A DNA stretch of 64,000 nt from Halopseudomonas sabulinigri (GTDB lineage Bacteria; Pseudomonadota; Gammaproteobacteria; Pseudomonadales; Pseudomonadaceae): NCBI GenBank assembly GCA_011053055.1, contig DRHT01000043.1:1-64000 (forward strand), written 5' to 3'. The notes beneath the pieces were generated by a model. That model had not been told where the DNA came from, did no database searches, and worked only from the letters and a program-made list of their open reading frames with translations. Position 1 is the stretch's first letter. The number at the start of each line of letters is the position of its first letter. Below, one piece after another: positions 1 through 64,000 of the stretch. The position numbers and the translations under genes are program-made.

Positions 1-2
1 GC

Positions 3-2594
3 GGGATTTTGCCGCGACCGCGGCTTGAGCAATACGCCGCGTTGCTCAACGAGCGTCGGTTAGCCATTCTTAAAGCCCCGCCGGGATTCGGCAAAACCAC
101 CCTAGCCAGTATCTGGGCCGAAGCGTTGCTTGCGCAGTCACACGCGGTGGCTTGGTTATCGCTGGATGCCGAGGATAACTCGGCACAGCGACTACTGTTT
201 TATCTGGCAGCCGCATTGAATCAAGCTAACCCGACCTTAGGGTTATCCTGTCTTGGTTTACGTGCCGAATTAACCTTTTTTTCTACCGAGACGCTGGCGA
301 GCCTGCTGATCAATGAGCTCAGTTGTAGCAACCAGCCTATTACGCTGTTTGTTGACGATCTGCACTGCATTGATGATGTGGTGTTGGTTGAAGGGCTGCA
401 CTTTTTGCTACAGCGCGCCCCGTCACATTTTCATTTGGTGTTTATCAGCCGCAACGAGCTGCCAGCAGAACTATTAACGCATTTGTACGCCGATGATTTG
501 CTGGAAATTGGCAGTCACCAGTTGCGTTTTGAACTGGAAGAAACCCGAGACCTGTTGCGCAAAGCCGGCTATGAGCCGCAGCAATCCAGCGATATTTTAT
601 GCATTCAGGAGTCTGCTGAGGGCTGGATTGCTGCGTTGCGGGCGTTCTTGTTGACGCCTGCTCATATGGTTGCGCGTATTACGCCGCGCAGTATCTGCAA
701 CCTTTTTGATGATGTGATTCGCCATCTGGACGAGCCAATACGACAGAATCTTTATCCTTTGGGTCTGCTGGAGAAGTTTAGTGCCGGCCTGCTAAATAGA
801 CTGTTGGGCCATCGGGCTGCCAGTGAATTGTTGGATATGCTGCAACAGCGCCAACTGTTCTTTACCGCGCTGGATCCAGAAGAGACCTGGTTCAGCCTGC
901 ACCCACTGTTTCGTGATCATCTGAAAAAAGCGTATTTGCGGCAACATGAAACCGAAGCACGTGAAGTGATGGTGCAAGCTGCGCATTGGTTTGCCGAGCG
1001 CAAACTATGGCTCGATGCGATTCGGCTGGGTTTGGAGAGCGGAGAGGTTTGGCAGGTCAAGGTGTGGATTGAGCATTGCGCTACCACCTTGGTAGAGCAA
1101 GGCGACTTCACCACGCTAGTAGTGCTCGAACAGCGCTGGAAACTACAGTCAACCGAATGCCCGCTGCCATTGAAAATGGCGCGTGCCTGGGCCATGGGAT
1201 TGGCGTTAGAAAACGGTTCTGCGCACAAACTGGCTAAACAGATTGAAGCTGAACTCTGGGGTGTATCCGACAAGGGACAAAGCTCTTCCATTTACTGGGA
1301 GGTGCAAGCGTTGCAAGCTATGTTGCTGGGGCTTGCCGATCACAATATGCGTTCCGGGCCCTTAGCGAGAGCTTGCCATCGCTCTAGTGAAGCTCGGCCT
1401 TGGGTAACCAATGTATTGCTAAATTTGATGAGTGGCAGCTTGCTGCGGGAGGCAAACTGGGAAGATTTCTATCAACTGCCGCCCACTGTCGATGCGCAAG
1501 ATGGCAATCGAGGTTATTTTTTGCATGAGTGTTATCGACAGTCGCTGACAGGGCTGGCGGAGGGGCTGCAAGGGCGTATCGGTTGCGCGGTTGATGGTTT
1601 GCAGGCGTTGGTGGAACGTATTGATCACAGCTTCTCGGATGGGTTAGCTACTCCCAATCCGGTGCTGCTGGCGTTGCCGAATGCGCTATTGGCGCACTTT
1701 CATTATCTGCGCGGGGATATCCCACACGCTACGCAGTATCTGCAGGGCTGTCTGGATTACGTCAACATGGGCGGCTTTCTCGATTGTATCGCTCACGCTT
1801 TTGTTACCTCAGCCCGTTTGCAGTGGCAGCAAGGGCAGGGCGCACGGGCTCGACGCACGTTGGAGCAGATGTCGGCGCTGGCTCAACTACGAGAGTGGCC
1901 GCGCCTGCAATCCTGGGCGTTGATGGAACGGGTAAGGATATGTCTGTTGGATAGCCGCGTGCGTGAAGCCGCCGGCTGCCTGCGGGAATTGCAGCAAATT
2001 CGCGATATGACGCTGGATGACGGAGGGGTCGATCGTGACCAGTTTGCGCTACTGGCTGAGCTATGGCTGGGGCTGAGTGGGCAGGCGGTGCGGGCTGAAT
2101 TGGTTAGCGACGCGCAGACTCTGCTGGTTGATCTGCGCCGTCGCCAATATTGGCTGATGGTGGCTGAACTTGGCCTGGCACTGGGCTTTTATTTGGCGAT
2201 GCAAAAGAACCGGCAAGGCGAGGATATATTGACTGAGTCGTTGGGCTTGATTCGCGACAGCGGCGCAGTGGCGTTACTACGTGATATCGGAGTTGCGCAG
2301 GCGTGTGGATCGCTTTCGGACTATATTCCGGCTGGCTGGCGTGCAGAAGTAACGGCTCTGTTTGGTCGAAGTGCAGTACTCGAAGAAGCCAGCAGCGTTT
2401 GCCCGGCTCTGTTGGCCCTGACCGTAAAAGAGCGTCAGGTGATGCAGTTGGTGGCGGAGGGTAAATCGAACAAGCAAATCGCCAAGGATCTGAGCGTAAC
2501 CCCCGAGACGATCAAGTCGCACATGAAGAGTATTTTTGCCAAGCTTAAGGTCGACAGTCGCGCGCAAGCGGCGGTGATGTTGCAGCAAGGGTGA
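3..2594 (+). CDS. MalT/AlkS-like LuxR-family ATP-dependent transcriptional regulator (5' end cut by the window)
   Basis: This is a large signal-transduction ATPase regulator. A Walker A motif (APPGFGKTT) lies in the first 35 visible residues and a Walker B-like LFVDDLH stretch lies near residue 115. A long helical-repeat region follows. The C-terminal LuxR-type HTH, about 65 residues, begins near LTVKERQVMQLVAEGKSNK and continues with TPETIKSHMKSIFAKL. The reading frame stays open to the left edge and the P-loop lies unusually close to the first possible start (TTG at 9), so the true N-terminus is almost certainly upstream of the window. Family members such as MalT and AlkS bind a small inducer and ATP and then activate transcription. 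The gene converges on the DUF1302-DUF1329 pair, which is a plausible target; the inducer is unknown. Confidence 0.88.
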   Translation, partial: GILPRPRLEQYAALLNERRLAILKAPPGFGKTTLASIWAEALLAQSHAVAWLSLDAEDNSAQRLLFYLAAALNQANPTLGLSCLGLRAELTFFSTETLASLLINELSCSNQPITLFVDDLHCIDDVVLVEGLHFLLQRAPSHFHLVFISRNELPAELLTHLYADDLLEIGSHQLRFELEETRDLLRKAGYEPQQSSDILCIQESAEGWIAALRAFLLTPAHMVARITPRSICNLFDDVIRHLDEPIRQNLYPLGLLEKFSAGLLNRLLGHRAASELLDMLQQRQLFFTALDPEETWFSLHPLFRDHLKKAYLRQHETEAREVMVQAAHWFAERKLWLDAIRLGLESGEVWQVKVWIEHCATTLVEQGDFTTLVVLEQRWKLQSTECPLPLKMARAWAMGLALENGSAHKLAKQIEAELWGVSDKGQSSSIYWEVQALQAMLLGLADHNMRSGPLARACHRSSEARPWVTNVLLNLMSGSLLREANWEDFYQLPPTVDAQDGNRGYFLHECYRQSLTGLAEGLQGRIGCAVDGLQALVERIDHSFSDGLATPNPVLLALPNALLAHFHYLRGDIPHATQYLQGCLDYVNMGGFLDCIAHAFVTSARLQWQQGQGARARRTLEQMSALAQLREWPRLQSWALMERVRICLLDSRVREAAGCLRELQQIRDMTLDDGGVDRDQFALLAELWLGLSGQAVRAELVSDAQTLLVDLRRRQYWLMVAELGLALGFYLAMQKNRQGEDILTESLGLIRDSGAVALLRDIGVAQACGSLSDYIPAGWRAEVTALFGRSAVLEEASSVCPALLALTVKERQVMQLVAEGKSNKQIAKDLSVTPETIKSHMKSIFAKLKVDSRAQAAVMLQQG

Positions 2595-2682
2595 GCGTTA
2601 AACTTAAAGCCAAACGCGGAGCGGGTATTTGAGTTGATTTGCCGCTTGAAAATCATTGTTTGCAGCATAGAAAGAAAGGGTG

Positions 2683-2714
2683 CCCTGTCGCCCGGAGCAG
2701 CGGAAACGACAGGG
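2683..2714 (-). terminator. Intrinsic terminator of the DUF1302-DUF1329 operon
   Basis: An 8-bp perfect stem (CCCTGTCG/CGACAGGG, arms 2683-2690 and 2707-2714) is followed on the minus strand by a T-rich stretch (CCCTTTCTTTC). It lies between the convergent LuxR-type regulator and the DUF1329 gene. Confidence 0.55.
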
Positions 2715-2731
2715 GCTTGTAGTGCTCTGAG

Positions 2732-4105
2732 TTAGCGGATACCCGCCGCACGCAGTGCGTTCGGGGTGAAGTCCGCTGAAGACGCGGTAAAGCTAAAGTC
2801 GTAGTTTTTACGTTCCTCGTTAGTCATGCCCAGTGCCATATAGCGACCGTTCTGCAGGTCGTATAGGGTTTCGATAGCGTAACCCGGTACCTGTTTGTCG
2901 AAGCGTTGCAGAGCAACTGCTTCGGCCACCCGCCAGAGACCGCCACGGCCATCGTAATGGTCGATTTCGCCAGCTTGCCAGTTATCTTCATCAATGAAGA
3001 AGTGACGCTTGGCGTAGATGTGGCGCTGGCCTTCGCGCAGAGTCGCCTCCACTTCCCAAACCCGGTGTGCCTCGTAACGAACCATGTCCTGGTTGATGTG
3101 ACCCTTCTGGATGATGTCGTCGTACTTGACGTCACGTGATGCAATGGCGAAGTTGTTATACGGAATCAGCAGTTCGCGTTTGCCTACCAGTTTCCATTCG
3201 TAGCGATCCGGAGAGCCGTTATAGAGGTCGTAGTTATCTGAGACGCGAGTACCGTCTGCGCTCAATGCTGGGCCGTCATAGGCAACCTGAGGCGCGCGAC
3301 GTACGCGACGCTGGCCGGCGTTATACAGCCATGCTGCACGGGGTTCTTTAACCTGGTCGATGTTCTCGTGTACCAGCAATACGTCACCGGCCAAACGAGA
3401 AGGCGAGAGTACCCGCTGGGTAAAATAGAACATCAAGTTGTCGGAGATCTTCGGGCCGTAGTCGCTCAATGCGGTGGCAAAGCTAAACGCATCCTGCAGC
3501 ACAACATAGGTATTGGAGCCGTTCGCCTGTGGTGTGGCTTGGGCGATAGTGCGCGTGAAGCTACCGCCACGGTAACGGGTGATGTGGTTCCAAATGACTT
3601 CAACACCGCTTTGGGGGATTGGGAATGGGTAGGCAGTATCAAAGTTTTCCAGCCCGTTGCCACCCGAGGCCAGCTTGGTATTAACCGCGTTACGCGCGAC
3701 TGCATCAAATACCTCCTGCGGTACTGTGGCGGTGCGGCGAGTCTGGAATACGCGCAGTTTATAGGTATCAGGATAACGCTGAAGCATGGCTTTTTGGCCG
3801 TCGGTCAGCATGTCCTTGTACTGATCCATGTTGGCAGCAGTTACCTCGTATTGCGGTTGCTCACCGGCAAAGGGGTCGCCATAAAAGCCGTCGCTATCTA
3901 CCGCTGCCGCGTCGCGCGCCATACCACCGGTCCATTCAGGAATGGTGCCGCTGGCATTGCCGGCGCGCTCGGCGCCAATAGGGGTCAAAGTAGTTTGCAG
4001 AGTGGCTGCCTTTTCCGGCGTCACCGCTGCCGATACCGACAGCGCCAGGCTGCTGAGAGCCAGTACGCCGATCGTCTGGAGTTTTAGTTTTTTTATTGAG
4101 GTCAT
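2732..4105 (-). CDS. DUF1329 periplasmic protein
   Basis: A 457-residue exported protein with a clear Sec signal peptide (about residues 1-26, ending LALSVSA). The mature part starts TPEKAATLQTTLTPIGAERA and contains GTIPEWTGG, typical of the DUF1329 family, which is thought to have a LolA/LolB-like fold. It is the second gene of a pair, 17 nt after the DUF1302 gene, and an RBS (GGAG, 6 nt spacing) supports this start. In pseudomonads DUF1329 and DUF1302 proteins travel together, often with a LuxR-type regulator and an RND exporter, and have been linked to uptake or handling of hydrophobic compounds. The molecular function is not established. Confidence 0.88.
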   Translation of the reverse strand: MTSIKKLKLQTIGVLALSSLALSVSAAVTPEKAATLQTTLTPIGAERAGNASGTIPEWTGGMARDAAAVDSDGFYGDPFAGEQPQYEVTAANMDQYKDMLTDGQKAMLQRYPDTYKLRVFQTRRTATVPQEVFDAVARNAVNTKLASGGNGLENFDTAYPFPIPQSGVEVIWNHITRYRGGSFTRTIAQATPQANGSNTYVVLQDAFSFATALSDYGPKISDNLMFYFTQRVLSPSRLAGDVLLVHENIDQVKEPRAAWLYNAGQRRVRRAPQVAYDGPALSADGTRVSDNYDLYNGSPDRYEWKLVGKRELLIPYNNFAIASRDVKYDDIIQKGHINQDMVRYEAHRVWEVEATLREGQRHIYAKRHFFIDEDNWQAGEIDHYDGRGGLWRVAEAVALQRFDKQVPGYAIETLYDLQNGRYMALGMTNEERKNYDFSFTASSADFTPNALRAAGIR

Positions 4106-4122
4106 GGAGTTCTCCGTTGTGA

Positions 4123-5883
4123 TCAGAAGTTCACGCCAACGCTAACTGCAGCAAAATCCCGGTCGGTGTTGGCGTTGTAATCGCCACCGAAGAAATTGGT
4201 GTAGTTGATGCTCGCGTTGTATTTGTTGTTGTATACCGCGGTTAGACCGAGGTTGGCAGCCATTGCGCCTTCGTTGAAGTTGGGGCCATAGCCGTCAACG
4301 TCATGGGAGAAGGCGAAAGCGGGTTTAAGAGCGATACCGGCAAAGCCGTTGTAGTCCAGAGCGGCGACGAGGCGATAACCCCAAGAGTTGTCAGTGTAGA
4401 ACCCATCATCGTTGCACTCAGATGGATTAACTGCGCCCGCTTCACAAACGCCGGGCGTGGTTAGTTCGCCGGAGCCGTAGACTGAGTCACGCCCGTAACG
4501 AAGCTCGCCAGGACCGGTATCAATGCCACTGATGTAGTTGTAACCCGCTTCCCCCACCAGCGTCAGCCGTTCAGCGCCCAACACGTTGTCGATGAAATTG
4601 ATGACGGTCACTTGCGCCTGGGTTACTGGTAGCCGTTTGTAGCCATGCAGATCGCCATCAGCGCCGATTTCTGCCACAGCCGGGTTGGGTACACCCAGTA
4701 CTGCGCCGGTCAGATCGTTACTGTTGATCTGCAAAGGTTGGTTGGGACGGTAGCTGACCTCACCGGATACCGCGGTGGTACCCAGGTTGGTCTGGAAGCT
4801 CACCCCGTACAGGCGGATGTCTTCTGGATACTCGATAAAGTAGGAAGAGCCGGCGACCACTGCGGGTAACTGAGATACCGGTACGCTGTGCAGGCCCGCT
4901 GGCGCGCCGACTGCATTCAAACTGGTGCTGTAGACCGGGTTGCGGCTGTGATAATTCATCGCGTAAGCGCCGAACTCGGTCTGGTTCAGGCTTTCTGCGT
5001 AATAGCGGAAAGATACGCCGAACTGGCCGTCATCACGTGCATCACGATCTGGTCCGCGCGGCACATAGGCAAATACGGGACTGCCGTCAGCGCCATTCTG
5101 GCTGCCCTGAACACCGACGTAATCACAGCCATCAGCCACGGTATCGGTGAAAGAGAAGAAGGTACCGCAGTTATCCAGTACGGTTTGGTCCCATTCCAGC
5201 TGATAGAACATCTCCATGCCCAGGTTTTCGGTCAGACTTTGGGACAGGAAAAGCATGTTGACCGGAATCAGGCCTTCTTTGATTTCCGCACCCGGACGGC
5301 GAAATGCAGCAACGTCAATCGGGTTGATGGCATTGATGCCGTTCTGGATAAAGGTGCTTTCGCCCCAGCTCACTACCTGCTTACCGACCCGCACCGAGCC
5401 GGGTTTATCGCCGATGCTGTAGTTATGGTAGAGAAAGGCGTCGAGCAACTGAACGCCGGAGGATTGGGAACCCACTTTACGGTTATCGTCGCTGATGTCG
5501 TACAGGTCGCGATGTTCGTCCTTCAGTTCGAAGTCGTACCAGTATTTGCCGCGCAGGAATACGCCGGTGTCTCCGTATTGCAATGATAGGTCGTGAATGC
5601 CCTTGAAGATCTTTGAGAAGGTTTCACCCTTGTCGAAGTTCAGACGGTTGTCGTCGGAGTTGCCGGCATTGGCGTTACCACCGTTACCCGCCCAGACCAG
5701 ATCATCGTCGATGTCACTGGTACCCCAGCTAGCGCCGATGGACATTTGCGAATCGAACTGGCCTTGCACCTCTCCCAGATCAAAACGCACTGCATGGGCC
5801 GGCAGTGCCGAGGCCATGGCCACCGCAATAACCAGCGGTTTGAGCGTACCTTTTAAGGTATTTCTTGTTATGTTTGTCATCAC
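4123..5883 (-). CDS. DUF1302 outer-membrane beta-barrel protein
   Basis: A 586-residue protein with a Sec signal peptide (cleavage after ...ALPAHA, near residue 31). The mature protein is rich in alternating aromatic/polar strands and ends in phenylalanine (SVGVNF), the usual C-terminal signature of outer-membrane barrels. Motifs such as KYWYDFELKDEHRDLYD, VRVGKQVVSWGES and NAINPIDVAAFRRPGAEIKE are characteristic of DUF1302. A GAGGAA RBS precedes the start. It is the first gene of the pair with DUF1329 and probably forms an outer-membrane channel or receptor for a hydrophobic substrate; the substrate cannot be read from the sequence. Confidence 0.88.
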   Translation of the reverse strand: MMTNITRNTLKGTLKPLVIAVAMASALPAHAVRFDLGEVQGQFDSQMSIGASWGTSDIDDDLVWAGNGGNANAGNSDDNRLNFDKGETFSKIFKGIHDLSLQYGDTGVFLRGKYWYDFELKDEHRDLYDISDDNRKVGSQSSGVQLLDAFLYHNYSIGDKPGSVRVGKQVVSWGESTFIQNGINAINPIDVAAFRRPGAEIKEGLIPVNMLFLSQSLTENLGMEMFYQLEWDQTVLDNCGTFFSFTDTVADGCDYVGVQGSQNGADGSPVFAYVPRGPDRDARDDGQFGVSFRYYAESLNQTEFGAYAMNYHSRNPVYSTSLNAVGAPAGLHSVPVSQLPAVVAGSSYFIEYPEDIRLYGVSFQTNLGTTAVSGEVSYRPNQPLQINSNDLTGAVLGVPNPAVAEIGADGDLHGYKRLPVTQAQVTVINFIDNVLGAERLTLVGEAGYNYISGIDTGPGELRYGRDSVYGSGELTTPGVCEAGAVNPSECNDDGFYTDNSWGYRLVAALDYNGFAGIALKPAFAFSHDVDGYGPNFNEGAMAANLGLTAVYNNKYNASINYTNFFGGDYNANTDRDFAAVSVGVNF

Positions 5884-6000
5884 GTTCCTCGCGCCGGGCG
5901 CTTGTTGTTATTAATAATCCCTGGCAAGTGGTGCTACTCAGCGCTGACGCTGGCAGTACTCACATTGCTCGACTCTATGTCTGTGCTCTTGCCTGCTATA

Positions 6001-6031
6001 CCCCCCTAATGGGGGGGAGGCTCAGATGAGG
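6001..6031. promoter_or_regulatory. G/C-run palindrome overlapping MalT-box-like repeats
   Basis: The gap between the divergent DUF1302 gene and the HerA-like ATPase gene contains six C, TAAT, then seven G. The right side reads GGGGGGGAGG (6011-6020), one mismatch from the MalT box GGGGA(T/G)GAGG. TCAGATGAGG (6022-6031) follows at an 11-bp spacing with 7 of 10 matches. The site lies about 120 nt upstream of the DUF1302 start codon. Because a MalT-type regulator is encoded next to this operon, it is a candidate operator; binding is inferred only. Confidence 0.3.
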
Positions 6032-6111
6032 TGCTTGCAAGGGGTGTGTGGCCGACCATAATGCTTTAGCCCAACCCGCGGCTTTCAAGGCAACCCAAGG
6101 AGAGATGGCTA

Positions 6112-7599
6112 ATGCCAGATTTGCACGTACCGCCACTGCTGATTGGCGGCAATGGAGTGACCAGCCTGGCCATCGAGCCCAGCATGGCCAATCGACACGG
6201 CCTGATTGCCGGGGCTACGGGCACCGGTAAGACCATTACCCTGCAAGTGCTGGCGCAGAGCTTCTCGCAAATGGGTGTCCCGGTGTTGGTGCCGGATATC
6301 AAGGGTGACTTTTCCGGGATCGCCAAGGCGGGTAAGGCGGGTGAAAAACTGCAGAAGCGGGCCGATAAAGTAGGCTTGGGACCCATGACCTTATGCGGTG
6401 CGCCTACGGTATTCTGGGATGTGTTTGGCGAGCAGGGCCATCCGCTCAGGCTCACCATTGCTGAGCTGGGACCGGTATTGTTGTCGCGGTTACTCAATCT
6501 CAACGAAACCCAGAGCGGCATCATCGACATTCTGTTTCGGGTGGCGGATGACAACGGTTGGTTATTGTTGGATTTGAAAGACCTGCGTTCCATGCTGATC
6601 TATCTGCACGAACAACGCTCGGCGCTCGGCGCCAAATACGGCAATGTCTCGGCTGCCAGCCTGGGCGCCATCCAGCGCTCGTTGCTGCGGCTGGACGGGC
6701 AGGGCGGCGAGAAATTATTTGGTGAGCCGGCCATTAGCCTGGATGACTTTCTGCAAACTGATGAGAACGGCCAGGGCGTGGTTAATGTGTTGCACGCCGC
6801 GCAGCTGTATCAGGAAAGCCCCCTGGCCTATTCCTGCATTCTGTTGTGGCTGTTGTCAGAGCTGTTCGAGCAACTGCCCGAAGTGGGCGATGCCGATAAG
6901 CCGCGCTTTGTACTGTTCTTTGATGAAGCGCATTTGATGTTCACCGATACCCCCAAAGCGCTGGTCGATCGCATCGAGCAGGTGGTGAGGTTGATTCGCT
7001 CCAAAGGCGTTGGCGTTTACTTTGTAACCCAGAGTCCGCTGGACATTCCCGATAGCATTTTGGGGCAGCTCGGCAATCGCGTGCAGCACGCGCTGCGTGC
7101 CTTTACCCCGCGCGATCAGAAAGCGGTAAGGGCGGCTGCACAAACCTTCCGCGCCAACCCTGAACTGGACACAGAAAGCGTAATTATGGCGCTGGGTGTG
7201 GGTGAGGCCTTGGTGTCAGTGCTGGATGCCAAAGGCACGCCGAGCATTGTGCAGCAGGTGATGATTCGCCCGCCGGATAGCCAAATGGGGCCGATCAATG
7301 AGACTGAGCGCGCCGAGCTGATCAAGGCGTCGCCGCTAGCTGGCGCTTACGATCAGGCAGTGGATCGCGAATCGGCCTATGAGGTGTTGCAGGAGCGAGC
7401 GGATAAGTCACTCTCGGCCGAGAAACCGACGGTCAAACCGCAGAGCAAAGCGCGTAAGCGTTCCGGTGGCGGTAAATCCATTGGGCAGGAGCTGAGTGAG
7501 ATGTTTAGCTCCTTCGGTCGCAGCGCCATGCGTTCGGTGGGCACGCAGGCAGGCCGGGCTATCGTGCGGGGGATTTTGGGTTCGTTGCGTAGTAAGTAA
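6112..7599 (+). CDS. HerA-like helicase/ATPase of the DUF853 (YjgR) family
   Basis: A 495-residue protein with Walker A GATGTGKT near residues 35-42, a Walker B FFDEAHLMF near 270 and an arginine-finger region of HerA/FtsK type (FVTQSPLDIPDSILGQLGNR). The N-terminal LLIGGNGVTSLAIEPSMANR is typical of YjgR/DUF853. The C-terminus is basic (SKARKRSGGGK) and may bind nucleic acid. The start ATG follows AAGGAGA. The family is widespread in proteobacteria, but the cellular role is poorly defined. RmuC, a DNA-recombination protein, lies about 100 nt downstream on the same strand, so a link to DNA metabolism is plausible. Confidence 0.88.
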   Translation: MPDLHVPPLLIGGNGVTSLAIEPSMANRHGLIAGATGTGKTITLQVLAQSFSQMGVPVLVPDIKGDFSGIAKAGKAGEKLQKRADKVGLGPMTLCGAPTVFWDVFGEQGHPLRLTIAELGPVLLSRLLNLNETQSGIIDILFRVADDNGWLLLDLKDLRSMLIYLHEQRSALGAKYGNVSAASLGAIQRSLLRLDGQGGEKLFGEPAISLDDFLQTDENGQGVVNVLHAAQLYQESPLAYSCILLWLLSELFEQLPEVGDADKPRFVLFFDEAHLMFTDTPKALVDRIEQVVRLIRSKGVGVYFVTQSPLDIPDSILGQLGNRVQHALRAFTPRDQKAVRAAAQTFRANPELDTESVIMALGVGEALVSVLDAKGTPSIVQQVMIRPPDSQMGPINETERAELIKASPLAGAYDQAVDRESAYEVLQERADKSLSAEKPTVKPQSKARKRSGGGKSIGQELSEMFSSFGRSAMRSVGTQAGRAIVRGILGSLRSK

Positions 7600-7700
7600 C
7601 AGCGGACTGGCCATCGCTGATCGCCAGCCCATTTATCTCACAGCGTTTTCATTGCGGTGGCGGGGCGTGGATAATATGCCGAGCTTAAACGGAGAAGTGC

Positions 7701-9275
7701 ATGCCCCTGTCTGACCTACCTAATCTTTATCCTATTATCGGTCTCGCCCTGTTAGTCGGTTGGGCGCTGACCGCCACGCTGCTGCTGCGACGTCAGACTG
7801 CACTGCGCAATGCATTGGAGCAGGCACAACAGCAGCAGGATGTTTTGCGTGAGCAACTGCAGGAAGCACAACTAGAGCTGCACCAGCAAAACGCACAGCA
7901 CAGTGGATTGTATGCACGGATCGAGCATCTGCAGGAAACTCAGCAGGAGTTGCGTCAGCAGCAACTGCAGCAAGCAGAGCGCTTGAGTAGCGCGCAAAGT
8001 CAGGGCCAGGAATGGCAGTTGCAAGCTGAGCGTGCGCAGACGCTGAGCCGCGAGCAAGGTAGGCAGGTGGACGACCTGCGTGGTGAACGCGATCAGCTGC
8101 GCGTGCGTTTGGATGCGCTGCAACACGAGCATGAGCAGCTAAAGGTCGAACACTCCACCCTGCAAAGCAGCCTAGAGCATCGTCAACAGCACTTCAGCGA
8201 ACAGCAGCAATTGCTCAAGGACAGCCGCGACCAGCTGAAAATGGAATTTGAGCAACTGGCAGGCAAAATATTCGATGCCAAGGGCCAAGCTTTCTCTCTG
8301 CAGAATCAACAATCGCTGGACGCGCTGCTTAAACCCTTCCGTGAGCAGATCGACCAGTTCCGCAGCAAGGTGGAAGACATCCACCACAAGGATACTCAGC
8401 AGCAGGCGACTTTGGCTGCGGAACTGAATAACCTCAAAGAGCTTAACCGCCAGATCACTCAAGAAGCGCACGATCTGAGCACCGCCCTGCGCGGCCAGAA
8501 AAAGACTCAGGGCAACTGGGGCGAGCTTATTTTGGAAAACGTGCTTGAGCGCTCTGGATTACGTGCGGGCGTGGACTTCAAGCGGGAAGTCAGTATGACC
8601 AATAGCGAAGGGCAGCGTCAGCGACCAGACGTTTTGGTTTACCTGCCGCAAGACAAACACCTGATCATCGATGCCAAGGTGTCGTTGAATGCCTATACGC
8701 GTTATATCAACAGTGAAGACGATACCGAGCGACGCATTGCGTTGAGTGAGCATGTGCACGCCATTGGTCAGCGTATTCGTGAGCTGTCGGATCGCAACTA
8801 CTTTGATTTGCCGGGTCTGAATGCACCGGAGATGGTGTTCATGTTCATCCCGATCGAGTCGGCTTTTGTTGAGGCACTCAAGGCAGATGAAACCCTGTTT
8901 CAGAAAGCCATCGAGCAGAACGTACTCGTCGCCACACCAACCACGCTGCTGACTAGTCTTAACATAGTGCGTCAGCTCTGGCGCTTTGAAGATCAGAATC
9001 GCCATACGGCTGAACTGGCTGAACGTGCGAGCAAGATTCACGATAAATTGCGTACCTTTCTGGGCAGCATGGACAATATCGAGAAAAGCCTCGACAAGGC
9101 CTCGGATGCTTATAAAAAAGCCAAGGACCAGCTATTAGGCGGGCGCGCGAACCTTGTTAAGCAAGTTAATGATTTCAAAGAGTTGGGAGTGTCAGTTAAA
9201 GCGGAATTGGGTGAAGAGTGGACTGATCGTGCAAGTCTGGAGTTAGGACACGATAGCCCTGACCCCAGCAAATAA
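7701..9275 (+). CDS. rmuC: DNA recombination protein RmuC
   Basis: A 524-residue protein. One N-terminal membrane segment (about residues 8-28) is followed by a long Gln/Glu-rich coiled coil (about 30-190) and the conserved RmuC domain (about 200-470). The domain is marked by GNWGELILENVLERSGL, RPDVLVYLPQDKHLIIDAKV and MVFMFIPIESAF. The DAKV segment belongs to a PD-(D/E)XK-like nuclease core predicted for the family. RmuC limits inversions and recombination at short inverted repeats in E. coli. The gene ends in a strong terminator hairpin and converges with rnk. Confidence 0.95.
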   Translation: MPLSDLPNLYPIIGLALLVGWALTATLLLRRQTALRNALEQAQQQQDVLREQLQEAQLELHQQNAQHSGLYARIEHLQETQQELRQQQLQQAERLSSAQSQGQEWQLQAERAQTLSREQGRQVDDLRGERDQLRVRLDALQHEHEQLKVEHSTLQSSLEHRQQHFSEQQQLLKDSRDQLKMEFEQLAGKIFDAKGQAFSLQNQQSLDALLKPFREQIDQFRSKVEDIHHKDTQQQATLAAELNNLKELNRQITQEAHDLSTALRGQKKTQGNWGELILENVLERSGLRAGVDFKREVSMTNSEGQRQRPDVLVYLPQDKHLIIDAKVSLNAYTRYINSEDDTERRIALSEHVHAIGQRIRELSDRNYFDLPGLNAPEMVFMFIPIESAFVEALKADETLFQKAIEQNVLVATPTTLLTSLNIVRQLWRFEDQNRHTAELAERASKIHDKLRTFLGSMDNIEKSLDKASDAYKKAKDQLLGGRANLVKQVNDFKELGVSVKAELGEEWTDRASLELGHDSPDPSK

Positions 9276-9289
9276 CTCATTCTGCAAGC

Positions 9290-9315
9290 AGCGCTCGCAG
9301 ACGGCCGCGAGCGCT
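9290..9315 (+). terminator. Intrinsic terminator between rmuC and rnk
   Basis: A perfect 9-bp stem (AGCGCTCGC/GCGAGCGCT) with an 8-nt loop is followed by ATTTTG on the plus strand. The T-tract is short. It lies between two convergent genes. Confidence 0.7.
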
Positions 9316-9322
9316 ATTTTGC

Positions 9323-9742
9323 CTAGAGGTGATAGTCACCACTGGCTTCCGGCTGATACACAATATCCATGATTTTTAGCTTTAACGGGCGACCTTGTGG
9401 CCCCTGCCAATTGATGCTCTGGCCTACTTTCAAACCCAGCAGGGCAATACCCACCGGCGCTAGAATGGAGATGGTGCCCGGCCGACCCGCCTGCTCGGGG
9501 TAGACCAGTGTCAGCACGAACTCCCGCTCGCTGGCCTCATCGGTAAATCGCACTGTGGAATTCATTGTAACCACATCGCTAGCAATGCGTTTGTGGCTGA
9601 CCACACGGGCGCGCAGCACTTCATCTTCAAGCGCTTCGAGCAGGTCCAGTGGCGCCTGCATGTTGTCGAGCACCTTCTCCAGGCGCTGTACATCCAGACG
9701 TGTCATTACGATGGCAGGTGATTTGTTCATGGCGAGCGGCAT
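9323..9742 (-). CDS. rnk: Nucleoside diphosphate kinase regulator Rnk
   Basis: A GreA/GreB C-terminal-domain protein of 135-139 residues. The N-terminus MNKSPAIVMTRLDVQRLEK and the C-terminal FKBP-like domain (TLVYPEQAGRPGTISILAPV, GLKVGQSINW) match Rnk. Rnk binds RNA polymerase and affects nucleoside diphosphate kinase and alginate output in Pseudomonas. Two in-frame ATGs exist: 9742 (RBS AAGGAG only 2 nt away) and 9730 (14 nt away). Family alignment favours the second, which gives 135 residues. Confidence 0.93.
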   Translation of the reverse strand: MPLAMNKSPAIVMTRLDVQRLEKVLDNMQAPLDLLEALEDEVLRARVVSHKRIASDVVTMNSTVRFTDEASEREFVLTLVYPEQAGRPGTISILAPVGIALLGLKVGQSINWQGPQGRPLKLKIMDIVYQPEASGDYHL

Positions 9743-9868
9743 TACTCCTTGATTAGAGTCTAATTAAAACTATTTTGGGGTTACTAAAATGTTTGCCCAG
9801 CAGGACGCTGGTCAGCTGACGTTACCAGATCGGGGGCTGGTTACAACCGCCAATAGGTTTCAAATTAT

Positions 9869-9924
9869 GCCCGATATCGGTGCGCTGAAATGCTGTCCAA
9901 ATGGTCAGTGATCCATTTTGGTGC
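9869..9924 (+). promoter_or_regulatory. Two candidate NtrC-binding sites upstream of the urease operon
   Basis: GCCCGATATCGGTGC (9869-9883) and GATCCATTTTGGTGC (9910-9924) resemble the NtrC dyad GCACCA-N3-TGGTGC. Each has a good right half and a degenerate left half. Their centres are 41 bp apart, about four helical turns. They sit roughly 85 and 125 bp upstream of the start site predicted from the sigma-54 promoter, as enhancers for that promoter type should. Each match alone is modest. Confidence 0.4.
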
Positions 9925-9976
9925 GCAAGCCCGTGTTCTGTTGTCGGGCACGCCGCGAAAAGTCAGCACGGCTTGG

Positions 9977-9991
9977 TGGCATGGCACTTGC
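9977..9991 (+). promoter_or_regulatory. Sigma-54 promoter of the urease operon
   Basis: TGGCAT-GGCAC-TTGC keeps the invariant GG (-24) and GC (-12) with exact spacing, and T follows as in the consensus TTGCW. The predicted transcription start is near 10003, about 30 nt before ureD. This points to NtrC/RpoN control of urease under nitrogen limitation. Confidence 0.65.
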
Positions 9992-10031
9992 TCTGTAATT
10001 GGCTAATCGCATGGTTGGAAACCCGTAGGAT

Positions 10032-10889
10032 ATGACCGTAGCCTGGCACCTTGAACAACACGACAGCCCGCTCAACTGGCAGGCTGGGCTGAGCCTGGGT
10101 TTCTCCCGTAGTGGAGAACGCACCCAGTTGGCGCACATGAGCCATCGTGGACCGTTACGCATACAGCGGCCTTTTTACCCTGAAGGTGCAGATTGCCCGC
10201 ATCTTTACATTCTGCACCCCCCCGGTGGGCTGGTGAGTGGCGATACGCTGCGATTGCAGGCTGATGTGGGAGAGGGCGCTAACGCGCTGCTGACCACGCC
10301 GTCCTCAGGTAAATGCTATCGCGCCCGCGACAACGGCACTTTTCAGGTGCAGCACAACCGCTTTACCCTCGCTGCTGGCAGCAGTCTGGAGTATTTGCCG
10401 CAGGACACTATCGCCTTTGCTGGCTGTAACGCCAAGCTGATCACCCGTATTGATCTCGGCGATGACGCCCGTTGTTGCGCTTGGGATTTGCTCTGCCTCG
10501 GCCGCCCCGCAGCGGACGAGCGCTTCAGCTACGGCTCGGTAGAGCAGCGGCTTGATGTGTGGCGCGATGGTCGCCCGATCTATATTGAACGTAATCATTT
10601 TGTCGGTGGCGATCCGCTGCTGGACGCCCACTGGGGTTTGGCTGGCGCCGGCGTGAGTGGCACTTGGTTGGCTACACTGCAGCTGGGTCGTCAGCAGATG
10701 GATGAGCTGCGTGAGACTTTTGCCGATTATCCCCAGCTGGCATTGACCCAGCGCAATGGCTTGTTGATTGGCCGTTATATCGGCGCTGAGGCCGAACATG
10801 CACGTAATACTTTTATTCGTTTGTGGCAGCACCTTCGACCGTTGATCAACGGCCGTGATGCCTGCCCACCCCGTATCTGGAATACCTGA
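10032..10889 (+). CDS. ureD: Urease accessory protein UreD
   Basis: A 285-residue UreD/UreH-type protein, the scaffold that docks UreF and UreG on the apo-urease for nickel insertion. Family motifs include [37 protein letters not shown] and the [10 protein letters not shown] stretch. It is the first gene of ureDABCEFG, 14 nt before ureA. The ATG at 10032 lies about 30 nt after the predicted sigma-54 start site. Confidence 0.95.
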
Positions 10890-10903
10890 ATGGAGCCCGT
10901 TTC

Positions 10904-11206
10904 ATGGAGCTGACCCCGCGCGAGAAAGATAAACTTTTGCTGTTTACCGCAGCCCTGCTGGCCGAGCGTCGTCTGGCGCGTGGGGTGAAACTGAATTACC
11001 CCGAATCCATGGCCTACATCAGCGCCGCCATTATGGAAGGCGCCCGTGATGGCCGCAGTGTGGCGGAAATGATGAGCTACGGCCGTACGCTGCTGACCCG
11101 TGAGCAGGTGATGTCTGGTATTCCGGAACTGCTGGCCGAAGTGCAGGTAGAAGCGACCTTCCCGGACGGCACCAAATTGGTCACTGTTCATAACCCGATT
11201 CCCTGA
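10904..11206 (+). CDS. ureA: Urease subunit gamma
   Basis: A 100-residue gamma subunit starting [20 protein letters not shown] and containing [19 protein letters not shown], both hallmarks of UreA. It packs with UreB and UreC to form the (UreABC)3 enzyme that hydrolyses urea to ammonia and carbamate in the cytoplasm. Length and start are canonical; an 11-nt gap with GGAG separates it from ureB. Confidence 0.97.
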
Positions 11207-11217
11207 GGAGAGCCAAT

Positions 11218-11523
11218 ATGATTCCAGGAGAAGTGCAGACCCAGCCGGGTTCATTGCAGCTTAACGAAGGTCGCGAGACCGTCGTGATCAGCGTTGCTAA
11301 TGGCGGTGACCGGCCAGTGCAGGTCGGCTCGCATTATCACTTTGCTGAAACTAACCCAGCGCTGCAATTTGACCGTGCTGCCGCGCGCGGCTTTCGGTTG
11401 AACATTGCCGCCGGTACTGCGGTGCGCTTTGAACCGGGGCAGAGTCGCAAAGTAGAACTGGTGGCCTTGGCTGGCGAGCGCAAGGTGTATGGCTTCCGTG
11501 GCGACGTCATGGGCAGTCTCTGA
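11218..11523 (+). CDS. ureB: Urease subunit beta
   Basis: A 101-residue beta subunit starting [20 protein letters not shown], with [15 protein letters not shown] and [16 protein letters not shown]. These are the conserved UreB signatures. The gene sits between ureA and ureC with normal RBSs. It is a structural subunit; the active-site metals are in UreC. Confidence 0.97.
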
Positions 11524-11548
11524 TAGCGAGTTTTGACAGGAGCGAACA

Positions 11549-13249
11549 ATGGAAATCAGCAGACAGGCCTACGCCGAAATGTATGGCCCAACCACCGGCG
11601 ACCGGGTACGCCTGGGTGATACCGAACTCTGGATCGCCGTCGAAAAGGACATGACACGCTACGGCGAAGAAGTGAAGTTTGGCGGCGGCAAAGTCATCCG
11701 CGACGGCATGGGGCAGAGCCAGCGCACCCGTGCAGAAACGCCGGATACCGTGATCACCAATGCGTTGATCCTCGACTGGTCGGGCGTTATCAAGGCGGAT
11801 GTCGCGCTCAAGGATGGCAACATCCAAGCGATCGGCAAGGCCGGTAACCCAGACATTCAGCCGGGTGTCGATATCATCATCGGACCTTGCACCGAGATTA
11901 TTGCTGGTGAGGGCATGATTCTTACCGCTGGCGGCATTGATGCGCACATCCACTTTATCTGCCCTCAGCAGATCGAAGAGGCGCTGATGTCGGGGATTAC
12001 CACCATGATTGGCGGTGGCACCGGCCCGGCGACCGGCACCAATGCCACTACCTGCACGCCGGGTGCCTGGCACCTCGGCAAGATGTTGCAATCAGCTGAA
12101 TGCTTCCCGATGAACCTCGGCTTTCTTGGAAAGGGCAACGCGAGTCTGCCGGATGCCTTGGAAGAGCAGATTGAAGCCGGCGCGATGGGCCTCAAGCTGC
12201 ACGAAGACTGGGGTACCACGCCTGCAGCGATTGACTGCTGCCTGAGCGTGGCAGACGTCTACGATGTGCAGGTGGCGATTCACACCGACACCCTGAACGA
12301 GTCGGGCTTTGTTGAAGATACGTTGGCGGCCATCAAGGGCCGGGTGATTCATACCTACCACACCGAAGGTGCAGGTGGTGGCCACGCGCCGGATATTATC
12401 AAGGCCTGCGGTGAGCCCAATGTACTGCCATCGTCGACCAACCCTACGCGGCCCTACACGGTCAATACGGTGGACGAGCATCTCGACATGCTGATGGTCT
12501 GTCACCACCTTGATCCGGCCATCGCGGAAGACGTGGCATTTGCTGACTCGCGTATTCGCCGCGAAACCATTGCCGCTGAAGACATCCTGCATGACCTGGG
12601 TGCCTTCTGCATGATCTCGTCTGATTCGCAGGCCATGGGCCGCGTGGGTGAGGTGGTCACGCGTACATGGCAGACCGCGCACAAGATGAAAGTGCAGCGT
12701 GGCCCGCTCGATGGCGATGATGAATGGTCCGACAATACGCGCGCCAAGCGTTATATCGCCAAGTACACCATCAACCCGGCGATCACCATGGGGCTGTCGG
12801 ATGTAGTGGGCTCAGTAGAGGTTGGCAAGCTGGCCGACCTGGTGCTGTGGAAACCGGCGTTTTTTGGCACCAAACCCAGCCTGATTCTCAAAGGTGGCTC
12901 GATTGCTGCGGCGCCCATGGGTGACCCCAATGCTTCGATCCCGACACCTCAGCCCGTGCATTACCGGCCGATGTTTGGTGCTTTTGGTAAGGGGATGGAT
13001 ACCACTTGTGTGACCTTTGTCTCCAAGGCTGCCATCGACGCCGGGATTGCCGACAAGCTAGGCCTGAGCCGTCGGCTGGAAGCCGTACGCAATACCCGCA
13101 CCATCAGCAAAGCCGATATGAAACTCAATGATTATCTGCCCGATATCAGCGTTGATCCGCAGACCTATGTGGTTAAAGCGGACGGCGTCGAGCTGCTGTG
13201 CGAGCCAGCAACCGAGCTGCCGTTGGCCCAGCGTTACTACCTTTTTTGA
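11549..13249 (+). CDS. ureC: Urease subunit alpha (catalytic)
   Basis: A 566-residue catalytic subunit of full length. Nickel ligands and active-site residues are intact. His133 and His135 lie in [10 protein letters not shown]. The carbamylated lysine is Lys216 in [11 protein letters not shown]. His245 lies in [12 protein letters not shown]. The flap motif is VCHHLDPA and the Asp ligand sits in [14 protein letters not shown]. It hydrolyses urea using a bi-nickel centre assembled by UreDEFG from the same operon. Confidence 0.98.
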
Positions 13250-13279
13250 TTTGGATTCGAACTGTTTCAGGAGGACTGA

Positions 13280-13765
13280 ATGCTGGAATGTCATGAATGG
13301 CTAGAGGGCGAGGGCGGTCACGAGCATGTGCTTGAACTGACCTACGAGCTGCGCACCCGCAGCCGCCTGCGTGCGGTTACCGAAGCGGGGCTGGAAGTCG
13401 GCCTGTTTTTGCCACGTGGCCGTGTGCTGGCGCAGGGCGAGCGATTGCAATGCAGTGACGGCAGCGTGCTGATGATCAGCGCGGCACCGGAAAAGCTGTC
13501 GCGCGTGCAGTGCGACGATGCGTTGCTGCTGGCGCGTGCGGCCTACCACATGGGCAATCGCCATGTGGCATTGGAGGTGCGTACGGGTGAGCTGCGCTAT
13601 CTCTGTGATCACGTGCTGGACGCCATGCTGCGCGGCTTTGGCCTGGAAGTAGAAGAGGTGACTGCACCCTTTAACCCTGAGTCTGGTGCTTATCACAACC
13701 ACAGTCACAGTGTTGCTACACCGGCAGCCCCTTTCCTGCGCCTGGCAGGGCATGATCGTGGTTGA
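13280..13765 (+). CDS. ureE: Urease nickel metallochaperone UreE
   Basis: A 161-residue UreE. The C-terminal metal-binding domain carries the GNRHVALEV motif, whose histidine binds nickel, and the tail has a modest His-rich segment (YHNHSHS) instead of a long poly-His. UreE delivers Ni2+ to the UreG-UreF-UreD complex. It ends just before ureF; a longer ureF start would overlap its 3' end. Confidence 0.95.
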   Translation: MLECHEWLEGEGGHEHVLELTYELRTRSRLRAVTEAGLEVGLFLPRGRVLAQGERLQCSDGSVLMISAAPEKLSRVQCDDALLLARAAYHMGNRHVALEVRTGELRYLCDHVLDAMLRGFGLEVEEVTAPFNPESGAYHNHSHSVATPAAPFLRLAGHDRG

Positions 13766-13787
13766 GGCCAGAGTTGAAGCCAGAGTG

Positions 13788-14459
13788 ATGACTGACCTGG
13801 CGCTGCTGCGCGTGCTACAGCTGGCTAGCCCGGCGTTGCCGATTGGTGGTTATGCCTACTCGCAAGGGCTTGAGTACGCTATCGAGCAGGGCTGGGTAAC
13901 GGATATCGACAGTGCTGCCGGTTGGCTAGGCGGCTTGCTTGAGCATTCCTTGGCGCGCCTGGACCTGCCCGTGGTGCTGCGTCAGTACGACGCGCTGGAG
14001 CGTGCCGACGATGGTGCGCTGTTTTCCTGGAATGATTGGCTGTTGGCCAACCGCGAGACGGCTGAGTTGTATCTCGAAGACAGCCAGCAAGGCGGCGCTT
14101 TGTTAAGGCTGATGTGCTCGCTCGGCGTGCCTGCGGCGCAAGAGTGGCCAACTGGCGAACCCTTGGCGCTGATGACTGGCCTGGCCATGGCGGGCCAGCA
14201 CTGGCATACCGGCGCGCACGCGCTGGCGCTGGGAGCACTCTGGAGTTGGCTGGAAAACCAGGTTGGCGCAGCCACCAAATTGATACCGCTGGGGCAAACC
14301 GACGCCCAGCGTCTGCTTGACCGTATTTTGCCGAGCTTGCCTGCTGTTGTTGAGATAGCGCGGCAGCTCCCCGGCGATGAACTAGGCGCCGGCTTACCAG
14401 GGTTGGCCTTTGCCAGCGCCCGGCATGAAAACCAATACACCCGATTGTTTCGATCATAA
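13788..14459 (+). CDS. ureF: Urease accessory protein UreF
   Basis: A 223-residue UreF, beginning [20 protein letters not shown] and containing [14 protein letters not shown], typical of the family. UreF couples UreG GTP hydrolysis to nickel transfer. Upstream in-frame ATGs at 13752 and 13686 would add 12 or 34 residues that overlap ureE and do not resemble UreF, so I prefer 13788, which gives the usual length. It is 14 nt from ureG. Confidence 0.93.
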
Positions 14460-14473
14460 GGAGCTACAACCCC

Positions 14474-15121
14474 ATGACTTCCAGACCTGCTTTGCGCGTA
14501 GGCATCGGCGGACCGGTTGGGTCCGGCAAGACTGCTTTGGTACGTATTCTTTGCGAGCGCCTGTATCCGCATTACAACCTGGGCGTGATTACCAACGACA
14601 TTTACACCCGTGAAGACGCCGACTTTCTGCTGCGCCATGACGCCTTGCCGGAAGATCGCATTCTTGGGGTGGAAACCGGTGGCTGCCCGCATACGGCGAT
14701 CCGCGAAGATGCATCAATGAATCTGGCGGCAATTGCTGAGCTACAGCAAATGCATCCCGAGATGGAGTTGGTATTTGTGGAAAGCGGCGGCGACAACCTG
14801 GCCGCTACTTTTAGCCCGGAACTCTCAGATCTCACGCTTTACGTTATTGACGTGTCTGCTGGAGACAAGATTCCACGCAAGGGCGGTCCGGGTATCACTC
14901 GGTCCGACCTGCTCATCATCAATAAGACCGATCTGGCGCCTTTAGTAGGGGCTGATCTAGGGGTTATGGACCGCGATGCCAAGAAGATGCGTGGCGAGCG
15001 GCCGTTCGTTTTTTCCAACCTGAAAAGCGGTCAGGGTGTGGACGACATCATTGAATTCATCGTTCGGCAGGGCATGCTTAAAGCCCTGCCAGACACTGAC
15101 AAAACTCAGCAAGGAGCCTGA
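14474..15121 (+). CDS. ureG: Urease accessory GTPase UreG
   Basis: A 215-residue SIMIBI-class GTPase. The P-loop is [12 protein letters not shown] (about residues 12-23), followed by the metal-binding Cys-Pro-His [33 protein letters not shown] and the guanine-specificity [11 protein letters not shown]. It powers nickel insertion into urease. It ends one base before the HupE/UreJ gene, so the two are probably co-transcribed. Confidence 0.97.
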
Positions 15122-15122
15122 C

Positions 15123-15707
15123 ATGTCCTCACTTCGCAAGAATCTCGCATTGGTTGCCGGTTTGCTTCTGTTGCCTTCACTGGCGCAAGCACATCCAGGC
15201 CATGACAGCTCAGGGTTGGTCAGTGGCCTAAGTCACCCGTTGCTTGGCCTGGATCACTTGCTGGCAATGGTTGCTGTAGGGCTGTGCGCTGCCAAGCTGG
15301 GCGGCGTGGCTCGTTGGTTGCTGCCGCTGCTATTTGTTGGCGTTATGCTTGCGGGCGGTGGCTTGGCGATGGCTGGTGTGCATCTGCCGGGCGTTGAGTT
15401 GGGGATTGTTGCCTCGGTCATCGTTCTGGGTATGTTGCTGATTTTTGCACGCAGTGGCGCTACTCTGCCTGCCGCGCTGCTGGTCAGCGGCTTCGCGTTG
15501 TTCCACGGTTATGCGCACGGAGCAGAGATGCCCGCCGCAGCCGGTGCTGCGGCCTACGCCTTGGGTTTTGCGGTGGCTACTGCCGCGCTGCATGGCATGG
15601 GTTTGGTCGGTGGCCAGTGGCTGCAGGCGCGTCACTGGCAGCGTGCGGTCCAGATTCTGGGTGCGCTGATCAGCATGGCGGGTGTGAGCATGGCGCTAAG
15701 CATGTAA
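15123..15707 (+). CDS. HupE/UreJ-family nickel permease
   Basis: A 194-residue membrane protein. A Sec-type signal peptide (ending LLPSLAQA) exposes an N-terminal HPGHDSSG metal-binding motif. HPLLGLDHLLAMVAVGLCA (the HupE/UreJ signature HPxxGLDHLLAM) and about six hydrophobic segments follow. The family imports Ni2+ for urease or hydrogenase. With no hydrogenase genes nearby and tight linkage to ureG, its job here is most likely nickel supply to urease. Confidence 0.93.
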   Translation: MSSLRKNLALVAGLLLLPSLAQAHPGHDSSGLVSGLSHPLLGLDHLLAMVAVGLCAAKLGGVARWLLPLLFVGVMLAGGGLAMAGVHLPGVELGIVASVIVLGMLLIFARSGATLPAALLVSGFALFHGYAHGAEMPAAAGAAAYALGFAVATAALHGMGLVGGQWLQARHWQRAVQILGALISMAGVSMALSM

Positions 15708-15725
15708 GCTCGGCTGGCTTCACTC

Positions 15726-15759
15726 AAAGCTGTGCTCCGGAGATCGGAGCACAGCTTTT
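15726..15759 (+). terminator. Intrinsic terminator of the urease operon
   Basis: A perfect 14-bp stem (AAAGCTGTGCTCCG with its complement) and a 5-nt loop are followed by an uninterrupted T-run on the plus strand. It closes ureDABCEFG-hupE. Confidence 0.9.
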
Positions 15760-15907
15760 TTGTTTTAAGATGCAGGCCGAATAAGTAACAAGTGCTGCCT
15801 GCTGTGGTCTTAATACAAGAATGATAACGGGACTGTAACCTGTTTCTTTAAAGTCATTTTATTCAATCGGTTATATTCTCCTATTAATGTAAAAACTGGG
15901 GTGATAA

Positions 15908-16381
15908 ATGAAGAAATTACTCGCGACCGTAGGCGTAGTTACCCTGCTTGCAGGCTGCTCTGATAATGAAGTGGGCGATGTGTCTTTAGGTGTTTTCACT
16001 CTGAAGGACATCAAGCTTAACACCTTGGTTGATCCGGTTGTGACGGGCGTCACCTGTCATATCGCCTCAGTTGAAGCCAATCTTAGTTTTTCTGATCCCA
16101 GTGATAGCGCTATTTCTTGCCGCCAAACGGGTGAGATAACGCCCGACATGATCGCGCAGATTGATAAGAGCGATTCCGGCGAAATAGTCTTCAGAAAATC
16201 CAAAAGTGTGTTTTTCAAAACGATGAAAGTGCGGCGCATCTTTGACTCTGAGAATCAGACCTTGATGTACCTTTCGTACTCCACTAAAGAGACTTCAGGC
16301 AGCTTCAAGCATAGCCTCTCAACGGTGCCACTGTGGGGCACAATGGCATATCAGCAACTGGCTGGCCGCGTAGCTGAGTAG
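15908..16381 (+). CDS. creA: CreA-family protein, predicted lipoprotein
   Basis: A 157-residue protein of the CreA family, recognised by DPVVTGVTCHIA, DPSDSAISCRQTGEI, VFFKTMKVRRIFD and TLMYLSYSTK. Unlike E. coli CreA, the N-terminus looks like a lipoprotein signal (VTLLAGCSD), with Cys at residue 18. The function of CreA is unknown; in E. coli it lies next to the creBCD two-component genes, which are absent here. It converges with ldcA. Confidence 0.85.
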   Translation: MKKLLATVGVVTLLAGCSDNEVGDVSLGVFTLKDIKLNTLVDPVVTGVTCHIASVEANLSFSDPSDSAISCRQTGEITPDMIAQIDKSDSGEIVFRKSKSVFFKTMKVRRIFDSENQTLMYLSYSTKETSGSFKHSLSTVPLWGTMAYQQLAGRVAE

Positions 16382-16402
16382 GGTCAGGTCATTGCGTTTG
16401 GT

Positions 16403-16440
16403 CAGGTCGGATCGGCTGCAGTTGCTGCCGATCCGACCTG
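16403..16440. terminator. Convergent hairpin between creA and ldcA
   Basis: A perfect 13-bp inverted repeat (CAGGTCGGATCGG and its complement, arms 16403-16415 and 16428-16440) lies in the 74-nt gap between convergent genes. No strong T-run follows on either strand, so termination is inferred from position. Confidence 0.55.
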
Positions 16441-16455
16441 TCTCAATGACGCGGT

Positions 16456-18708
16456 TTAAGGCGTCTCTACCAAACAATCCACGCGCCAATTCAGTTGGCC
16501 TTCAAACCTCTCCATACGCAGACCATGAATATCGTTGGCAAAGCCGGGAAACTGCTCCTCCAGCTCAATCGCGGCGGCTAGATAATCGACAATGCTGTTG
16601 TTGTCATGCGGAAAGCGCTCGCCGGGCATGATCACTGGAATGCCAGGTGGGTAGGGCACCAGCATTACCGCGCTCAGGCGTCCGGCCAGTGCGCTCACAG
16701 GTACGGACTCGACTTCTCCACGCACCATTTGTTGATACGCGTCGGCGGGGCGCAGGCTGATTTGCGGCAGAGTGGTGTACATTTGCCGCATCAGCTTAAT
16801 CAGGCTGTGCTTCTTGTAGCATTGATGCAGTCTCTCCCCCAGGGTACGCAAGCCGAGGCCTTGATAGCGGGGGTGCTGCGCCAAGCTGGGCAAGGTGAGC
16901 TCCAGTGGCGCGTCCTGATCATACAAGCGCTTAAACTCACGTAGCTCGGACAGCAGCGTGCTCCATTTGCCCTTGGTGATGCCCAGCGAAAATAGAATAA
17001 GAAAGGAATAGAGGCCGGTCTTTTCGACCACTAAGCCGCGTTCGGCCAGAAAGCGAGTAACCAGTGCTGCGGGAATGCCACTTTTGGCCAGCCGTCCCTT
17101 TTCTTCTACACCAGGTGTGAGCAGGCTGACTTTGATTGGATCGAGCATGGCAAAGTCACTGCTCATATGCCCGAAGCCATGCCATTCGGCCTGATCATCC
17201 AGTGTCCAGTCACTGGCCTTTAGTTCTGGTAGTGCCAAGGCCGCTTCTGGCTCCCAGACATCAAACCACCATTCTTCCTCGGCCATTTGCTCGGCAGTCT
17301 GTTGCATGGCGCGGCGGAACGATAACGCTTCATCGAGCGTTTCCTGTACCAGCGACTTACCCGCCGGGCCAGCCATCATGCCGGTGGCGACGTCGATTGA
17401 GGCGATGATGCCGTAGTGTGGCGATGTTGAGGTATGCATCATATAGGCTTCGTTGAAGCGCTCGCGGTCCAGCTGCTGCTCGGTACTGTCTTTGGCGAGA
17501 ATGATTGAAGCTTGCGACAGCGCTGCCAGAACCTTATGGGGTGACTGGGTGGCGAACACCAGCGGGTGCTTGGCACGTGGTGCTGCCACCTTTTCACTCA
17601 TACCGTGACGCCCGTGGTAGAAGGGATGAAAGGCGGCGTAACCGTACCAGGCTTCATCAAAATGCAGCACATCGACGCTATCTTGTAACTGATCCTTGAT
17701 CATCTCGGTGTTGTAGCAGAGACCGTCGTAGGTGGAGTTGGTCAGCACTGCCAGCTTAATCTGCCTCTTGCTGCCGTCGAGCAGCGGATGCTCATCGATT
17801 AACTGTTGTAGCGCTGCTGGTGCGAATGCTTCGCGACCGATTGGCCCGATGATGCCGTAATCATTGCGCGAACCGCTGAGGTAAATAGGGATAGCGCCGG
17901 TCATGATGATGGCGTGAAGAATAGATTTGTGGCAATTGCGATCCACCAGTACCAGATCGTCTCGGGTAACGTAGGCGTGCCAGATGATTTTGTTTGAAGT
18001 AGAGGTACCGTTAACTACGTAGAAACTGTGGTCAGCGCCAAAGGTTCTTGCTGTATTGGCTTCGGCTTCGGCCACCGGGCCGGTGTGATCGAGCAACGAG
18101 CCTAGCCCCGGCACAGAGACCGATAAGTCCGAGCGCAGCGTGTTTTCACCAAAAAAATCATGGAAAGCACGGCCAACCGGGCTCTTGCGAAACGCGACTC
18201 CGCCACCGTGGCCGGGCGAATGCCAGGAGTAGCTGGAGCTGGCGGTGTAATCGAGTAACGCCTTGAAAAAGGGGGGTAGTAGTTGGTTCAGGTAGCTGCG
18301 CGCGGTGCGGGCAATCTGGCCGGCGATAAACGGCAACGTATCTTCAAACAAATAGATGATGCCGCGTATCTGGTGCAATTCACGTAGTTGTGCCAGCAGT
18401 TCGGGCGCTATCGACTGGCGCGTGCTGAGCGCCATGATAGGCAACTCCGGCGAGCGGCTATGCGCAGCGCTAAACAGGGCTTCGACCTCGTGCAGCGATA
18501 CCTCGGCATCGGGTGTGAAGAGTATGCAAGACAGCCCACGATGCGCTTCGGCAATCAGCCTCCCTTCATCGAGTGACTCGGCGCCCAGCACCTCAAACCC
18601 TTCGCCGTCGAGCGCCTTGAATAATGCATCGAGCTGGGTACCCGCCACGTTATGCAGGCCGATGGCGGGATTGATCACCAAAATGGGAAAATTCAGATGT
18701 TTGAACAT
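16456..18708 (-). CDS. ldcA: Lysine decarboxylase (LdcA-type, Orn/Lys/Arg decarboxylase class-I fold)
   Basis: A 750-residue PLP enzyme closely resembling Pseudomonas LdcA in length and motifs. It has an N-terminal wing domain (1-140), SWHSPGHGGGVAFRKSPVG, DRNCHKSILHAIIMTGAIP, Asp351 in HFDEAWYG and the PLP-lysine Lys392 in ATQSPHKVLAALSQ, then the C-terminal domain. LdcA makes cadaverine from lysine in lysine catabolism. The ATG at 18708, preceded by AGGGA, is preferred; an upstream in-frame start at 18813 adds residues that do not match the family. Related ornithine or arginine decarboxylases are the alternative; no neighbour gene settles the substrate. Confidence 0.88.
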   Translation of the reverse strand: MFKHLNFPILVINPAIGLHNVAGTQLDALFKALDGEGFEVLGAESLDEGRLIAEAHRGLSCILFTPDAEVSLHEVEALFSAAHSRSPELPIMALSTRQSIAPELLAQLRELHQIRGIIYLFEDTLPFIAGQIARTARSYLNQLLPPFFKALLDYTASSSYSWHSPGHGGGVAFRKSPVGRAFHDFFGENTLRSDLSVSVPGLGSLLDHTGPVAEAEANTARTFGADHSFYVVNGTSTSNKIIWHAYVTRDDLVLVDRNCHKSILHAIIMTGAIPIYLSGSRNDYGIIGPIGREAFAPAALQQLIDEHPLLDGSKRQIKLAVLTNSTYDGLCYNTEMIKDQLQDSVDVLHFDEAWYGYAAFHPFYHGRHGMSEKVAAPRAKHPLVFATQSPHKVLAALSQASIILAKDSTEQQLDRERFNEAYMMHTSTSPHYGIIASIDVATGMMAGPAGKSLVQETLDEALSFRRAMQQTAEQMAEEEWWFDVWEPEAALALPELKASDWTLDDQAEWHGFGHMSSDFAMLDPIKVSLLTPGVEEKGRLAKSGIPAALVTRFLAERGLVVEKTGLYSFLILFSLGITKGKWSTLLSELREFKRLYDQDAPLELTLPSLAQHPRYQGLGLRTLGERLHQCYKKHSLIKLMRQMYTTLPQISLRPADAYQQMVRGEVESVPVSALAGRLSAVMLVPYPPGIPVIMPGERFPHDNNSIVDYLAAAIELEEQFPGFANDIHGLRMERFEGQLNWRVDCLVETP

Positions 18709-18881
18709 GGCTTCCCTGTGTACCTGTGAGTGAGCCCACAGCCTAAGCCAGATTGCCTTATCTTGCCTACGTCGCTGGGTGTTTGGCCGTGTCTTTGTAG
18801 TACCATCGAACATCCAATCAAGGTGATTCGGTCAAGGTAGTCAGGCCAATACAGCCATACCAAAGTAACAGCTGAGGAGAC

Positions 18882-19331
18882 GTGCTTTTGAACTGGGATC
18901 TACAAAACCCACACACGGTGGATATTCTGGTCGGTGCCGAGCATATCGACGAGCTGGGACATGCCAACAATACGGTTTATGTCAGCTGGCTGGAGCGCTG
19001 CGCTTGGGAGCACTCCCAATCGCTGGGTCTGGGGTTTGAGCAGTATCGGGAGCTGAATCGTGCCATGGCGGTGTTACGCCATGAGATCGACTACCTTGCG
19101 GCTGGCTACGAAGGCGATGAGCTGGTGATGGCAACCTGGATCGTTCACTGGGACAAAAAACTACGCATGACGCGCCATTTCCAGCTATGCCGCAAGGCTG
19201 ATGGCGTGACGCTGTTGCGTGCACGTACTACCTTTGTGTGTATCGAGTTGACGACTGGGCGTCCGAAGCGGATGCCGCAAATATTCATCGATCAGTATGG
19301 CAAAGGGCTGACCGAAGACAGCCCTAAATAG
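18882..19331 (+). CDS. Acyl-CoA thioesterase, 4HBT hot-dog family
   Basis: A 149-residue hot-dog-fold protein with the 4-hydroxybenzoyl-CoA thioesterase/YbgC-like N-terminus VGAEHIDELGHANNTVYVSWLERC. In that stretch HxNNxxYxxW carries the catalytic region. The GTG start has a strong TGAGGAGA RBS. It probably hydrolyses acyl-CoA esters in the cytoplasm; the substrate is unknown. It converges on ppnP with only 3 nt between the stops. Confidence 0.85.
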   Translation: MLLNWDLQNPHTVDILVGAEHIDELGHANNTVYVSWLERCAWEHSQSLGLGFEQYRELNRAMAVLRHEIDYLAAGYEGDELVMATWIVHWDKKLRMTRHFQLCRKADGVTLLRARTTFVCIELTTGRPKRMPQIFIDQYGKGLTEDSPK

Positions 19332-19334
19332 CGT

Positions 19335-19616
19335 TTAGCGGTACTCGCACAAATACGCAGTATCGCGCTCAACTTTGAGGTTGAAACGGCTGTTGGCGGC
19401 AACCGTAAACTGCTCGCCGGCAGCGTAGGTAGTCCAGGTGTCGCTGTCTGGCAGCTTAACGACCAAAGCGCCGTTGATGACGTGCATGATTTCCAGTTGG
19501 CTGGTACCAAACTCGTATTCACCTGGAGCCATAACGCCAACGGTGGCGCTGCCTTCGGGCTGCTGAAAAGCGATAGAAGCGACCTTACCGTCAAAATACT
19601 GATTTACCTGAAACAC
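19335..19616 (-). CDS. ppnP: Pyrimidine/purine nucleoside phosphorylase PpnP (DUF1255)
   Basis: A 93-residue cupin starting (GTG) [19 protein letters not shown], containing [20 protein letters not shown] and YLCEYR at the end, matching the YaiE/PpnP family. E. coli PpnP phosphorolyses several nucleosides. The GTG at 19616 has AGGAG 8 nt upstream, which is better than the ATG at 19649 that would add 11 unrelated residues. Confidence 0.93.
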
Positions 19617-19749
19617 GGCGCATACTCCTGGAAGGAAAAGGGCCGCCATTATGCCGAGCGGGCAATGGTTCTCGCAATTACCAGCGGCACTAATTTATCT
19701 TGAATCGAATACAGCTCGCGTTGGCGGCTTTTAGGGTAGGAGTAACAAC

Positions 19750-20616
19750 ATGGCGAATATCGGTTTTATTGGTTTGGGTGTGATGGGCTATCCCATGGCC
19801 GGGCACCTGCAGCGTGCCGGACACAACGTCACCGTTTATAACCGCACCGCTAGCAGGGCGCGCCAGTGGGTAGCCGAGCACGCCGGCAGCGCCGCAGATA
19901 CGCCTGCGCTGGCGGCGGTCGATCAGGACTATGTATTACTCTGCGTGGGTAACGATGATGATCTGCGTGCAGTGATCGCCGGGGAAGATGGCGTGCTTCA
20001 AGGCGCGCGCAGTGGCCTGGTTTTGGTGGATCACACGACGGCATCGGCGGATGTGGCGCGTGAACTGGCTGCGCTAGCGGCAGAGCAAGGCGTGGGCTTC
20101 CTGGATGCGCCTGTATCGGGTGGTCAATCCGGTGCGGAAAAGGGCCAATTAACCATCATGGTTGGCGGTGATGAGTCGGTATTCGATTTGGTGCGGCCGA
20201 TTATCAAGAATTACGCCCGTATGGTGCAGTTGATGGGGCCGGTCGGCAGCGGACAGTTGACCAAAATGGTTAACCAGATATGCATTGCCGGGTTAGTGCA
20301 GGGCTTGTCGGAAGCGCTAAACTTCGCGCAGAAAGCGGGTCTGGACGCTGAGGCGGTGGTCTCGGTTATCAGCAAAGGCGCAGCGCAATCCTGGCAGATG
20401 GAGAATCGCCACAAAACCATGTTGGCAGGTGATTTTGAGCACGGTTTTGCGGTGGACTGGATGCGCAAGGATCTGGCGATAGTCTTGGCTGAGGCGCAGC
20501 GCAACGGCGCACAGCTGCCGGTTACCGCGTTGGTGGACCAATTTTATGCGGATGTGCAGGCCATGGGCGGCAAGCGCTGGGACACGTCCAGTTTGATTGC
20601 GCGACTCAAGCGCTGA
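19750..20616 (+). CDS. NAD(P)-dependent beta-hydroxyacid dehydrogenase
   Basis: A 288-residue member of the 3-hydroxyisobutyrate/tartronate-semialdehyde reductase family. It has a Rossmann GxGxxG (IGFIGLGVMGYPMA), the substrate-binding DAPVSGGQSGAEKGQLTIMV signature, and catalytic lysine in GQLTKMVNQI (about residue 174). The C-terminal helix domain is complete. The sequence resembles the succinic-semialdehyde/glyoxylate reductase branch as much as MmsB, and no valine-degradation genes are adjacent, so the substrate is left open. The RBS is TAGGAG. Confidence 0.85.
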   Translation: MANIGFIGLGVMGYPMAGHLQRAGHNVTVYNRTASRARQWVAEHAGSAADTPALAAVDQDYVLLCVGNDDDLRAVIAGEDGVLQGARSGLVLVDHTTASADVARELAALAAEQGVGFLDAPVSGGQSGAEKGQLTIMVGGDESVFDLVRPIIKNYARMVQLMGPVGSGQLTKMVNQICIAGLVQGLSEALNFAQKAGLDAEAVVSVISKGAAQSWQMENRHKTMLAGDFEHGFAVDWMRKDLAIVLAEAQRNGAQLPVTALVDQFYADVQAMGGKRWDTSSLIARLKR

Positions 20617-20682
20617 TAATTTTCAACAGCCTGCTAGAATGCGCGCCGGCACACCGTAGGTGTGCATTTCAGGGGATTAACC

Positions 20683-20934
20683 ATGCAGTGCCGAGAGGCT
20701 TGTGGCGCGTGTTGTATCGCGCCATCCATCAGTTCGCCGCTACCGGGCATGCCCAATGGCAAGCCAGCGGGTGAGCGCTGCCTGCATTTACAGTCAGATA
20801 TGCGCTGCGCAATCTTCTATTCGCCGGAGCGCCCTGCAGTCTGTGCTGGCTTCAAAGCGGAAGCTAGTGTTTGCGGCGATAACGCGGAAGAGGCGCTGCG
20901 GATTATTGGTTGGCTGGAAGGCGAAACCGCCTGA
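20683..20934 (+). CDS. YkgJ-family cysteine-cluster protein
   Basis: An 83-residue protein with the CxxxCxxCC arrangement of the zinc/iron-chelating YkgJ (UPF0153) family: CREACGACCIAPSIS at the N-terminus, then GERCLHL, MRCAIF and VCAGF. The ATG at 20683 after AGGGG is preferred over 20662. The family may bind a metal or Fe-S cluster; the function is unknown. It converges on the EamA gene. Confidence 0.85.
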   Translation: MQCREACGACCIAPSISSPLPGMPNGKPAGERCLHLQSDMRCAIFYSPERPAVCAGFKAEASVCGDNAEEALRIIGWLEGETA

Positions 20935-20941
20935 GCCGCTT

Positions 20942-21832
20942 TTAGCTACTTTGCCCCGCGGCAATTGCGAGCCTGCGTCGTCGCCCGGCAAACACGTTGA
21001 TCGCCAGTCCGGCCATTACCAGCAGCGTGCCGAGCATCTGCAGTTGGCTGAGTTGCTCGTCGAGTAGCCAGGCTGCCGAACTCAAACCAATGATCGGTAC
21101 CAGCATCGAGAACGGCGCTACCTGGGCCGCTGGGTAACGCGACAGCAAGCGACTCCATAAACTGTAGCCCAACAAAGTGGCGCCAAAGGCCAGATAAAAC
21201 AGCGCCAGGATCGCATTCAGGCTGATGTTTTCCAGCGCAGTGCCAATTTGTTGCGGCCCTTCCAGCAGCAGTGACATGGCGAAGAAGGGCAGGGGTGGCA
21301 CCAGACTACCCCAGACCACCAGGCTGACAAGGTCTACTTTACCTACACGCTTGGTGATGATGTTGCCCATGGCCCACATTGCGGCTGCGCAAATGGTCAG
21401 TGCAAAGCCTGCCAGCGTCATGCCAACGCCGCTGTTCAGGCCGATCAAGAGCAAACCCCCTGCGGCGACGCAGAGTCCGACCAGATTATGTATGCGTACC
21501 TGTTCGCCCAATACCATGGCAGCGAACAGCAGGGTGAAGAATGCCTGTGACTGCAGAACCAGAGACGCCAGGCCGGCCGGCATGCCGACAGACATGGCAG
21601 AAAACAGAAAAGCGAATTGGCCGAAAGAAATGGTCAAGCCATAGGCCAGTAACCAGCGCAGGGGAATCTTTGGACGGCGAATAAAAAATACCGCAGGAAT
21701 AGCGGCCAAAGTGAACCGCATGGCACCCAGCAGCATCGGCGGTAGATCATTCAAGCCAACTTTGATAACCACAAAGTTAAGTCCCCACACCAGAATAACC
21801 AGCATGGCGAATCCGAGATCTCTGGGGGACAT
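20942..21832 (-). CDS. EamA-family (drug/metabolite superfamily) transporter
   Basis: A 296-residue inner-membrane protein with about ten membrane helices in two EamA repeats (WGLNFVVIKVGLNDLPPML in the first, AMWAMGNIITKRVGKVD opening the second). It is of the type annotated as an amino-acid or metabolite exporter; the substrate is unknown. The start at MSPRDLGFA (21832) fits the family; an in-frame ATG at 21871 adds 13 residues. Confidence 0.88.
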   Translation of the reverse strand: MSPRDLGFAMLVILVWGLNFVVIKVGLNDLPPMLLGAMRFTLAAIPAVFFIRRPKIPLRWLLAYGLTISFGQFAFLFSAMSVGMPAGLASLVLQSQAFFTLLFAAMVLGEQVRIHNLVGLCVAAGGLLLIGLNSGVGMTLAGFALTICAAAMWAMGNIITKRVGKVDLVSLVVWGSLVPPLPFFAMSLLLEGPQQIGTALENISLNAILALFYLAFGATLLGYSLWSRLLSRYPAAQVAPFSMLVPIIGLSSAAWLLDEQLSQLQMLGTLLVMAGLAINVFAGRRRRLAIAAGQSS

Positions 21833-21941
21833 GGTGTAACGGGCTCCGGCGTATAAAAGTAGGCAGCCCATACAAACATGTTTTCACGCGGCTGAAGCGG
21901 TACAGCCAAGTTAGGATTGACCTGTACAGTGTTGCAATTGC

Positions 21942-21981
21942 AGCTAATAAAAAACCCGCCTAGGCGGGTTTTTTATTAGCT
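21942..21981 (-). terminator. gltA terminator, a perfect 40-bp palindrome
   Basis: A 40-bp perfect inverted repeat without mismatch runs outward from its centre (CCTAGG) through GGCGGG to T-runs on both sides. It lies just after the gltA stop. The T6 tract works for the minus strand and, by symmetry, for the plus strand, so it also insulates gltA from anything reading in from the left. Confidence 0.9.
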
Positions 21982-21990
21982 TGCGGCGAC

Positions 21991-23265
21991 TTACTTGGAA
22001 GGGTAATCGCGTTGAGCTGGACCGGTGTACAACTGGCGAGGACGACCAATCTTGTACGGGCCACTGATCATTTCGTTCCAGTGCGCTACCCAGCCTGGTG
22101 TGCGGCCGGTGGCGAAAATGACGGTGAACATCTCAGTTGGAATGCCGATTGCCTTAAGGATGATGCCGGAGTAGAAGTCGACGTTCGGGTACAGGTTACG
22201 TTCCTTGAAGTAAGGATCGTTCCGGGCGATTTCTTCCAGTTTCATCGCCAGCTCCAGCTGCGGGTCATTGATACCCAGCTCAGCCAGTACTTCGTCGCAG
22301 GTCTCTTTCATTACTTTGGCGCGCGGGTCGAAGTTCTTGTAGACGCGGTGACCAAAGCCCATCAGCTTGAACGGGTCATCTTTATCTTTAGCTTTGGCAA
22401 CGAATTTGTCGATGTTGGAAACATCACCAATTTCATCCAGCATACGCAATACTGCTTCGTTTGCGCCGCCGTGAGCCGGGCCCCATAGAGCAGCGATGCC
22501 AGCTGCGATACAGGCGAAAGGATTGGCGCCGGAGGAGCCTGCCAGGCGGACAGTAGAGGTTGACGCGTTCTGCTCGTGATCAGCATGCAGCACGAAAATA
22601 CGGTCCATAGCCTTGGAGAGAACCGGACTGATTGGCTTCTCGTCACATGGTGTATTGAACATCATGTGCAGGAAGTTTTCTGAATAGCTCAGTTCGTTGC
22701 GTGGGTACATCATGGGCTGCCCCATGGAATATTTGTACACCATGGCTGCCAATGTCGGCATTTTAGCGATCAGGCGGATTGCAGAAATTTCACGATGGTT
22801 GGGATTATTGATGTCCAACGAGTCGTGGTAGAAGGCAGACAATGCGCCAACTACGCCACACATGATGGCCATTGGGTGTGCGTCACGGCGGAAGCCGTTG
22901 AAGAAAGTTTTCAGTTGCTCGTGCACCATGGTGTGGTTCTTGATGGTGCTATCGAACTTGATTTTTTCTTCGTCGGTGGGAAGTTCACCTTTCAACAGAA
23001 GAAAGCAGGTTTCCAGGAAGTCCGCTTTTTCCGCAAGCTGATCAATGGGATAGCCGCGATGCAGCAATATACCCTTGTCGCCATCAATGTAGGTGATCTT
23101 GGATTCACAAGATGAGGTGGCCATGAAGCCAGGGTCAAAAGTGAACACGCCTTCTGCAGTGAGGCCACGAACGTCCACGACGTCGGGACCCATGGTCCCG
23201 GAATAGACTGGTAGGTCAATGGGGGCAGCGCCCTCGATGATCAATTGCGCTTTTTTGTCAGCCAT
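21991..23265 (-). CDS. gltA: Citrate synthase (type II)
   Basis: A 424-residue hexameric-type citrate synthase, closely matching Pseudomonas GltA ([20 protein letters not shown] start, [68 protein letters not shown]). Active-site His and Asp regions are intact. It condenses oxaloacetate and acetyl-CoA. It is divergent from sdhC. The RBS is AGGAGG and a sigma-70 promoter is visible at 23323-23350. Confidence 0.98.
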
Positions 23266-23322
23266 TGATGGCCTCCTGTTTTGCTGTATCGAAAAGGTGA
23301 CCCCCCACGCAGGGCCCGCATC

Positions 23323-23350
23323 ACTATAAGGTGATAAATTGGTTTGTCAA
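23323..23350 (-). promoter_or_regulatory. Sigma-70 promoter of gltA
   Basis: On the minus strand, TTGACA (a perfect -35) and TATAGT are separated by 16 nt. The element lies about 60-85 nt upstream of the gltA start. Confidence 0.75.
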
Positions 23351-23465
23351 TTGTACTTATAGTGAAAGGGAATAGGGGTAATTAAAAGCTTTAATTACAT
23401 AGGTAAATGTGCTTTGCCACGTGCCGGCATGCGTGATGTAGAGCGCTTTGCAACACGTTGTTGCA

Positions 23466-23494
23466 TTGTAATTAATGACCTAAGTCTCTATACT
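23466..23494 (+). promoter_or_regulatory. Probable sigma-70 promoter of sdhCDAB
   Basis: TTGTAA and TATACT are separated by 17 nt. The element lies about 95 nt upstream of sdhC and is abutted by the 6-bp-arm inverted repeat at 23450-23464, which could be an operator. Confidence 0.5.
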
Positions 23495-23587
23495 CCTTGA
23501 CCGGCAAAGTGACTCAGAGGGCCTCTCGCAGGGGCTGCAACACAGGGTTACGCACCTTCCTATAATCCAAGCCCTGCCCACAGGGCC

Positions 23588-23980
23588 ATGAGTGTGAATA
23601 TAGCCGTGAATAGCAAAAGACCCGTCAACCTAGACCTCAGGACAATCAAACTTCCTGTCACAGCCTATACGTCAATTCTCCACCGCATTTCTGGCGTGAT
23701 TCTGTTCGTTTCCATCGCGATTCTGCTATGGATGCTGGACACCTCGTTGAGTTCGGAAAGCGGTTTCGAGCAAGTTCAAAGCTGCCTTCAGCACCCCCTG
23801 GCCAAATTGGTCGTCTGGGGTATCCTCGCTGCACTGCTTTATCACCTGGTCGCCGGCGTGCGCCACCTGGTAATGGATGCTGGCGTGGGTGAAGGGCTCG
23901 AAAGTGGTAAGCGTGGCTCACAGATAGTACTTGTTGTTTCTGCCATTTTGATTGTTCTTCTGGGGGTGTGGATATGGTAA
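23588..23980 (+). CDS. sdhC: Succinate dehydrogenase cytochrome b556 subunit
   Basis: A 130-residue inner-membrane anchor with three helices. SILHRISGVILF carries the signature SxxHRxSG, and the haem-ligand histidine lies in YHLVAGVRHLVMDAG. With SdhD it binds haem b and quinone. A GTG at 23606 (giving VNSKRPVNLDLRTIKLP) matches the Pseudomonas start better than the ATG at 23588, so the first six residues are uncertain. It overlaps sdhD by 7 nt. Confidence 0.95.
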   Translation: MSVNIAVNSKRPVNLDLRTIKLPVTAYTSILHRISGVILFVSIAILLWMLDTSLSSESGFEQVQSCLQHPLAKLVVWGILAALLYHLVAGVRHLVMDAGVGEGLESGKRGSQIVLVVSAILIVLLGVWIW

Positions 23981-24345
23981 CTAACGTCACCAACCTTTCT
24001 CGCAGCGGCCTTTATGATTGGATGGCGCAGCGTGTGTCCGCCGTCCTATTGGCTGCTTACGTGTTGTTTCTGCTCGGCTATCTGATCGCTCACCCTGGCC
24101 TGACCTACGCCGAATGGCAGGGTTTGTTCAGTCAGAGCTGGATGCGCATCTTCAGTCTGCTCACGCTGGTTGCTTTGAGCGTACATGCCTGGGTTGGCAT
24201 GTGGACCATTTCAACTGACTACCTGACTCCCATGGCTCTAGGCAAATCTGCCACTGTCGTCCGCTTCCTGTTCCAGGCGGTCTGCGGTCTTGCCATGTTT
24301 GTGTTTTTCGCTTGGGGCGTGCAGATTCTGTGGGGAATTCGATAA
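23974..24345 (+). CDS. sdhD: Succinate dehydrogenase membrane anchor subunit
   Basis: A 123-residue, three-helix anchor starting MVTNVTNLSRSGLYDWMAQR; SVHAWVGMWTISTDY holds the haem-ligand histidine region. The ATG at 23974 lies inside the last codons of sdhC (translational coupling). It is directly followed by sdhA with no gap. Confidence 0.95.
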   Translation: MVTNVTNLSRSGLYDWMAQRVSAVLLAAYVLFLLGYLIAHPGLTYAEWQGLFSQSWMRIFSLLTLVALSVHAWVGMWTISTDYLTPMALGKSATVVRFLFQAVCGLAMFVFFAWGVQILWGIR

Positions 24346-26118
24346 ATGTCTAATATGCGTACTTTGACCTTTGACGCGATCATCATCGGTGGTGGTGGTG
24401 CTGGTATGCGCGCTGCGCTGCAACTGGCTCAAGGCGGCCACAAGACAGCCGTCGTAACCAAGGTGTTTCCGACTCGCTCGCACACTGTATCTGCTCAGGG
24501 TGGCATCACTTGCGCGATTGCCTCGGCTGATCCAAACGATGATTGGCGCTGGCACATGTACGATACCGTTAAGGGCTCCGACTATATCGGCGACCAGGAC
24601 GCTATCGAGTACATGTGTTCTGTAGGTCCAGAAGCGGTATTCGAACTTGAACATATGGGTCTGCCGTTCTCCCGTACCGAGCAGGGCCGTATTTATCAGC
24701 GTCCATTCGGTGGCCAGTCTAAAGGTCCGGATAACCCTACTCAGGCGGCACGCACCTGCGCAGCTGCTGACCGTACTGGTCACGCGCTACTGCATACGCT
24801 GTATCAGAACAACGTTAAGCACAACACTACCTTCCTTAATGAGTGGTACGCGGTTGATCTGGTCAAGAACCAGGACGGCGCGATTGTTGGTGTGATTGCG
24901 ATCTGCATTGAAACCGGCGAGACCGTTTACATCCGTGCCAAGGCCACTGTGCTGGCGACTGGCGGCGCGGGTCGTATTTACGCTTCTACTACCAATGCCC
25001 TGATCAACACCGGTGACGGTATCGGTATGGCGCTGCGCGCTGGTGTGCCGGTCCAGGATATCGAGATGTGGCAGTTCCACCCGACCGGTATTGCCGGCGC
25101 GGGTACCCTGGTGACCGAAGGTTGCCGTGGTGAAGGTGGCTATCTGATCAACAAGCACGGCGAGCGCTTCATGGAGCGTTACGCGCCCAACTCGAAAGAC
25201 CTTGCCGGTCGTGACGTTGTGGCCCGTTCCATGGTTAAGGAAATTCTTGCCGGTAACGGTTGTGGTCCCGATGGCGACCACGTGATGCTGAAGCTGGATC
25301 ACTTGGGTGAAGAAGTGCTGCACAGCCGCCTGCCAGGTATCTGTGAACTATCCAAGACCTTTGCTCACGTTGATCCCGTGGTTGCGCCTATCCCGGTTGT
25401 ACCGACTTGTCACTACATGATGGGTGGCGTTGCTACCAATATTCATGGTCAGGCAATCAGCCGTGATGCGGCTGGCAACGACAAGATCGTTGAAGGTTTG
25501 TTTGCGGTTGGCGAAGTGGCCTGCGTCTCTGTGCACGGTGCTAACCGTCTGGGCGGTAACTCCCTGCTTGACCTGGTCGTATTCGGTCGTGCTGCTGGTA
25601 TTCACCTGGAAAGCTCTTTGAAAGATGGCATCGAACTCCGCGATGCCTCGGCATCCGATATTGAAGCTTCGCTCTCACGCCTGTCTGGCTTGAACGAGCG
25701 AACTAAAGGCGAAGACGTTGCACCGCTGCGTAAAGAACTGCAAAACTGCATGCAGAACTACTTCGGTGTTTTCCGTACCGGTGAGTTCATGCAGAAGGGC
25801 ATCACGCAGCTGGCTGATCTGCGCGAGCGTATTGCTAACGCCAAGATCGACGACAAGAGCCAGGCGTTCAACACTGCGCGTATTGAAGCTCTGGAGCTGC
25901 AAAACCTGCTGGAAGTGGCTGAAGCCACTGCGATTGCTGCAGAAGCCCGTACCGAAAGCCGCGGCGCACATGCACGTGAAGACTACGAAGATCGCGATGA
26001 CGTGAACTGGTTGTGCCACAGCCTGTACATGCCTGAAACCAAGCAGCTGGAAAAGCGGGCAGTTAACTTCTCGCCGAAGACAGTTCCGACCTTTGAACCT
26101 AAAGTGCGTACCTACTAA
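24346..26118 (+). CDS. sdhA: Succinate dehydrogenase flavoprotein subunit
   Basis: A 590-residue flavoprotein. The dinucleotide-binding [12 protein letters not shown] lies near residues 15-26, and His46 in [12 protein letters not shown] is the covalent FAD attachment residue. The substrate-site [20 protein letters not shown] and [19 protein letters not shown] are present and the C-terminal domain is complete. It oxidises succinate to fumarate, feeding the SdhB Fe-S clusters. Confidence 0.98.
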
Positions 26119-26129
26119 GGGTGACCGAT

Positions 26130-26834
26130 ATGTTGCAAGTAAGTGTTTATCGCTATAACCCCGAAACGGACAGCGCGCCGTTCATGCAGGACTTCCAGAT
26201 CGATACCGGCGGCAAGGACATCATGGTTCTTGACGTGCTGGCTCTGGTTAAAGAAAAAGACGTAGGTATGGCCTACCGTCGCTCGTGCCGTGAAGGTGTG
26301 TGCGGTTCCGATGGTATGAATATCAACGGTAAAAACGGCTTGGCTTGTATTACACCGCTGTCCGATGTTGTCAAAAACAACAAGCTGGTTTTGCGTCCTT
26401 TGCCTGGTTTGCCAGTAATTCGTGACTTGGTTGTAGATATGAGCATCTTCTACAAGCAATACGAAAAAGTTCAGCCGTATTTGCAGAATGACACGCCGGC
26501 GCCGGCAATTGAGCGCCTGCAGTCTCCTGAGGAGCGGGAAAAGCTGGATGGTCTGTACGAGTGTATTCTCTGTGCATGCTGCTCCACTTCCTGCCCTTCA
26601 TTCTGGTGGAATCCCGATAAATTTATCGGTCCTGCTGGTTTGTTGCAGGCTTACCGCTTTTTAGCGGATAGCCGTGACGAGAAGACTGATGAGCGTTTAG
26701 CGTCATTGGATGACCCGTTCAGCGTATTCCGCTGCCGTGGCATCATGAATTGCGTCAATGTTTGCCCTAAAGGTCTTAACCCGACCCGTGCCATTGGCCA
26801 TATTCGTAACATGTTGCTGCAGAGCGGTACCTGA
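26130..26834 (+). CDS. sdhB: Succinate dehydrogenase iron-sulfur subunit
   Basis: A 234-residue subunit carrying three clusters. The [2Fe-2S] ligands are in CREGVCGSDGMNINGKNGLAC. The [4Fe-4S] and [3Fe-4S] ligands are in CILCACCSTSCPSFWW and CRGIMNCVNVCPKGLNP. The ATG at 26130 (MLQVSVYRYNPETD) is preferred over the in-frame GTG at 26121. Confidence 0.97.
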   Translation: MLQVSVYRYNPETDSAPFMQDFQIDTGGKDIMVLDVLALVKEKDVGMAYRRSCREGVCGSDGMNINGKNGLACITPLSDVVKNNKLVLRPLPGLPVIRDLVVDMSIFYKQYEKVQPYLQNDTPAPAIERLQSPEEREKLDGLYECILCACCSTSCPSFWWNPDKFIGPAGLLQAYRFLADSRDEKTDERLASLDDPFSVFRCRGIMNCVNVCPKGLNPTRAIGHIRNMLLQSGT

Positions 26835-27145
26835 TCGACTGTAATTGCATTAAGTTGGACTGAACTGACTCCTGCTATAGGGAGTCGGACAGTTTTAAAG
26901 ACGAGCCGCTAGCTCAAAAAGCCGCGGCTCGTATGTACCTAAACCAACAGGGGCAATCGGGTAACACCCGAACTATCTGTCGGGGCCGGCAATTTTCCGT
27001 ATGACGGAATATGTGGCAGCAAGGTAGGAGGCAGCGACACTGCCCCCGAGACCACCCAACATATTCTGCGCGGATGGCAGAGTTACCCTTTGCCAATTAA
27101 TGGTCTTCGCGCCAGATGGTGTCCCCTACTTAAGGGTGACCAAGC
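26835..27145 (+). other. 311-nt structured spacer between sdhB and sucA
   Basis: No coding sequence is supported. Several hairpins are visible. GACTCC/GGAGTC (26867-26886) is followed shortly by TTTT. A 9-bp perfect stem ACGAGCCGC/GCGGCTCGT spans 26901-26932. CGGGT-AAC-ACCCG lies at 26958-26970. The first could attenuate or process the sdh transcript before sucAB. A sucA promoter may lie in the remainder, but I cannot point to a convincing one. Confidence 0.6.
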
Positions 27146-29980
27146 ATGCCAGACAGCGAAATGCAGCAGCTGTGGAGCACGTCTCACATATCCGGTGGGA
27201 ATGCCTCCTATGTTGAAGAGCTTTATGAGCTCTACCTGCAAGATCCGAACAGTGTTGCCGAAGAATGGCGCAGCTATTTCCAAAAGCTGCCTCAGATCAA
27301 TGGCCATGCTGGATCAGATGTTCCTCATTCCGCTATACGCGACCATTTTCTTCTGCTATCCAAAAGCAACCGCCGGCCCCAAGCGTCCGCTGGTCAGGTC
27401 AGCCGTGAACACGAGAAAAAACAGGTCGACGTTCTTCGCCTGATCCATTCCTACCGTATGCGCGGTCACCAAGCTGCCAAGCTAGATCCGCTTGGGCTGT
27501 GGAAGCGGGAAGAAATTGCGGACCTTACGCTGTCTGACTATGACCTTACTGAAGCTGATCTGGACACCGTGTTTCGTACCGGTGAACTGCAGTTCGGTAC
27601 TGGCGAAGCGACCCTTCGCGACACGCTGGAAGGTCTTAAGTCGACTTACTGCTCGACCTTCGGCGCCGAGTACATGCACATTGTTGATTCCAGCCAGCGT
27701 CGCTGGTTTCAGCAACGCATGGAAAGCGTGCGCGGACGTCCACAATTGGGTGCAGATACCAAGCGACACCTGATGGAGCGTCTGACTGCTGCAGAGGGTC
27801 TGGAAAAGTATCTGGGTACCAAGTACCCCGGCACCAAGCGTTTTGGCGTGGAAGGGGGCGAGAGCCTGATCCCCATGCTGGACGAGATTATCCAGCGCTC
27901 GGGCTCCTACGGCACGCAGGAAGTGGTGTTGGGCATGGCCCACCGTGGCCGCTTGAACGTACTGGTCAACACCCTTGGCAAGAACCCGCGCGACTTGTTC
28001 GACGAGTTTGAAGGCAAGAAGAAAGTTGATATGGGCTCCGGTGACGTCAAGTACCACCAGGGTTTCTCATCCAACGTTATGACCTCTGGTGGCGAAGTAC
28101 ACATGGCGCTGGCGTTCAATCCTTCGCACCTGGAGATCGTTTCTCCGGTGGTGGAAGGTTCGGTACGCGCACGTCAAGACCGCCGTCTGGACGCTGCTGG
28201 TGACAAAGTGCTGCCGATCAGCATTCATGGCGACGCCGCTTTTGCTGGGCAGGGCGTGGTCATGGAAACCTTCCAGATGTCACAGACCCGTGCTTACAAA
28301 ACGGGCGGCACCATTCACATCGTTATCAATAACCAGGTCGGCTTTACCACCAGCCGTCAGGACGATGCGCGCTCAACCGAGTACTGCACCGACGTTGCCA
28401 AGATGATTCAGGCGCCAATTTTCCACGTTAATGGCGATGATCCGGAAGCCGTGTTGTTTGTTACTCAGTTAGCCGTCGACTATCGCATGCAGTTCAAGCG
28501 CGATGTGGTGATCGATCTAGTTTGTTATCGCCGTCGTGGTCACAACGAAGCTGACGAGCCGTCTGGCACCCAGCCGCTGATGTACGACATCATCACCAAG
28601 CATGCGACGACGCGCGACATTTACGCCGAGCGCCTGATCGGTGAGGGCGTGTTGACCAAAGATGAAGTGCAGGGTTACTTCGAAGAGTATCGTGACGCGC
28701 TGGATAACGGTGATCACGTAGTTAAGAGCCTGGTTAAAGAACCGGATAGCAGTTCATTTGTCGACTGGGCGCCTTACCTGAATCACAAGTGGACCGCGCG
28801 TCATGACACCAGTTTTGACCTCAAGACCCTGCAGGAGTTGGCCAATAATCTGACCGATTTGCCTGATGGTCTGGTATTGCAGCGCCAAGTTAACAAGATC
28901 GTTGAGGACCGTCGTAAGATGGCCGCCGGCGCATTGGCATTGAACTGGGGCTTCGCCGAAACGATGGCTTATGCCACGTTGTTGCACGAAGGCCACCCGA
29001 TTCGTATTACCGGTCAGGACGTGGGTCGCGGTACTTTCTCCCACCGTCACGCGGTATTGCACAGCCAGAACGACGGCCGCGCCTATGTGCCATTGCGCAA
29101 ATTGAGCGATAACCAGCCACGCTTCGATATCTATGATTCGCTGCTATCTGAAGAGGCCGTACTGGCTTTCGAATATGGCTACGCGACTACGATGCCGAAC
29201 GTGCTGGTTGTTTGGGAAGCCCAGTTTGGTGACTTCTTCAATGGCGCTCAGGTGGTTGTGGATCAGTTCATCACCAGCGGCGAGCACAAGTGGGGTCGCT
29301 TGTGCGGTCTGACTATGCTGTTGCCACACGGCTATGAAGGGCAGGGCCCTGAGCACTCCTCAGCCCGTTTGGAGCGCTTCCTGCAACTATCTGCGGAACA
29401 CAATATTCAAGTCTGCGTTCCATCGACGCCAGCGCAGGTTTATCACATGCTGCGTCGTCAGGTGATTCGTCCGCTGCGTAAGCCGCTGATCGCGCTGACG
29501 CCTAAGTCGTTGCTGCGCCATAAACTGGCTACCTCCACTCTTGAAGAACTGGCCGATGGCTCGTTCCAGACGGTGATCCCAGAAGTCGACAGTCTTGATG
29601 TTAAAAAAGTTGACCGTGTTGTGATGTGTAGCGGCAAGGTTTATTACGACCTGCTCGAGAAGCGTCGTAAGGAAGAGCTGGATAATGTCGCCATCGTGCG
29701 GATTGAACAGCTCTATCCCTTCCCGGAGGACGATTTGGCCGAGGTTCTGGCGCCGTACAAGCATCTTAAGAAGATGGTCTGGTGCCAGGAAGAGCCAATG
29801 AACCAAGGCGCTTGGTATTGCAGTCAGCACCATATGCGTCGTGTGCTCACTGAACACAAGACCAAAAATTTGTATCTGGACTACGCTGGACGGGAGGCTT
29901 CTGCCGCGCCGGCCTGCGGCCATCCTTCAATGCACGCGGAACAGCAGGAAAAGCTCCTGCAAGACGCTTTTACTGCCTGA
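27146..29980 (+). CDS. sucA: 2-oxoglutarate dehydrogenase E1 component
   Basis: A 944-residue thiamine-diphosphate decarboxylase of the 2-oxoglutarate dehydrogenase complex. It has the N-terminal peripheral segment MQQLWSTSHISGGNASYVEE, VLGMAHRGRLNVLVNTLGK, the ThDP/Mg site HGDAAFAGQGVVMET and NNQVGFTT, and the C-terminal transketolase domain (TGQDVGRGTFSHRHAVLHSQ). Length and motifs are canonical for Pseudomonas. It is followed by sucB after 36 nt. Confidence 0.98.
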   Translation: MPDSEMQQLWSTSHISGGNASYVEELYELYLQDPNSVAEEWRSYFQKLPQINGHAGSDVPHSAIRDHFLLLSKSNRRPQASAGQVSREHEKKQVDVLRLIHSYRMRGHQAAKLDPLGLWKREEIADLTLSDYDLTEADLDTVFRTGELQFGTGEATLRDTLEGLKSTYCSTFGAEYMHIVDSSQRRWFQQRMESVRGRPQLGADTKRHLMERLTAAEGLEKYLGTKYPGTKRFGVEGGESLIPMLDEIIQRSGSYGTQEVVLGMAHRGRLNVLVNTLGKNPRDLFDEFEGKKKVDMGSGDVKYHQGFSSNVMTSGGEVHMALAFNPSHLEIVSPVVEGSVRARQDRRLDAAGDKVLPISIHGDAAFAGQGVVMETFQMSQTRAYKTGGTIHIVINNQVGFTTSRQDDARSTEYCTDVAKMIQAPIFHVNGDDPEAVLFVTQLAVDYRMQFKRDVVIDLVCYRRRGHNEADEPSGTQPLMYDIITKHATTRDIYAERLIGEGVLTKDEVQGYFEEYRDALDNGDHVVKSLVKEPDSSSFVDWAPYLNHKWTARHDTSFDLKTLQELANNLTDLPDGLVLQRQVNKIVEDRRKMAAGALALNWGFAETMAYATLLHEGHPIRITGQDVGRGTFSHRHAVLHSQNDGRAYVPLRKLSDNQPRFDIYDSLLSEEAVLAFEYGYATTMPNVLVVWEAQFGDFFNGAQVVVDQFITSGEHKWGRLCGLTMLLPHGYEGQGPEHSSARLERFLQLSAEHNIQVCVPSTPAQVYHMLRRQVIRPLRKPLIALTPKSLLRHKLATSTLEELADGSFQTVIPEVDSLDVKKVDRVVMCSGKVYYDLLEKRRKEELDNVAIVRIEQLYPFPEDDLAEVLAPYKHLKKMVWCQEEPMNQGAWYCSQHHMRRVLTEHKTKNLYLDYAGREASAAPACGHPSMHAEQQEKLLQDAFTA

Positions 29981-30016
29981 GCACCGGCGACAACAGAGAA
30001 TTTATAAGGATCTACA

Positions 30017-31237
30017 ATGGCTATTGAAATCAAGGCCCCTACTTTTCCGGAATCGGTTGCTGACGGCACAGTCGCTACCTGGCACAAACAACCGGGCGAT
30101 GCAGTAAAGCGCGATGAATTGATCGTCGATATCGAAACCGACAAAGTGGTGATGGAAGTATTGGCCGAAGCCGACGGCGTGATGGGCGATATTGCCAAAG
30201 CCGAAGGTGAAACCGTACTGAGCGGTGAGTTGCTGGGTACTCTGAAAGATGGGGAAGCCGCTGCAGCACCTGCAGCCAAGTCGGCAGACGCCAAGGCCGA
30301 GGCCGCGCCTGCACCGACAGAGTCAGCTGAAGAGCCCATGCTGTCGCCTGCTGCGCGTAAACTGGCAGAAGAAAACGGCCTTGCGCCGACAGACATCGGC
30401 GGCACTGGTAAGGGTGGTCGCGTCACTAAGGAAGATGTGCTTAACGCCATCGAAGCCAAGAAGAACGCGCCAGCGGCGCCGGCTGCCAAGCCAGCTGCAG
30501 CGCCTGCAGCAGCCGTTACTACCGCTGAAGGGGATCGTGTTGAGAAGCGCGTGCCCATGACTCGTCTGCGTGCGCGCATCGCCGAACGCTTGGTTGATGC
30601 TCAGTCCAGCATGGCGATGTTGACGACCTTCAACGAAGTCAACATGAAGCCGATCATGGATCTGCGCAAGAAGTACAAGGACCTGTTTGAGAAGAAGCAC
30701 GATGGTGTGCGTCTGGGCTTCATGTCCTTCTTCGTCAAGGCGGCAACCGAAGCGCTGAAGCGCTACCCTGCAGTTAACGCCTCGATCGATGGCAACGACG
30801 TTGTTTATCACGGTTATCAGGATATCGGCGTTGCCGTTTCCAGCGACCGTGGTCTGGTTGTGCCGATTCTGCGTAATACTGAACACATGGGCCTGGCTCA
30901 GATTGAAGGCACTATTGCCGAATACGGCCGCAAGGCGCGTGACGGCAAGTTGACTATGGAAGAGATGACGGGCGGTACGTTCACCATCTCTAACGGCGGC
31001 GTGTTTGGTTCTCTGCTGTCTTCACCTATCGTCAATCCGCCGCAGGCTGCGATTCTTGGCATGCACAAGATCCAGGAGCGGCCGATGGCCGAGAATGGCC
31101 AGGTGGTTGTTCTGCCGATGATGTATTTGGCCCTTTCCTACGATCACCGTCTGATCGATGGCAAAGAAGCGGTTAGCTTTCTGGTCGCCATCAAAGATTT
31201 GCTGGAAGACCCAGCACGTTTGATTCTGGACGTCTGA
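30017..31237 (+). CDS. sucB: Dihydrolipoyllysine-residue succinyltransferase (E2)
   Basis: A 406-residue E2 core protein. The lipoyl domain spans 1-80, with the lipoylated Lys43 in [11 protein letters not shown]. An Ala/Pro-rich linker is followed by the E3-binding domain (about 108-145, [13 protein letters not shown] to [10 protein letters not shown]), a second Ala/Pro linker, and the catalytic domain (about 175-406) with [11 protein letters not shown]. It transfers succinyl groups to CoA. The RBS is AAGGA. Confidence 0.98.
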
Positions 31238-31293
31238 TAAAGCTGCACGCTTTCAGCGGCAACTAGGCGCTGCTCTACGCAGAAATGCGCTGA

Positions 31294-32769
<1,476 letters not shown>

Positions 32770-32783
32770 TATAGCGACCAGTT

Positions 32784-32814
32784 GACCCAACGGTTAATAG
32801 TTGACCGTTGGGTC
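32784..32814 (+). terminator. Hairpin downstream of lpdG
   Basis: A perfect 11-bp stem GACCCAACGGT/ACCGTTGGGTC with a 9-nt loop begins 15 nt after the lpdG stop. Only TTT follows, so termination may be partial. A second perfect inverted repeat, TGACCGA-GAGA-TCGGTCA, lies at 32835-32852. The rest of the 293-nt gap to sucC shows no gene. Confidence 0.6.
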
Positions 32815-33062
32815 TTTCGCGCAAAGAACAACTTTGACCGAGAGATCGGTCAGGCCACAACGAGGTGGTCAGCCCGTCTGACTGGAAACTGGTTTTCCCG
32901 GAGCGAGTACTGCACCAGTGGTTACAAAATGTAACCCTACAATGGCACGCAGTGTTTACCATGTTCTGGCTGACAGGCTTCCGGCAGGGCGGCATTGGTG
33001 GCGGCAACTCGCAGAGTGGCGGCTAGAGAGTAATTCCTACACGATCAAAACGGTAGATAAGC

Positions 33063-34229
33063 ATGAATCTTCACGAATATCAGGGGAAGCAGCTGTTCGC
33101 TGAATACGGTCTTCCAGTATCCAAGGGCTTTGCGGTTGACACTCCGGAAGACGCGGCAGAAGCCTGTGACAAGATCGGCGGCGACATGTGGGTCGTCAAG
33201 GCTCAGGTTCACGCAGGTGGCCGTGGTAAGGCTGGCGGCGTTAAGCTGATCAAGAGTAAAGAAGAAGCCAAGGCTTTCGCAGAGAAATGGCTTGGCCAGC
33301 GTCTGGTGACCTATCAGACAGACGCTACCGGTCAGCCCGTAACCAAGATTTTGGTTGAGTCCTGCACCGATATCGCTCAGGAATTGTACCTGGGTGCTGT
33401 CGTTGATCGCTCCAGCCGCCGCATCGTTTTCATGGCCTCTACTGAAGGTGGCGTGGAAATCGAGAAGGTTGCTGAAGAGACTCCCGAGAAGATCATCAAA
33501 GCCGTTGTTGATCCACTGGTTGGCGCACAGCCATACCAGGGCCGTGACCTGGCGTTCCAGCTGGGCCTGAAAGGCGACCAAATCAAGCAGTTCACCAACA
33601 TCTTCGTTGGTTTGGGCAAGTTGTTTGCCGACTATGATTTGGCTCTGCTGGAAATCAACCCGCTAGTGATCAAGGAAGACGGTAACCTGCATTGCCTGGA
33701 CGCCAAGCTTGGCATCGATGGCAACGCCATGTACCGCCAGCCTAAGCTACGTGGCATGCACGATCCGTCACAAGACGATCCGCGTGAAGCCCACGCTGCC
33801 AAGTTCGAGCTCAACTATGTTGCGCTGGAAGGTAACATCGGCTGCATGGTCAACGGTGCTGGCCTGGCCATGGGTACCATGGACATCGTCAACCACCACG
33901 GCGGCAAGCCTGCCAACTTCCTGGATGTGGGCGGCGGCGCTACTAAAGAGCGCGTTACCGAAGCATTCAAGATCATCCTGTCCGACACCAATGTTAAGGC
34001 CGTTCTGGTTAACATTTTTGGTGGTATCGTTCGTTGCGACATGATTGCCGAAGGCATCATTGGCGCAGTGAAAGAAGTGGGTGTGAAAGTACCTGTAGTT
34101 GTACGTCTGGAAGGCAACAATGCCGAACTGGGCGCCAAGGTATTGAAGGAAAGTGGTCTGAACATCATCGCAGCAACCAGTCTGACCGACGCTGCCCAGC
34201 AAGTCGTCAAGGCCGCGGAGGGTAAATAA
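33063..34229 (+). CDS. sucC: Succinyl-CoA synthetase (ADP-forming) beta subunit
   Basis: A 388-residue ATP-grasp subunit. [20 protein letters not shown] opens the protein; [19 protein letters not shown] binds nucleotide; LEINPLV lies in the metal site; [18 protein letters not shown] and NIFGGIVRC mark the CoA-ligase domain. It converts succinyl-CoA to succinate with ATP formation. Its stop overlaps the sucD start by 1 nt. Confidence 0.98.
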
Positions 34230-35110
34230 TGAGCATCCTGATCAATAAAGACACCAAAGTTATCTGCCAGGGCTTTACCGGCGCACAGGGTACTTTTCAC
34301 TCTGAGCAAGCCATCGAGTACGGCACCAAGATGGTCGGCGGCGTAACTCCAGGCAAGGGTGGCACTACGCACCTGGGCCTGCCTGTATTCAACACCGTTC
34401 GTGAAGCGGTCGAGAAAACCGGCGCTACTGCCAGCGTGATCTACGTTCCTGCTCCGTTCTGCAAGGACTCGATCCTGGAAGCAGCCAACGGCGGCATCGA
34501 GCTGATCGTCTGCATCACCGAAGGCATCCCTACGCTGGACATGCTCGACTGCAAAGTCGTCTGTGACCAGCTGGGCGTTCGTTTGATCGGGCCTAACTGC
34601 CCAGGCGTTATCACCCCAGGCGAGTGCAAGATCGGCATCATGCCCGGTCACATTCACTTGCCAGGCAAGGTTGGTATCGTTTCTCGCTCCGGCACTCTGA
34701 CCTACGAAGCGGTCAAGCAGACTACTGATGCTGGTTTCGGTCAGTCTTCTTGCGTCGGTATCGGTGGCGACCCGATTCCTGGTTCCAACTTTATCGACAT
34801 TCTGGAAATGTTCGAGAAAGACCCAGCCACTGAAGCGATCGTCATGATCGGTGAGATTGGTGGTAGCGCGGAAGAAGAAGCCGCTGCGTACATCAAGGCC
34901 AACGTCACCAAGCCGGTTGTGTCTTACATCGCTGGTGTAACTGCTCCGGCAGGCAAGCGTATGGGTCACGCTGGTGCGATCATCTCCGGTGGTAAGGGTA
35001 CTGCGGATGAGAAGTTTGCCGCGCTGGAAGATGCCGGTGTTAAAACCGTGCGTTCTTTGGCTGATATCGGCAAGGCTCTGTCTGAGCTGACCGGTTGGGC
35101 AATGAAGTAA
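34229..35110 (+). CDS. sucD: Succinyl-CoA synthetase alpha subunit
   Basis: A 293-residue alpha subunit. CoA-binding Rossmann part ([31 protein letters not shown]), [20 protein letters not shown], and the phosphohistidine loop [14 protein letters not shown]. It is translationally coupled to sucC and followed by a strong terminator that closes the TCA block. Confidence 0.98.
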
Positions 35111-35136
35111 ACATCTGATTTAATCAGTTGTTACGC

Positions 35137-35160
35137 AAAACCCCGCTAAGGCGGGGTTTT
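35137..35160 (+). terminator. Intrinsic terminator after sucD
   Basis: A 10-bp perfect stem AAAACCCCGC/GCGGGGTTTT with a 4-nt loop is followed by GTTTTTT. Confidence 0.9.
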
Positions 35161-35269
35161 GTTTTTTCGCCAAGCGAATTTCAAGTTGCAGTGCGGTTTG
35201 TGCCGAACTGCCAGAGTAACGAGCAGATACTGCAGCCGTGGCAGCGGATCGACAGGCAAGGACGACGTT

Positions 35270-37069
35270 ATGCAGAGTTTTGATCGCATCAACAGTTTGC
35301 ATCTGATGGTTGGCAGCTTTCAGGCTGTACTTGCCTATGGCTTGTATGAAGCAGCGGATCACGGGGTGTGGCCGGCAACTCACGCAGCGGCCTTTATCCC
35401 TCTGTTCATGTTGATGTTGTTCTTTCCTTTTGCGTTCTACTGCGCGAACAACGCCCTGACTGTACGGCGATGGTTGATCAGTTTTGCTATTGCGCTGTTG
35501 GCGGCCGGTGTCGGGTTGTATCAGGGCCTGACAGTCAGTGGTTGGGCGTCCGGTGGCACAGTTATGGAGCCCAATTGGTCGCCTGTTAGCCTAGGTGATT
35601 ACTTGATCCCAGCATTGATTCTGGGTCTGGCTTTGTTTCTGCTGGTGCCCGCGCTTGCGCTTTACCAAGGATCGTGGCGCGTGGATTATCGGCGCTGGAT
35701 GCTATCACTGCATCAGAATGCGCAGCTGTTGTTGCAAGCCAGTTTGGTGCTCGGGCTCTTCTGGGCTTTGTTGCTGACGGCGGCGGCGTTGTTTGGGTTG
35801 ATCGGTTTGCACTTCATGCAGAATCTGATTGAACGCAGTTGGTTTTCCATACCACTCAGTGTGTTGGTTTTCTCCCATGGCGTATCCTTGGCAGTGCGCA
35901 ACCATAATGTTGTGGACTACCTGTCTGAGCGCGCAGGGCAGCTATGCAGTTGGCTTTATCCAATGGCCGCCATACTGGGATTAGGCTTTGTGCTCAGTTG
36001 GTTGGTACAGGGGCTTGATACCCTGTTGGCGACAGGGCATGCCGCCAACTTGTTGCTGTGGTTTGCCACGCTCAGCCTGTTGCTGCTCAATATGGCGAAT
36101 CAAGGTGGAGTGCAGTCCAGTCAGAGCGCCGGCTGGCTCCGTTGGCTTGCGCTGCTGGGTACGCTCGCACTGCTGCCGATGACGCTGGTGGCCGCCTATG
36201 CTCTGGGCTTGCGTATTGACCAGTACGGTCTGACTCCGACGCGTATCTGGGCGGCCTTTGTCAATCTGGTGCTGATGTTGATGGTGTTGGGTTACTTGCT
36301 GCATTCGGTGCAGCAGGTGCGTGATGCATCGCGTTCGTGGATTGCATCGACTAATGCATTCACCGCGGTAGTAGTGGTGCTTGGCATCTTGCTCATGCTG
36401 GCTGGACCACTGGATCCACGGCGTATTAGTGTCGCCAGCCAGATCGCTCGGCTGCAGCATGATTCCACGGTGGATGCCGTCGCATTGATTGGCTTTCTGG
36501 CCCGCGATGGCGGCCGCTTTGGCACGGAAGCCTTGTGGCAGTTAGCCAAGCAAGAGGGAGTTGCGGGGAGCCTTGAAGCTGAGCGCGCCGGGATGGCCCA
36601 GCGGGCGCTGGAGAGGCCTGATAATCAAGTTGGCGATGCCGACGCAGTGATCGCCAACTTGCCGATATTTCCTGCCGGGGTTAGCCTGCCGCGCGGGTTG
36701 CAGGAGCAACTGGCGACATACCCTGAGCTCTCCGACTGTTCAGTTGATCTTGCGGCGACGAACGCCTGTCTGATCTGGCAACTGAAGCTGCGTCCGGAAG
36801 GCCCTGACGAGTACGTGCTCCTGAGCCGCCGACTGCCAGTTGCGCATCCCTTTGGCGTTTTATGGCAGCAAACAGGCGATGGAGATTGGGACTCCCTCGG
36901 GCGTATCGATCTGAACACCATAGGGTGCCCACCTAGGAGCGGTGCTCAAATCTTATTTGAGGCGCTGATCAAAGGACAGGTTGAGATGCAGGTGAAGCAA
37001 CAGCGCGATCTGATGGTGAATGGGGTACGAATTCCTACCACGACCTGGCAGCAGGATAATTGTAATTAG
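35270..37069 (+). CDS. DUF4153-like polytopic membrane protein
   Basis: A 599-residue protein with about ten or more hydrophobic helices over the first ~420 residues and a ~180-residue soluble C-terminal part (DPRRISVASQIARLQ onwards). The overall design resembles DUF4153 proteins of Pseudomonas, but I recognise it by layout more than by a diagnostic motif. The ATG at 35270 has AAGGA 7 nt upstream; an earlier in-frame ATG at 35159 would lie within the sucD terminator and is rejected. No function can be assigned. Confidence 0.7.
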   Translation: MQSFDRINSLHLMVGSFQAVLAYGLYEAADHGVWPATHAAAFIPLFMLMLFFPFAFYCANNALTVRRWLISFAIALLAAGVGLYQGLTVSGWASGGTVMEPNWSPVSLGDYLIPALILGLALFLLVPALALYQGSWRVDYRRWMLSLHQNAQLLLQASLVLGLFWALLLTAAALFGLIGLHFMQNLIERSWFSIPLSVLVFSHGVSLAVRNHNVVDYLSERAGQLCSWLYPMAAILGLGFVLSWLVQGLDTLLATGHAANLLLWFATLSLLLLNMANQGGVQSSQSAGWLRWLALLGTLALLPMTLVAAYALGLRIDQYGLTPTRIWAAFVNLVLMLMVLGYLLHSVQQVRDASRSWIASTNAFTAVVVVLGILLMLAGPLDPRRISVASQIARLQHDSTVDAVALIGFLARDGGRFGTEALWQLAKQEGVAGSLEAERAGMAQRALERPDNQVGDADAVIANLPIFPAGVSLPRGLQEQLATYPELSDCSVDLAATNACLIWQLKLRPEGPDEYVLLSRRLPVAHPFGVLWQQTGDGDWDSLGRIDLNTIGCPPRSGAQILFEALIKGQVEMQVKQQRDLMVNGVRIPTTTWQQDNCN

Positions 37070-37141
37070 GCCGGGTTTTACTTAATGCGTTCGAGGCGCA
37101 GGGATGGTTGGCTCGTGCTGCGAACAGATAATTGATCACTT

Positions 37142-38461
37142 ATGACTAAGACACTTAAATCGTTCGATGTGCTGGCGTTAGGTTTTATGACCTTCGCTTT
37201 GTTTTTGGGTGCGGGTAACGTTATTTTTCCACCGAGTGCCGGATTGGCCGCTGGCCAGCAGATGCTGCCAACAGCCATCGGCTTCATGCTTACTGCTGTG
37301 GGGCTGCCATTGTTGACGCTGATTGCGTTGGCTAGGGTAGGCGGCGGCATGGCGGAATTAACCGCACCGCTGGGTTATTGGCCCGGGTTGCTGCTCAGCG
37401 TGGCGGTCTATCTGGCCATCGGGCCACTATTTGCGACGCCGCGCACCGCGGTGGTTTCCTATGAGCTTGGCGTGGCGCCCTTCGTGCAAGACAGTTGGCA
37501 GACGCTGCTGCTTTATAGTTTGCTGTATTTTGCTGCGGTGATTTTCCTTGCGTTGAAACCGGGACAGTTGGTTGATCGCGTAGGCAAGTACATTACCCCC
37601 ATCCTGTTAGTAGGTCTGGTGCTGCTGGGCGCGGCAGCTATTTTCTTCCCGGCGGGTGAAATGGCCAGCGCGGCGAGTGAATATCGCGATGGCGCTTTGA
37701 TCAAGGGCTTTGTGCAGGGTTATCTGACAATGGATACCTTAGGCGCCTTGGTGTTTGGCATCGTTATCACTACGGCTATCCGTGACCGGGGGGTCGACAC
37801 CGAGCGTCTGATTACTCGTTACACGGTGATGGCGGCACTGATCGCTGCGCTGGGCTTGTCTCTGGTTTACCTGGCGCTGTTCTATCTGGGGTCGACCAGT
37901 GCTGAGTTGGTGGGTGCAGATGCCAACGGCGGTGAAATTTTGGCCGCTTATGTGCAATTTCGCTTTGGTACGGCGGGCAGTTTGCTGCTTGCCGTGGTGA
38001 TTGTCCTGGCCTGTATGACAACGGCGGTAGGGTTGCTGACTGCCTGTGGTGAGTTCTTTAGTAAGCTACTGCCGGTGAGTTATGCGCAGGTAGTATGGAT
38101 GTTCGGCATTTTTAGCATGCTGGTGGCCAACCAAGGGCTAGAGTCCTTGATTCGGGTGTCTATCCCGGTACTGGTGGGTCTGTATCCGTTGGCAATTGTG
38201 CTGGTCTGTTTGAGCCTGTTGGGTAAGAGCTGGGCGAGACCGCAAAATATTCTGCGCCCGGTGATGCTGGTTACTCTGGTGTTCGGCGTGATCGATGGGT
38301 TAAAGGCGGCAGGTTTGCTGGCGACTGAACTTACCTGGCTTGATGCACTGCCGTTGGCTGGTCAGAGTCTCGGTTGGCTGGTGCCGGTTCTCTTTACGCT
38401 AGTGCTGGCTATACTGACAGAGCACTTGCGCTTCGGCCGCTTGCGGGCCAAGGTCGATTGA
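37142..38461 (+). CDS. brnQ: Branched-chain amino acid carrier BrnQ
   Basis: A 439-residue LIVCS-family permease with about 12 helices. FMTFALFLGAGNVIFPPSAGLAAGQ near the N-terminus is the family signature, and GPLFATPRTAVVSYELGVAP is also conserved. It couples Leu/Ile/Val uptake to Na+ or H+. It stands alone, 70 nt after the preceding membrane protein. Confidence 0.93.
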   Translation: MTKTLKSFDVLALGFMTFALFLGAGNVIFPPSAGLAAGQQMLPTAIGFMLTAVGLPLLTLIALARVGGGMAELTAPLGYWPGLLLSVAVYLAIGPLFATPRTAVVSYELGVAPFVQDSWQTLLLYSLLYFAAVIFLALKPGQLVDRVGKYITPILLVGLVLLGAAAIFFPAGEMASAASEYRDGALIKGFVQGYLTMDTLGALVFGIVITTAIRDRGVDTERLITRYTVMAALIAALGLSLVYLALFYLGSTSAELVGADANGGEILAAYVQFRFGTAGSLLLAVVIVLACMTTAVGLLTACGEFFSKLLPVSYAQVVWMFGIFSMLVANQGLESLIRVSIPVLVGLYPLAIVLVCLSLLGKSWARPQNILRPVMLVTLVFGVIDGLKAAGLLATELTWLDALPLAGQSLGWLVPVLFTLVLAILTEHLRFGRLRAKVD

Positions 38462-38555
38462 CCCGCGTAGTGCTCCTGCACAGAGCAGACAGCACTTAGC
38501 AGAGGCGGACTTAACACAGTAGGAACGCTATTTTAATCAATCGCAGGGAGTGTAA

Positions 38556-39302
38556 ATGCTGTCGTTTCCGGATGCGGGTAGTCTTTGGGTCAACTTGTTG
38601 GCCATTAGCTGGTTTCTGCTTTGCTGGGTAGGCTATACCTATTACGCACAGCATAAAGGTCGTGACACGGCATGCTTGGCCAGCGTGTTACACCTCTACC
38701 GCCGTGATTGGATGAATCGCCTTTTACTGCGCGAGCAGCGTATGTCGGATGCCAGCGTGATTGGTAATCTGGAGCGCAATACGTCGTTTTTTGCGTCCAG
38801 CACGTTACTTATTCTGGCGGGTTTGATTACCGTTTTGGGCGCAACCGATCGCGCGCAAAATCTACTCCATGAACTGCCTTTTGTGGCACCGGTCAGCCGT
38901 GAGATTTCTGAGCTCAAGCTTCTGGTGTTAATGGCTATCTTCGTTTATGCCTTTTTTACTTTTTCCTGGGGCATGCGGCAGTATAACTTTGCATCTGTAC
39001 TGTTGGGGTCGGCGCCACTGCTTGGGGAGAAAAACGTAACGGAGGCAGAGAAAAAAGCCTACGCCGAGCGTATGGCCAGAGTGCTGTCGCTTGCCGGCAA
39101 TGAGTTCAACCTCGGGCTGCGAGCTTATTATTTTGCGTTGGGTACGCTTACCTGGTTTATCAACCCGCTGCTATATATTTTGACTACGGCAGGCGTGGTG
39201 CTAGTACTTTACAGGCGCGAGTTTCATTCGAAGGTGCTGGAAATTATGATGTTCAGTCCGGCCCCTATTGCGCCCCCTATTGTTCAGGAGAAAACCGAAT
39301 GA
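38556..39302 (+). CDS. DUF599 membrane protein
   Basis: A 248-residue protein of the DUF599 family. The N-terminal helix is followed by VGYTYYAQHKGRDTACLASV and the loop MNRLLLREQRMSDASVIGNL, which ends in NTSFFASSTLLILAGLI, all conserved in the family. Four to five membrane helices. The function is unknown. The stop overlaps the start of the MAPEG gene by 4 nt (ATGA), so the two are translationally coupled. Confidence 0.88.
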   Translation: MLSFPDAGSLWVNLLAISWFLLCWVGYTYYAQHKGRDTACLASVLHLYRRDWMNRLLLREQRMSDASVIGNLERNTSFFASSTLLILAGLITVLGATDRAQNLLHELPFVAPVSREISELKLLVLMAIFVYAFFTFSWGMRQYNFASVLLGSAPLLGEKNVTEAEKKAYAERMARVLSLAGNEFNLGLRAYYFALGTLTWFINPLLYILTTAGVVLVLYRREFHSKVLEIMMFSPAPIAPPIVQEKTE

Positions 39303-39694
39303 GTTTTCCGCTTTGGTGTTTGTTTTTTGCGGCTTTGTTACTGGTGTTGACCAAAGTGCCTGTTGCTTTAGCCATGGCGCGTAGTGACGATAAGGGTTAC
39401 GACAATGCTCATCCACGTGCACAACAGGCTGCCCTGACCGGTTGGGGGGCTCGCGCTATGGCCGCGCACGCTAATATGTTTGAAGCCTTTCCGTTATTTG
39501 CGGCGGCGGTTCTAGTCGTGCAGGTATCAGGCAGCATCGGCATGCTAGCGAATCTGCTTGCCGGGGTGTTTATCGTCGCGCGAGTAATCTACACGTTGCT
39601 GTATCTGGCTGACCGCCCAACGCTGAGAAGCCTGGTTTGGGGTTTGGGATTTATCAGTTGTTTGGTGATGCTGATACTGCCAGCACTGCGTTAA
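39299..39694 (+). CDS. MAPEG-family membrane protein
   Basis: A 131-residue, four-helix protein. RAQQAALTGWGARAMAAHANMFEAFPLFAAAV is the MAPEG signature (AxxNxxExxP). Eukaryotic relatives are glutathione S-transferases or prostaglandin synthases; bacterial members are mostly uncharacterised. It is coupled to the DUF599 gene. Confidence 0.88.
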   Translation: MSFPLWCLFFAALLLVLTKVPVALAMARSDDKGYDNAHPRAQQAALTGWGARAMAAHANMFEAFPLFAAAVLVVQVSGSIGMLANLLAGVFIVARVIYTLLYLADRPTLRSLVWGLGFISCLVMLILPALR

Positions 39695-39811
39695 GACGCT
39701 GAGTCGTTAGGAGATAGTTGATTGGGATGGCAGAATTGATAGGCCGAGCGGGGAAGCAATGAAAATTCAATCTGGAAGCGCAGGGTCCCGCGCGTGAAAT
39801 ATAAAGAGAAA

Positions 39812-39837
39812 ACGGGCATGCCCTAAGGCATGCCCGT
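39812..39837 (-). terminator. Terminator of the acidic lipoprotein gene
   Basis: A perfect 11-bp stem ACGGGCATGCC/GGCATGCCCGT with a CTAA loop; TTTTCTCTTT follows on the minus strand. It is 6 nt from the stop of the lipoprotein gene and may also work for the plus strand. Confidence 0.75.
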
Positions 39838-39842
39838 GAGTC

Positions 39843-40196
39843 TTACTCTTCGATGGCGCGTTCCATCGAATTCTTGGACTCTACCGCAGAATCCTTGACT
39901 GCTTCGCCTTTGTCTTCAACATAATCGGCTGAAGCGTCATAGGCTTCTTCGATATTTTCACCGGCGGCGTCCATCTTGTCTTCAATGACTTCGCCAGTGG
40001 TTTTTTCGTTGCCGGTCATTTCACGAGCTTTTTGCTCTGTTGCTGCGCCGGCTTCATCGGCGGCGTCGCCCATGTTGTCCATAGCTTCGGAGACGTCTTC
40101 CTTAGCGCGGTCCATTTTGTCTTCCGGCTCATCCTGACAACCTGCTACCAGGCCAAAGGCGCCGACCAGCATTGCAGCTGCTAACAGTTTTTTCAT
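39843..40196 (-). CDS. Small acidic lipoprotein, paralogue 1
   Basis: A 117-residue predicted lipoprotein: signal MKKLLAAAMLVGAFGLVAGC, lipidated Cys at residue 20. The mature part is strongly acidic, Ala-rich and probably helical, built from repeats such as DKMDRAKEDVSEAMDNMGD and EDKMDAAGENIEEAYDASAD. It shares CQDEPEDKM and AMDNMGDAA with the gene immediately upstream, so the two are tandem paralogues. No named family is recognised; the low-complexity acidic helix resembles stress-inducible envelope proteins. Confidence 0.8.
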   Translation of the reverse strand: MKKLLAAAMLVGAFGLVAGCQDEPEDKMDRAKEDVSEAMDNMGDAADEAGAATEQKAREMTGNEKTTGEVIEDKMDAAGENIEEAYDASADYVEDKGEAVKDSAVESKNSMERAIEE

Positions 40197-40248
40197 CTAA
40201 ATCTCCTTGATGATGAAAATAGGCTCATCTTTTCGGTTGTTATTAATA

Positions 40249-40434
40249 TTACTGTGCTTCTTGGGCTTTCTGTTCGATAGCGTCGCCAGTTTCTTCGGCG
40301 GCATCGCCCATGTTGTCCATAGCGTCAGACATGGAGTCTGATGCATCTTCCATCTTGTCTTCCGGCTCGTCCTGGCAACCTACCAACAGACCCATACCCG
40401 CCAATAAGATAGCTGCTGCGGCTAATTTTTTCAT
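40249..40434 (-). CDS. Small acidic lipoprotein, paralogue 2
   Basis: A 61-residue predicted lipoprotein with lipobox LLVGC (Cys20) and mature start CQDEPEDKMEDASDSM. It is nearly the N-terminal half of the downstream paralogue, with the same DEPEDKM and SDAMDNMGDAAEE stretches. The gap to paralogue 1 is 52 nt, so both are likely on one transcript. The function is unknown. Confidence 0.75.
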   Translation of the reverse strand: MKKLAAAAILLAGMGLLVGCQDEPEDKMEDASDSMSDAMDNMGDAAEETGDAIEQKAQEAQ

Positions 40435-40594
40435 CGTAATTCTCCATACTGATGATATCGATATTGAATGTCAGGTATATAGGCCGCACTTTTTATGGGA
40501 AGTTCCATAGGCTGCGGTTTCTGGAGTAGAACTTGTGATCTGGGTACTATGCTCAGCTTAGTCGCTATTGGCACATCGGGAAGCGGGATAAAAG

Positions 40595-41062
40595 ATGAGT
40601 AGTATTCGAGAACGGGCGCACAACTTCTTATCGGTGCTGAGGCATTGTCAGCACCTTGGCATGCAAATAGAGCAGGCCGATGAGCAGGGGCTCATCATAA
40701 AGCTACCCTACAGTGATAAAATCGTCGGTAACCCAGTGACGGGGTTAATCCACGGCGGGGCGATAACCACTTTGATGGATACGTGCTGCGGTATTTCCAC
40801 CGTCTGTTACCTACCCACCTTTGAAATTTGTCCCACGCTGGACCTGCGCATCGATTACATGCGCCCCGCTGAACCGGGCAAGCCGATATTCGGCTTTGCA
40901 GAATGCTACCGCGTGACGCCGACCATCATTTTCACCCGTGGTGTGGCCTATCAGGAAGATCGTGAACAACCGATTGCCCATGTGGTGGGCACTTTTATGC
41001 GTATGGGAAAAGCGGCCGGGCAAGCTGAGTTGGGCGGCAAGGTAGACGGGGGCAAAGTATGA
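40595..41062 (+). CDS. PaaI-family thioesterase
   Basis: A 155-residue hot-dog protein. NPVTGLIHGGAITTLMDTCCG contains the PaaI-type HGG motif with the acidic residue downstream; LDLRIDYMRPAEPGKPIFG completes the fold. It probably hydrolyses acyl- or aryl-CoA. It overlaps the next thioesterase gene by 4 nt (ATGA). Confidence 0.88.
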   Translation: MSSIRERAHNFLSVLRHCQHLGMQIEQADEQGLIIKLPYSDKIVGNPVTGLIHGGAITTLMDTCCGISTVCYLPTFEICPTLDLRIDYMRPAEPGKPIFGFAECYRVTPTIIFTRGVAYQEDREQPIAHVVGTFMRMGKAAGQAELGGKVDGGKV

Positions 41063-41505
41063 GTCTTAATGAACTGGAGGTTCAGCAGGTGGTTGCCAGC
41101 TCGCATCAAAGCGGCGATTACAGTCCTCTGGTAAAACTGATTCCCTACGCCAGCATGATTGGTATGCACGTAACCCGCTTGGGTGATGAGGCTGTTTTTC
41201 ATCTACCCAAATCAGAAGACAACATCGGCAATCCGGTTTTACCCGCACTGCATGGCGGAGTCATTGCGGGCTTTATGGAGCAGTCGGCCATGCTGCATCT
41301 GATGATCTTTATGAACAGTGCAGTATTTCCTAAAATCATCGACTTCTCGGTAGATTACCTGCGTGCCGGGCTGTACCGTGATACCTACGCTACGTGCCAG
41401 GTTTGGCGGCAGGGCCGGCGTGTTGGAAACGTGGCGATCACGGCTTGGCAGACGCGCTCCAAAGAGCCAATTGCTACTGCACGGGCGCATTTCAAACTCG
41501 ATTAG
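41059..41505 (+). CDS. Second PaaI-like thioesterase
   Basis: A 148-residue hot-dog protein. NPVLPALHGGVIAGFMEQSA holds the HGG motif and FSVDYLRAGLYRDTYATCQV is conserved. It is only distantly similar to the preceding PaaI protein, so the two may form a heteromeric or sequential pair. Start codon overlaps the upstream stop. Confidence 0.85.
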   Translation: MSLNELEVQQVVASSHQSGDYSPLVKLIPYASMIGMHVTRLGDEAVFHLPKSEDNIGNPVLPALHGGVIAGFMEQSAMLHLMIFMNSAVFPKIIDFSVDYLRAGLYRDTYATCQVWRQGRRVGNVAITAWQTRSKEPIATARAHFKLD

Positions 41506-41530
41506 TATCATGAAGGAGTAGTGCAGAGAC

Positions 41531-42502
41531 ATGGAAGCCTTGTTGATACTGGGGGGCGTGGTCGTCTTTTTGTGTGCCTGGGTTTGGCTGGCGGTAGCTA
41601 GCCGCGCCATGCCGGTCGGTCTTTTTGTAGTGGCGCTGGCCGCTCCCGTTTTGACCCTGTTGCTGCGCCGCAAGGGTTATTCAAGGCCAGCACGGCTGTT
41701 GTTGCTCTTGGGAATAGTGATCAGCTTAAGTGGTTTGGGGCTGCTGTACCGAGAGCAGCCGGAACAGTTTGATCAGTTGGTATCTGGCCGCTGGGTTAAG
41801 CAACCGGCTGATAGCGCGCTGAGCGGTACATTGATGGAGCAGCCTTTTGTTCCCAACGATGTGCGCTGGCAGGGCAACCACCTGATTTTTTCAGAAAAGG
41901 CGGGTGAGCGCACACGGCGATCACTGGTAGTTAAATTTGATCGCGCCGAAGCGTTGCTGCAGGGCACTGCGATAGACCTCTTGCCCGGCGACGCTGGGCC
42001 TTGGCCAGAGCTGGTATTGCAGTGGTACACAGGTGCGCTTGAGCCGCCAGGCCTGCGCCGCCTGGATAGTGCCTACAGTATGAGTTTGTCGCTGGCGGCG
42101 CAGGGTGACGAGCAAACCCAAATGATAGTGCACCTGCATTTGCCCGCTGAGTTTGGCACCCGCCTCAGCGGCAGTGTGCTGCTGAACAGCCAACCACAAT
42201 GGTTTGGCAAGTCAGCAGCCGTCCCGGCGGCAGTGGAGCCAGCACCGCAGCTGCCTCAAGCACCTGTCATTTCACTCGACTGGCAAGAAATCAGCCTGCT
42301 CGCACTGCTTGATGAACCTCGGGTTTTTGTGGGCCAGGCGGTGCGCTTGACCACGACCTCAGGTAAAGAATTTGTCGGTGTGCTCAAAGCGGTCACGGCC
42401 GAAAAGCGAGTCGTGCTCGCGATGCCGCAGGGCGCTAACCAGGTAGACTTTCAATTCCACCCGGTTGATATTCAACGCTTGGAGACGCGACCGCGCCGAT
42501 AG
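41531..42502 (+). CDS. Uncharacterised membrane-anchored protein
   Basis: A 323-residue protein with two or three N-terminal helices (residues ~1-75) and a soluble remainder. The soluble part has a beta-rich middle (MIVHLHLPAEFGTRLSGSVL) and a small C-terminal domain (about 245-320; VGQAVRLTTTSGKEFVGVLK) that reads like a small beta-barrel. I do not recognise a named family. It follows the thioesterases by 25 nt and is probably in the same transcript. Confidence 0.6.
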   Translation: MEALLILGGVVVFLCAWVWLAVASRAMPVGLFVVALAAPVLTLLLRRKGYSRPARLLLLLGIVISLSGLGLLYREQPEQFDQLVSGRWVKQPADSALSGTLMEQPFVPNDVRWQGNHLIFSEKAGERTRRSLVVKFDRAEALLQGTAIDLLPGDAGPWPELVLQWYTGALEPPGLRRLDSAYSMSLSLAAQGDEQTQMIVHLHLPAEFGTRLSGSVLLNSQPQWFGKSAAVPAAVEPAPQLPQAPVISLDWQEISLLALLDEPRVFVGQAVRLTTTSGKEFVGVLKAVTAEKRVVLAMPQGANQVDFQFHPVDIQRLETRPRR

Positions 42503-42528
42503 ATTTGTCGCTGTGTTTCATGCTGAGC

Positions 42529-42556
42529 CTTGAAAAAGATCATACCGCCCCCATTT
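42529..42556 (+). promoter_or_regulatory. Sigma-32 heat-shock promoter of htpG
   Basis: CTTGAAA and CCCCAT are separated by 13 nt, followed by TT, matching the RpoH consensus CTTGAAA-N11-15-CCCCATNT. A perfect inverted repeat ACTATT-ATT-AATAGT (42573-42587) lies between this promoter and the gene. Confidence 0.8.
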
Positions 42557-42627
42557 TCTCTCCATTGCCGGCACTATTATTAATAGTAGGGCCACGTTTT
42601 AACTGAACGCTATGGAGACAATTCGAC

Positions 42628-44532
42628 ATGACAGTGGAAAGCAAAAAGGAAACGCTTGGATTCCAGACAGAGGTGAAGCAGCTGCTTCACCTGATGATCC
42701 ATTCGATGTATTCGAACAAGGAAATTTTCTTGCGCGAGCTGGTTTCCAACGCATCCGACGCATCCGACAAATTGCGTTTTGAAGCCATTGCCAATCCAGC
42801 GCTGCTGGAAGATCAACCTGACCTACGTATTCGCATCAGCGCCGACGAAAAGGCCAACACCCTGACGATCGAAGACAATGGCATTGGCATGTCGCGCCAG
42901 GAAGTGATCGACCACCTCGGTACTATCGCTAAATCCGGCACCGCGGCGTTCATGCAACAGCTGTCTGGCGACCAAAAAAAGGACGCCAGCCTGATCGGTC
43001 AGTTCGGCGTGGGTTTCTATAGCTCCTTCATCGTTGCTGATAATGTTGAGGTCTTTACCCGCCGTGCCGGCCTGAGCGCTGCGGAAGGCGTGCATTGGGA
43101 ATCAGCTGGTGAAGGTGAGTTTAGTATCGCCACTGTTGAAAAGCCTGAGCGGGGCACGCGCATCGTACTGCACCTGAAGCCAACTGAGTCTGAGTTTGCT
43201 GACGGCTTCCGCCTGCGCAACGTGATCACCAAATACGCAGACCATATCTCTCTGCCGATTGAGTTGCCTAAACTGCATCACGGTGAAGAGGCGGATAAGC
43301 CAGCTGAAGCCGAGTGGGAAAGCGTCAACCGCGCCAGTGCCCTGTGGACTCGTCCGCGCACCGAGGTGAAAGACGAGGAGTATCAGGAGTTCTACAAACA
43401 TGTAGCCCATGACTTTGAGAACCCACTGAGCTGGAGCCACAACAAGGTTGAGGGCAAGCTTGAGTACACCAGCCTGCTTTACGTTCCTGGCCGCGCGCCC
43501 TTTGATCTTTACCAGCGTGAAGCTCCGCGTGGTCTGAAGCTTTATGTCCAGCGCGTCTTCATTATGGATGACGCCGAGCAGTTTTTGCCGCTGTACCTGC
43601 GCTTCGTCAAGGGTGTGGTTGATTCCAACGATCTGTCACTCAACGTCTCCCGTGAAATCCTGCAGAAAGACCCGGCCATCGATAGCATGAAGTCGGCGTT
43701 GACCAAGCGCACGCTGGATATGCTCGGCAAGCTGAGCAAGAAGGAACCAGAGCAGTACGCCACGTTCTGGAAAGCTTTCGGCAGCGTATTGAAGGAAGGT
43801 CCGGCGGAAGACTTCGCCAACCGCGAGAAGGTCGCCAGTCTGTTGCGTTTTGCCTCTACTCAGCAAAATGATGACAGTGAAGTAGTCGGTCTGGACAACT
43901 ATATCGAACGTATGGTTGAAGGCCAGGACAAGATTTACTACCTCACAGGTGAGCGTTACAACCAGGTCAAGAGCAGCCCGCACCTCGAGATTTTCCGCAA
44001 GAAAGGTATTGAAGTCCTGTTACTGACTGATCGCATCGACGAGTGGTTGATGAGCCACTTGACCGACTATAACGGCAAGCAGTTTATTGATATCGCCCGT
44101 GGCGATCTGGATCTGGGCAAGCTGGAAGGTGAGGAAGACAAGCAGGAACAGGAGAAGCAGGCCGAGGCCAAGGCTGATCTGGTTAAACGTATTCAGGCGG
44201 TGCTTAAAGATGAGCTGCAAGAAGTACGTGTGTCCCATCGTCTGACTGACTCGCCAGCGGTGCTGGTTATCAACGAAGATGACATGGGCCTGCAGATGCG
44301 CAAGATTCTGGAAGCCACTGGCCAACCGGCGCCTGAGAGTAAGCCGATTCTGGAAATCAACACCAGCCATCCGTTGCTCGACAAGCTGGACAGCGAGCAA
44401 GATGAATCGCGCTTTGCTGACCTCAGTCAGATCCTGTTTGATCAAGCGGCACTGGCTGCTGGCGAGTCTTTGCAAGATCCAGCTGCGTACGTGCGTCGTC
44501 TCAATGCCTTGCTGGTAGAATTAAGCAGCTGA
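42628..44532 (+). CDS. htpG: Molecular chaperone HtpG (Hsp90)
   Basis: A 634-residue Hsp90. The N-terminal GHKL ATPase has [30 protein letters not shown] and [15 protein letters not shown]. The middle domain includes [19 protein letters not shown] and the C-terminal dimerisation domain is complete. It refolds client proteins in the cytoplasm. A sigma-32 promoter lies upstream and an intrinsic terminator downstream, so it is a single-gene unit. Confidence 0.97.
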
Positions 44533-44617
44533 GCATCCCCCGGCAAACTACCTTAGGGTGGTTTGCCAGCGGATAAAAATTGAGAAAAGAGCACGAAGAA
44601 AGAATGTTACGAAAGAG

Positions 44618-44640
44618 GCCTGCGCAAGCAGGCTTTTTTT
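44618..44640 (+). terminator. Intrinsic terminator of htpG
   Basis: GCCTGC-GCAA-GCAGGC followed by a run of T. Confidence 0.85.
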
Positions 44641-44695
44641 ATGCGTATAGGGTTATGCTTGGGCCTTTCTTGGTGAAGCTGTAAGGGGATAGCGC

Positions 44696-45478
44696 ATGAA
44701 AAAGACTCTGAGCACACTGGTTATGACTGGCCTCGCGACCATGGCGCAAGCTGATATGACAGTACAAAACGTAGCTTATGAAATTGACGGCAAGCCTTTT
44801 CAGGGTGTGCTGGTATTCGATGACAGTGTGAGCACACCACGTCCGGGTGTGTTGATGGTGCCTAACTGGATGGGTGTTACCGAGCAGGCGGCAGAGAAGG
44901 CGGCCAAGGTAGCGGGTTCTGAGTACGTTGTGTTTGTCGCCGATATGTATGGCAAAGACATTCGCCCACAAAACCCAGACGAAGCCGGCGCTGCTGCAAC
45001 GGCGGTGCGTTCCGATCGCCCGCTGATGCGCCATCGCGTCAATGCCGCCTTGAGTGTGTTGCGTGACCAGGCAGACATTGTGCCCCTGCAGACAGATAAC
45101 CTGGTTGCCATTGGTTTTTGTTTTGGCGGTGGTGCAGTACTGGAGCTGGCCCGCTCGGGCACCGAGGTCAAGGGCGTAGTTTCGTTCCATGGCAATCTGG
45201 ATACACCTACTCCGGAAGACGCTAAAGCGATAAAGATGCCGGTGCTGGTATTGCATGGCGCTGATGATCCCTTTGTACCGCAAGAGCAAGTGAGCGCCTT
45301 TGAAGATGAAATGCGCAATGCCAAGGTTGACTGGCAGCTAATCAGCTACGGTGGCGCAGTGCATTCCTTTTCCGATCCCTATGCAACGATGACCGGAAAA
45401 GCCGAGTATCACCCGTTGGTGGCGAAGCGTGCGTTTGGCGCCATGCGACAGTTCTTTAATGAAGTATTGATACCTTGA
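44696..45478 (+). CDS. Dienelactone hydrolase-family protein, exported
   Basis: A 260-residue alpha/beta hydrolase. A short Sec signal peptide (MKKTLSTLVMTGLATMAQA) is followed by the DLH fold. The nucleophile is Cys in IGFCFGGGAVLEL, the acid is in HGADDPFVP, and the His is in GGAVHSFSDP. The Cys-Asp-His triad is intact. The substrate is unknown; export to the periplasm distinguishes it from catabolic cytosolic dienelactone hydrolases. Confidence 0.85.
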   Translation: MKKTLSTLVMTGLATMAQADMTVQNVAYEIDGKPFQGVLVFDDSVSTPRPGVLMVPNWMGVTEQAAEKAAKVAGSEYVVFVADMYGKDIRPQNPDEAGAAATAVRSDRPLMRHRVNAALSVLRDQADIVPLQTDNLVAIGFCFGGGAVLELARSGTEVKGVVSFHGNLDTPTPEDAKAIKMPVLVLHGADDPFVPQEQVSAFEDEMRNAKVDWQLISYGGAVHSFSDPYATMTGKAEYHPLVAKRAFGAMRQFFNEVLIP

Positions 45479-45538
45479 TAAAGCGTTTCTGTGCAGAAAA
45501 AAACTTAGTGTAAGACATTAATAAGAATAGGCAGGCCA

Positions 45539-46615
45539 ATGTTTTATAATAAAAAACTTATAATGTTCTTCTTTCTTGCTTGCCTTTTTTCTACCTCGCT
45601 TGCCGCTCAAGATGCGCCTCTGCCGGTGATAGTCGCGCCGGTCGAAGAGCGTACGCTGAATAGTGATATTCAAGCACTGGGCACACTGCAGGCGAACGAA
45701 ACAGCACATCTGACTAGTCACATCTCAGCCATTATTTCGCGCATTCATTTCGATGATGGCCAACGGGTAAAGTCCGGTGAGGTTCTGGTTGAGCTAACCA
45801 ATCATGAGCAAGTTGCCGAACTGGAGGAGGCCAGAGTTGCCTTGGCTGACGCTGAGCGGCAGTTGCAGCGCACCAAGAAATTGGTGGATAACCGTTTTGT
45901 GTCGGCTCAGGAGTTAGATGGTCGCCAGCGAGAGTTCGAGGTGACCCAAGCGCGGTTGAGTGCCGTAGAAGCGCGACTGGCAGATCGCCTGATTAAGGCC
46001 CCATTCGCTGGTGTAGTTGGATTACGTCAGATCAGCATTGGTACCTTGCTGTCACCGGGTACGCAGGTCACGACCTTGCTGGACGACAGCGTCATGAAGC
46101 TGGATTTCAGTATTCCGGAAACCCTTATGGCCCAGCTGCGCCCTGGTCTTGGCATACTCGCCACGGCAGCTGCATTCCCAGGTCGCACCTTTGTAGGCAA
46201 TATAGTTTCGCTAGATAACCAGGTAGACCCGGTCACCCGCGCTATTCGTGTGCGAGCGATATTGAACAACGGCGAACGGGTGCTGCGGTCGGGCATGCTG
46301 ATGTCAGTGAGTGTGGCCAGTGCACCGCGCCAGACGCTGGTGATACCCGAAGAAGCGCTTTTGCCCTTGGGCGATAAGCAGTTTGTCATGCGGCTGGAAG
46401 GCCCCGCGGATGCTCCCTACGCTCAGCGTGTGCGGGTTGAAATCGGCGAACGTCTGCCCGGAATTGTGGAGATTACCTCTGGTTTGGCGATCGACGAGCA
46501 AGTAGTGACCCATGGCGGCTTTCGTTTAGCGTCGGGGCAGCCAGTGCGGATAAAGGCTGAGGTAGCCGCTGGCGAATCAGTTCGCGCGGCGCTCAGTGCC
46601 TCAGAAGCACCATGA
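45539..46615 (+). CDS. RND efflux periplasmic adaptor (membrane fusion protein)
   Basis: A 358-residue adaptor. An N-terminal signal/anchor (ending STSLAAQ) is followed by a split lipoyl domain: SHISAIISRIHFDDGQRVKSG in the first half and LIKAPFAGVVGLRQISIGT in the second. A short helical hairpin lies between (about 85-135), then beta-barrel and membrane-proximal domains. It links the inner-membrane RND pump encoded next to an outer-membrane channel. Its stop lies 13 nt before the pump's start codon. Confidence 0.9.
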   Translation: MFYNKKLIMFFFLACLFSTSLAAQDAPLPVIVAPVEERTLNSDIQALGTLQANETAHLTSHISAIISRIHFDDGQRVKSGEVLVELTNHEQVAELEEARVALADAERQLQRTKKLVDNRFVSAQELDGRQREFEVTQARLSAVEARLADRLIKAPFAGVVGLRQISIGTLLSPGTQVTTLLDDSVMKLDFSIPETLMAQLRPGLGILATAAAFPGRTFVGNIVSLDNQVDPVTRAIRVRAILNNGERVLRSGMLMSVSVASAPRQTLVIPEEALLPLGDKQFVMRLEGPADAPYAQRVRVEIGERLPGIVEITSGLAIDEQVVTHGGFRLASGQPVRIKAEVAAGESVRAALSASEAP

Positions 46616-46628
46616 TGCGGGTTCACCC

Positions 46629-49600
46629 ATGATCCTTTCAGATACCGCGGTACTGCGTCCGGTTTTTGCGACAGTTCTGTCCATTTTGTTGGTGATTTTT
46701 GGCCTGGTGGCTTTCTTCGAGTTGCCCCTGCGCGAGTATCCGGACATAGATCCGCCGGTGGTGACCATCGAAACCAACTACGTCGGCGCTTCGGCGAGCG
46801 TGGTGGACTCACAGATTACCCAAGTGATTGAAGAGCGCATCGCTGGAATTGAAGGCATCGAGTTCATCGAAGCGCAAAGTGAAGACGGCCGTTCGCAGAT
46901 CACCGTGCGCTTTGCTATTGATAACGATATCAACGAAGCCGCTAATGATATCCGTGATCGGGTTTCCAGCGCGGCGGGTAATCTGCCGGTCGAAGCGGAG
47001 CCTCCGGAAGTACAAAAGCTCGATGCCAATGAAGATGTTATCGTCTGGTGGAATCTGACCAGCGACCGTATGAGCCTGCCCGAGCTGACGGATTACGCAG
47101 AACGCTACCTGGTAGATCGATTCTCCACGCTGGACGGCGTCGCGCGAGTGCGGGTCGGTGGTTCGCAGCGCTTTGCCATGCGTGTGTGGCTGGATGCCGA
47201 AGCACTGGCCGCACGTAACCTGACTGCCGAAGACGTGGAGCAGGCGCTACGTCGCGAGAACGTCGAGTTGCCAGCAGGCTCGGTAGAGTCGACCAATCGA
47301 CAGTTCACCGTGCGCGTCACCCGCGCGTTCAACAACGCCGAGCAATTCAGCCGGTTGGTGGTTTCCCGTGGTGCGAACAACTATTTGGTACGTTTGGGTG
47401 AGGTGGCACGGGTAGAGCCTGGCACGGAGGAAAGCCGTAACCTGTTCCGCGGCAATGGTGTGCCTATGGTGGGCGTGGGTCTGACGCGACAGTCCACCGC
47501 CAATACGCTGGAAGTCTCGCGCAGCTCCAAGCAACTGGTCGCCGAGCTTAACCCGACGCTGCCCGAAGGCATGCAGATTCTGCCCAGTTACGACAGTGCT
47601 ATCTTTATTGAAGGCGCGGTGAAAGAGGTGTACAGCACGCTACTGATCGCATTGGTGCTGGTGGTAATCGCTATATTCGTATTTCTTGGCAGTCCACGGG
47701 CGATTCTGGTGCCAGCGGTGACCTTGCCGGTGTCCATCATGGCGACCTTTATTGCCCTGTTGATGTTCGGCTTTACCGTCAATTTGCTTACCTTGTTGGC
47801 GCTGGTGCTGGCGATTGGTTTGGTGGTAGATGACGCCATCATCGTGCTGGAGAACGTGCGCAGACGCATTGATGAACTGGGTGAAACGCCTTTGGTGGCG
47901 GCCTTCTATGGCACCCGGCAGGTCGCTTTCGCAGTGGTCTCCACCACTTTGGTACTGATCGCAGTATTCGTACCTATCGCTTTTTTGCAGGGCGATGTGG
48001 GTCGATTGTTCTCCGAGTTTGCGTTGACCATGGCTGCTGCGGTGGCGTTTTCCAGCTTTGTTGCTTTGACGTTATCGCCAGTGCTGGCCGCCAAGCTACT
48101 CAAGCCGCATGACGAAGGCCGCTTGAGTCGTGCGGTAGAACATATATTGCAAAAAAGTCGCGCGGTATACAGACGGATGCTGTTGATGGTACTGCGTTTG
48201 CGTTGGCTGGCACTGGCGGTATTCGTGCTGCTGGCCGCAGGTACCGGCTGGTTGTTTCAAAGTCTTCCCAGCGAGTACACCCCTCGCGAAGACCGCGGTA
48301 CCTTTTTTATCATCGTCAATGGTCCGGAAGGCGCGACTTTTGAGTACATGAACGATTATATGAATGAGATCGAATCGCGCATGTCGACTTACATCGATAG
48401 CGGTGAAGTGACACGTATGCTGGTGCGTGCGCCGCGCTCCTTTGGCGGCGTGACCACGTTTAACACCGGTATGGTTATCGTGGTGCTGGATGACTGGGAG
48501 GCACGCCGTTCCGGTTGGGAAATCATGCAAAGCGTGCAGCAGGATATGGCCGATCTGTCGGGCGTGCGGGTGTTCCCAATCATGCGCCAGGGCTTCGGCG
48601 GACAACAGCTGCAAGCGTTTCAGTTGGTCATCGGTGGCGCCGGTAGTTATGACGAGCTGGCTGAGTGGCGTGACATGTTGTTGGCGCGGATCCAGCAAGA
48701 TAATCCCGGTCTGGAAAACATCGACACCGACTACAAGGAAAACCAGCCGCAGCTGCAGGTGGACATCGACTACGATCGTGCCGCCGATTTAGGCGTCAAT
48801 GTCAGCGTAGTGGGGCGCACATTGGAGACCATGCTGGGTTCCCGACGAGTGACTACTTACATCGACGATGGCGAGGAGTATGACGTCATTCTTGAGGGTG
48901 AGCGCAACAGCCAACGCAGCCCTACAGCCCTGAATAATATCTACGTGCGCTCAGATACCAGCGGCGAACTAATCCCGCTATCCAACCTGATTAGCCTGCG
49001 TGATCAAGCAGGTTCCACCACGCTGAACCGCTACAACCGCGCCCGTGCCATCACCATCAGTGCTTCGCTGGCCGAAGGCGTGCCCTTGGGTTTGGCATTG
49101 GAGAAAGTCGAACAGATGGCGCGTGAGCTGCTGCCTGAAACCCTGGTGCTGGACTACAAAGGGGATTCTCGCGATCTGCGCAACTCTGGTAGCTCCATGC
49201 TGTTTATTTTCGTTCTGGGCTTGCTGGTGGTGTTCTTGGTGCTAGCTGGGCAGTTTGAGAGCTTTGTACATCCGCTGATCATCATGCTGGGTGTGCCTAT
49301 GGCCATCGGTGGCGCGCTACTGGGGTTATGGCTGACGGGTAACAGCCTTAATCTCTACAGTCAGATTGGCTTGGTGATGCTGATCGGCCTGGCCGCTAAG
49401 AACGGCATTTTGATCGTCGAGTTCGCCAATCAGTTACGCGATCAGGGCATGGACTTTGATCAGGCGCTGATGGAAGCCAGCGTGTTACGTCTGCGCCCTA
49501 TTTTAATGACCGGTGTCACCACGGTGGCAGGCGCAGTGCCGTTGGTGCTGGCCTTTGGCGCGGGCGCAGAAACCCGCTCGGTGATCGGTATTGTGGTCAT

Positions 49601-49742
49601 TTCCGGCGTCAGTATGTCGATGATACTGACGCTCTTTGTCATCCCCGTGCTATACAGTTTGCTCGCGCGCGGAACTGGATCGCCAGACGCCACGGCTAAA
49701 CGTTTAGCCGCAGAGCAGGGCGGACAAGTGCACTCGGAATAG
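46629..49742 (+). CDS. RND multidrug/hydrophobe efflux permease (HAE1-type)
   Basis: A 1037-residue trimeric proton antiporter with 12 helices and two large periplasmic loops. MILSDTAVLRPVFATVLSIL opens the protein. TM4 has ALVLAIGLVVDDAIIVLENV with the paired Asp of proton transfer, and DQALMEASVLRLRPILMT is the second-half signature. The start at 46629 gives the usual RND N-terminus. No outer-membrane factor gene follows, so it must share a TolC/OprM-type channel encoded elsewhere. The substrate is unknown. Confidence 0.92.
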   Translation: MILSDTAVLRPVFATVLSILLVIFGLVAFFELPLREYPDIDPPVVTIETNYVGASASVVDSQITQVIEERIAGIEGIEFIEAQSEDGRSQITVRFAIDNDINEAANDIRDRVSSAAGNLPVEAEPPEVQKLDANEDVIVWWNLTSDRMSLPELTDYAERYLVDRFSTLDGVARVRVGGSQRFAMRVWLDAEALAARNLTAEDVEQALRRENVELPAGSVESTNRQFTVRVTRAFNNAEQFSRLVVSRGANNYLVRLGEVARVEPGTEESRNLFRGNGVPMVGVGLTRQSTANTLEVSRSSKQLVAELNPTLPEGMQILPSYDSAIFIEGAVKEVYSTLLIALVLVVIAIFVFLGSPRAILVPAVTLPVSIMATFIALLMFGFTVNLLTLLALVLAIGLVVDDAIIVLENVRRRIDELGETPLVAAFYGTRQVAFAVVSTTLVLIAVFVPIAFLQGDVGRLFSEFALTMAAAVAFSSFVALTLSPVLAAKLLKPHDEGRLSRAVEHILQKSRAVYRRMLLMVLRLRWLALAVFVLLAAGTGWLFQSLPSEYTPREDRGTFFIIVNGPEGATFEYMNDYMNEIESRMSTYIDSGEVTRMLVRAPRSFGGVTTFNTGMVIVVLDDWEARRSGWEIMQSVQQDMADLSGVRVFPIMRQGFGGQQLQAFQLVIGGAGSYDELAEWRDMLLARIQQDNPGLENIDTDYKENQPQLQVDIDYDRAADLGVNVSVVGRTLETMLGSRRVTTYIDDGEEYDVILEGERNSQRSPTALNNIYVRSDTSGELIPLSNLISLRDQAGSTTLNRYNRARAITISASLAEGVPLGLALEKVEQMARELLPETLVLDYKGDSRDLRNSGSSMLFIFVLGLLVVFLVLAGQFESFVHPLIIMLGVPMAIGGALLGLWLTGNSLNLYSQIGLVMLIGLAAKNGILIVEFANQLRDQGMDFDQALMEASVLRLRPILMTGVTTVAGAVPLVLAFGAGAETRSVIGIVVISGVSMSMILTLFVIPVLYSLLARGTGSPDATAKRLAAEQGGQVHSE

Positions 49743-49908
49743 GTTGCTTTGGCTGTGTTGTTATAACTGCGGTCAACGTCATGTCATTGGGCGGGGTGAT
49801 ATGCGCCACAATGCCTGACGTAGAGGGTTTCGACTCGGCATAATGCGGGAAAGAGGGCGGCTTGATCGCCCATTACAAAAACAAAAAATGACCACTACGG
49901 AGAATGCA

Positions 49909-51264
49909 ATGTCTCAACCCGAACAGCCCGGCTGGCGCTGGGGCCCCTTTACCTTTCGGATGCCTTTCTACCACACCAAATTTCATTGGCAGGAGGCCGT
50001 ACAGGGTTTCTTCGTTGCTGCGGCAACGGGCCTGGCACTCGTGCCCATCATGATTGGCGCTTTTGGTCTTAGCTTTGAAGAGGCCATCGCGGTCTCGATG
50101 ATTCACTCCTTGCTGATCGGTTCTGCGTTGATTTTTTTCGGCGAACCCTACGCCCCAGGCTGGATTACTCCAGCGCTTCCCTTGGTGCTAACGTTTGTAC
50201 TGACCGGTTATGAAGACCCGGTCAGTCGCTTTCAGGCGATGACGGCGCTGTCGCTCAATTTTGCGGTGATACTTATCTTGCTCGGCATTACCGGGCTGGG
50301 TAAGAAGTTCGTCATTTGGCTGCCGGATACGCTCAAGGCCGGCATCATTCTCGGTGCCGCCATCGCTGCGGTCTACCGGGTGTTTGTGGGCGATGAAAGT
50401 AGCCCTTCGGTTCTGTCTCACCAACCCATCAGCATTATTCTCGCCTGTGGCGTGTGCCTGATCTTTTCGTTCTCGCTGCCATTACAGAAGCTCAAAGAAA
50501 AGTATCGCGCAGTTGCCATGGTGGCGGCGCTGGGTTTGTTGCCCGGTTTCTTCATCGCGGCGCTGGTCGGCCCCATGGTGGGCGAGATCGACTATGACAT
50601 TCAGTGGGGGATTCTGTTTCCACCGGTAGCCGATGCCTTTGCCAAGATGTCACCTTTTGCGATTGGTTGGCCGAGTGTTGAGATGTTTGTGCAAGCCATT
50701 CCGTTGGCGGTCATTACCTATGTCATCCTGTTCGGCGACATTGTGACGGGCAACGAAGTCATTCGTGACGGCATGACCAAGCGTAACGATGAGCACATCG
50801 ACATTAACCCCACGCGCACCCACCTTTCGGTCGGTATCCGTAACGGCTTGCTGGGCCTGTTTGCTCCCTTCTTCCCCACTCAGGGCGCCATGTGGACCGG
50901 TGTGCAGGTGATCATTGTGCAGCGCTGGGCAGAGGGTAAAAAGTCGATGGACAGTTTGCACAGCGGCTTGATCTCCTACTACATGATGGGTATTCCAATA
51001 CTCTTCTTCCTTAAGCCTCTGCTCACCGGTTTGCAGCCGCTGCTGTACGTCGCTCTGGCGCTAACCTTGATGCTTACCGCGTTTGCCTGCGCTTACGTGG
51101 CCATGTCGATTCCACGTAACAACACCTCGCGCGGTACCGTGCTGCTGATCGGTGCGGGCCTGGCGTTCTTCGATCCCTGGACTGGCCTGGCACTAGGTGT
51201 AATTGCCACCCTGGTTATGGTCGGCTGGGATCGCAACAGCGATCCAATCCCAAGCGAGGAGTAA
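49909..51264 (+). CDS. NCS2-like polytopic permease, substrate unknown
   Basis: A 451-residue protein with about 12-14 helices. AVQGFFVAAATGLALVPIMI and DIVTGNEVIRDGMTKRNDEH suggest the xanthine/uracil permease-like (NCS2 or related SulP/UraA) fold, but the classical purine-binding signature is not clear. The ATG at 49909 with GGAG 6 nt upstream is preferred over 49888 and 49843. It is probably an ion-coupled transporter of a small anionic or nucleobase-like solute. Confidence 0.7.
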   Translation: MSQPEQPGWRWGPFTFRMPFYHTKFHWQEAVQGFFVAAATGLALVPIMIGAFGLSFEEAIAVSMIHSLLIGSALIFFGEPYAPGWITPALPLVLTFVLTGYEDPVSRFQAMTALSLNFAVILILLGITGLGKKFVIWLPDTLKAGIILGAAIAAVYRVFVGDESSPSVLSHQPISIILACGVCLIFSFSLPLQKLKEKYRAVAMVAALGLLPGFFIAALVGPMVGEIDYDIQWGILFPPVADAFAKMSPFAIGWPSVEMFVQAIPLAVITYVILFGDIVTGNEVIRDGMTKRNDEHIDINPTRTHLSVGIRNGLLGLFAPFFPTQGAMWTGVQVIIVQRWAEGKKSMDSLHSGLISYYMMGIPILFFLKPLLTGLQPLLYVALALTLMLTAFACAYVAMSIPRNNTSRGTVLLIGAGLAFFDPWTGLALGVIATLVMVGWDRNSDPIPSEE

Positions 51265-51362
51265 TACCAGTAACGGCTTGATTGCCGACCTCGCGGTATA
51301 CTGTGTGGGCCTGGCGCTACGGCGTTCAGGCCCACATGCTTTTCAGCCCCCCTGTTTTTGTA

Positions 51363-53171
51363 ATGAGAGCCGCCGTGCGCCCCAGTTCTGATAGTCAATA
51401 TGCCGGTGGTCCGACCAACTGGCGGATCATCCTCAGCTTGCTTCCTTACCTGAATGAATTCCGTGGCCGAGTGCTGATTGCCATGCTGTGCATGCTGATC
51501 GCCAAGCTGGCCGGCGTGGCGGTGCCTTGGTTGCTGAAGTTGATCGTCGATCATTTTGATTCGGCCACAGATGCGTTGGTTTTGGTGCCGGTGGCCCTGT
51601 TGGCGGCCTACGGTATATTCCGTTTCTCGTCGGTGTTTTTTGGTGAGTTGCGCGATGCGGTGTTTGCGCGAGTAGCCGAGCGCGCCATGCGACGTATATC
51701 TCTGCGGGTATTTGAGCACTTGCACCGGCTGGATCTTGGCTTTCACCTGTCGCGTCGCACCGGCGGCCTGGCGCGTGACATTGAACGCGGCACCACGGGT
51801 ATCAGTTTTCTGCTGCGCTTTATGGTTTTTAACATCCTGCCGACGCTGATTGAAATTGGCTTGATCACCGTGATTCTGCTGGTCAATTTCAGTGTCTGGT
51901 ATGCGGTAGCGGTACTGGGTGCAGTGGTGCTGTACAGCGGTTTTTCCATCTGGTGTACCGAGTGGCGAAATCGCTTTGTGCGCGAGAGCAACGAACTGGA
52001 TAACCGCTCCAATACTCGCGCTATCGATAGCTTGCTGAACTTCGAAACAGTTAAATATTTCGGTAACGAGGCCTTTGAAGCGCAGCAATACGACCAGAAC
52101 CTGCAAGCCTGGGAAGCGGCGCGGATGAAAAACCGGCTGTCGCTGGTGGCGCTTAACTCCGGGCAAGCCCTGATCATTGCCGGTGCGGTGACGCTCATGA
52201 TGGTGATGGCGGCGCGCGAGGTGAGTGGCGGCAGCATGACGGTGGGCGAGTTGGTGATGATCAATGCCTACATGATTCAGCTCTTTGTGCCGCTGAATTT
52301 TCTCGGTTTCATCTACCGCGAAATCCGTGAGGCGCTAACCAATATTGAGCGCCTGTTCAGCCTGCTGGATGCCCCCACAAAAATAGTGGATTCACCTCAG
52401 GCAACCGCCCTGAAGCTGCAGGGTGGCGAGGTGGTGTTTAACCAGGTCGCCCATACTTATGAGGCGGGCCGAGAGATTCTGCATAACGTCAGTTTCCGCA
52501 TCCCGGCGGGGCATACGCTCGCCATCGTTGGGCCAAGTGGTGCAGGCAAATCAACCCTGGCGCGCTTGCTGTTTCGTTTTTACGATACAGCGGCAGGCAG
52601 CATAGAAATCGACGGCCAGGATGTTCGCCAAGTGACTCAGCACAGCTTACGCCAAGCGATAGGAGTGGTGCCGCAAGACACAGTACTGTTCAACGCGAGC
52701 ATTGGCTACAACGTCGCTTACGGCGCGCCGGGCGCCAGTGATGAGGAAATATGGCGGGTGCTGCGTCTGGCGCAGCTGGAGGATTTTGTCCGCAGTCTGC
52801 CGAAGCAACTGGCTACCCCGGTGGGCGAGCGCGGGCTGAAGTTGTCCGGTGGCGAGAAACAGCGCATCGCGATTGCCCGGGTTTTGCTCAAAGACCCACC
52901 GATTTTGATCCTTGATGAAGCAACCTCATCGCTCGACAGTCACTCTGAACGCCGAATTCTGGATGCCTTGAATCTGGTGGCGCGCAAGCGTACTACCCTG
53001 GCGATTGCTCACCGGCTGTCGACCATTGTGCATGCTGAGTGCATTCTGGTGCTGGATCAGGGCAAGGTAGTGGAGCAGGGTAGCCATCATGAACTGCTGG
53101 CATTGAACGGCGCTTACGCGCGTTTATGGGCAGACCAACAACGCGAACAGTCTGATCCGCTTGATGCCTGA
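51363..53171 (+). CDS. ATM1/HMT1-type ABC exporter (fused permease and ATPase)
   Basis: A 602-residue half-transporter. Six membrane helices are followed by an ATPase domain with Walker A VGPSGAGKST, signature LSGGEKQRIAIARVLL, Walker B ILILDEATSSLD and the H-loop AIAHRLSTI. ETVKYFGNEAFEAQQYDQN and LNSGQALIIAGAV are characteristic of ATM1/HMT1 exporters, which move glutathione- or thiol-linked metal or Fe-S precursors. The start is uncertain: 51363 (MRAAVRPSS) fits the family better than 51336 or 51282, but no strong RBS precedes it. Confidence 0.88.
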   Translation: MRAAVRPSSDSQYAGGPTNWRIILSLLPYLNEFRGRVLIAMLCMLIAKLAGVAVPWLLKLIVDHFDSATDALVLVPVALLAAYGIFRFSSVFFGELRDAVFARVAERAMRRISLRVFEHLHRLDLGFHLSRRTGGLARDIERGTTGISFLLRFMVFNILPTLIEIGLITVILLVNFSVWYAVAVLGAVVLYSGFSIWCTEWRNRFVRESNELDNRSNTRAIDSLLNFETVKYFGNEAFEAQQYDQNLQAWEAARMKNRLSLVALNSGQALIIAGAVTLMMVMAAREVSGGSMTVGELVMINAYMIQLFVPLNFLGFIYREIREALTNIERLFSLLDAPTKIVDSPQATALKLQGGEVVFNQVAHTYEAGREILHNVSFRIPAGHTLAIVGPSGAGKSTLARLLFRFYDTAAGSIEIDGQDVRQVTQHSLRQAIGVVPQDTVLFNASIGYNVAYGAPGASDEEIWRVLRLAQLEDFVRSLPKQLATPVGERGLKLSGGEKQRIAIARVLLKDPPILILDEATSSLDSHSERRILDALNLVARKRTTLAIAHRLSTIVHAECILVLDQGKVVEQGSHHELLALNGAYARLWADQQREQSDPLDA

Positions 53172-53260
53172 TTCACCGGCTGAATCTCACTTGCGGTGCC
53201 AAGGGTTCGGTTGAAGAATGGTCCCACTCGCAAACATAACAAAGATTAAAAGGACCCATC

Positions 53261-53659
53261 ATGAGCAGCGTAATTGAAAAGTGGCATCGCATTGTTGAAA
53301 AGCAGGATGCCAAAGGCCTGGATGAATTACTGGCAGATGAGGTGATTTTCCATTCCCCGGTAGTGCATACGCCACAAGTGGGCAAGCGGATCACGAGTCT
53401 GTATCTGGCCGCTGCCATGCAGACTCTGAATGCGCCGGGTCACTTCAAATACCTGCGTGAAGTGGTCGATGGCAACAACGCAGTGTTGGAATTTCAGACT
53501 GAAATCGACGGTATTACCATCAATGGTATCGATATGATCCAATGGAACGACGCCGGTCAGATCATTGATTTCAAAGTCATGGTGCGGCCGCTGAAAGCCG
53601 TGAACGCCATTCATGCTGCCATGGGTCGTATGCTGGAAGCGATGAAGCCCAAGGGCTGA
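53261..53659 (+). CDS. SnoaL/NTF2-like protein
   Basis: A 132-residue cone-fold protein: WHRIVEKQDAKGLDELLADEVIFHSPVVHTPQVGK, then VLEFQTEIDGITINGIDMI. The layout is that of the nuclear-transport-factor-2-like superfamily. A RBS AAGGA is present. The function is unknown; many relatives are small-molecule isomerases or ligand-binding proteins. Confidence 0.8.
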   Translation: MSSVIEKWHRIVEKQDAKGLDELLADEVIFHSPVVHTPQVGKRITSLYLAAAMQTLNAPGHFKYLREVVDGNNAVLEFQTEIDGITINGIDMIQWNDAGQIIDFKVMVRPLKAVNAIHAAMGRMLEAMKPKG

Positions 53660-53667
53660 GTTCTCAG

Positions 53668-53703
53668 ACTTCGTTTAGACGACGCACGCTCCGTAAACGA
53701 AGT
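53668..53703. terminator. Hairpin between the SnoaL-like gene and cobA
   Basis: A perfect 10-bp stem ACTTCGTTTA/TAAACGAAGT lies between convergent genes. An alternative stem with overlapping arms (GCACGCTCC with GGGGCGTGC) can also form. No clear T-run, so termination is inferred by position. Confidence 0.5.
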
Positions 53704-53714
53704 GGGGCGTGCGG

Positions 53715-54494
53715 TCAGTTAGCTAAGGCCAGTGGCGCGTTAACCGCTGTTTGGCCAAGCAGATTGCTCAACTGGCCGCTTTCCAGTGCAGCAGCCACCA
53801 CCTCGCCAATCACCAGTACCGCTGGACTTTGCAGTGCAAAGGCAGCTGCCTGCTGGCATAGGTCGTCCAAGCGGCAGGCGTGTTGCCGTTGCTGGGGTGA
53901 GCTAGCTTGCTCGATCATAGCAATGGGGGTGCTGGCGGGCATGCCGCCTTTTAGCAGGCCTTGTTGAATCTGCTGCAAGCGCGCGACGCCCATGTAGACC
54001 ACTAAAGTGGTGCCGCCTTGCGCCAAACCCTGCCAATTCAATTCGCTGTCGTCCTGCGTATGGGCCGTGACTAGAGTAACGCCGCGACTGACGCCACGCA
54101 GGGTCAGCGGAATGCCGCACTGAGTTGCGCCGGCAAGCCCCGCGGTGATGCCATTGATAATCTCCGACTCCACACCCCGTTCACGTAGCCAAATGGCCTC
54201 TTCACCGGCACGCCCAAAGATGCAGGGATCCCCGCCCTTGAGCCGCACCAGGCGCTTGCCTTGGCGGCCATAACGCAGCATCAAACGGTTGATAAAAGCC
54301 TGCGGTGTGGAGCGGCAGCCGCCGCGTTTACCGACGCGTATAATGCGCGCCTGCGGGCAGTGTTCGAGTATCTGCGGGTTAACCAGATCATCCACCATGA
54401 CGATCTCGGCCTGACTGAGTACTCGGGCTGCCTTCAAAGTGAGCAGTTCAGGGTCGCCTGGGCCGGCGCCAACCAGCCATACTGTTGGATTCAT
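53715..54494 (-). CDS. cobA: Uroporphyrinogen-III C-methyltransferase (siroheme branch)
   Basis: A 259-residue SAM-dependent methyltransferase. VWLVGAGPGDPELLTLKAA, KRGGCRSTPQAFINRLM, RLVRLKGGDPCIFGRAGEEA and GITAGLAGATQCGIPLTLRG are the CobA/SUMT motifs. It makes precorrin-2 for siroheme, the cofactor of nitrite and sulfite reductases. Last gene of the nitrate reductase operon, 29 nt after nasA. The ATG at 54494 has AAGGAG 9 nt upstream. Confidence 0.95.
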   Translation of the reverse strand: MNPTVWLVGAGPGDPELLTLKAARVLSQAEIVMVDDLVNPQILEHCPQARIIRVGKRGGCRSTPQAFINRLMLRYGRQGKRLVRLKGGDPCIFGRAGEEAIWLRERGVESEIINGITAGLAGATQCGIPLTLRGVSRGVTLVTAHTQDDSELNWQGLAQGGTTLVVYMGVARLQQIQQGLLKGGMPASTPIAMIEQASSPQQRQHACRLDDLCQQAAAFALQSPAVLVIGEVVAAALESGQLSNLLGQTAVNAPLALAN

Positions 54495-54523
54495 GGATGT
54501 GTGCTCCTTGGATTCGATGGTCT

Positions 54524-57229
54524 TCATGCGGGCACCGCCACGCTGTTGAGCAGGCGCTTTATTTCGGGGACGCAGGAGCCGCACTGCGTACCGCAGCCGA
54601 GTTCCTGCTTGAGGCCGTCCAGGTTCAGGCCGCGTTCAATACCGGCGCAAATCTGGTTTTGGCTGACGTTCATACAGTTGCACAGGGTTTTGTCCACCTG
54701 GTTACTGGAGCCACCCGGTGGGGTGCTGATAGGTGCGAGAAACCAGCGGCGTAGGTCGGCATCGGCTTCACCGCTCTGCCAGACGCTGCGTAGCCAGTTG
54801 CGTGCGGCGGTTTCGCCGGTCAGGCGGATGGCGGTGATGCGGCCATCTTCGATTTTTACGCGTTTGCCAATAGCTCGTTGGGGGTCGTCGTAACTTAGTA
54901 CTGGACCGCTATCCAGGCCTACCAAGGCGTCAATTTGCTCCAGCAGTGCGACGTCCGGCGCATGTGCGGAGGCTGCGCGTATCAATAGGGCGGGGCGCTC
55001 ACGTCCGGTCAGGCCCATACCCAGATAATCAAGGCTTTCACACAGGGGGCGAATGGCCTCGAAGCGCTCCTGTACCTTGCCTTCTGCCAGAATAAATAGC
55101 TCCCACGGCAGTTCTGCGCGGCGAATATTGATGCTGCTCTGTTTGAGCTCCGGCTGCTTGGAAATGGGGTCGAAGGCCGGCTGGGTCAGCACGTTGCAGC
55201 CCAACCCTTTCAGGAAGCGGTCGCCCCAGTGCATTGGCAGAAAGGCTTGCCCAGGACGAATCTGCTCATCCGAGTGCACCGGCAGTATCAGTTCCCCGCG
55301 GCGACTTCTGACGCGTACCAGATCGCCATCGTTCAGGTTTCGGCTGCTCAGCTCGTCGGGGTGCAAGCTGAGCAGTGCTTGCTCAACATGGCCAAATAGT
55401 TGAGCGGCGGTGCCGGTACGGCTCATGCCGTGCCATTGGTCGCGCAAACGCCCGGTGTTGAGCATCAGCGGAAAGCGCGCGTCGCATTTTTCCTGCGGTG
55501 CGTGGTAAGGCTCGGCAATAAAGCGCGCGTTACCGTTCTCGGTAGCAAAGCGGCCATCGGTATACAGACGCGGCGTGCCTTGGCGTGTTTGTGCGTTGAA
55601 TGGCCATTGTTGTGGACCCAACTCATCAATCAACTGATAGCTAAGGCCGCTGTAGTCGAGGTCGCGGCCTGCTGTCAGCCGCTTGTATTCGTCGAAAATT
55701 GCCGAGGGCGAGCTGAAGTCGAACAAGCTGGGTTGGCCAGGACGCAGTTGTTTTTCTAGCCGACGAGCAAAGTCACACACGATAGCCCAGTCGGGGCGGG
55801 CATCGCCCGGCGCCGGAACAGCAGAGCGCACGTGGCTGATGCAGCGCTCGGAATTGGTCACAGTGCCTTCTTTCTCGCCCCAGCTGGCGGCTGGCAACAG
55901 TAGGTCGGCGTAGCGGCAGGTCTCGGTGGTAAAGAAGGCTTCTTGCACTATCACGAACGGGCAGGCGGCCAGGGCCTCGTGGATCAGTGTTTGGTTAGGC
56001 ATCGATTGCGCCGGATTGGTACAGGCAATCCACAATGCTTTGATGCGGCCGCTGCGCACGCCTTCAAAGAGCTCGACGGCAGACAGGCCGACATTCGAAG
56101 GGATATGATCTACGCCCCAATAGTCGGCAACCTCGGCGCGATGCTCTGCGTTGGCGGCTTCGCGGTGTCCGGGCAGCAAATTGGACAGGCTGCCTGTCTC
56201 ACGGCCGCCCATGGCGTTGGGTTGGCCGGTGAGCGAGAAAGGACCGCTGCCGACCTTGCCGATCTGGCCGCTGGCCAGGTGCAGATTGATCAGCGCGTTG
56301 TTTTTGGCACTGCCAGAGCTGGACTGATTCAGACCCATGCACCAGAGCGATAGAAAGCTGGGTGCGGTGCCGATCAGTTTGGCGGCGCTGTGCAGGTCGT
56401 CTTCGCTGATGCCGCACAACTGGGCGGTCATCGCCGGACTGTAGTCGCGCACCAGGTTCTTCAGGTCATCAAAGCCGTCGGTATGAGCGTCGATGAAGGC
56501 GCGGTCGATCCAGCCTTCCTTCAGCATGATATGCAAAATGCCGTGGAACAGGGCCACGTCGGTACCGGGCTCTATGGCTAAGTGCAGATCGGCGATTTCA
56601 CAGGTGTCGGTGCGCCGTGGATCGACCACGATGATGCGCTTGTTAGGGTCGGCCGCCTTGGCGGCTTCCAGCCGGCGAAACAGCACAGGATGGGCGAAGG
56701 CCATGTTGCTGCCGGCGATCATCAGGCAATCGCTTTGCTCAATGTCTTCGTAGGAGCAGGGCGGTGCGTCAGCGCCCAAGCTGCGCTTGTAGCCAACCAC
56801 GGCGCTGGACATACACAGGCGCGAGTTGCTGTCGATGTTGTTGGTGCCGATCAGCGCACGCGCCAGCTTGTTGAAACTGTAGTAATCCTCGGTCAGCAGC
56901 TGGCCGGAGATATAAAAGGCGACACTGTCGGGTCCGTGCTCGGCAATAGTGCGGCCGAACACTTCAGCGGCGTGGCCCATGGCGCTGTCCCAGTCGGTGC
57001 GGCTGCGTGACAGACCTTTGCCCAAGCGCAGCTCCGGGTAGAGCGCGCGGGCAGCCAAATCACCGGTTTTGTGCAGGGTAGAACCCTTGCTGCACAGTCG
57101 GCCCAGGTTGGCCGGGTGATTGGGATCGCCAGTCACATTCAGAACGTGCTCGCCATCATGCTCGATCAGCACGCCACAGCCGACGCCGCAATAGCAGCAG
57201 GTGGAGGCAGTTGTTTGCGTGCGCGTCAT
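54524..57229 (-). CDS. nasA: Assimilatory nitrate reductase catalytic subunit
   Basis: A 901-residue molybdopterin enzyme. The N-terminal [4Fe-4S] motif is Cys11-X2-Cys14-X3-Cys18-X27-Cys46. The Mo-bisMGD domain follows, with the active-site region SRLCMSSAVVGYKRSLGAD. A C-terminal BFD-like [2Fe-2S] domain (CNCMNVSQNQIC and CGTQCGSCVPEIKRLL) takes electrons. Cytoplasmic; no Tat signal. It reduces nitrate to nitrite, with electrons from the FAD reductase encoded 4 nt upstream (overlapping ATGA). The [2Fe-2S] domain at the end compensates for its absence in that reductase. Confidence 0.95.
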   Translation of the reverse strand: MTRTQTTASTCCYCGVGCGVLIEHDGEHVLNVTGDPNHPANLGRLCSKGSTLHKTGDLAARALYPELRLGKGLSRSRTDWDSAMGHAAEVFGRTIAEHGPDSVAFYISGQLLTEDYYSFNKLARALIGTNNIDSNSRLCMSSAVVGYKRSLGADAPPCSYEDIEQSDCLMIAGSNMAFAHPVLFRRLEAAKAADPNKRIIVVDPRRTDTCEIADLHLAIEPGTDVALFHGILHIMLKEGWIDRAFIDAHTDGFDDLKNLVRDYSPAMTAQLCGISEDDLHSAAKLIGTAPSFLSLWCMGLNQSSSGSAKNNALINLHLASGQIGKVGSGPFSLTGQPNAMGGRETGSLSNLLPGHREAANAEHRAEVADYWGVDHIPSNVGLSAVELFEGVRSGRIKALWIACTNPAQSMPNQTLIHEALAACPFVIVQEAFFTTETCRYADLLLPAASWGEKEGTVTNSERCISHVRSAVPAPGDARPDWAIVCDFARRLEKQLRPGQPSLFDFSSPSAIFDEYKRLTAGRDLDYSGLSYQLIDELGPQQWPFNAQTRQGTPRLYTDGRFATENGNARFIAEPYHAPQEKCDARFPLMLNTGRLRDQWHGMSRTGTAAQLFGHVEQALLSLHPDELSSRNLNDGDLVRVRSRRGELILPVHSDEQIRPGQAFLPMHWGDRFLKGLGCNVLTQPAFDPISKQPELKQSSINIRRAELPWELFILAEGKVQERFEAIRPLCESLDYLGMGLTGRERPALLIRAASAHAPDVALLEQIDALVGLDSGPVLSYDDPQRAIGKRVKIEDGRITAIRLTGETAARNWLRSVWQSGEADADLRRWFLAPISTPPGGSSNQVDKTLCNCMNVSQNQICAGIERGLNLDGLKQELGCGTQCGSCVPEIKRLLNSVAVPA

Positions 57230-58470
57230 GCGGCAGCCTGGTGATACTGAGCTTCGTCGTTTTGAGCAGGCTGGCCGAACATGAGGTGATTACGCAGCTG
57301 ACTGACGTTCTGGCCTTCGCGCAGTAACGTGAGATACCAATTGCTATCGCCGGTATCGCCATACAGGCAGACGCCGACCAGGCGATCGTCTTTTAGCACC
57401 AGTTTCTTGTATATGCCGGAGATCGGGTCGCTGAGCGTGATGCTTTCGGTGCCTTCTGCGCCCATAAAGTCACCCACCGAGAACAAATTGATGCCGGTGA
57501 CCTTGAGCTTGGTAGAGGTGATGGAGCCCTGGTAGCGTTGATAGCCCAGTCTGGCCAGATGGTTGGCACAGACCTTCGCCTGCTCGAATAGCGGCGCAAC
57601 CAAACCATAGGCTATGCCTCTGTGGCTAACGCATTCGCCGATAGCATAGATGCGCGGGTCGAAGGTCTGCAGCGTGTCGTTGACCAAAATACCGCCATTG
57701 CAGGCCAATCCGGCTCGCTCTGCGAGCTCGATATTGGGGCGAATGCCCGCAGCCATGACCACCAGATCAGCGGCAATACGGCTGCCATCACTGAAGTCCA
57801 GCGCGCAAACACGCCCCTGCGTATCGCCGTGTAGCTGTGCAGGCGGCAGTCCAAGCCGAAACTGAATGCCACGTTGCTCAAGGGCGGCCTGCAGTTGTTG
57901 GCCGGCGCGCTCGTCTAGTTGGCGATCGAGCAACCACTGACCCTTGTGAATGACGGTCACTTGCATACCGCGCAGCGTAAGACCGTTAGCAGCTTCAAGG
58001 CCCAACAGACCGCCGCCGACGATAACGGCGTGCTTGTGGGTCAGGGCGGTGTCCATCATCAATTGGGTATCATCGATGTCGCGATAGCCAATCACGCCCG
58101 TTAGGTGGTTGCCAGGCAGCGGCGGCATGAACGGGTTAGAGCCAGTGGCAAGCAGCAAGCGGTCGTAGTGAGCCTCGGTGCCATCCTCTGCAACTACCTT
58201 ACGGCCCCGGCGATCTATGGTGACGATGCGTTTGCCGGTGTGCAGGGTGATGCCGTGGCTGTGATACCAATCGAGATCATTCAATATGATGTCGCTGAAT
58301 TCCTGCTCGCCCGCGAGTACCGGCGACAACATGATGCGGTTGTAATTGGGGTGCGGTTCGGCACCGAATACGGTGATGTCGTAAAGGTCGGGGGTCAGTT
58401 TGAGCAGTTCTTCCAGGGTGCGTACCCCAGCCATGCCGTTACCGATCAATACGAGTTTGAGCTTTTGCAT
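57226..58470 (-). CDS. NAD(P)H-dependent FAD reductase, electron donor to nitrate reductase (NirB N-half/NasC-like)
   Basis: A 414-residue flavoprotein. LVLIGNGMAGVRTLEELL is the FAD motif, AVIVGGGLLGLEAANGLTLRG the NAD motif and ECVSHRGIAYGLVAPLFEQ is typical of the NirB N-terminal half. It stops where NirB would continue into its BFD and siroheme domains, so it lacks nitrite reductase parts. It presumably passes electrons from NAD(P)H to NasA. The ATG at 58470 follows CGGAG with 8 nt spacing. An antitermination-type leader lies just upstream. Confidence 0.88.
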   Translation of the reverse strand: MQKLKLVLIGNGMAGVRTLEELLKLTPDLYDITVFGAEPHPNYNRIMLSPVLAGEQEFSDIILNDLDWYHSHGITLHTGKRIVTIDRRGRKVVAEDGTEAHYDRLLLATGSNPFMPPLPGNHLTGVIGYRDIDDTQLMMDTALTHKHAVIVGGGLLGLEAANGLTLRGMQVTVIHKGQWLLDRQLDERAGQQLQAALEQRGIQFRLGLPPAQLHGDTQGRVCALDFSDGSRIAADLVVMAAGIRPNIELAERAGLACNGGILVNDTLQTFDPRIYAIGECVSHRGIAYGLVAPLFEQAKVCANHLARLGYQRYQGSITSTKLKVTGINLFSVGDFMGAEGTESITLSDPISGIYKKLVLKDDRLVGVCLYGDTGDSNWYLTLLREGQNVSQLRNHLMFGQPAQNDEAQYHQAAA

Positions 58471-58498
58471 TGTGCGTGCTCCGCCTGAAGCTGAAAAC

Positions 58499-58591
58499 AA
58501 AAAAAGGCGCCCCTTCTGCTCACGCAGTAGGGACGCCTTTGTCCAGGTCCTGTTCGATCAGGAAGGCAGGGTCATCGCCGTTGACAGCCCC
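58499..58591 (-). promoter_or_regulatory. ANTAR-type antitermination leader 3 (reductase-nasA-cobA operon)
   Basis: On the minus strand P1 has hexaloop AACGGC (58577-58582) in a stem with one mismatch. P2 is a perfect 5-bp stem TCCTG-ATCGAA-CAGGA (58548-58563), whose loop has A1 and G4. A terminator follows (AAAGGCGTCCCT/AGGGGCGCCTTT, 58503-58540, T-run). This is the two-hairpin ANTAR target followed by a terminator; NasT, encoded upstream, is the obvious effector. Confidence 0.8.
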
Positions 58592-58627
58592 GCATTGTAT
58601 TCGTTGTTTAACGATGCTGAGTACAAA

Positions 58628-58642
58628 GCAGGTTCTGTGCCA
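58628..58642 (-). promoter_or_regulatory. Sigma-54 promoter of the reductase-nasA-cobA operon
   Basis: TGGCAC-AGAAC-CTGC on the minus strand: GG and GC at exact spacing, one departure (C for T) in the -12 element. The predicted start is near 58617, 26 nt before the P1 hairpin. Confidence 0.65.
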
Positions 58643-58746
58643 AGGTGCTACCGCCAATGATATTGGTGGCCTTGGGCGGCACCTCCGAAGATTTTTGGTC
58701 TGCCAGGTGCACTGTCATGTAGCGTCTCGCACTGCCGTGGGGCGGA

Positions 58747-60414
58747 CTATTGATCCAGCAGCAGGACCACCAGTAGCAGGTTGAGCGCGAGAGAGCCAAG
58801 GGCGAAGTAGCGCCAAAACCGCAGCGGATCGCGATTGAGCAGTGGTTGATGACTGCTGTGCAGCGGCCGGCTTTCACCCTGGGCCAGTTCGAGCAGCCAC
58901 TCTTCGGCGGTTTCAAAGCGCTCCTTGGCCTCCACTGCGACGGCGCGCAACAACAGATCATCGATCCAAGGCGGCACGTCCGGGCGATAGCGGCTGGGTG
59001 GCGTTGGCTTGCTAAAACGGGGTCGCTGGAAGGCTTCTACTTCGCCGTAGGGGTAGTGACCCGTGAGCAGAAAGTACAAGGTTATCCCGATACTGTAGAT
59101 ATCTTGCTGGGTGCTTGGCTCGGCGCCATTCAACACTTCCGGCGCCATATAGCTTGGCGTGCCCGGGGCGTTGCCGTTTTCCTGCTGCGTCAGACCGGGG
59201 CAAAAGGTCAGACCGAAGTCGAGTACGCGCAATTGACCGTCCTCACCCTGCAGCAGGTTGTCGGGCTTGATGTCGCGGTGAATTAAGTTGCGCTGATGCA
59301 GCTTGCCGACGGCTTTGATCAACTGCGCTGCCAGTTCCCGCCAGGCAGGAATGCTCAGCAGTCCCTGTTGGCGACGTTGTTCCTCAAGGGTTGCGCCCGC
59401 GTACTCGCGCATGACGTAGTACAGGTGGCGTCGTTGTGGCAATGGATGCAGTTCAGGCGTGAATGCACTGGCAACGCGGCGCATAAACCACTCTTCAAGC
59501 ACCAGAGCGTGACGTGCCTGCTCGTCGTCGTGCAGGCTGGCCGGCAGGGTTTTCAGCAGCCAGGTCTGGTTGAGGGAATCACGTACACGGTAAAGCACCG
59601 ACTGCCGAGACTCGGCGCGCACGTTAACCACCTCCCAGCCTTCAAATTGCTGACCGGATTTCAGCTGTGGCGGTAACGCGCGTTCATCCAGCGGCGCTAA
59701 AGCGTCGCTGAGCGATGATTCAGGTAACGCGTCCACGCGTACCAGTAGAGCACTGGCATTGTCCTGGCTCCCCGCGCGGTGCGCGCGCTCCAGTAGAGTG
59801 CGGCAGATTTCGTCAAACGCCTGTTCGTGCAGGATGCTGTGGATTTCACTGTCTTTGAGTGAAGCCCAAACCCCGTCACTGACGATCAGCAGCTGATCAT
59901 CAACGCGCAGTTCACCTTCGATGTAATCCATCAGTAGATGTTCATCCAGGCCAAGCGCGCGTTTGAGCACGTGCTCCATGCCTGGCTGTTCCCATACGTG
60001 TTCGGTAGTCAGGCGGCGCAGCTTGCCGCCCCGTAGCAGGTAGGCTCGGCAGTCGCCGATATGTGCAAAGGTATAGCGGCAGCCGCGCATCACCAGCGCA
60101 GTCAGGGTGGTAAGCAGGGGCTGTCCACCACCGTTGGCACGCAACCAGCGGTTATGCGCGGTCAGCAGCTTGTCCAATGCGTGGGGTATGGTCCAGGTTT
60201 CCGGCGTTGAGTAGTAATCCAACGCCAACGCTTGGAGTGTGGCATTGGCGGCCAAGCCACCGTCTTGGCATTGGCTTACGCCATCAGCCACGGCCAGCAA
60301 ATGGCCTTTACTGGCGGCCAGCCGCGGGGCGGGAGTGACCACGCGCACAGCATCTTGATTCTGCGCGCGCGGACCCTTATCACTGGCTTCGCTGATGCTC
60401 AGCTGTAGCGCCAT
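58747..60414 (-). CDS. Bifunctional PP2C phosphatase-Ser/Thr kinase, membrane anchored
   Basis: A 555-residue fusion. The N-terminal PP2C-type phosphatase (1-240) keeps its metal-binding residues: KGPRAQNQDAV, VADGVSQCQDGG, SDGVWASLKDSE and GSQDNASALL. The kinase domain (about 260-520) has HRDIKPDNLL, VLDFGLTF and GTPSYMAPEVL, but the glycine-rich loop is not recognisable (VRAESRQSVLYRV). A C-terminal membrane helix (YFALGSLALNLLLVVLLL) anchors it. It follows the nitrate transporter by 1 nt. Such fusions occur in pseudomonad nitrate loci; their target is unknown. Confidence 0.9.
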   Translation of the reverse strand: MALQLSISEASDKGPRAQNQDAVRVVTPAPRLAASKGHLLAVADGVSQCQDGGLAANATLQALALDYYSTPETWTIPHALDKLLTAHNRWLRANGGGQPLLTTLTALVMRGCRYTFAHIGDCRAYLLRGGKLRRLTTEHVWEQPGMEHVLKRALGLDEHLLMDYIEGELRVDDQLLIVSDGVWASLKDSEIHSILHEQAFDEICRTLLERAHRAGSQDNASALLVRVDALPESSLSDALAPLDERALPPQLKSGQQFEGWEVVNVRAESRQSVLYRVRDSLNQTWLLKTLPASLHDDEQARHALVLEEWFMRRVASAFTPELHPLPQRRHLYYVMREYAGATLEEQRRQQGLLSIPAWRELAAQLIKAVGKLHQRNLIHRDIKPDNLLQGEDGQLRVLDFGLTFCPGLTQQENGNAPGTPSYMAPEVLNGAEPSTQQDIYSIGITLYFLLTGHYPYGEVEAFQRPRFSKPTPPSRYRPDVPPWIDDLLLRAVAVEAKERFETAEEWLLELAQGESRPLHSSHQPLLNRDPLRFWRYFALGSLALNLLLVVLLLDQ

Positions 60415-60415
60415 A

Positions 60416-61627
60416 TCAGACTCGCGCAGCGGTCATGGACGACGCGCCCCACGTAGTGCGCCAGCGGCGTTTGACGTTCAGCAGGCCGAACCAGGCCAGA
60501 ATGCCGAGGCTGGCAAACAGCCAGAGACCGATCTGGTAGTCGCCAGTGTGCTGTTTGATGGCGCCCAAGCCAGCAGCAAGGATAAAGCCACCTACGCCGC
60601 CTGCCATACCGATCAAGCCGGTCATAACGCCGATTTCACGGAAGAAGCGCTGTGGCACCAACTGGAATACCGCGCCGTTGCCCGCGCCCAAGCCCAACAT
60701 GGCGGTCACAAAAAAGGTCAGTGCCGCGTACGAGCTGGAGAGGTTGAAACCGACGATGGCGATGCACACGGCAGCAATGCCATACATGAATAGCAGCGAG
60801 CGAATGCCGCCGATGCGGTCAGCCAGAGCGCCGCCAAGGGGGCGCATCAAGCTGCCGGCCATCACGCAGGCTGCAGTGTAGTAACCGGCGGTCACTGGGC
60901 TCAGGCCGTACTGATCGCTGAAGTAGCCAGGCAGGGCGCTGGCCAGGCCGATAAAGCCACCGAAGGTTACGCTGTAGAAGAACATGAACCACCAGCTGTC
61001 TACATCCTTGAGTGCCTTGGAGTAGTCCTTCAATGATTTGGGAGCTGGGCGCTGGGGAGAATTTTTGGCCAGTATGATAAACAGGAGCAAGGTAATGGCC
61101 AGCGGGATCAGCGCCAAACCGAATACATTCTGCCAGCCGAACAGGTAGGCGAGGCCCGGAGCGAAAATCGCTGCCATCACAGTGCCAGAGTTACCGGCAC
61201 CGGCAATGCCCATAGCCTTGCCCTGATGCTCCGGCGGATACCATTGCGAAGCCAGCGGCAGCGCGACGGCGAAGGAGGCACCGGCAAAACCAAGACCAAG
61301 GCCGAGCATGAGCGTGTGCTGATAGGTGTCTATACCCAGCTGCCACGCCAGCAAAAGCGTGCAGATGACCACTACCTGACCGATGATGCCAGCGGTTTTC
61401 GGTGATAGACGATCAGCCATAAAGCCCATGACTAGCCGAAGCAATGCACCGGCGAGGATAGGCGTGGCGACCATAATGCCCCGTTCCTGTGCGCTCAGGT
61501 CCAGATCGGTAGCAATTTGCACCGCGAGTGGGCCAAGCAGGTACCAGACCATAAAACTCAGATCGAAGTAGAGAAAGGCGGAGAATAACGTGGGAGTGTG
61601 TCCGGCTTTCCAGAAGCTTTTGTTCAT
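60416..61627 (-). CDS. NarK/NasA-type nitrate transporter (MFS)
   Basis: A 403-residue major-facilitator protein with 12 helices. The nitrate-signature glycine-rich segments GIAGAGNSGTVMAA (TM5) and GLGAGNGAVFQLVPQ (TM11 region) are intact, as is GGALADRIGG. It takes up nitrate and/or nitrite. First gene of a two-gene unit with the PP2C/kinase, preceded by leader 2. Confidence 0.93.
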   Translation of the reverse strand: MNKSFWKAGHTPTLFSAFLYFDLSFMVWYLLGPLAVQIATDLDLSAQERGIMVATPILAGALLRLVMGFMADRLSPKTAGIIGQVVVICTLLLAWQLGIDTYQHTLMLGLGLGFAGASFAVALPLASQWYPPEHQGKAMGIAGAGNSGTVMAAIFAPGLAYLFGWQNVFGLALIPLAITLLLFIILAKNSPQRPAPKSLKDYSKALKDVDSWWFMFFYSVTFGGFIGLASALPGYFSDQYGLSPVTAGYYTAACVMAGSLMRPLGGALADRIGGIRSLLFMYGIAAVCIAIVGFNLSSSYAALTFFVTAMLGLGAGNGAVFQLVPQRFFREIGVMTGLIGMAGGVGGFILAAGLGAIKQHTGDYQIGLWLFASLGILAWFGLLNVKRRWRTTWGASSMTAARV

Positions 61628-61690
61628 ATGGCAGTCCTCTCAGCGCCGCATGGCGCGCTTTGCAGCATGTACTACCCGCTACTTCGGGGC

Positions 61691-61776
61691 AAAAAAAAAC
61701 GCCATCCCTTATCCCGGAGTAACTCCAGGTTGAGGATGACGTCGTTGTCTGTGTAGGTAACCGCCGTTGGCTACCT
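61691..61776 (-). promoter_or_regulatory. ANTAR-type antitermination leader 2 (nitrate transporter operon)
   Basis: On the minus strand P1 is an 8-bp stem AGGTAGCC/GGTTACCT (one G-U) with hexaloop AACGGC (61763-61768). A P2 candidate, GAC-AACGAC-GTC (61738-61749), has A1 and G4 but only 3 bp. It overlaps the 5' arm of the terminator (ACGTCATCC/GGATGGCGT, 61699-61742, nine T), so the two are mutually exclusive. Confidence 0.75.
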
Positions 61777-61788
61777 GCTACAGACCAA

Positions 61789-61803
61789 GCAGGATATGTG
61801 CCA
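61789..61803 (-). promoter_or_regulatory. Sigma-54 promoter of the nitrate transporter operon
   Basis: TGGCAC-ATATC-CTGC on the minus strand, same one-base departure as for the nasA operon promoter. The predicted start is near 61778, directly before the P1 stem. Confidence 0.65.
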
Positions 61804-61819
61804 GAGCACGAAAAGCAGG

Positions 61820-62398
61820 CTACTCGCCGAGCATTTCGTGCATGGCGATGATTTGCTCGGCTACCTGAATCAGCTTCTGTTGGCGGCTCATTGCTTGGCG
61901 GCGCATTAACGTATGTGCCTCGGACTCATCGCAGTTCTTCATTTTCATCAGCAAACCTTTGGCCTTTTCTACCCGCTTGCGCTCATTCAGCTGCTGCTCG
62001 CGTGCATGCAGTTCGGCGCGCAGTTGCTGGTCGGACTCAAAACGGGCCATGGCGACATCCAGTATCGCCTTGAGTCTGGAGCTCTCTACGCCTTCGATTA
62101 TGTAGGCGCTTACGCCAGACTGAATCGCCTGGCGCATGATTGCGGGGTCTTGTTCATCGGTGAACAGCGCAATGGGATGGGGCAGGTCACGGCTGAACAG
62201 GCAAACCTGCTCCATTACGTCGCGGCCGGGTGAATCGCTGTCAATCAGAATGACATCGGGCTTGGCGCTCTGTACCCGCGCCGGCAGGTCGATGGTCAGG
62301 CCGGATTCGTCGATAACCTCAAAGCCTGCCTCCAGCAAGGCGCCCTTGAGCTTGCCGACTTTTTTAACAGTGTCGTTGATCAGCAGAATGCGCAGCAT
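61820..62398 (-). CDS. nasT: Nitrate antitermination regulator NasT (receiver-ANTAR)
   Basis: A 192-residue protein: N-terminal receiver domain (1-120; Asp53 in VILIDSDSPG), a coiled linker (about 110-140), and a C-terminal ANTAR RNA-binding domain (about 135-190; RVEKAKGLLMKMKNCDESEA, LMRRQAMSRQQKLIQVA). It binds two-hairpin leader RNA and prevents termination. NasS sequesters it when nitrate is absent. It follows nasS by 31 nt. Confidence 0.95.
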   Translation of the reverse strand: MLRILLINDTVKKVGKLKGALLEAGFEVIDESGLTIDLPARVQSAKPDVILIDSDSPGRDVMEQVCLFSRDLPHPIALFTDEQDPAIMRQAIQSGVSAYIIEGVESSRLKAILDVAMARFESDQQLRAELHAREQQLNERKRVEKAKGLLMKMKNCDESEAHTLMRRQAMSRQQKLIQVAEQIIAMHEMLGE

Positions 62399-62429
62399 GA
62401 TTTATCAAACAATCCTTGATGACAAAAGT

Positions 62430-63644
62430 TCAGTTAGCCTGTTGTACGGCGGCGTCGGTCATGGCGTGCAGATCGAAACTGCGGGCGTAGGCGGCTGGGT
62501 CGCTGCCGTCCCATACTTGCCCGTCCATCAGCGTGCTGCTGCGTAGCGGGCTGGCTGGCAGATCTATACCCAGTGCGCTGGCCGCTTGCTGATAGAGGTC
62601 GAGCTGTTGCACCTGTTTGGCGACGGCCAGGTAATCTGGCTCCTCACGTAGCAAGCCCCAACGACGGAACTGGGTCATGAACCAGAGTCCATCAGACAGG
62701 TAAGGCATGTTTACCTCGCCGTCACCGTGAAAACGCAGGCGATGCTCGTCACGCCATTCGTTACCGCGGCCATCGACGTAATCGCCCAGCATGCGAGGCT
62801 GCAGCGACGCCAATGGTGCATTGACGTAGTCGGCACCGCTGATGAGCTGAGCGGTGCTGCGGCGGTTATCGTCACTCTCATCGATAAAACGGCTGGCATC
62901 CAGAATCGACATGATCAGCGCGCGGGCGGCATTGGGGCACTCCTCAACAAAACGCTGGGTGGCGCAGAGCACTTTTTCGGGATGATTAGGCCAGACTGAT
63001 TGGCTGGTCGCCAGGGTATAACCCATACCGTCTTCGATGGCGTGAGCGCCCCAGGGTTCGCCGGCGCAGAAACCATCAATGCGTCGCGCCCGCAGGTGTT
63101 CGACCATCAATGAAGGGGGAACCACACGGGTATCAACGTCGCGTAGTGGATGAATGCCGTTGGCCGCAAGCCAGTAGTAGAGCCACATGGCGTGGGTGCC
63201 GGTCGGGAAGGTCTGCGCCAGGCACAGCTTGGTATTGCCGAGTAGAGCGCGTTCAACCAAGGCTTGACTGCTATCCACGCCGGTTTCCAGCATCGGCTGT
63301 GACAAGTTGATGCTCTGGCCGTTCTGGTTCAGCCCCATCAGTACTGCCATAGGCGTTTGAGCGCTGCCAAGCCCAAGCTGGATGCCATAAACCAAGCCGT
63401 ACAATCCCTGAGCGGCATCCAGCTCACCGTTGAGCAGGCGATCGCGCAGGGCCGACCAGGATTGTTGGCGCTGCAGATTGAGGGTCAAACCATAGGGTTG
63501 AGAGAATCCCTGAGTGGCAGCGACGATCAACGAAGCCGAATCAGTCAGTGGCATGAAGCCCAGGTTCAAGATGTGCTTTTCCGGGGCATCGCTGCCGTTG
63601 ACCCAGGCGAGTACGTCGTCGCGCGGATTGTCTGTCTGCTTCAT
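62430..63644 (-). CDS. nasS: Nitrate sensor NasS
   Basis: A 404-residue protein of the NrtA/CmpA solute-binding family: LNLGFMPLTDSASLIVAATQ, GELDAAQGLYGLVYGIQ, RIDGFCAGEPWGAHAIEDG. There is no signal peptide, as expected for cytosolic NasS, and no permease/ATPase genes are adjacent, so it is a sensor not a transporter component. It binds nitrate and releases NasT. First gene of nasST, which carries its own leader 1. Confidence 0.92.
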   Translation of the reverse strand: MKQTDNPRDDVLAWVNGSDAPEKHILNLGFMPLTDSASLIVAATQGFSQPYGLTLNLQRQQSWSALRDRLLNGELDAAQGLYGLVYGIQLGLGSAQTPMAVLMGLNQNGQSINLSQPMLETGVDSSQALVERALLGNTKLCLAQTFPTGTHAMWLYYWLAANGIHPLRDVDTRVVPPSLMVEHLRARRIDGFCAGEPWGAHAIEDGMGYTLATSQSVWPNHPEKVLCATQRFVEECPNAARALIMSILDASRFIDESDDNRRSTAQLISGADYVNAPLASLQPRMLGDYVDGRGNEWRDEHRLRFHGDGEVNMPYLSDGLWFMTQFRRWGLLREEPDYLAVAKQVQQLDLYQQAASALGIDLPASPLRSSTLMDGQVWDGSDPAAYARSFDLHAMTDAAVQQAN

Positions 63645-63666
63645 TTGTCAGTCCTGATGCTGCATT

Positions 63667-63753
63667 AAAAAAGCGCCGCACGCCCGATGGCGGCAGCGCA
63701 TCTTATCCGTAGATGCCGCCTGCTGCCAGTCGAGGGTACGACGCCGTTGTCGT
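63667..63753 (-). promoter_or_regulatory. ANTAR-type antitermination leader 1 (nasST operon)
   Basis: On the minus strand P1 is a perfect 5-bp stem ACGAC-AACGGC-GTCGT (63738-63753). P2 is GCATCT-ACGGAT-A-AGATGC (63698-63716), whose loop has A1 and G4 plus one extra base. The terminator (GCGCTGC/GCGGCGC with an inner stem, 63667-63699, six T) overlaps P2 by 2 nt and ends 22 nt before the nasS start codon. Confidence 0.78.
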
Positions 63754-63793
63754 GGAGTGTCCCGTGTCACGGGGCTATGTTGGTATAGCACCA

Positions 63794-63808
63794 GCAAAGC
63801 CTGTGCCA
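63794..63808 (-). promoter_or_regulatory. Sigma-54 promoter of nasST
   Basis: TGGCAC-AGGCT-TTGC, followed by T, is a perfect sigma-54 consensus on the minus strand. The predicted start is near 63783, 30 nt before P1. The element abuts the stop of the universal-stress-protein gene. Confidence 0.8.
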
Positions 63809-63809
63809 G

Positions 63810-64000
63810 TCAGCGCACTATCATGACCGAGCGCTTGGACTGCTGCACCACGCGCAGGGCGTTGGTGCCCAACAGATAATCTTCCAGTCGCTTGCGCTTG
63901 TGTGAGGCCATGATGATCAGGTCAACATCAATCTTTTTGGCTACTCGCAGTATGGCCTCATAGGCTTTGCCGTCAGCCACGATGCGCTGCACCTTCACGT
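63810..64000 (-). CDS. Universal stress protein (UspA family), 5' end cut by the window
   Basis: Only the last ~63 residues are visible. ADGKAYEAILRVAKKIDVD and DLIIMASHKRKRLEDYLLG (GS-like loop; LGTNALRVVQQSKRSVMIVR at the end) match the C-terminal half of UspA proteins, which usually have about 140-150 residues. The frame is open to the edge. Confidence 0.8.
   Translation of the reverse strand, partial: VKVQRIVADGKAYEAILRVAKKIDVDLIIMASHKRKRLEDYLLGTNALRVVQQSKRSVMIVR

Follow-up and report, generated by a model that had tools for sequence, protein, structure and literature searches.

NasT-responsive leader RNAs predicted before the nitrate uptake and reduction genes of Halopseudomonas sabulinigri

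Genes and promoters of the nitrate locus

The window, meaning the whole stretch of DNA analysed here, is 64,000 nt of Halopseudomonas sabulinigri (contig DRHT01000043.1, positions 1-64,000). Its nitrate genes form three units, nasST, transporter-kinase and reductase-nasA-cobA. Genes and leaders all lie on the minus strand.

62430..63644, minus: nasS, NMT1-like nitrate-binding protein (Pfam PF13379)
61820..62398, minus: nasT, pseudo-receiver and ANTAR RNA-binding protein (Pfam PF03861, 2.4e-17)
60416..61627, minus: NarK-type MFS transporter (Pfam PF07690)
58747..60414, minus: PP2C phosphatase and protein kinase fusion of the transporter unit (Pfam PF13672, PF00069)
57226..58470, minus: FAD/NAD-dependent oxidoreductase resembling the N-terminal half of NirB, first gene of the reductase unit (profile match)
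54524..57229, minus: assimilatory nitrate reductase, a nasA-type molybdoprotein with a BFD [2Fe-2S] domain (Pfam)
53715..54584, minus: cobA-type uroporphyrinogen methyltransferase, final gene of the reductase unit, start uncertain (open reading frame)

The NasT match to PF00072 is below the family cut-off (Pfam), and the oxidoreductase aligns to positions 1-405 of TIGR02374, under that family's cut-off. The last reading frame is putatively cobA, a name that follows the first-pass annotation; a cobA-type neighbour also adjoins the unit in relatives.

Sigma-54 promoters are recognised by a GG at -24 and, 10 bases further on, a GC at -12. The three promoters of the window have this arrangement, as does that of a nirBD unit outside it. 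Each unit had been annotated as opening with TGGCAC-N5-(T/C)TGC, which is borne out by exact pattern matches at three places only.

63794..63808, minus: sigma-54-type promoter, nasST unit
61789..61803, minus: sigma-54-type promoter, transporter unit
58628..58642, minus: sigma-54-type promoter, reductase unit

The motif occurs nowhere else in the window. Shuffled versions of the window hold 0.76 matches on average, and three were reached in 5 of 100 shuffles. A pattern search upstream of the four promoters found no NtrC-like site above background. The best matches had 3, 4, 3 and 2 mismatches; 300 random 220-nt stretches mostly gave 3 or 4, and 28 gave 2.

Hairpins and terminators of the leaders

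The available text of PMC3369931 and PMC7496416 gives the rules for ANTAR targets as two hexaloop hairpins with A1 and G4, a C:G closing pair, and a second hairpin that overlaps the terminator. The transporter leader is a full two-hairpin target, with A1 and G4 in both hexaloops.

61755..61776, minus: first hairpin (P1), transporter leader, 8 bp, loop AACGGC (fold, model R1, narK RNA RF03032)
61738..61749, minus: second hairpin (P2), transporter leader, GAC[AACGAC]GTC, overlapping the terminator arm (fold, model R1)
61691..61743, minus: terminator with T-run, transporter leader (RNAfold)
58566..58593, minus: P1 hairpin, reductase leader, loop AACGGC, interrupted stem (RF00625 at 75.5 bits, fold)
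58548..58563, minus: middle hairpin, reductase leader, TCCTG[ATCGAA]CAGGA, G:C-closed (fold, alignment of relatives)
58531..58544, minus: third hairpin, reductase leader, GGAC[AAAGGC]GTCC, overlapping the terminator arm (fold, alignment of relatives)
58499..58540, minus: terminator with T-run, reductase leader (RNAfold)
63761..63773, minus: degenerate P1, nasST leader, CCCG-TGACA-CGGG, 5-nt loop (sequence, fold, relatives)
63738..63753, minus: P2, nasST leader, ACGAC[AACGGC]GTCGT, its 3' arm being the terminator 5' arm (covariance models, fold)
63667..63745, minus: terminator with T-run, nasST leader (RNAfold)

Covariance searches place two leaders above a gathering cut-off. The transporter leader scores 53 bits against Rfam RF03032, the narK RNA (cut-off 43.2), and the reductase leader scores 75.5 bits against Rfam RF00625, P11, at 58506-58654 (cut-off 70). 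Under RF03032 the reductase leader (24.4 bits) and the nasST leader (32.4 bits) fall short. Hairpin descriptors fit 60 of 62 transporter upstream regions and 42 of 42 reductase or nirB regions, counts for which most loops' A1/G4 letters and the P2 arms were built into the search patterns and the best-paired first hairpin was taken where several were possible. The transporter P1 loop is closed by a C:G pair in 60 of 60 leaders. The first loop had been called invariant, a claim that does not survive comparison: it reads AACGGC in 52 of 60 transporter leaders and in only 5 of 42 reductase leaders, where 1 has AATGGC and 36 have other AACGNN loops.

The reductase leader has three hexaloop hairpins and also contains the two-hairpin A1/G4 arrangement. 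Its P1 stem runs for 2 bp beside the loop and is then interrupted. C:G closes P1 and the third hairpin in 42 of 42 leaders. The middle hairpin is G:C-closed in all 42 and is therefore not canonical. Once near-duplicates are dropped, alignment A2 contains 39 of the 42 leaders, one from the window and 38 from relatives. Its rows had been picked, in 41 of 41 relatives, by the letters of P1 and the third hairpin, independently of the middle one. In this unanchored alignment 97.1% of cells pair, against 92.5% when shuffled, and same-cell changes on both sides of a pair number 22, against 3.7 when shuffled and at most 3 when slid. All 22 fall within the first two hairpins. The third never varies, so it offers no covariation evidence. 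Pairs were not counted on the MAFFT alignment of transporter leaders (A3) because it misplaces the second hairpin of the Halopseudomonas sequences.

The nasST leader differs from what had been annotated. AACGGC does form a hairpin loop in all three leaders (58582-58577, 61768-61763 and 63748-63743, minus), but it had been assigned to the first hairpin throughout, and in the nasST leader it aligns to the second hairpin in the narK RNA model, in model R1 and in relatives. The window holds two AACGGC hairpins with at least 5 bp, with contiguous stems of 8 bp (transporter) and 5 bp (nasST). The second AxxGxx hexaloop proposed for every leader is present in the transporter leader and is one of three hexaloops in the reductase leader; the nasST candidate, ACGGAT (63710-63705, minus), sits inside the terminator hairpin, closed by T-A. 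This leader thus lies outside the two-hairpin A1/G4 pattern, with a 5-nt first loop (TGACA) and the second hairpin alone intact. Counterparts of its P1 occur in relatives as CCCG-AATGAC-CGGG (L052) and CCCG-ATTAAT-CGGG (L016), the latter loop without G4. The switch before the sensor genes looks damaged in this strain.

Among 80 upstream regions of nasS, 71 have the second hairpin and a T-run and 63 have both hairpins, P1 being anchored by letters; the window has the second only. P1 pairs 3-6 exceed all 500 shuffles, again with P1 anchored by letters alone. Locus L035, whose contig starts inside nasS, was left out of the count. Its match is another leader, and it is still one of the rows of model R1. 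In the upstream nasS regions compared, the second hairpin was absent from L009, L010, L012, L013, L020, L029, L034, L037 and L045, and no such leader was found before nasST of the nearest relative. NasT control of nasST through its leader is partly supported: the comparison points to it for the wider group and only weakly in this genome.

In the whole genome, the three best matches to the narK RNA model are the three leaders (E 5.8e-9, 3.8e-4 and 0.028; next 0.084), with the nasST leader second. Model R1, derived from 45 core sequences found in relatives and with the window left out, gives 44.6 bits for the transporter, 21.4 for the nasST and 14.0 for the reductase leader in the window (ranks 1, 2 and 4). 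Genome-wide, R1 is significant at the transporter leader only (E 9.2e-7); the nasST leader comes second at E 0.21, near chance matches, and the reductase leader 13th at E 9.9. The nirBD leader was not among the R1 genome matches listed.

That fourth leader lies before nirBD, 10.5 kb past the last promoter and outside the window. It has a sigma-54-type promoter and the ANTAR two-hairpin arrangement, and in this lineage it carries three canonical hexaloops. It was absent from the first-pass annotation, as were the third hairpin, a second ANTAR protein and the kinship of the reductase leader to the known NalA/P11. A porin on contig C1 (L109) combines a sigma-54-like site with a strong terminator containing GGGC[AAAGGC]GTCC; it was dropped and not counted as a target because no first hairpin was found.

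An intrinsic terminator had been annotated before each first reading frame, and a T-run terminator is indeed found ahead of every one. Each of the three leaders is more stably folded than shuffled sequences (z -4.05, -4.22 and -3.37). In the minimum-free-energy fold of these three and of the nirBD leader, the 3' arm and loop half of the downstream hairpin pair with the terminator 3' arm. Relative to the terminator fold, imposing the downstream hairpin raises the energy by 7.3 (transporter), 15.2 (reductase) and 9.0 (nasST) kcal/mol. A strict descriptor of two hairpins and a terminator matches three places in the window, namely the transporter leader, the reductase leader and position 60778, and does not pick up the nasST leader. 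The match at 60778 lies inside the transporter gene and is a false positive. Dinucleotide shuffles of the window gave a mean of 0.017 matches (60 shuffles); these are relied on in place of a weaker mononucleotide control (0.02 matches).

NasT as the probable partner

Besides NasT, the genome encodes, on contig C15, a NasR-like protein with NIT (5.4e-50) and ANTAR (2.5e-19) domains, which could share targets, and the available text of PMC7496416 places NasR and NasT targets under a common two-hairpin rule. Of 25 genomes from the same genus, 9 have R1 leaders, and these are precisely the ones encoding NasT; the 16 NasT-free genomes, three of which are only 79-83% complete, have none. R1 rows may stem from some of the 9, so matches there are partly expected, which does not hold for the lack of matches in the other 16. 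In two genomes (G001, G011) leaders and NasT are present and no NIT protein reaches E<=1e-10, and four (G002, G016, G019, G021) encode a NIT protein of NasR size and lack an R1 leader. Five NasT-free relatives with NasR-sized NIT proteins (one with an internal stop) do retain a terminator leader before a nirB-type gene. However, the nirB-type leaders of G002, G016, G019 and G021 lack the middle hexaloop in 4 of 4 and the first in 3 of 4. The five NasT-free genomes with weaker P11 matches likewise keep the terminator, with the middle A1/G4 loop missing in 5 of 5 and the first in 4 of 5, whereas of eight NasT relatives (3-bp minimum) 6 show the first hairpin and 7 the middle one. The AAAGGC hairpin served as the anchor of this comparison, so finding it in 13 of 13 follows from the method. 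Co-occurrence therefore favours NasT over the NasR-like protein as the partner, and we regard control of the leaders by the latter in place of NasT as unlikely.

In the scheme that we propose, a shortage of fixed nitrogen would lead sigma-54 RNA polymerase, presumably activated by NtrC, to start each unit, and the default fold of the nascent leader would be the intrinsic terminator. In the presence of nitrate or nitrite, NasS would release NasT, and the ANTAR domains of freed NasT would seize two hexaloops. The 3' arm of the downstream hairpin, together with the final half of its loop, also belongs to the terminator 5' arm; through this overlap, bound NasT would block the terminator and transcription would continue into the genes. 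Complete targets would be the transporter-kinase unit, the reductase-nasA-cobA unit and the separate nirBD unit outside the window. At nasST the first hairpin has decayed, so self-regulation is probably weak or being lost. We consider it likely that these are sigma-54-started units with NasT-antiterminated leaders, full at transporter, reductase and nirBD and decayed at nasST.

A single NasT switch had been proposed for sensing, uptake and reduction together. Judged from sequence, the hairpins, the mutually exclusive terminators, their conservation and their restriction to NasT genomes in the genus give good support to such a switch for uptake and reduction; its extension to sensing is weak in this genome. 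The nasST leader could be a decaying relic, with NasT controlling only the transporter, reductase and nirBD units here, and we give this reading slightly less than even chances. The first hairpin is broken in the window, the L016 loop lacks G4, nine relatives lack the second hairpin, and R1 gives the leader less than half the bits of the transporter leader. Yet the second hairpin, terminator and promoter are intact, the narK RNA model ranks the leader second genome-wide, and NasR can bind a single hairpin according to the available text of PMC7496416. A further reading, the view taken of P11 in the C. elegans work, makes the leaders released small RNAs that act in trans, the hairpins serving that role. 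The reductase leader is catalogued in Rfam as the small RNA gene P11. According to the available text of PMC12080996, P11 is a small RNA through which worm avoidance is mediated and also regulates the nitrogen assimilation operon. Any terminated leader is necessarily a short RNA. At the loci examined, however, the leader immediately precedes a nitrate gene, in the sense orientation. The P11 model itself takes in the promoter, its 3' hairpin is the terminator arm, and a role in trans would add to a role in cis, not replace it. We hold this reading to be very improbable and retain NasT antitermination.

Relation to known nitrate leaders

In P. aeruginosa (Romeo et al. 2012) and P. putida (Nie et al. 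2024), NasT is reported to antiterminate NalA, the leader of nirBD, according to the available text of the review PMC12830290. NalA resembles the reductase leader in its sigma-54 promoter, leader terminator and position upstream of a nirB-type gene, and the two would share NtrC activation and NasT antitermination. Here, in contrast, the genes behind the leader encode a short NirB-like flavoprotein, nasA and cobA, and nirBD is a separate unit that has a leader of its own. In P. aeruginosa PA7, the leader that precedes nirB matches RF00625 at 109.6 bits, so P11 and NalA are very probably two names for one RNA. The reductase leader is an already described kind of NasT leader.

The transporter leader shares with narK RNA the order promoter, AACGGC hairpin, GAC[AAxGxC]GTC. 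Rfam annotates the first hairpin alone and models promoter DNA along with it, leaves the second hairpin unannotated and ends before the terminator. Leaders of nasS also match RF03032, above cut-off at 2 of 6 loci scored (L011, L050). The Klebsiella nasF leader with NasR and the EutV and AmiR leaders, in the sources available, have the hairpin rule in common with the transporter and reductase leaders. Those systems use other ANTAR proteins, whereas here one locus has several leaders, one with an extra hairpin. In Bradyrhizobium diazoefficiens NasT likewise acts on multiple leaders, shown for nosR and predicted for others such as nirA, narK and bjgb (PMC6759348); that regulon includes denitrification genes, and the available text does not describe a nasST leader.

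Among the matches listed in a search that mostly left subscription literature outside its scope, there was no prior mention of narK RNA or P11 linked to NasT, or of nasST leaders as targets. What appears new is that narK and nasST leaders are candidate NasT targets, that two Rfam families are connected and that an extra hairpin is conserved. The P11 'small RNA', the narK RNA motif and the sensor-gene leaders would come together as likely targets of a single protein that nitrate sets free, and cases in which NasT and its sites were naturally gained or lost provide material for testing the binding rule.

More tentatively, the P11/NalA class may be a three-hairpin ANTAR target with an extra middle A1/G4 hexaloop and reversed G:C closure. 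NasT, reported to be oligomeric once freed from NasS, would then bind reductase leaders unlike transporter leaders, and uptake, reduction and sensor would respond at different NasT levels. The middle P11 hairpin is conserved throughout Pseudomonas and is lacking in the absence of NasT, and the nirBD leader of this lineage comes independently to three hexaloops, all canonical.

P11 has been reported to be the bacterial RNA that underlies inherited avoidance in C. elegans. Taken to be a nitrate operon leader that has terminated, P11 would be made under nitrogen limitation without active NasT, which predicts when cells make it.

Leaders of the three nitrate units

The genome is 3.8 Mb in size, and the window is the initial 64 kb of its contig C43. 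The nearest relative of its NasT is that of Pseudomonas neustonica (locus L009, 96% identity), among the best 80 of 530 NasT-relative loci. Three nitrate units are present:

nasS-nasT, minus strand
NarK-type transporter with PP2C/kinase fusion, minus strand
flavoprotein-nasA-cobA (reductase) unit, minus strand

We take the last gene of the reductase unit to be cobA, the name given in the first-pass annotation. The promoter that annotation placed before all three units, TGGCAC-N5-YTGC, was found at three sites in the window, one 5′ of each unit; shuffled sequences gave a mean of 0.76 sites and reached at least three in 5 of 100. The claimed AACGGC hairpin loop likewise occurs in all three leaders, each of which ends in an intrinsic terminator. 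Of 61 relatives that match the transporter, 60 have the PP2C-kinase fusion (58747-60414 in the window) immediately 3′ of it, 4-283 bases away; the locus of the 61st, L061, ends at that point. A PAGEV RNA match inside this gene (60233-60372) scores 25.4 bits, below the cut-off of 61.1. Elsewhere in the window, Rfam gives a strong match (122 bits) to the 5′ ureB small RNA (RF02514; 11695-11981, minus strand). This RNA is known from Helicobacter; it is not known to occur in pseudomonads.

The reductase leader matches Rfam family P11 (RF00625, 75.5 bits) and the transporter leader matches narK RNA (RF03032, 53 bits). The nasST leader scores below the narK RNA threshold (32.4 bits), and the three leaders are the top three narK RNA matches genome-wide. 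Both Rfam consensus sequences start with a sigma-54-type promoter, a stretch of DNA expected not to be transcribed.

In the transporter leader, the first hairpin (P1) has 8 bp and the loop AACGGC. The second (P2) is GAC[AACGAC]GTC, loop in brackets, and its last loop letters and 3′ arm build the 5′ arm of the terminator. The reductase leader has three hairpins: the AACGGC hairpin, TCCTG[ATCGAA]CAGGA and GGAC[AAAGGC]GTCC, the third sharing letters with the terminator. Folded without protein, the terminator is preferred over the forced downstream hairpin by 15.2 (reductase), 7.3 (transporter) and 9.0 (nasST) kcal/mol.

The nasST leader is arranged differently from its first-pass description. Its sole intact ANTAR hairpin, ACGAC[AACGGC]GTCGT, overlaps the terminator, and in most relatives' nasS leaders the first hairpin, for example CTCC[AACGGC]GGAG, lies 20-27 letters 5′ of the second. 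The AACGGC letters were therefore correctly read as a loop but wrongly assigned to the first hairpin. At the first-hairpin position the window has CCCG-TGACA-CGGG, L016 has CCCG-ATTAAT-CGGG, and L052 has CCCG[AATGAC]CGGG, closed by G:C.

Conservation among relatives

Descriptors that already contained the P2 arms and most of the A and G at loop positions 1 and 4 (A1, G4) matched the region 5′ of the transporter in 60 of 62 cases and that 5′ of the reductase unit or nirB in 42 of 42, window counted. The transporter regions missed were those of L016 and L052, where the hairpins are present but joined by a linker at least one letter shorter; these two score 36.1 and 36.8 bits with R1, a covariance model built from relatives' cores without the window. 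The nasS count covers 80 regions, from the window and 79 relatives, with L035 dropped. GAC[A..G..]GTC followed by a T-run occurs in 71, and 63 additionally carry C[A..G..]G 20-27 letters 5′. Eight have the second hairpin alone (window, L016, L044, L047, L052, L062, L073, L088), and neither was found in nine of the 80 (L009, L010, L012, L013, L020, L029, L034, L037, L045). P1 pairs 3 to 6 form in 42, 48, 46 and 52 of the 63, above all 500 shuffles.

Across 39 reductase-type leaders, three P1 pairs changed on both sides, as did one pair of the middle hairpin (33 C-G, 6 T-A, 0 broken); the third hairpin is invariant. In the middle loop, positions 2 and 3 vary, G4 is present in 39 of 39 and A1 in more than 90%. 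Variation of this kind is what an ANTAR loop would show, the closing pair excepted. NasR SELEX and EutV mutants, in the excerpts of PMC7496416 and PMC3369931, point to a closing pair that is C:G or fixed, whereas the middle reductase hairpin has G:C. The leaders may include a three-hairpin variant of the ANTAR target.

An R1 search of 15 relatives' loci found an extra leader of this kind in L012 (39.5 bits) and L061 (41.0 bits), each 5′ of another ORF that is located between nasT and the transporter and may encode a nitrate ABC transporter. The further two-hairpin leaders are:

L012:13643-13684
L061:14568-14608
L035:3122-3163, a row of R1

Further candidates in the genome

Sigma-54-like sites number 73 genome-wide, versus 37 for the reversed pattern. 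A hexaloop pair and T-run follow four of the 73, at the transporter, reductase, nirBD and a porin; the nasST leader was missed because of its first hairpin. The nirBD site adds:

L106:11267-11510 (contig C43:74267 onward, outside the window), plus strand, fourth sigma-54 and ANTAR-type leader

Its hairpins, GGTGGTC[ATCGTC]GACCATC, GAGC[AACGAA]GCTC and CCAGGC[AACGGC]GCCTGG, are all C:G-closed with A1 and G4. The last overlaps the terminator, which is preferred by 12.1 kcal/mol in the same fold comparison. All three hexaloops also occur in genome G012, and G011, which lacks a NIT protein, has two C:G-closed hexaloops before nirB. Counting against these further targets, R1 was significant genome-wide at the transporter leader only (9.2e-7); nasST came second (E 0.21), the reductase leader 13th (E 9.9), and nirBD was absent among the matches listed. 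The hairpin spacing that R1 represents is that of the two-hairpin transporter and nasS classes alone. The porin (Alginate_exp-type, L109:1340-1515, contig C1) combines a sigma-54-like site with a terminator hairpin resembling that of P11; no first ANTAR hairpin was found there, and it was rejected as a further target.

Partner protein and known systems

Two ANTAR proteins exceed the Pfam cut-off in this genome, NasT and a NasR-like protein:

L107:5990-7360 (contig C15), NasR-like NIT+ANTAR protein

The NasR-like gene is followed immediately by a cobalamin riboswitch and a TonB receptor. Of 38 genomes, own counted, 10 carry R1 leaders (E <= 0.01). Nine are among the 25 same-genus genomes; these nine, and no others of the 25, have a NasT with 76% identity or more. 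The tenth is distant, with a NasT-like protein of 40% identity. Five other distant genomes gave no R1 leader despite a NasT-like protein (30-38%). R1 presence is partly expected, since the training sequences of R1 came from close relatives of some of these genomes. Training does not account for the absences, although three NasT-free genomes are only 79-83% complete. G001 and G011 have R1 leaders and no NIT protein; in G002, G016, G019 and G021 the reverse holds, with a NIT protein of NasR size and no R1 leader. The ANTAR domain was tested for in G000 only.

P11 matches reach at least 64.9 bits in the nine NasT genomes of the genus; in five genomes without NasT (L229-L233) they are weak, at 36.6-48.9 bits. 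These five keep the terminator before a nirB-type gene and the AAAGGC hairpin, the anchor of this comparison. None of the five has the middle A1/G4 loop and four lack the first one, a short first loop remaining in L233. By sequence comparison, they read as a natural loss series of the upstream ANTAR loops. Together with the co-occurrence of R1 and P11 with NasT, this loss makes NasT the likely partner of the leaders.

Parts of this system have precedents. The nirBD leader NalA has a sigma-54/NtrC start and NasT antitermination, in P. putida work cited in the excerpt of PMC12830290, whose references include a P. aeruginosa paper whose title names antitermination of nirBD-PA1779-cobA. In Paracoccus, excerpts report that NasT shifts the nasA leader (PMC3795266) and that replacing hairpin I abolished growth on nitrate (PMC5424462). 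P11 is called a small RNA and regulator of the nitrogen assimilation operon in the excerpt of PMC12080996. Because a P11 match lies directly 5′ of nirB in P. aeruginosa PA7, we infer that P11 is NalA. The open literature searched, with most subscription papers outside it, held no text linking narK RNA to NasT and no report of an ANTAR leader on nasST. Antitermination by NasT at nirBD has been reported before, and the narK RNA and nasST leaders are apparently new as candidate NasT targets.
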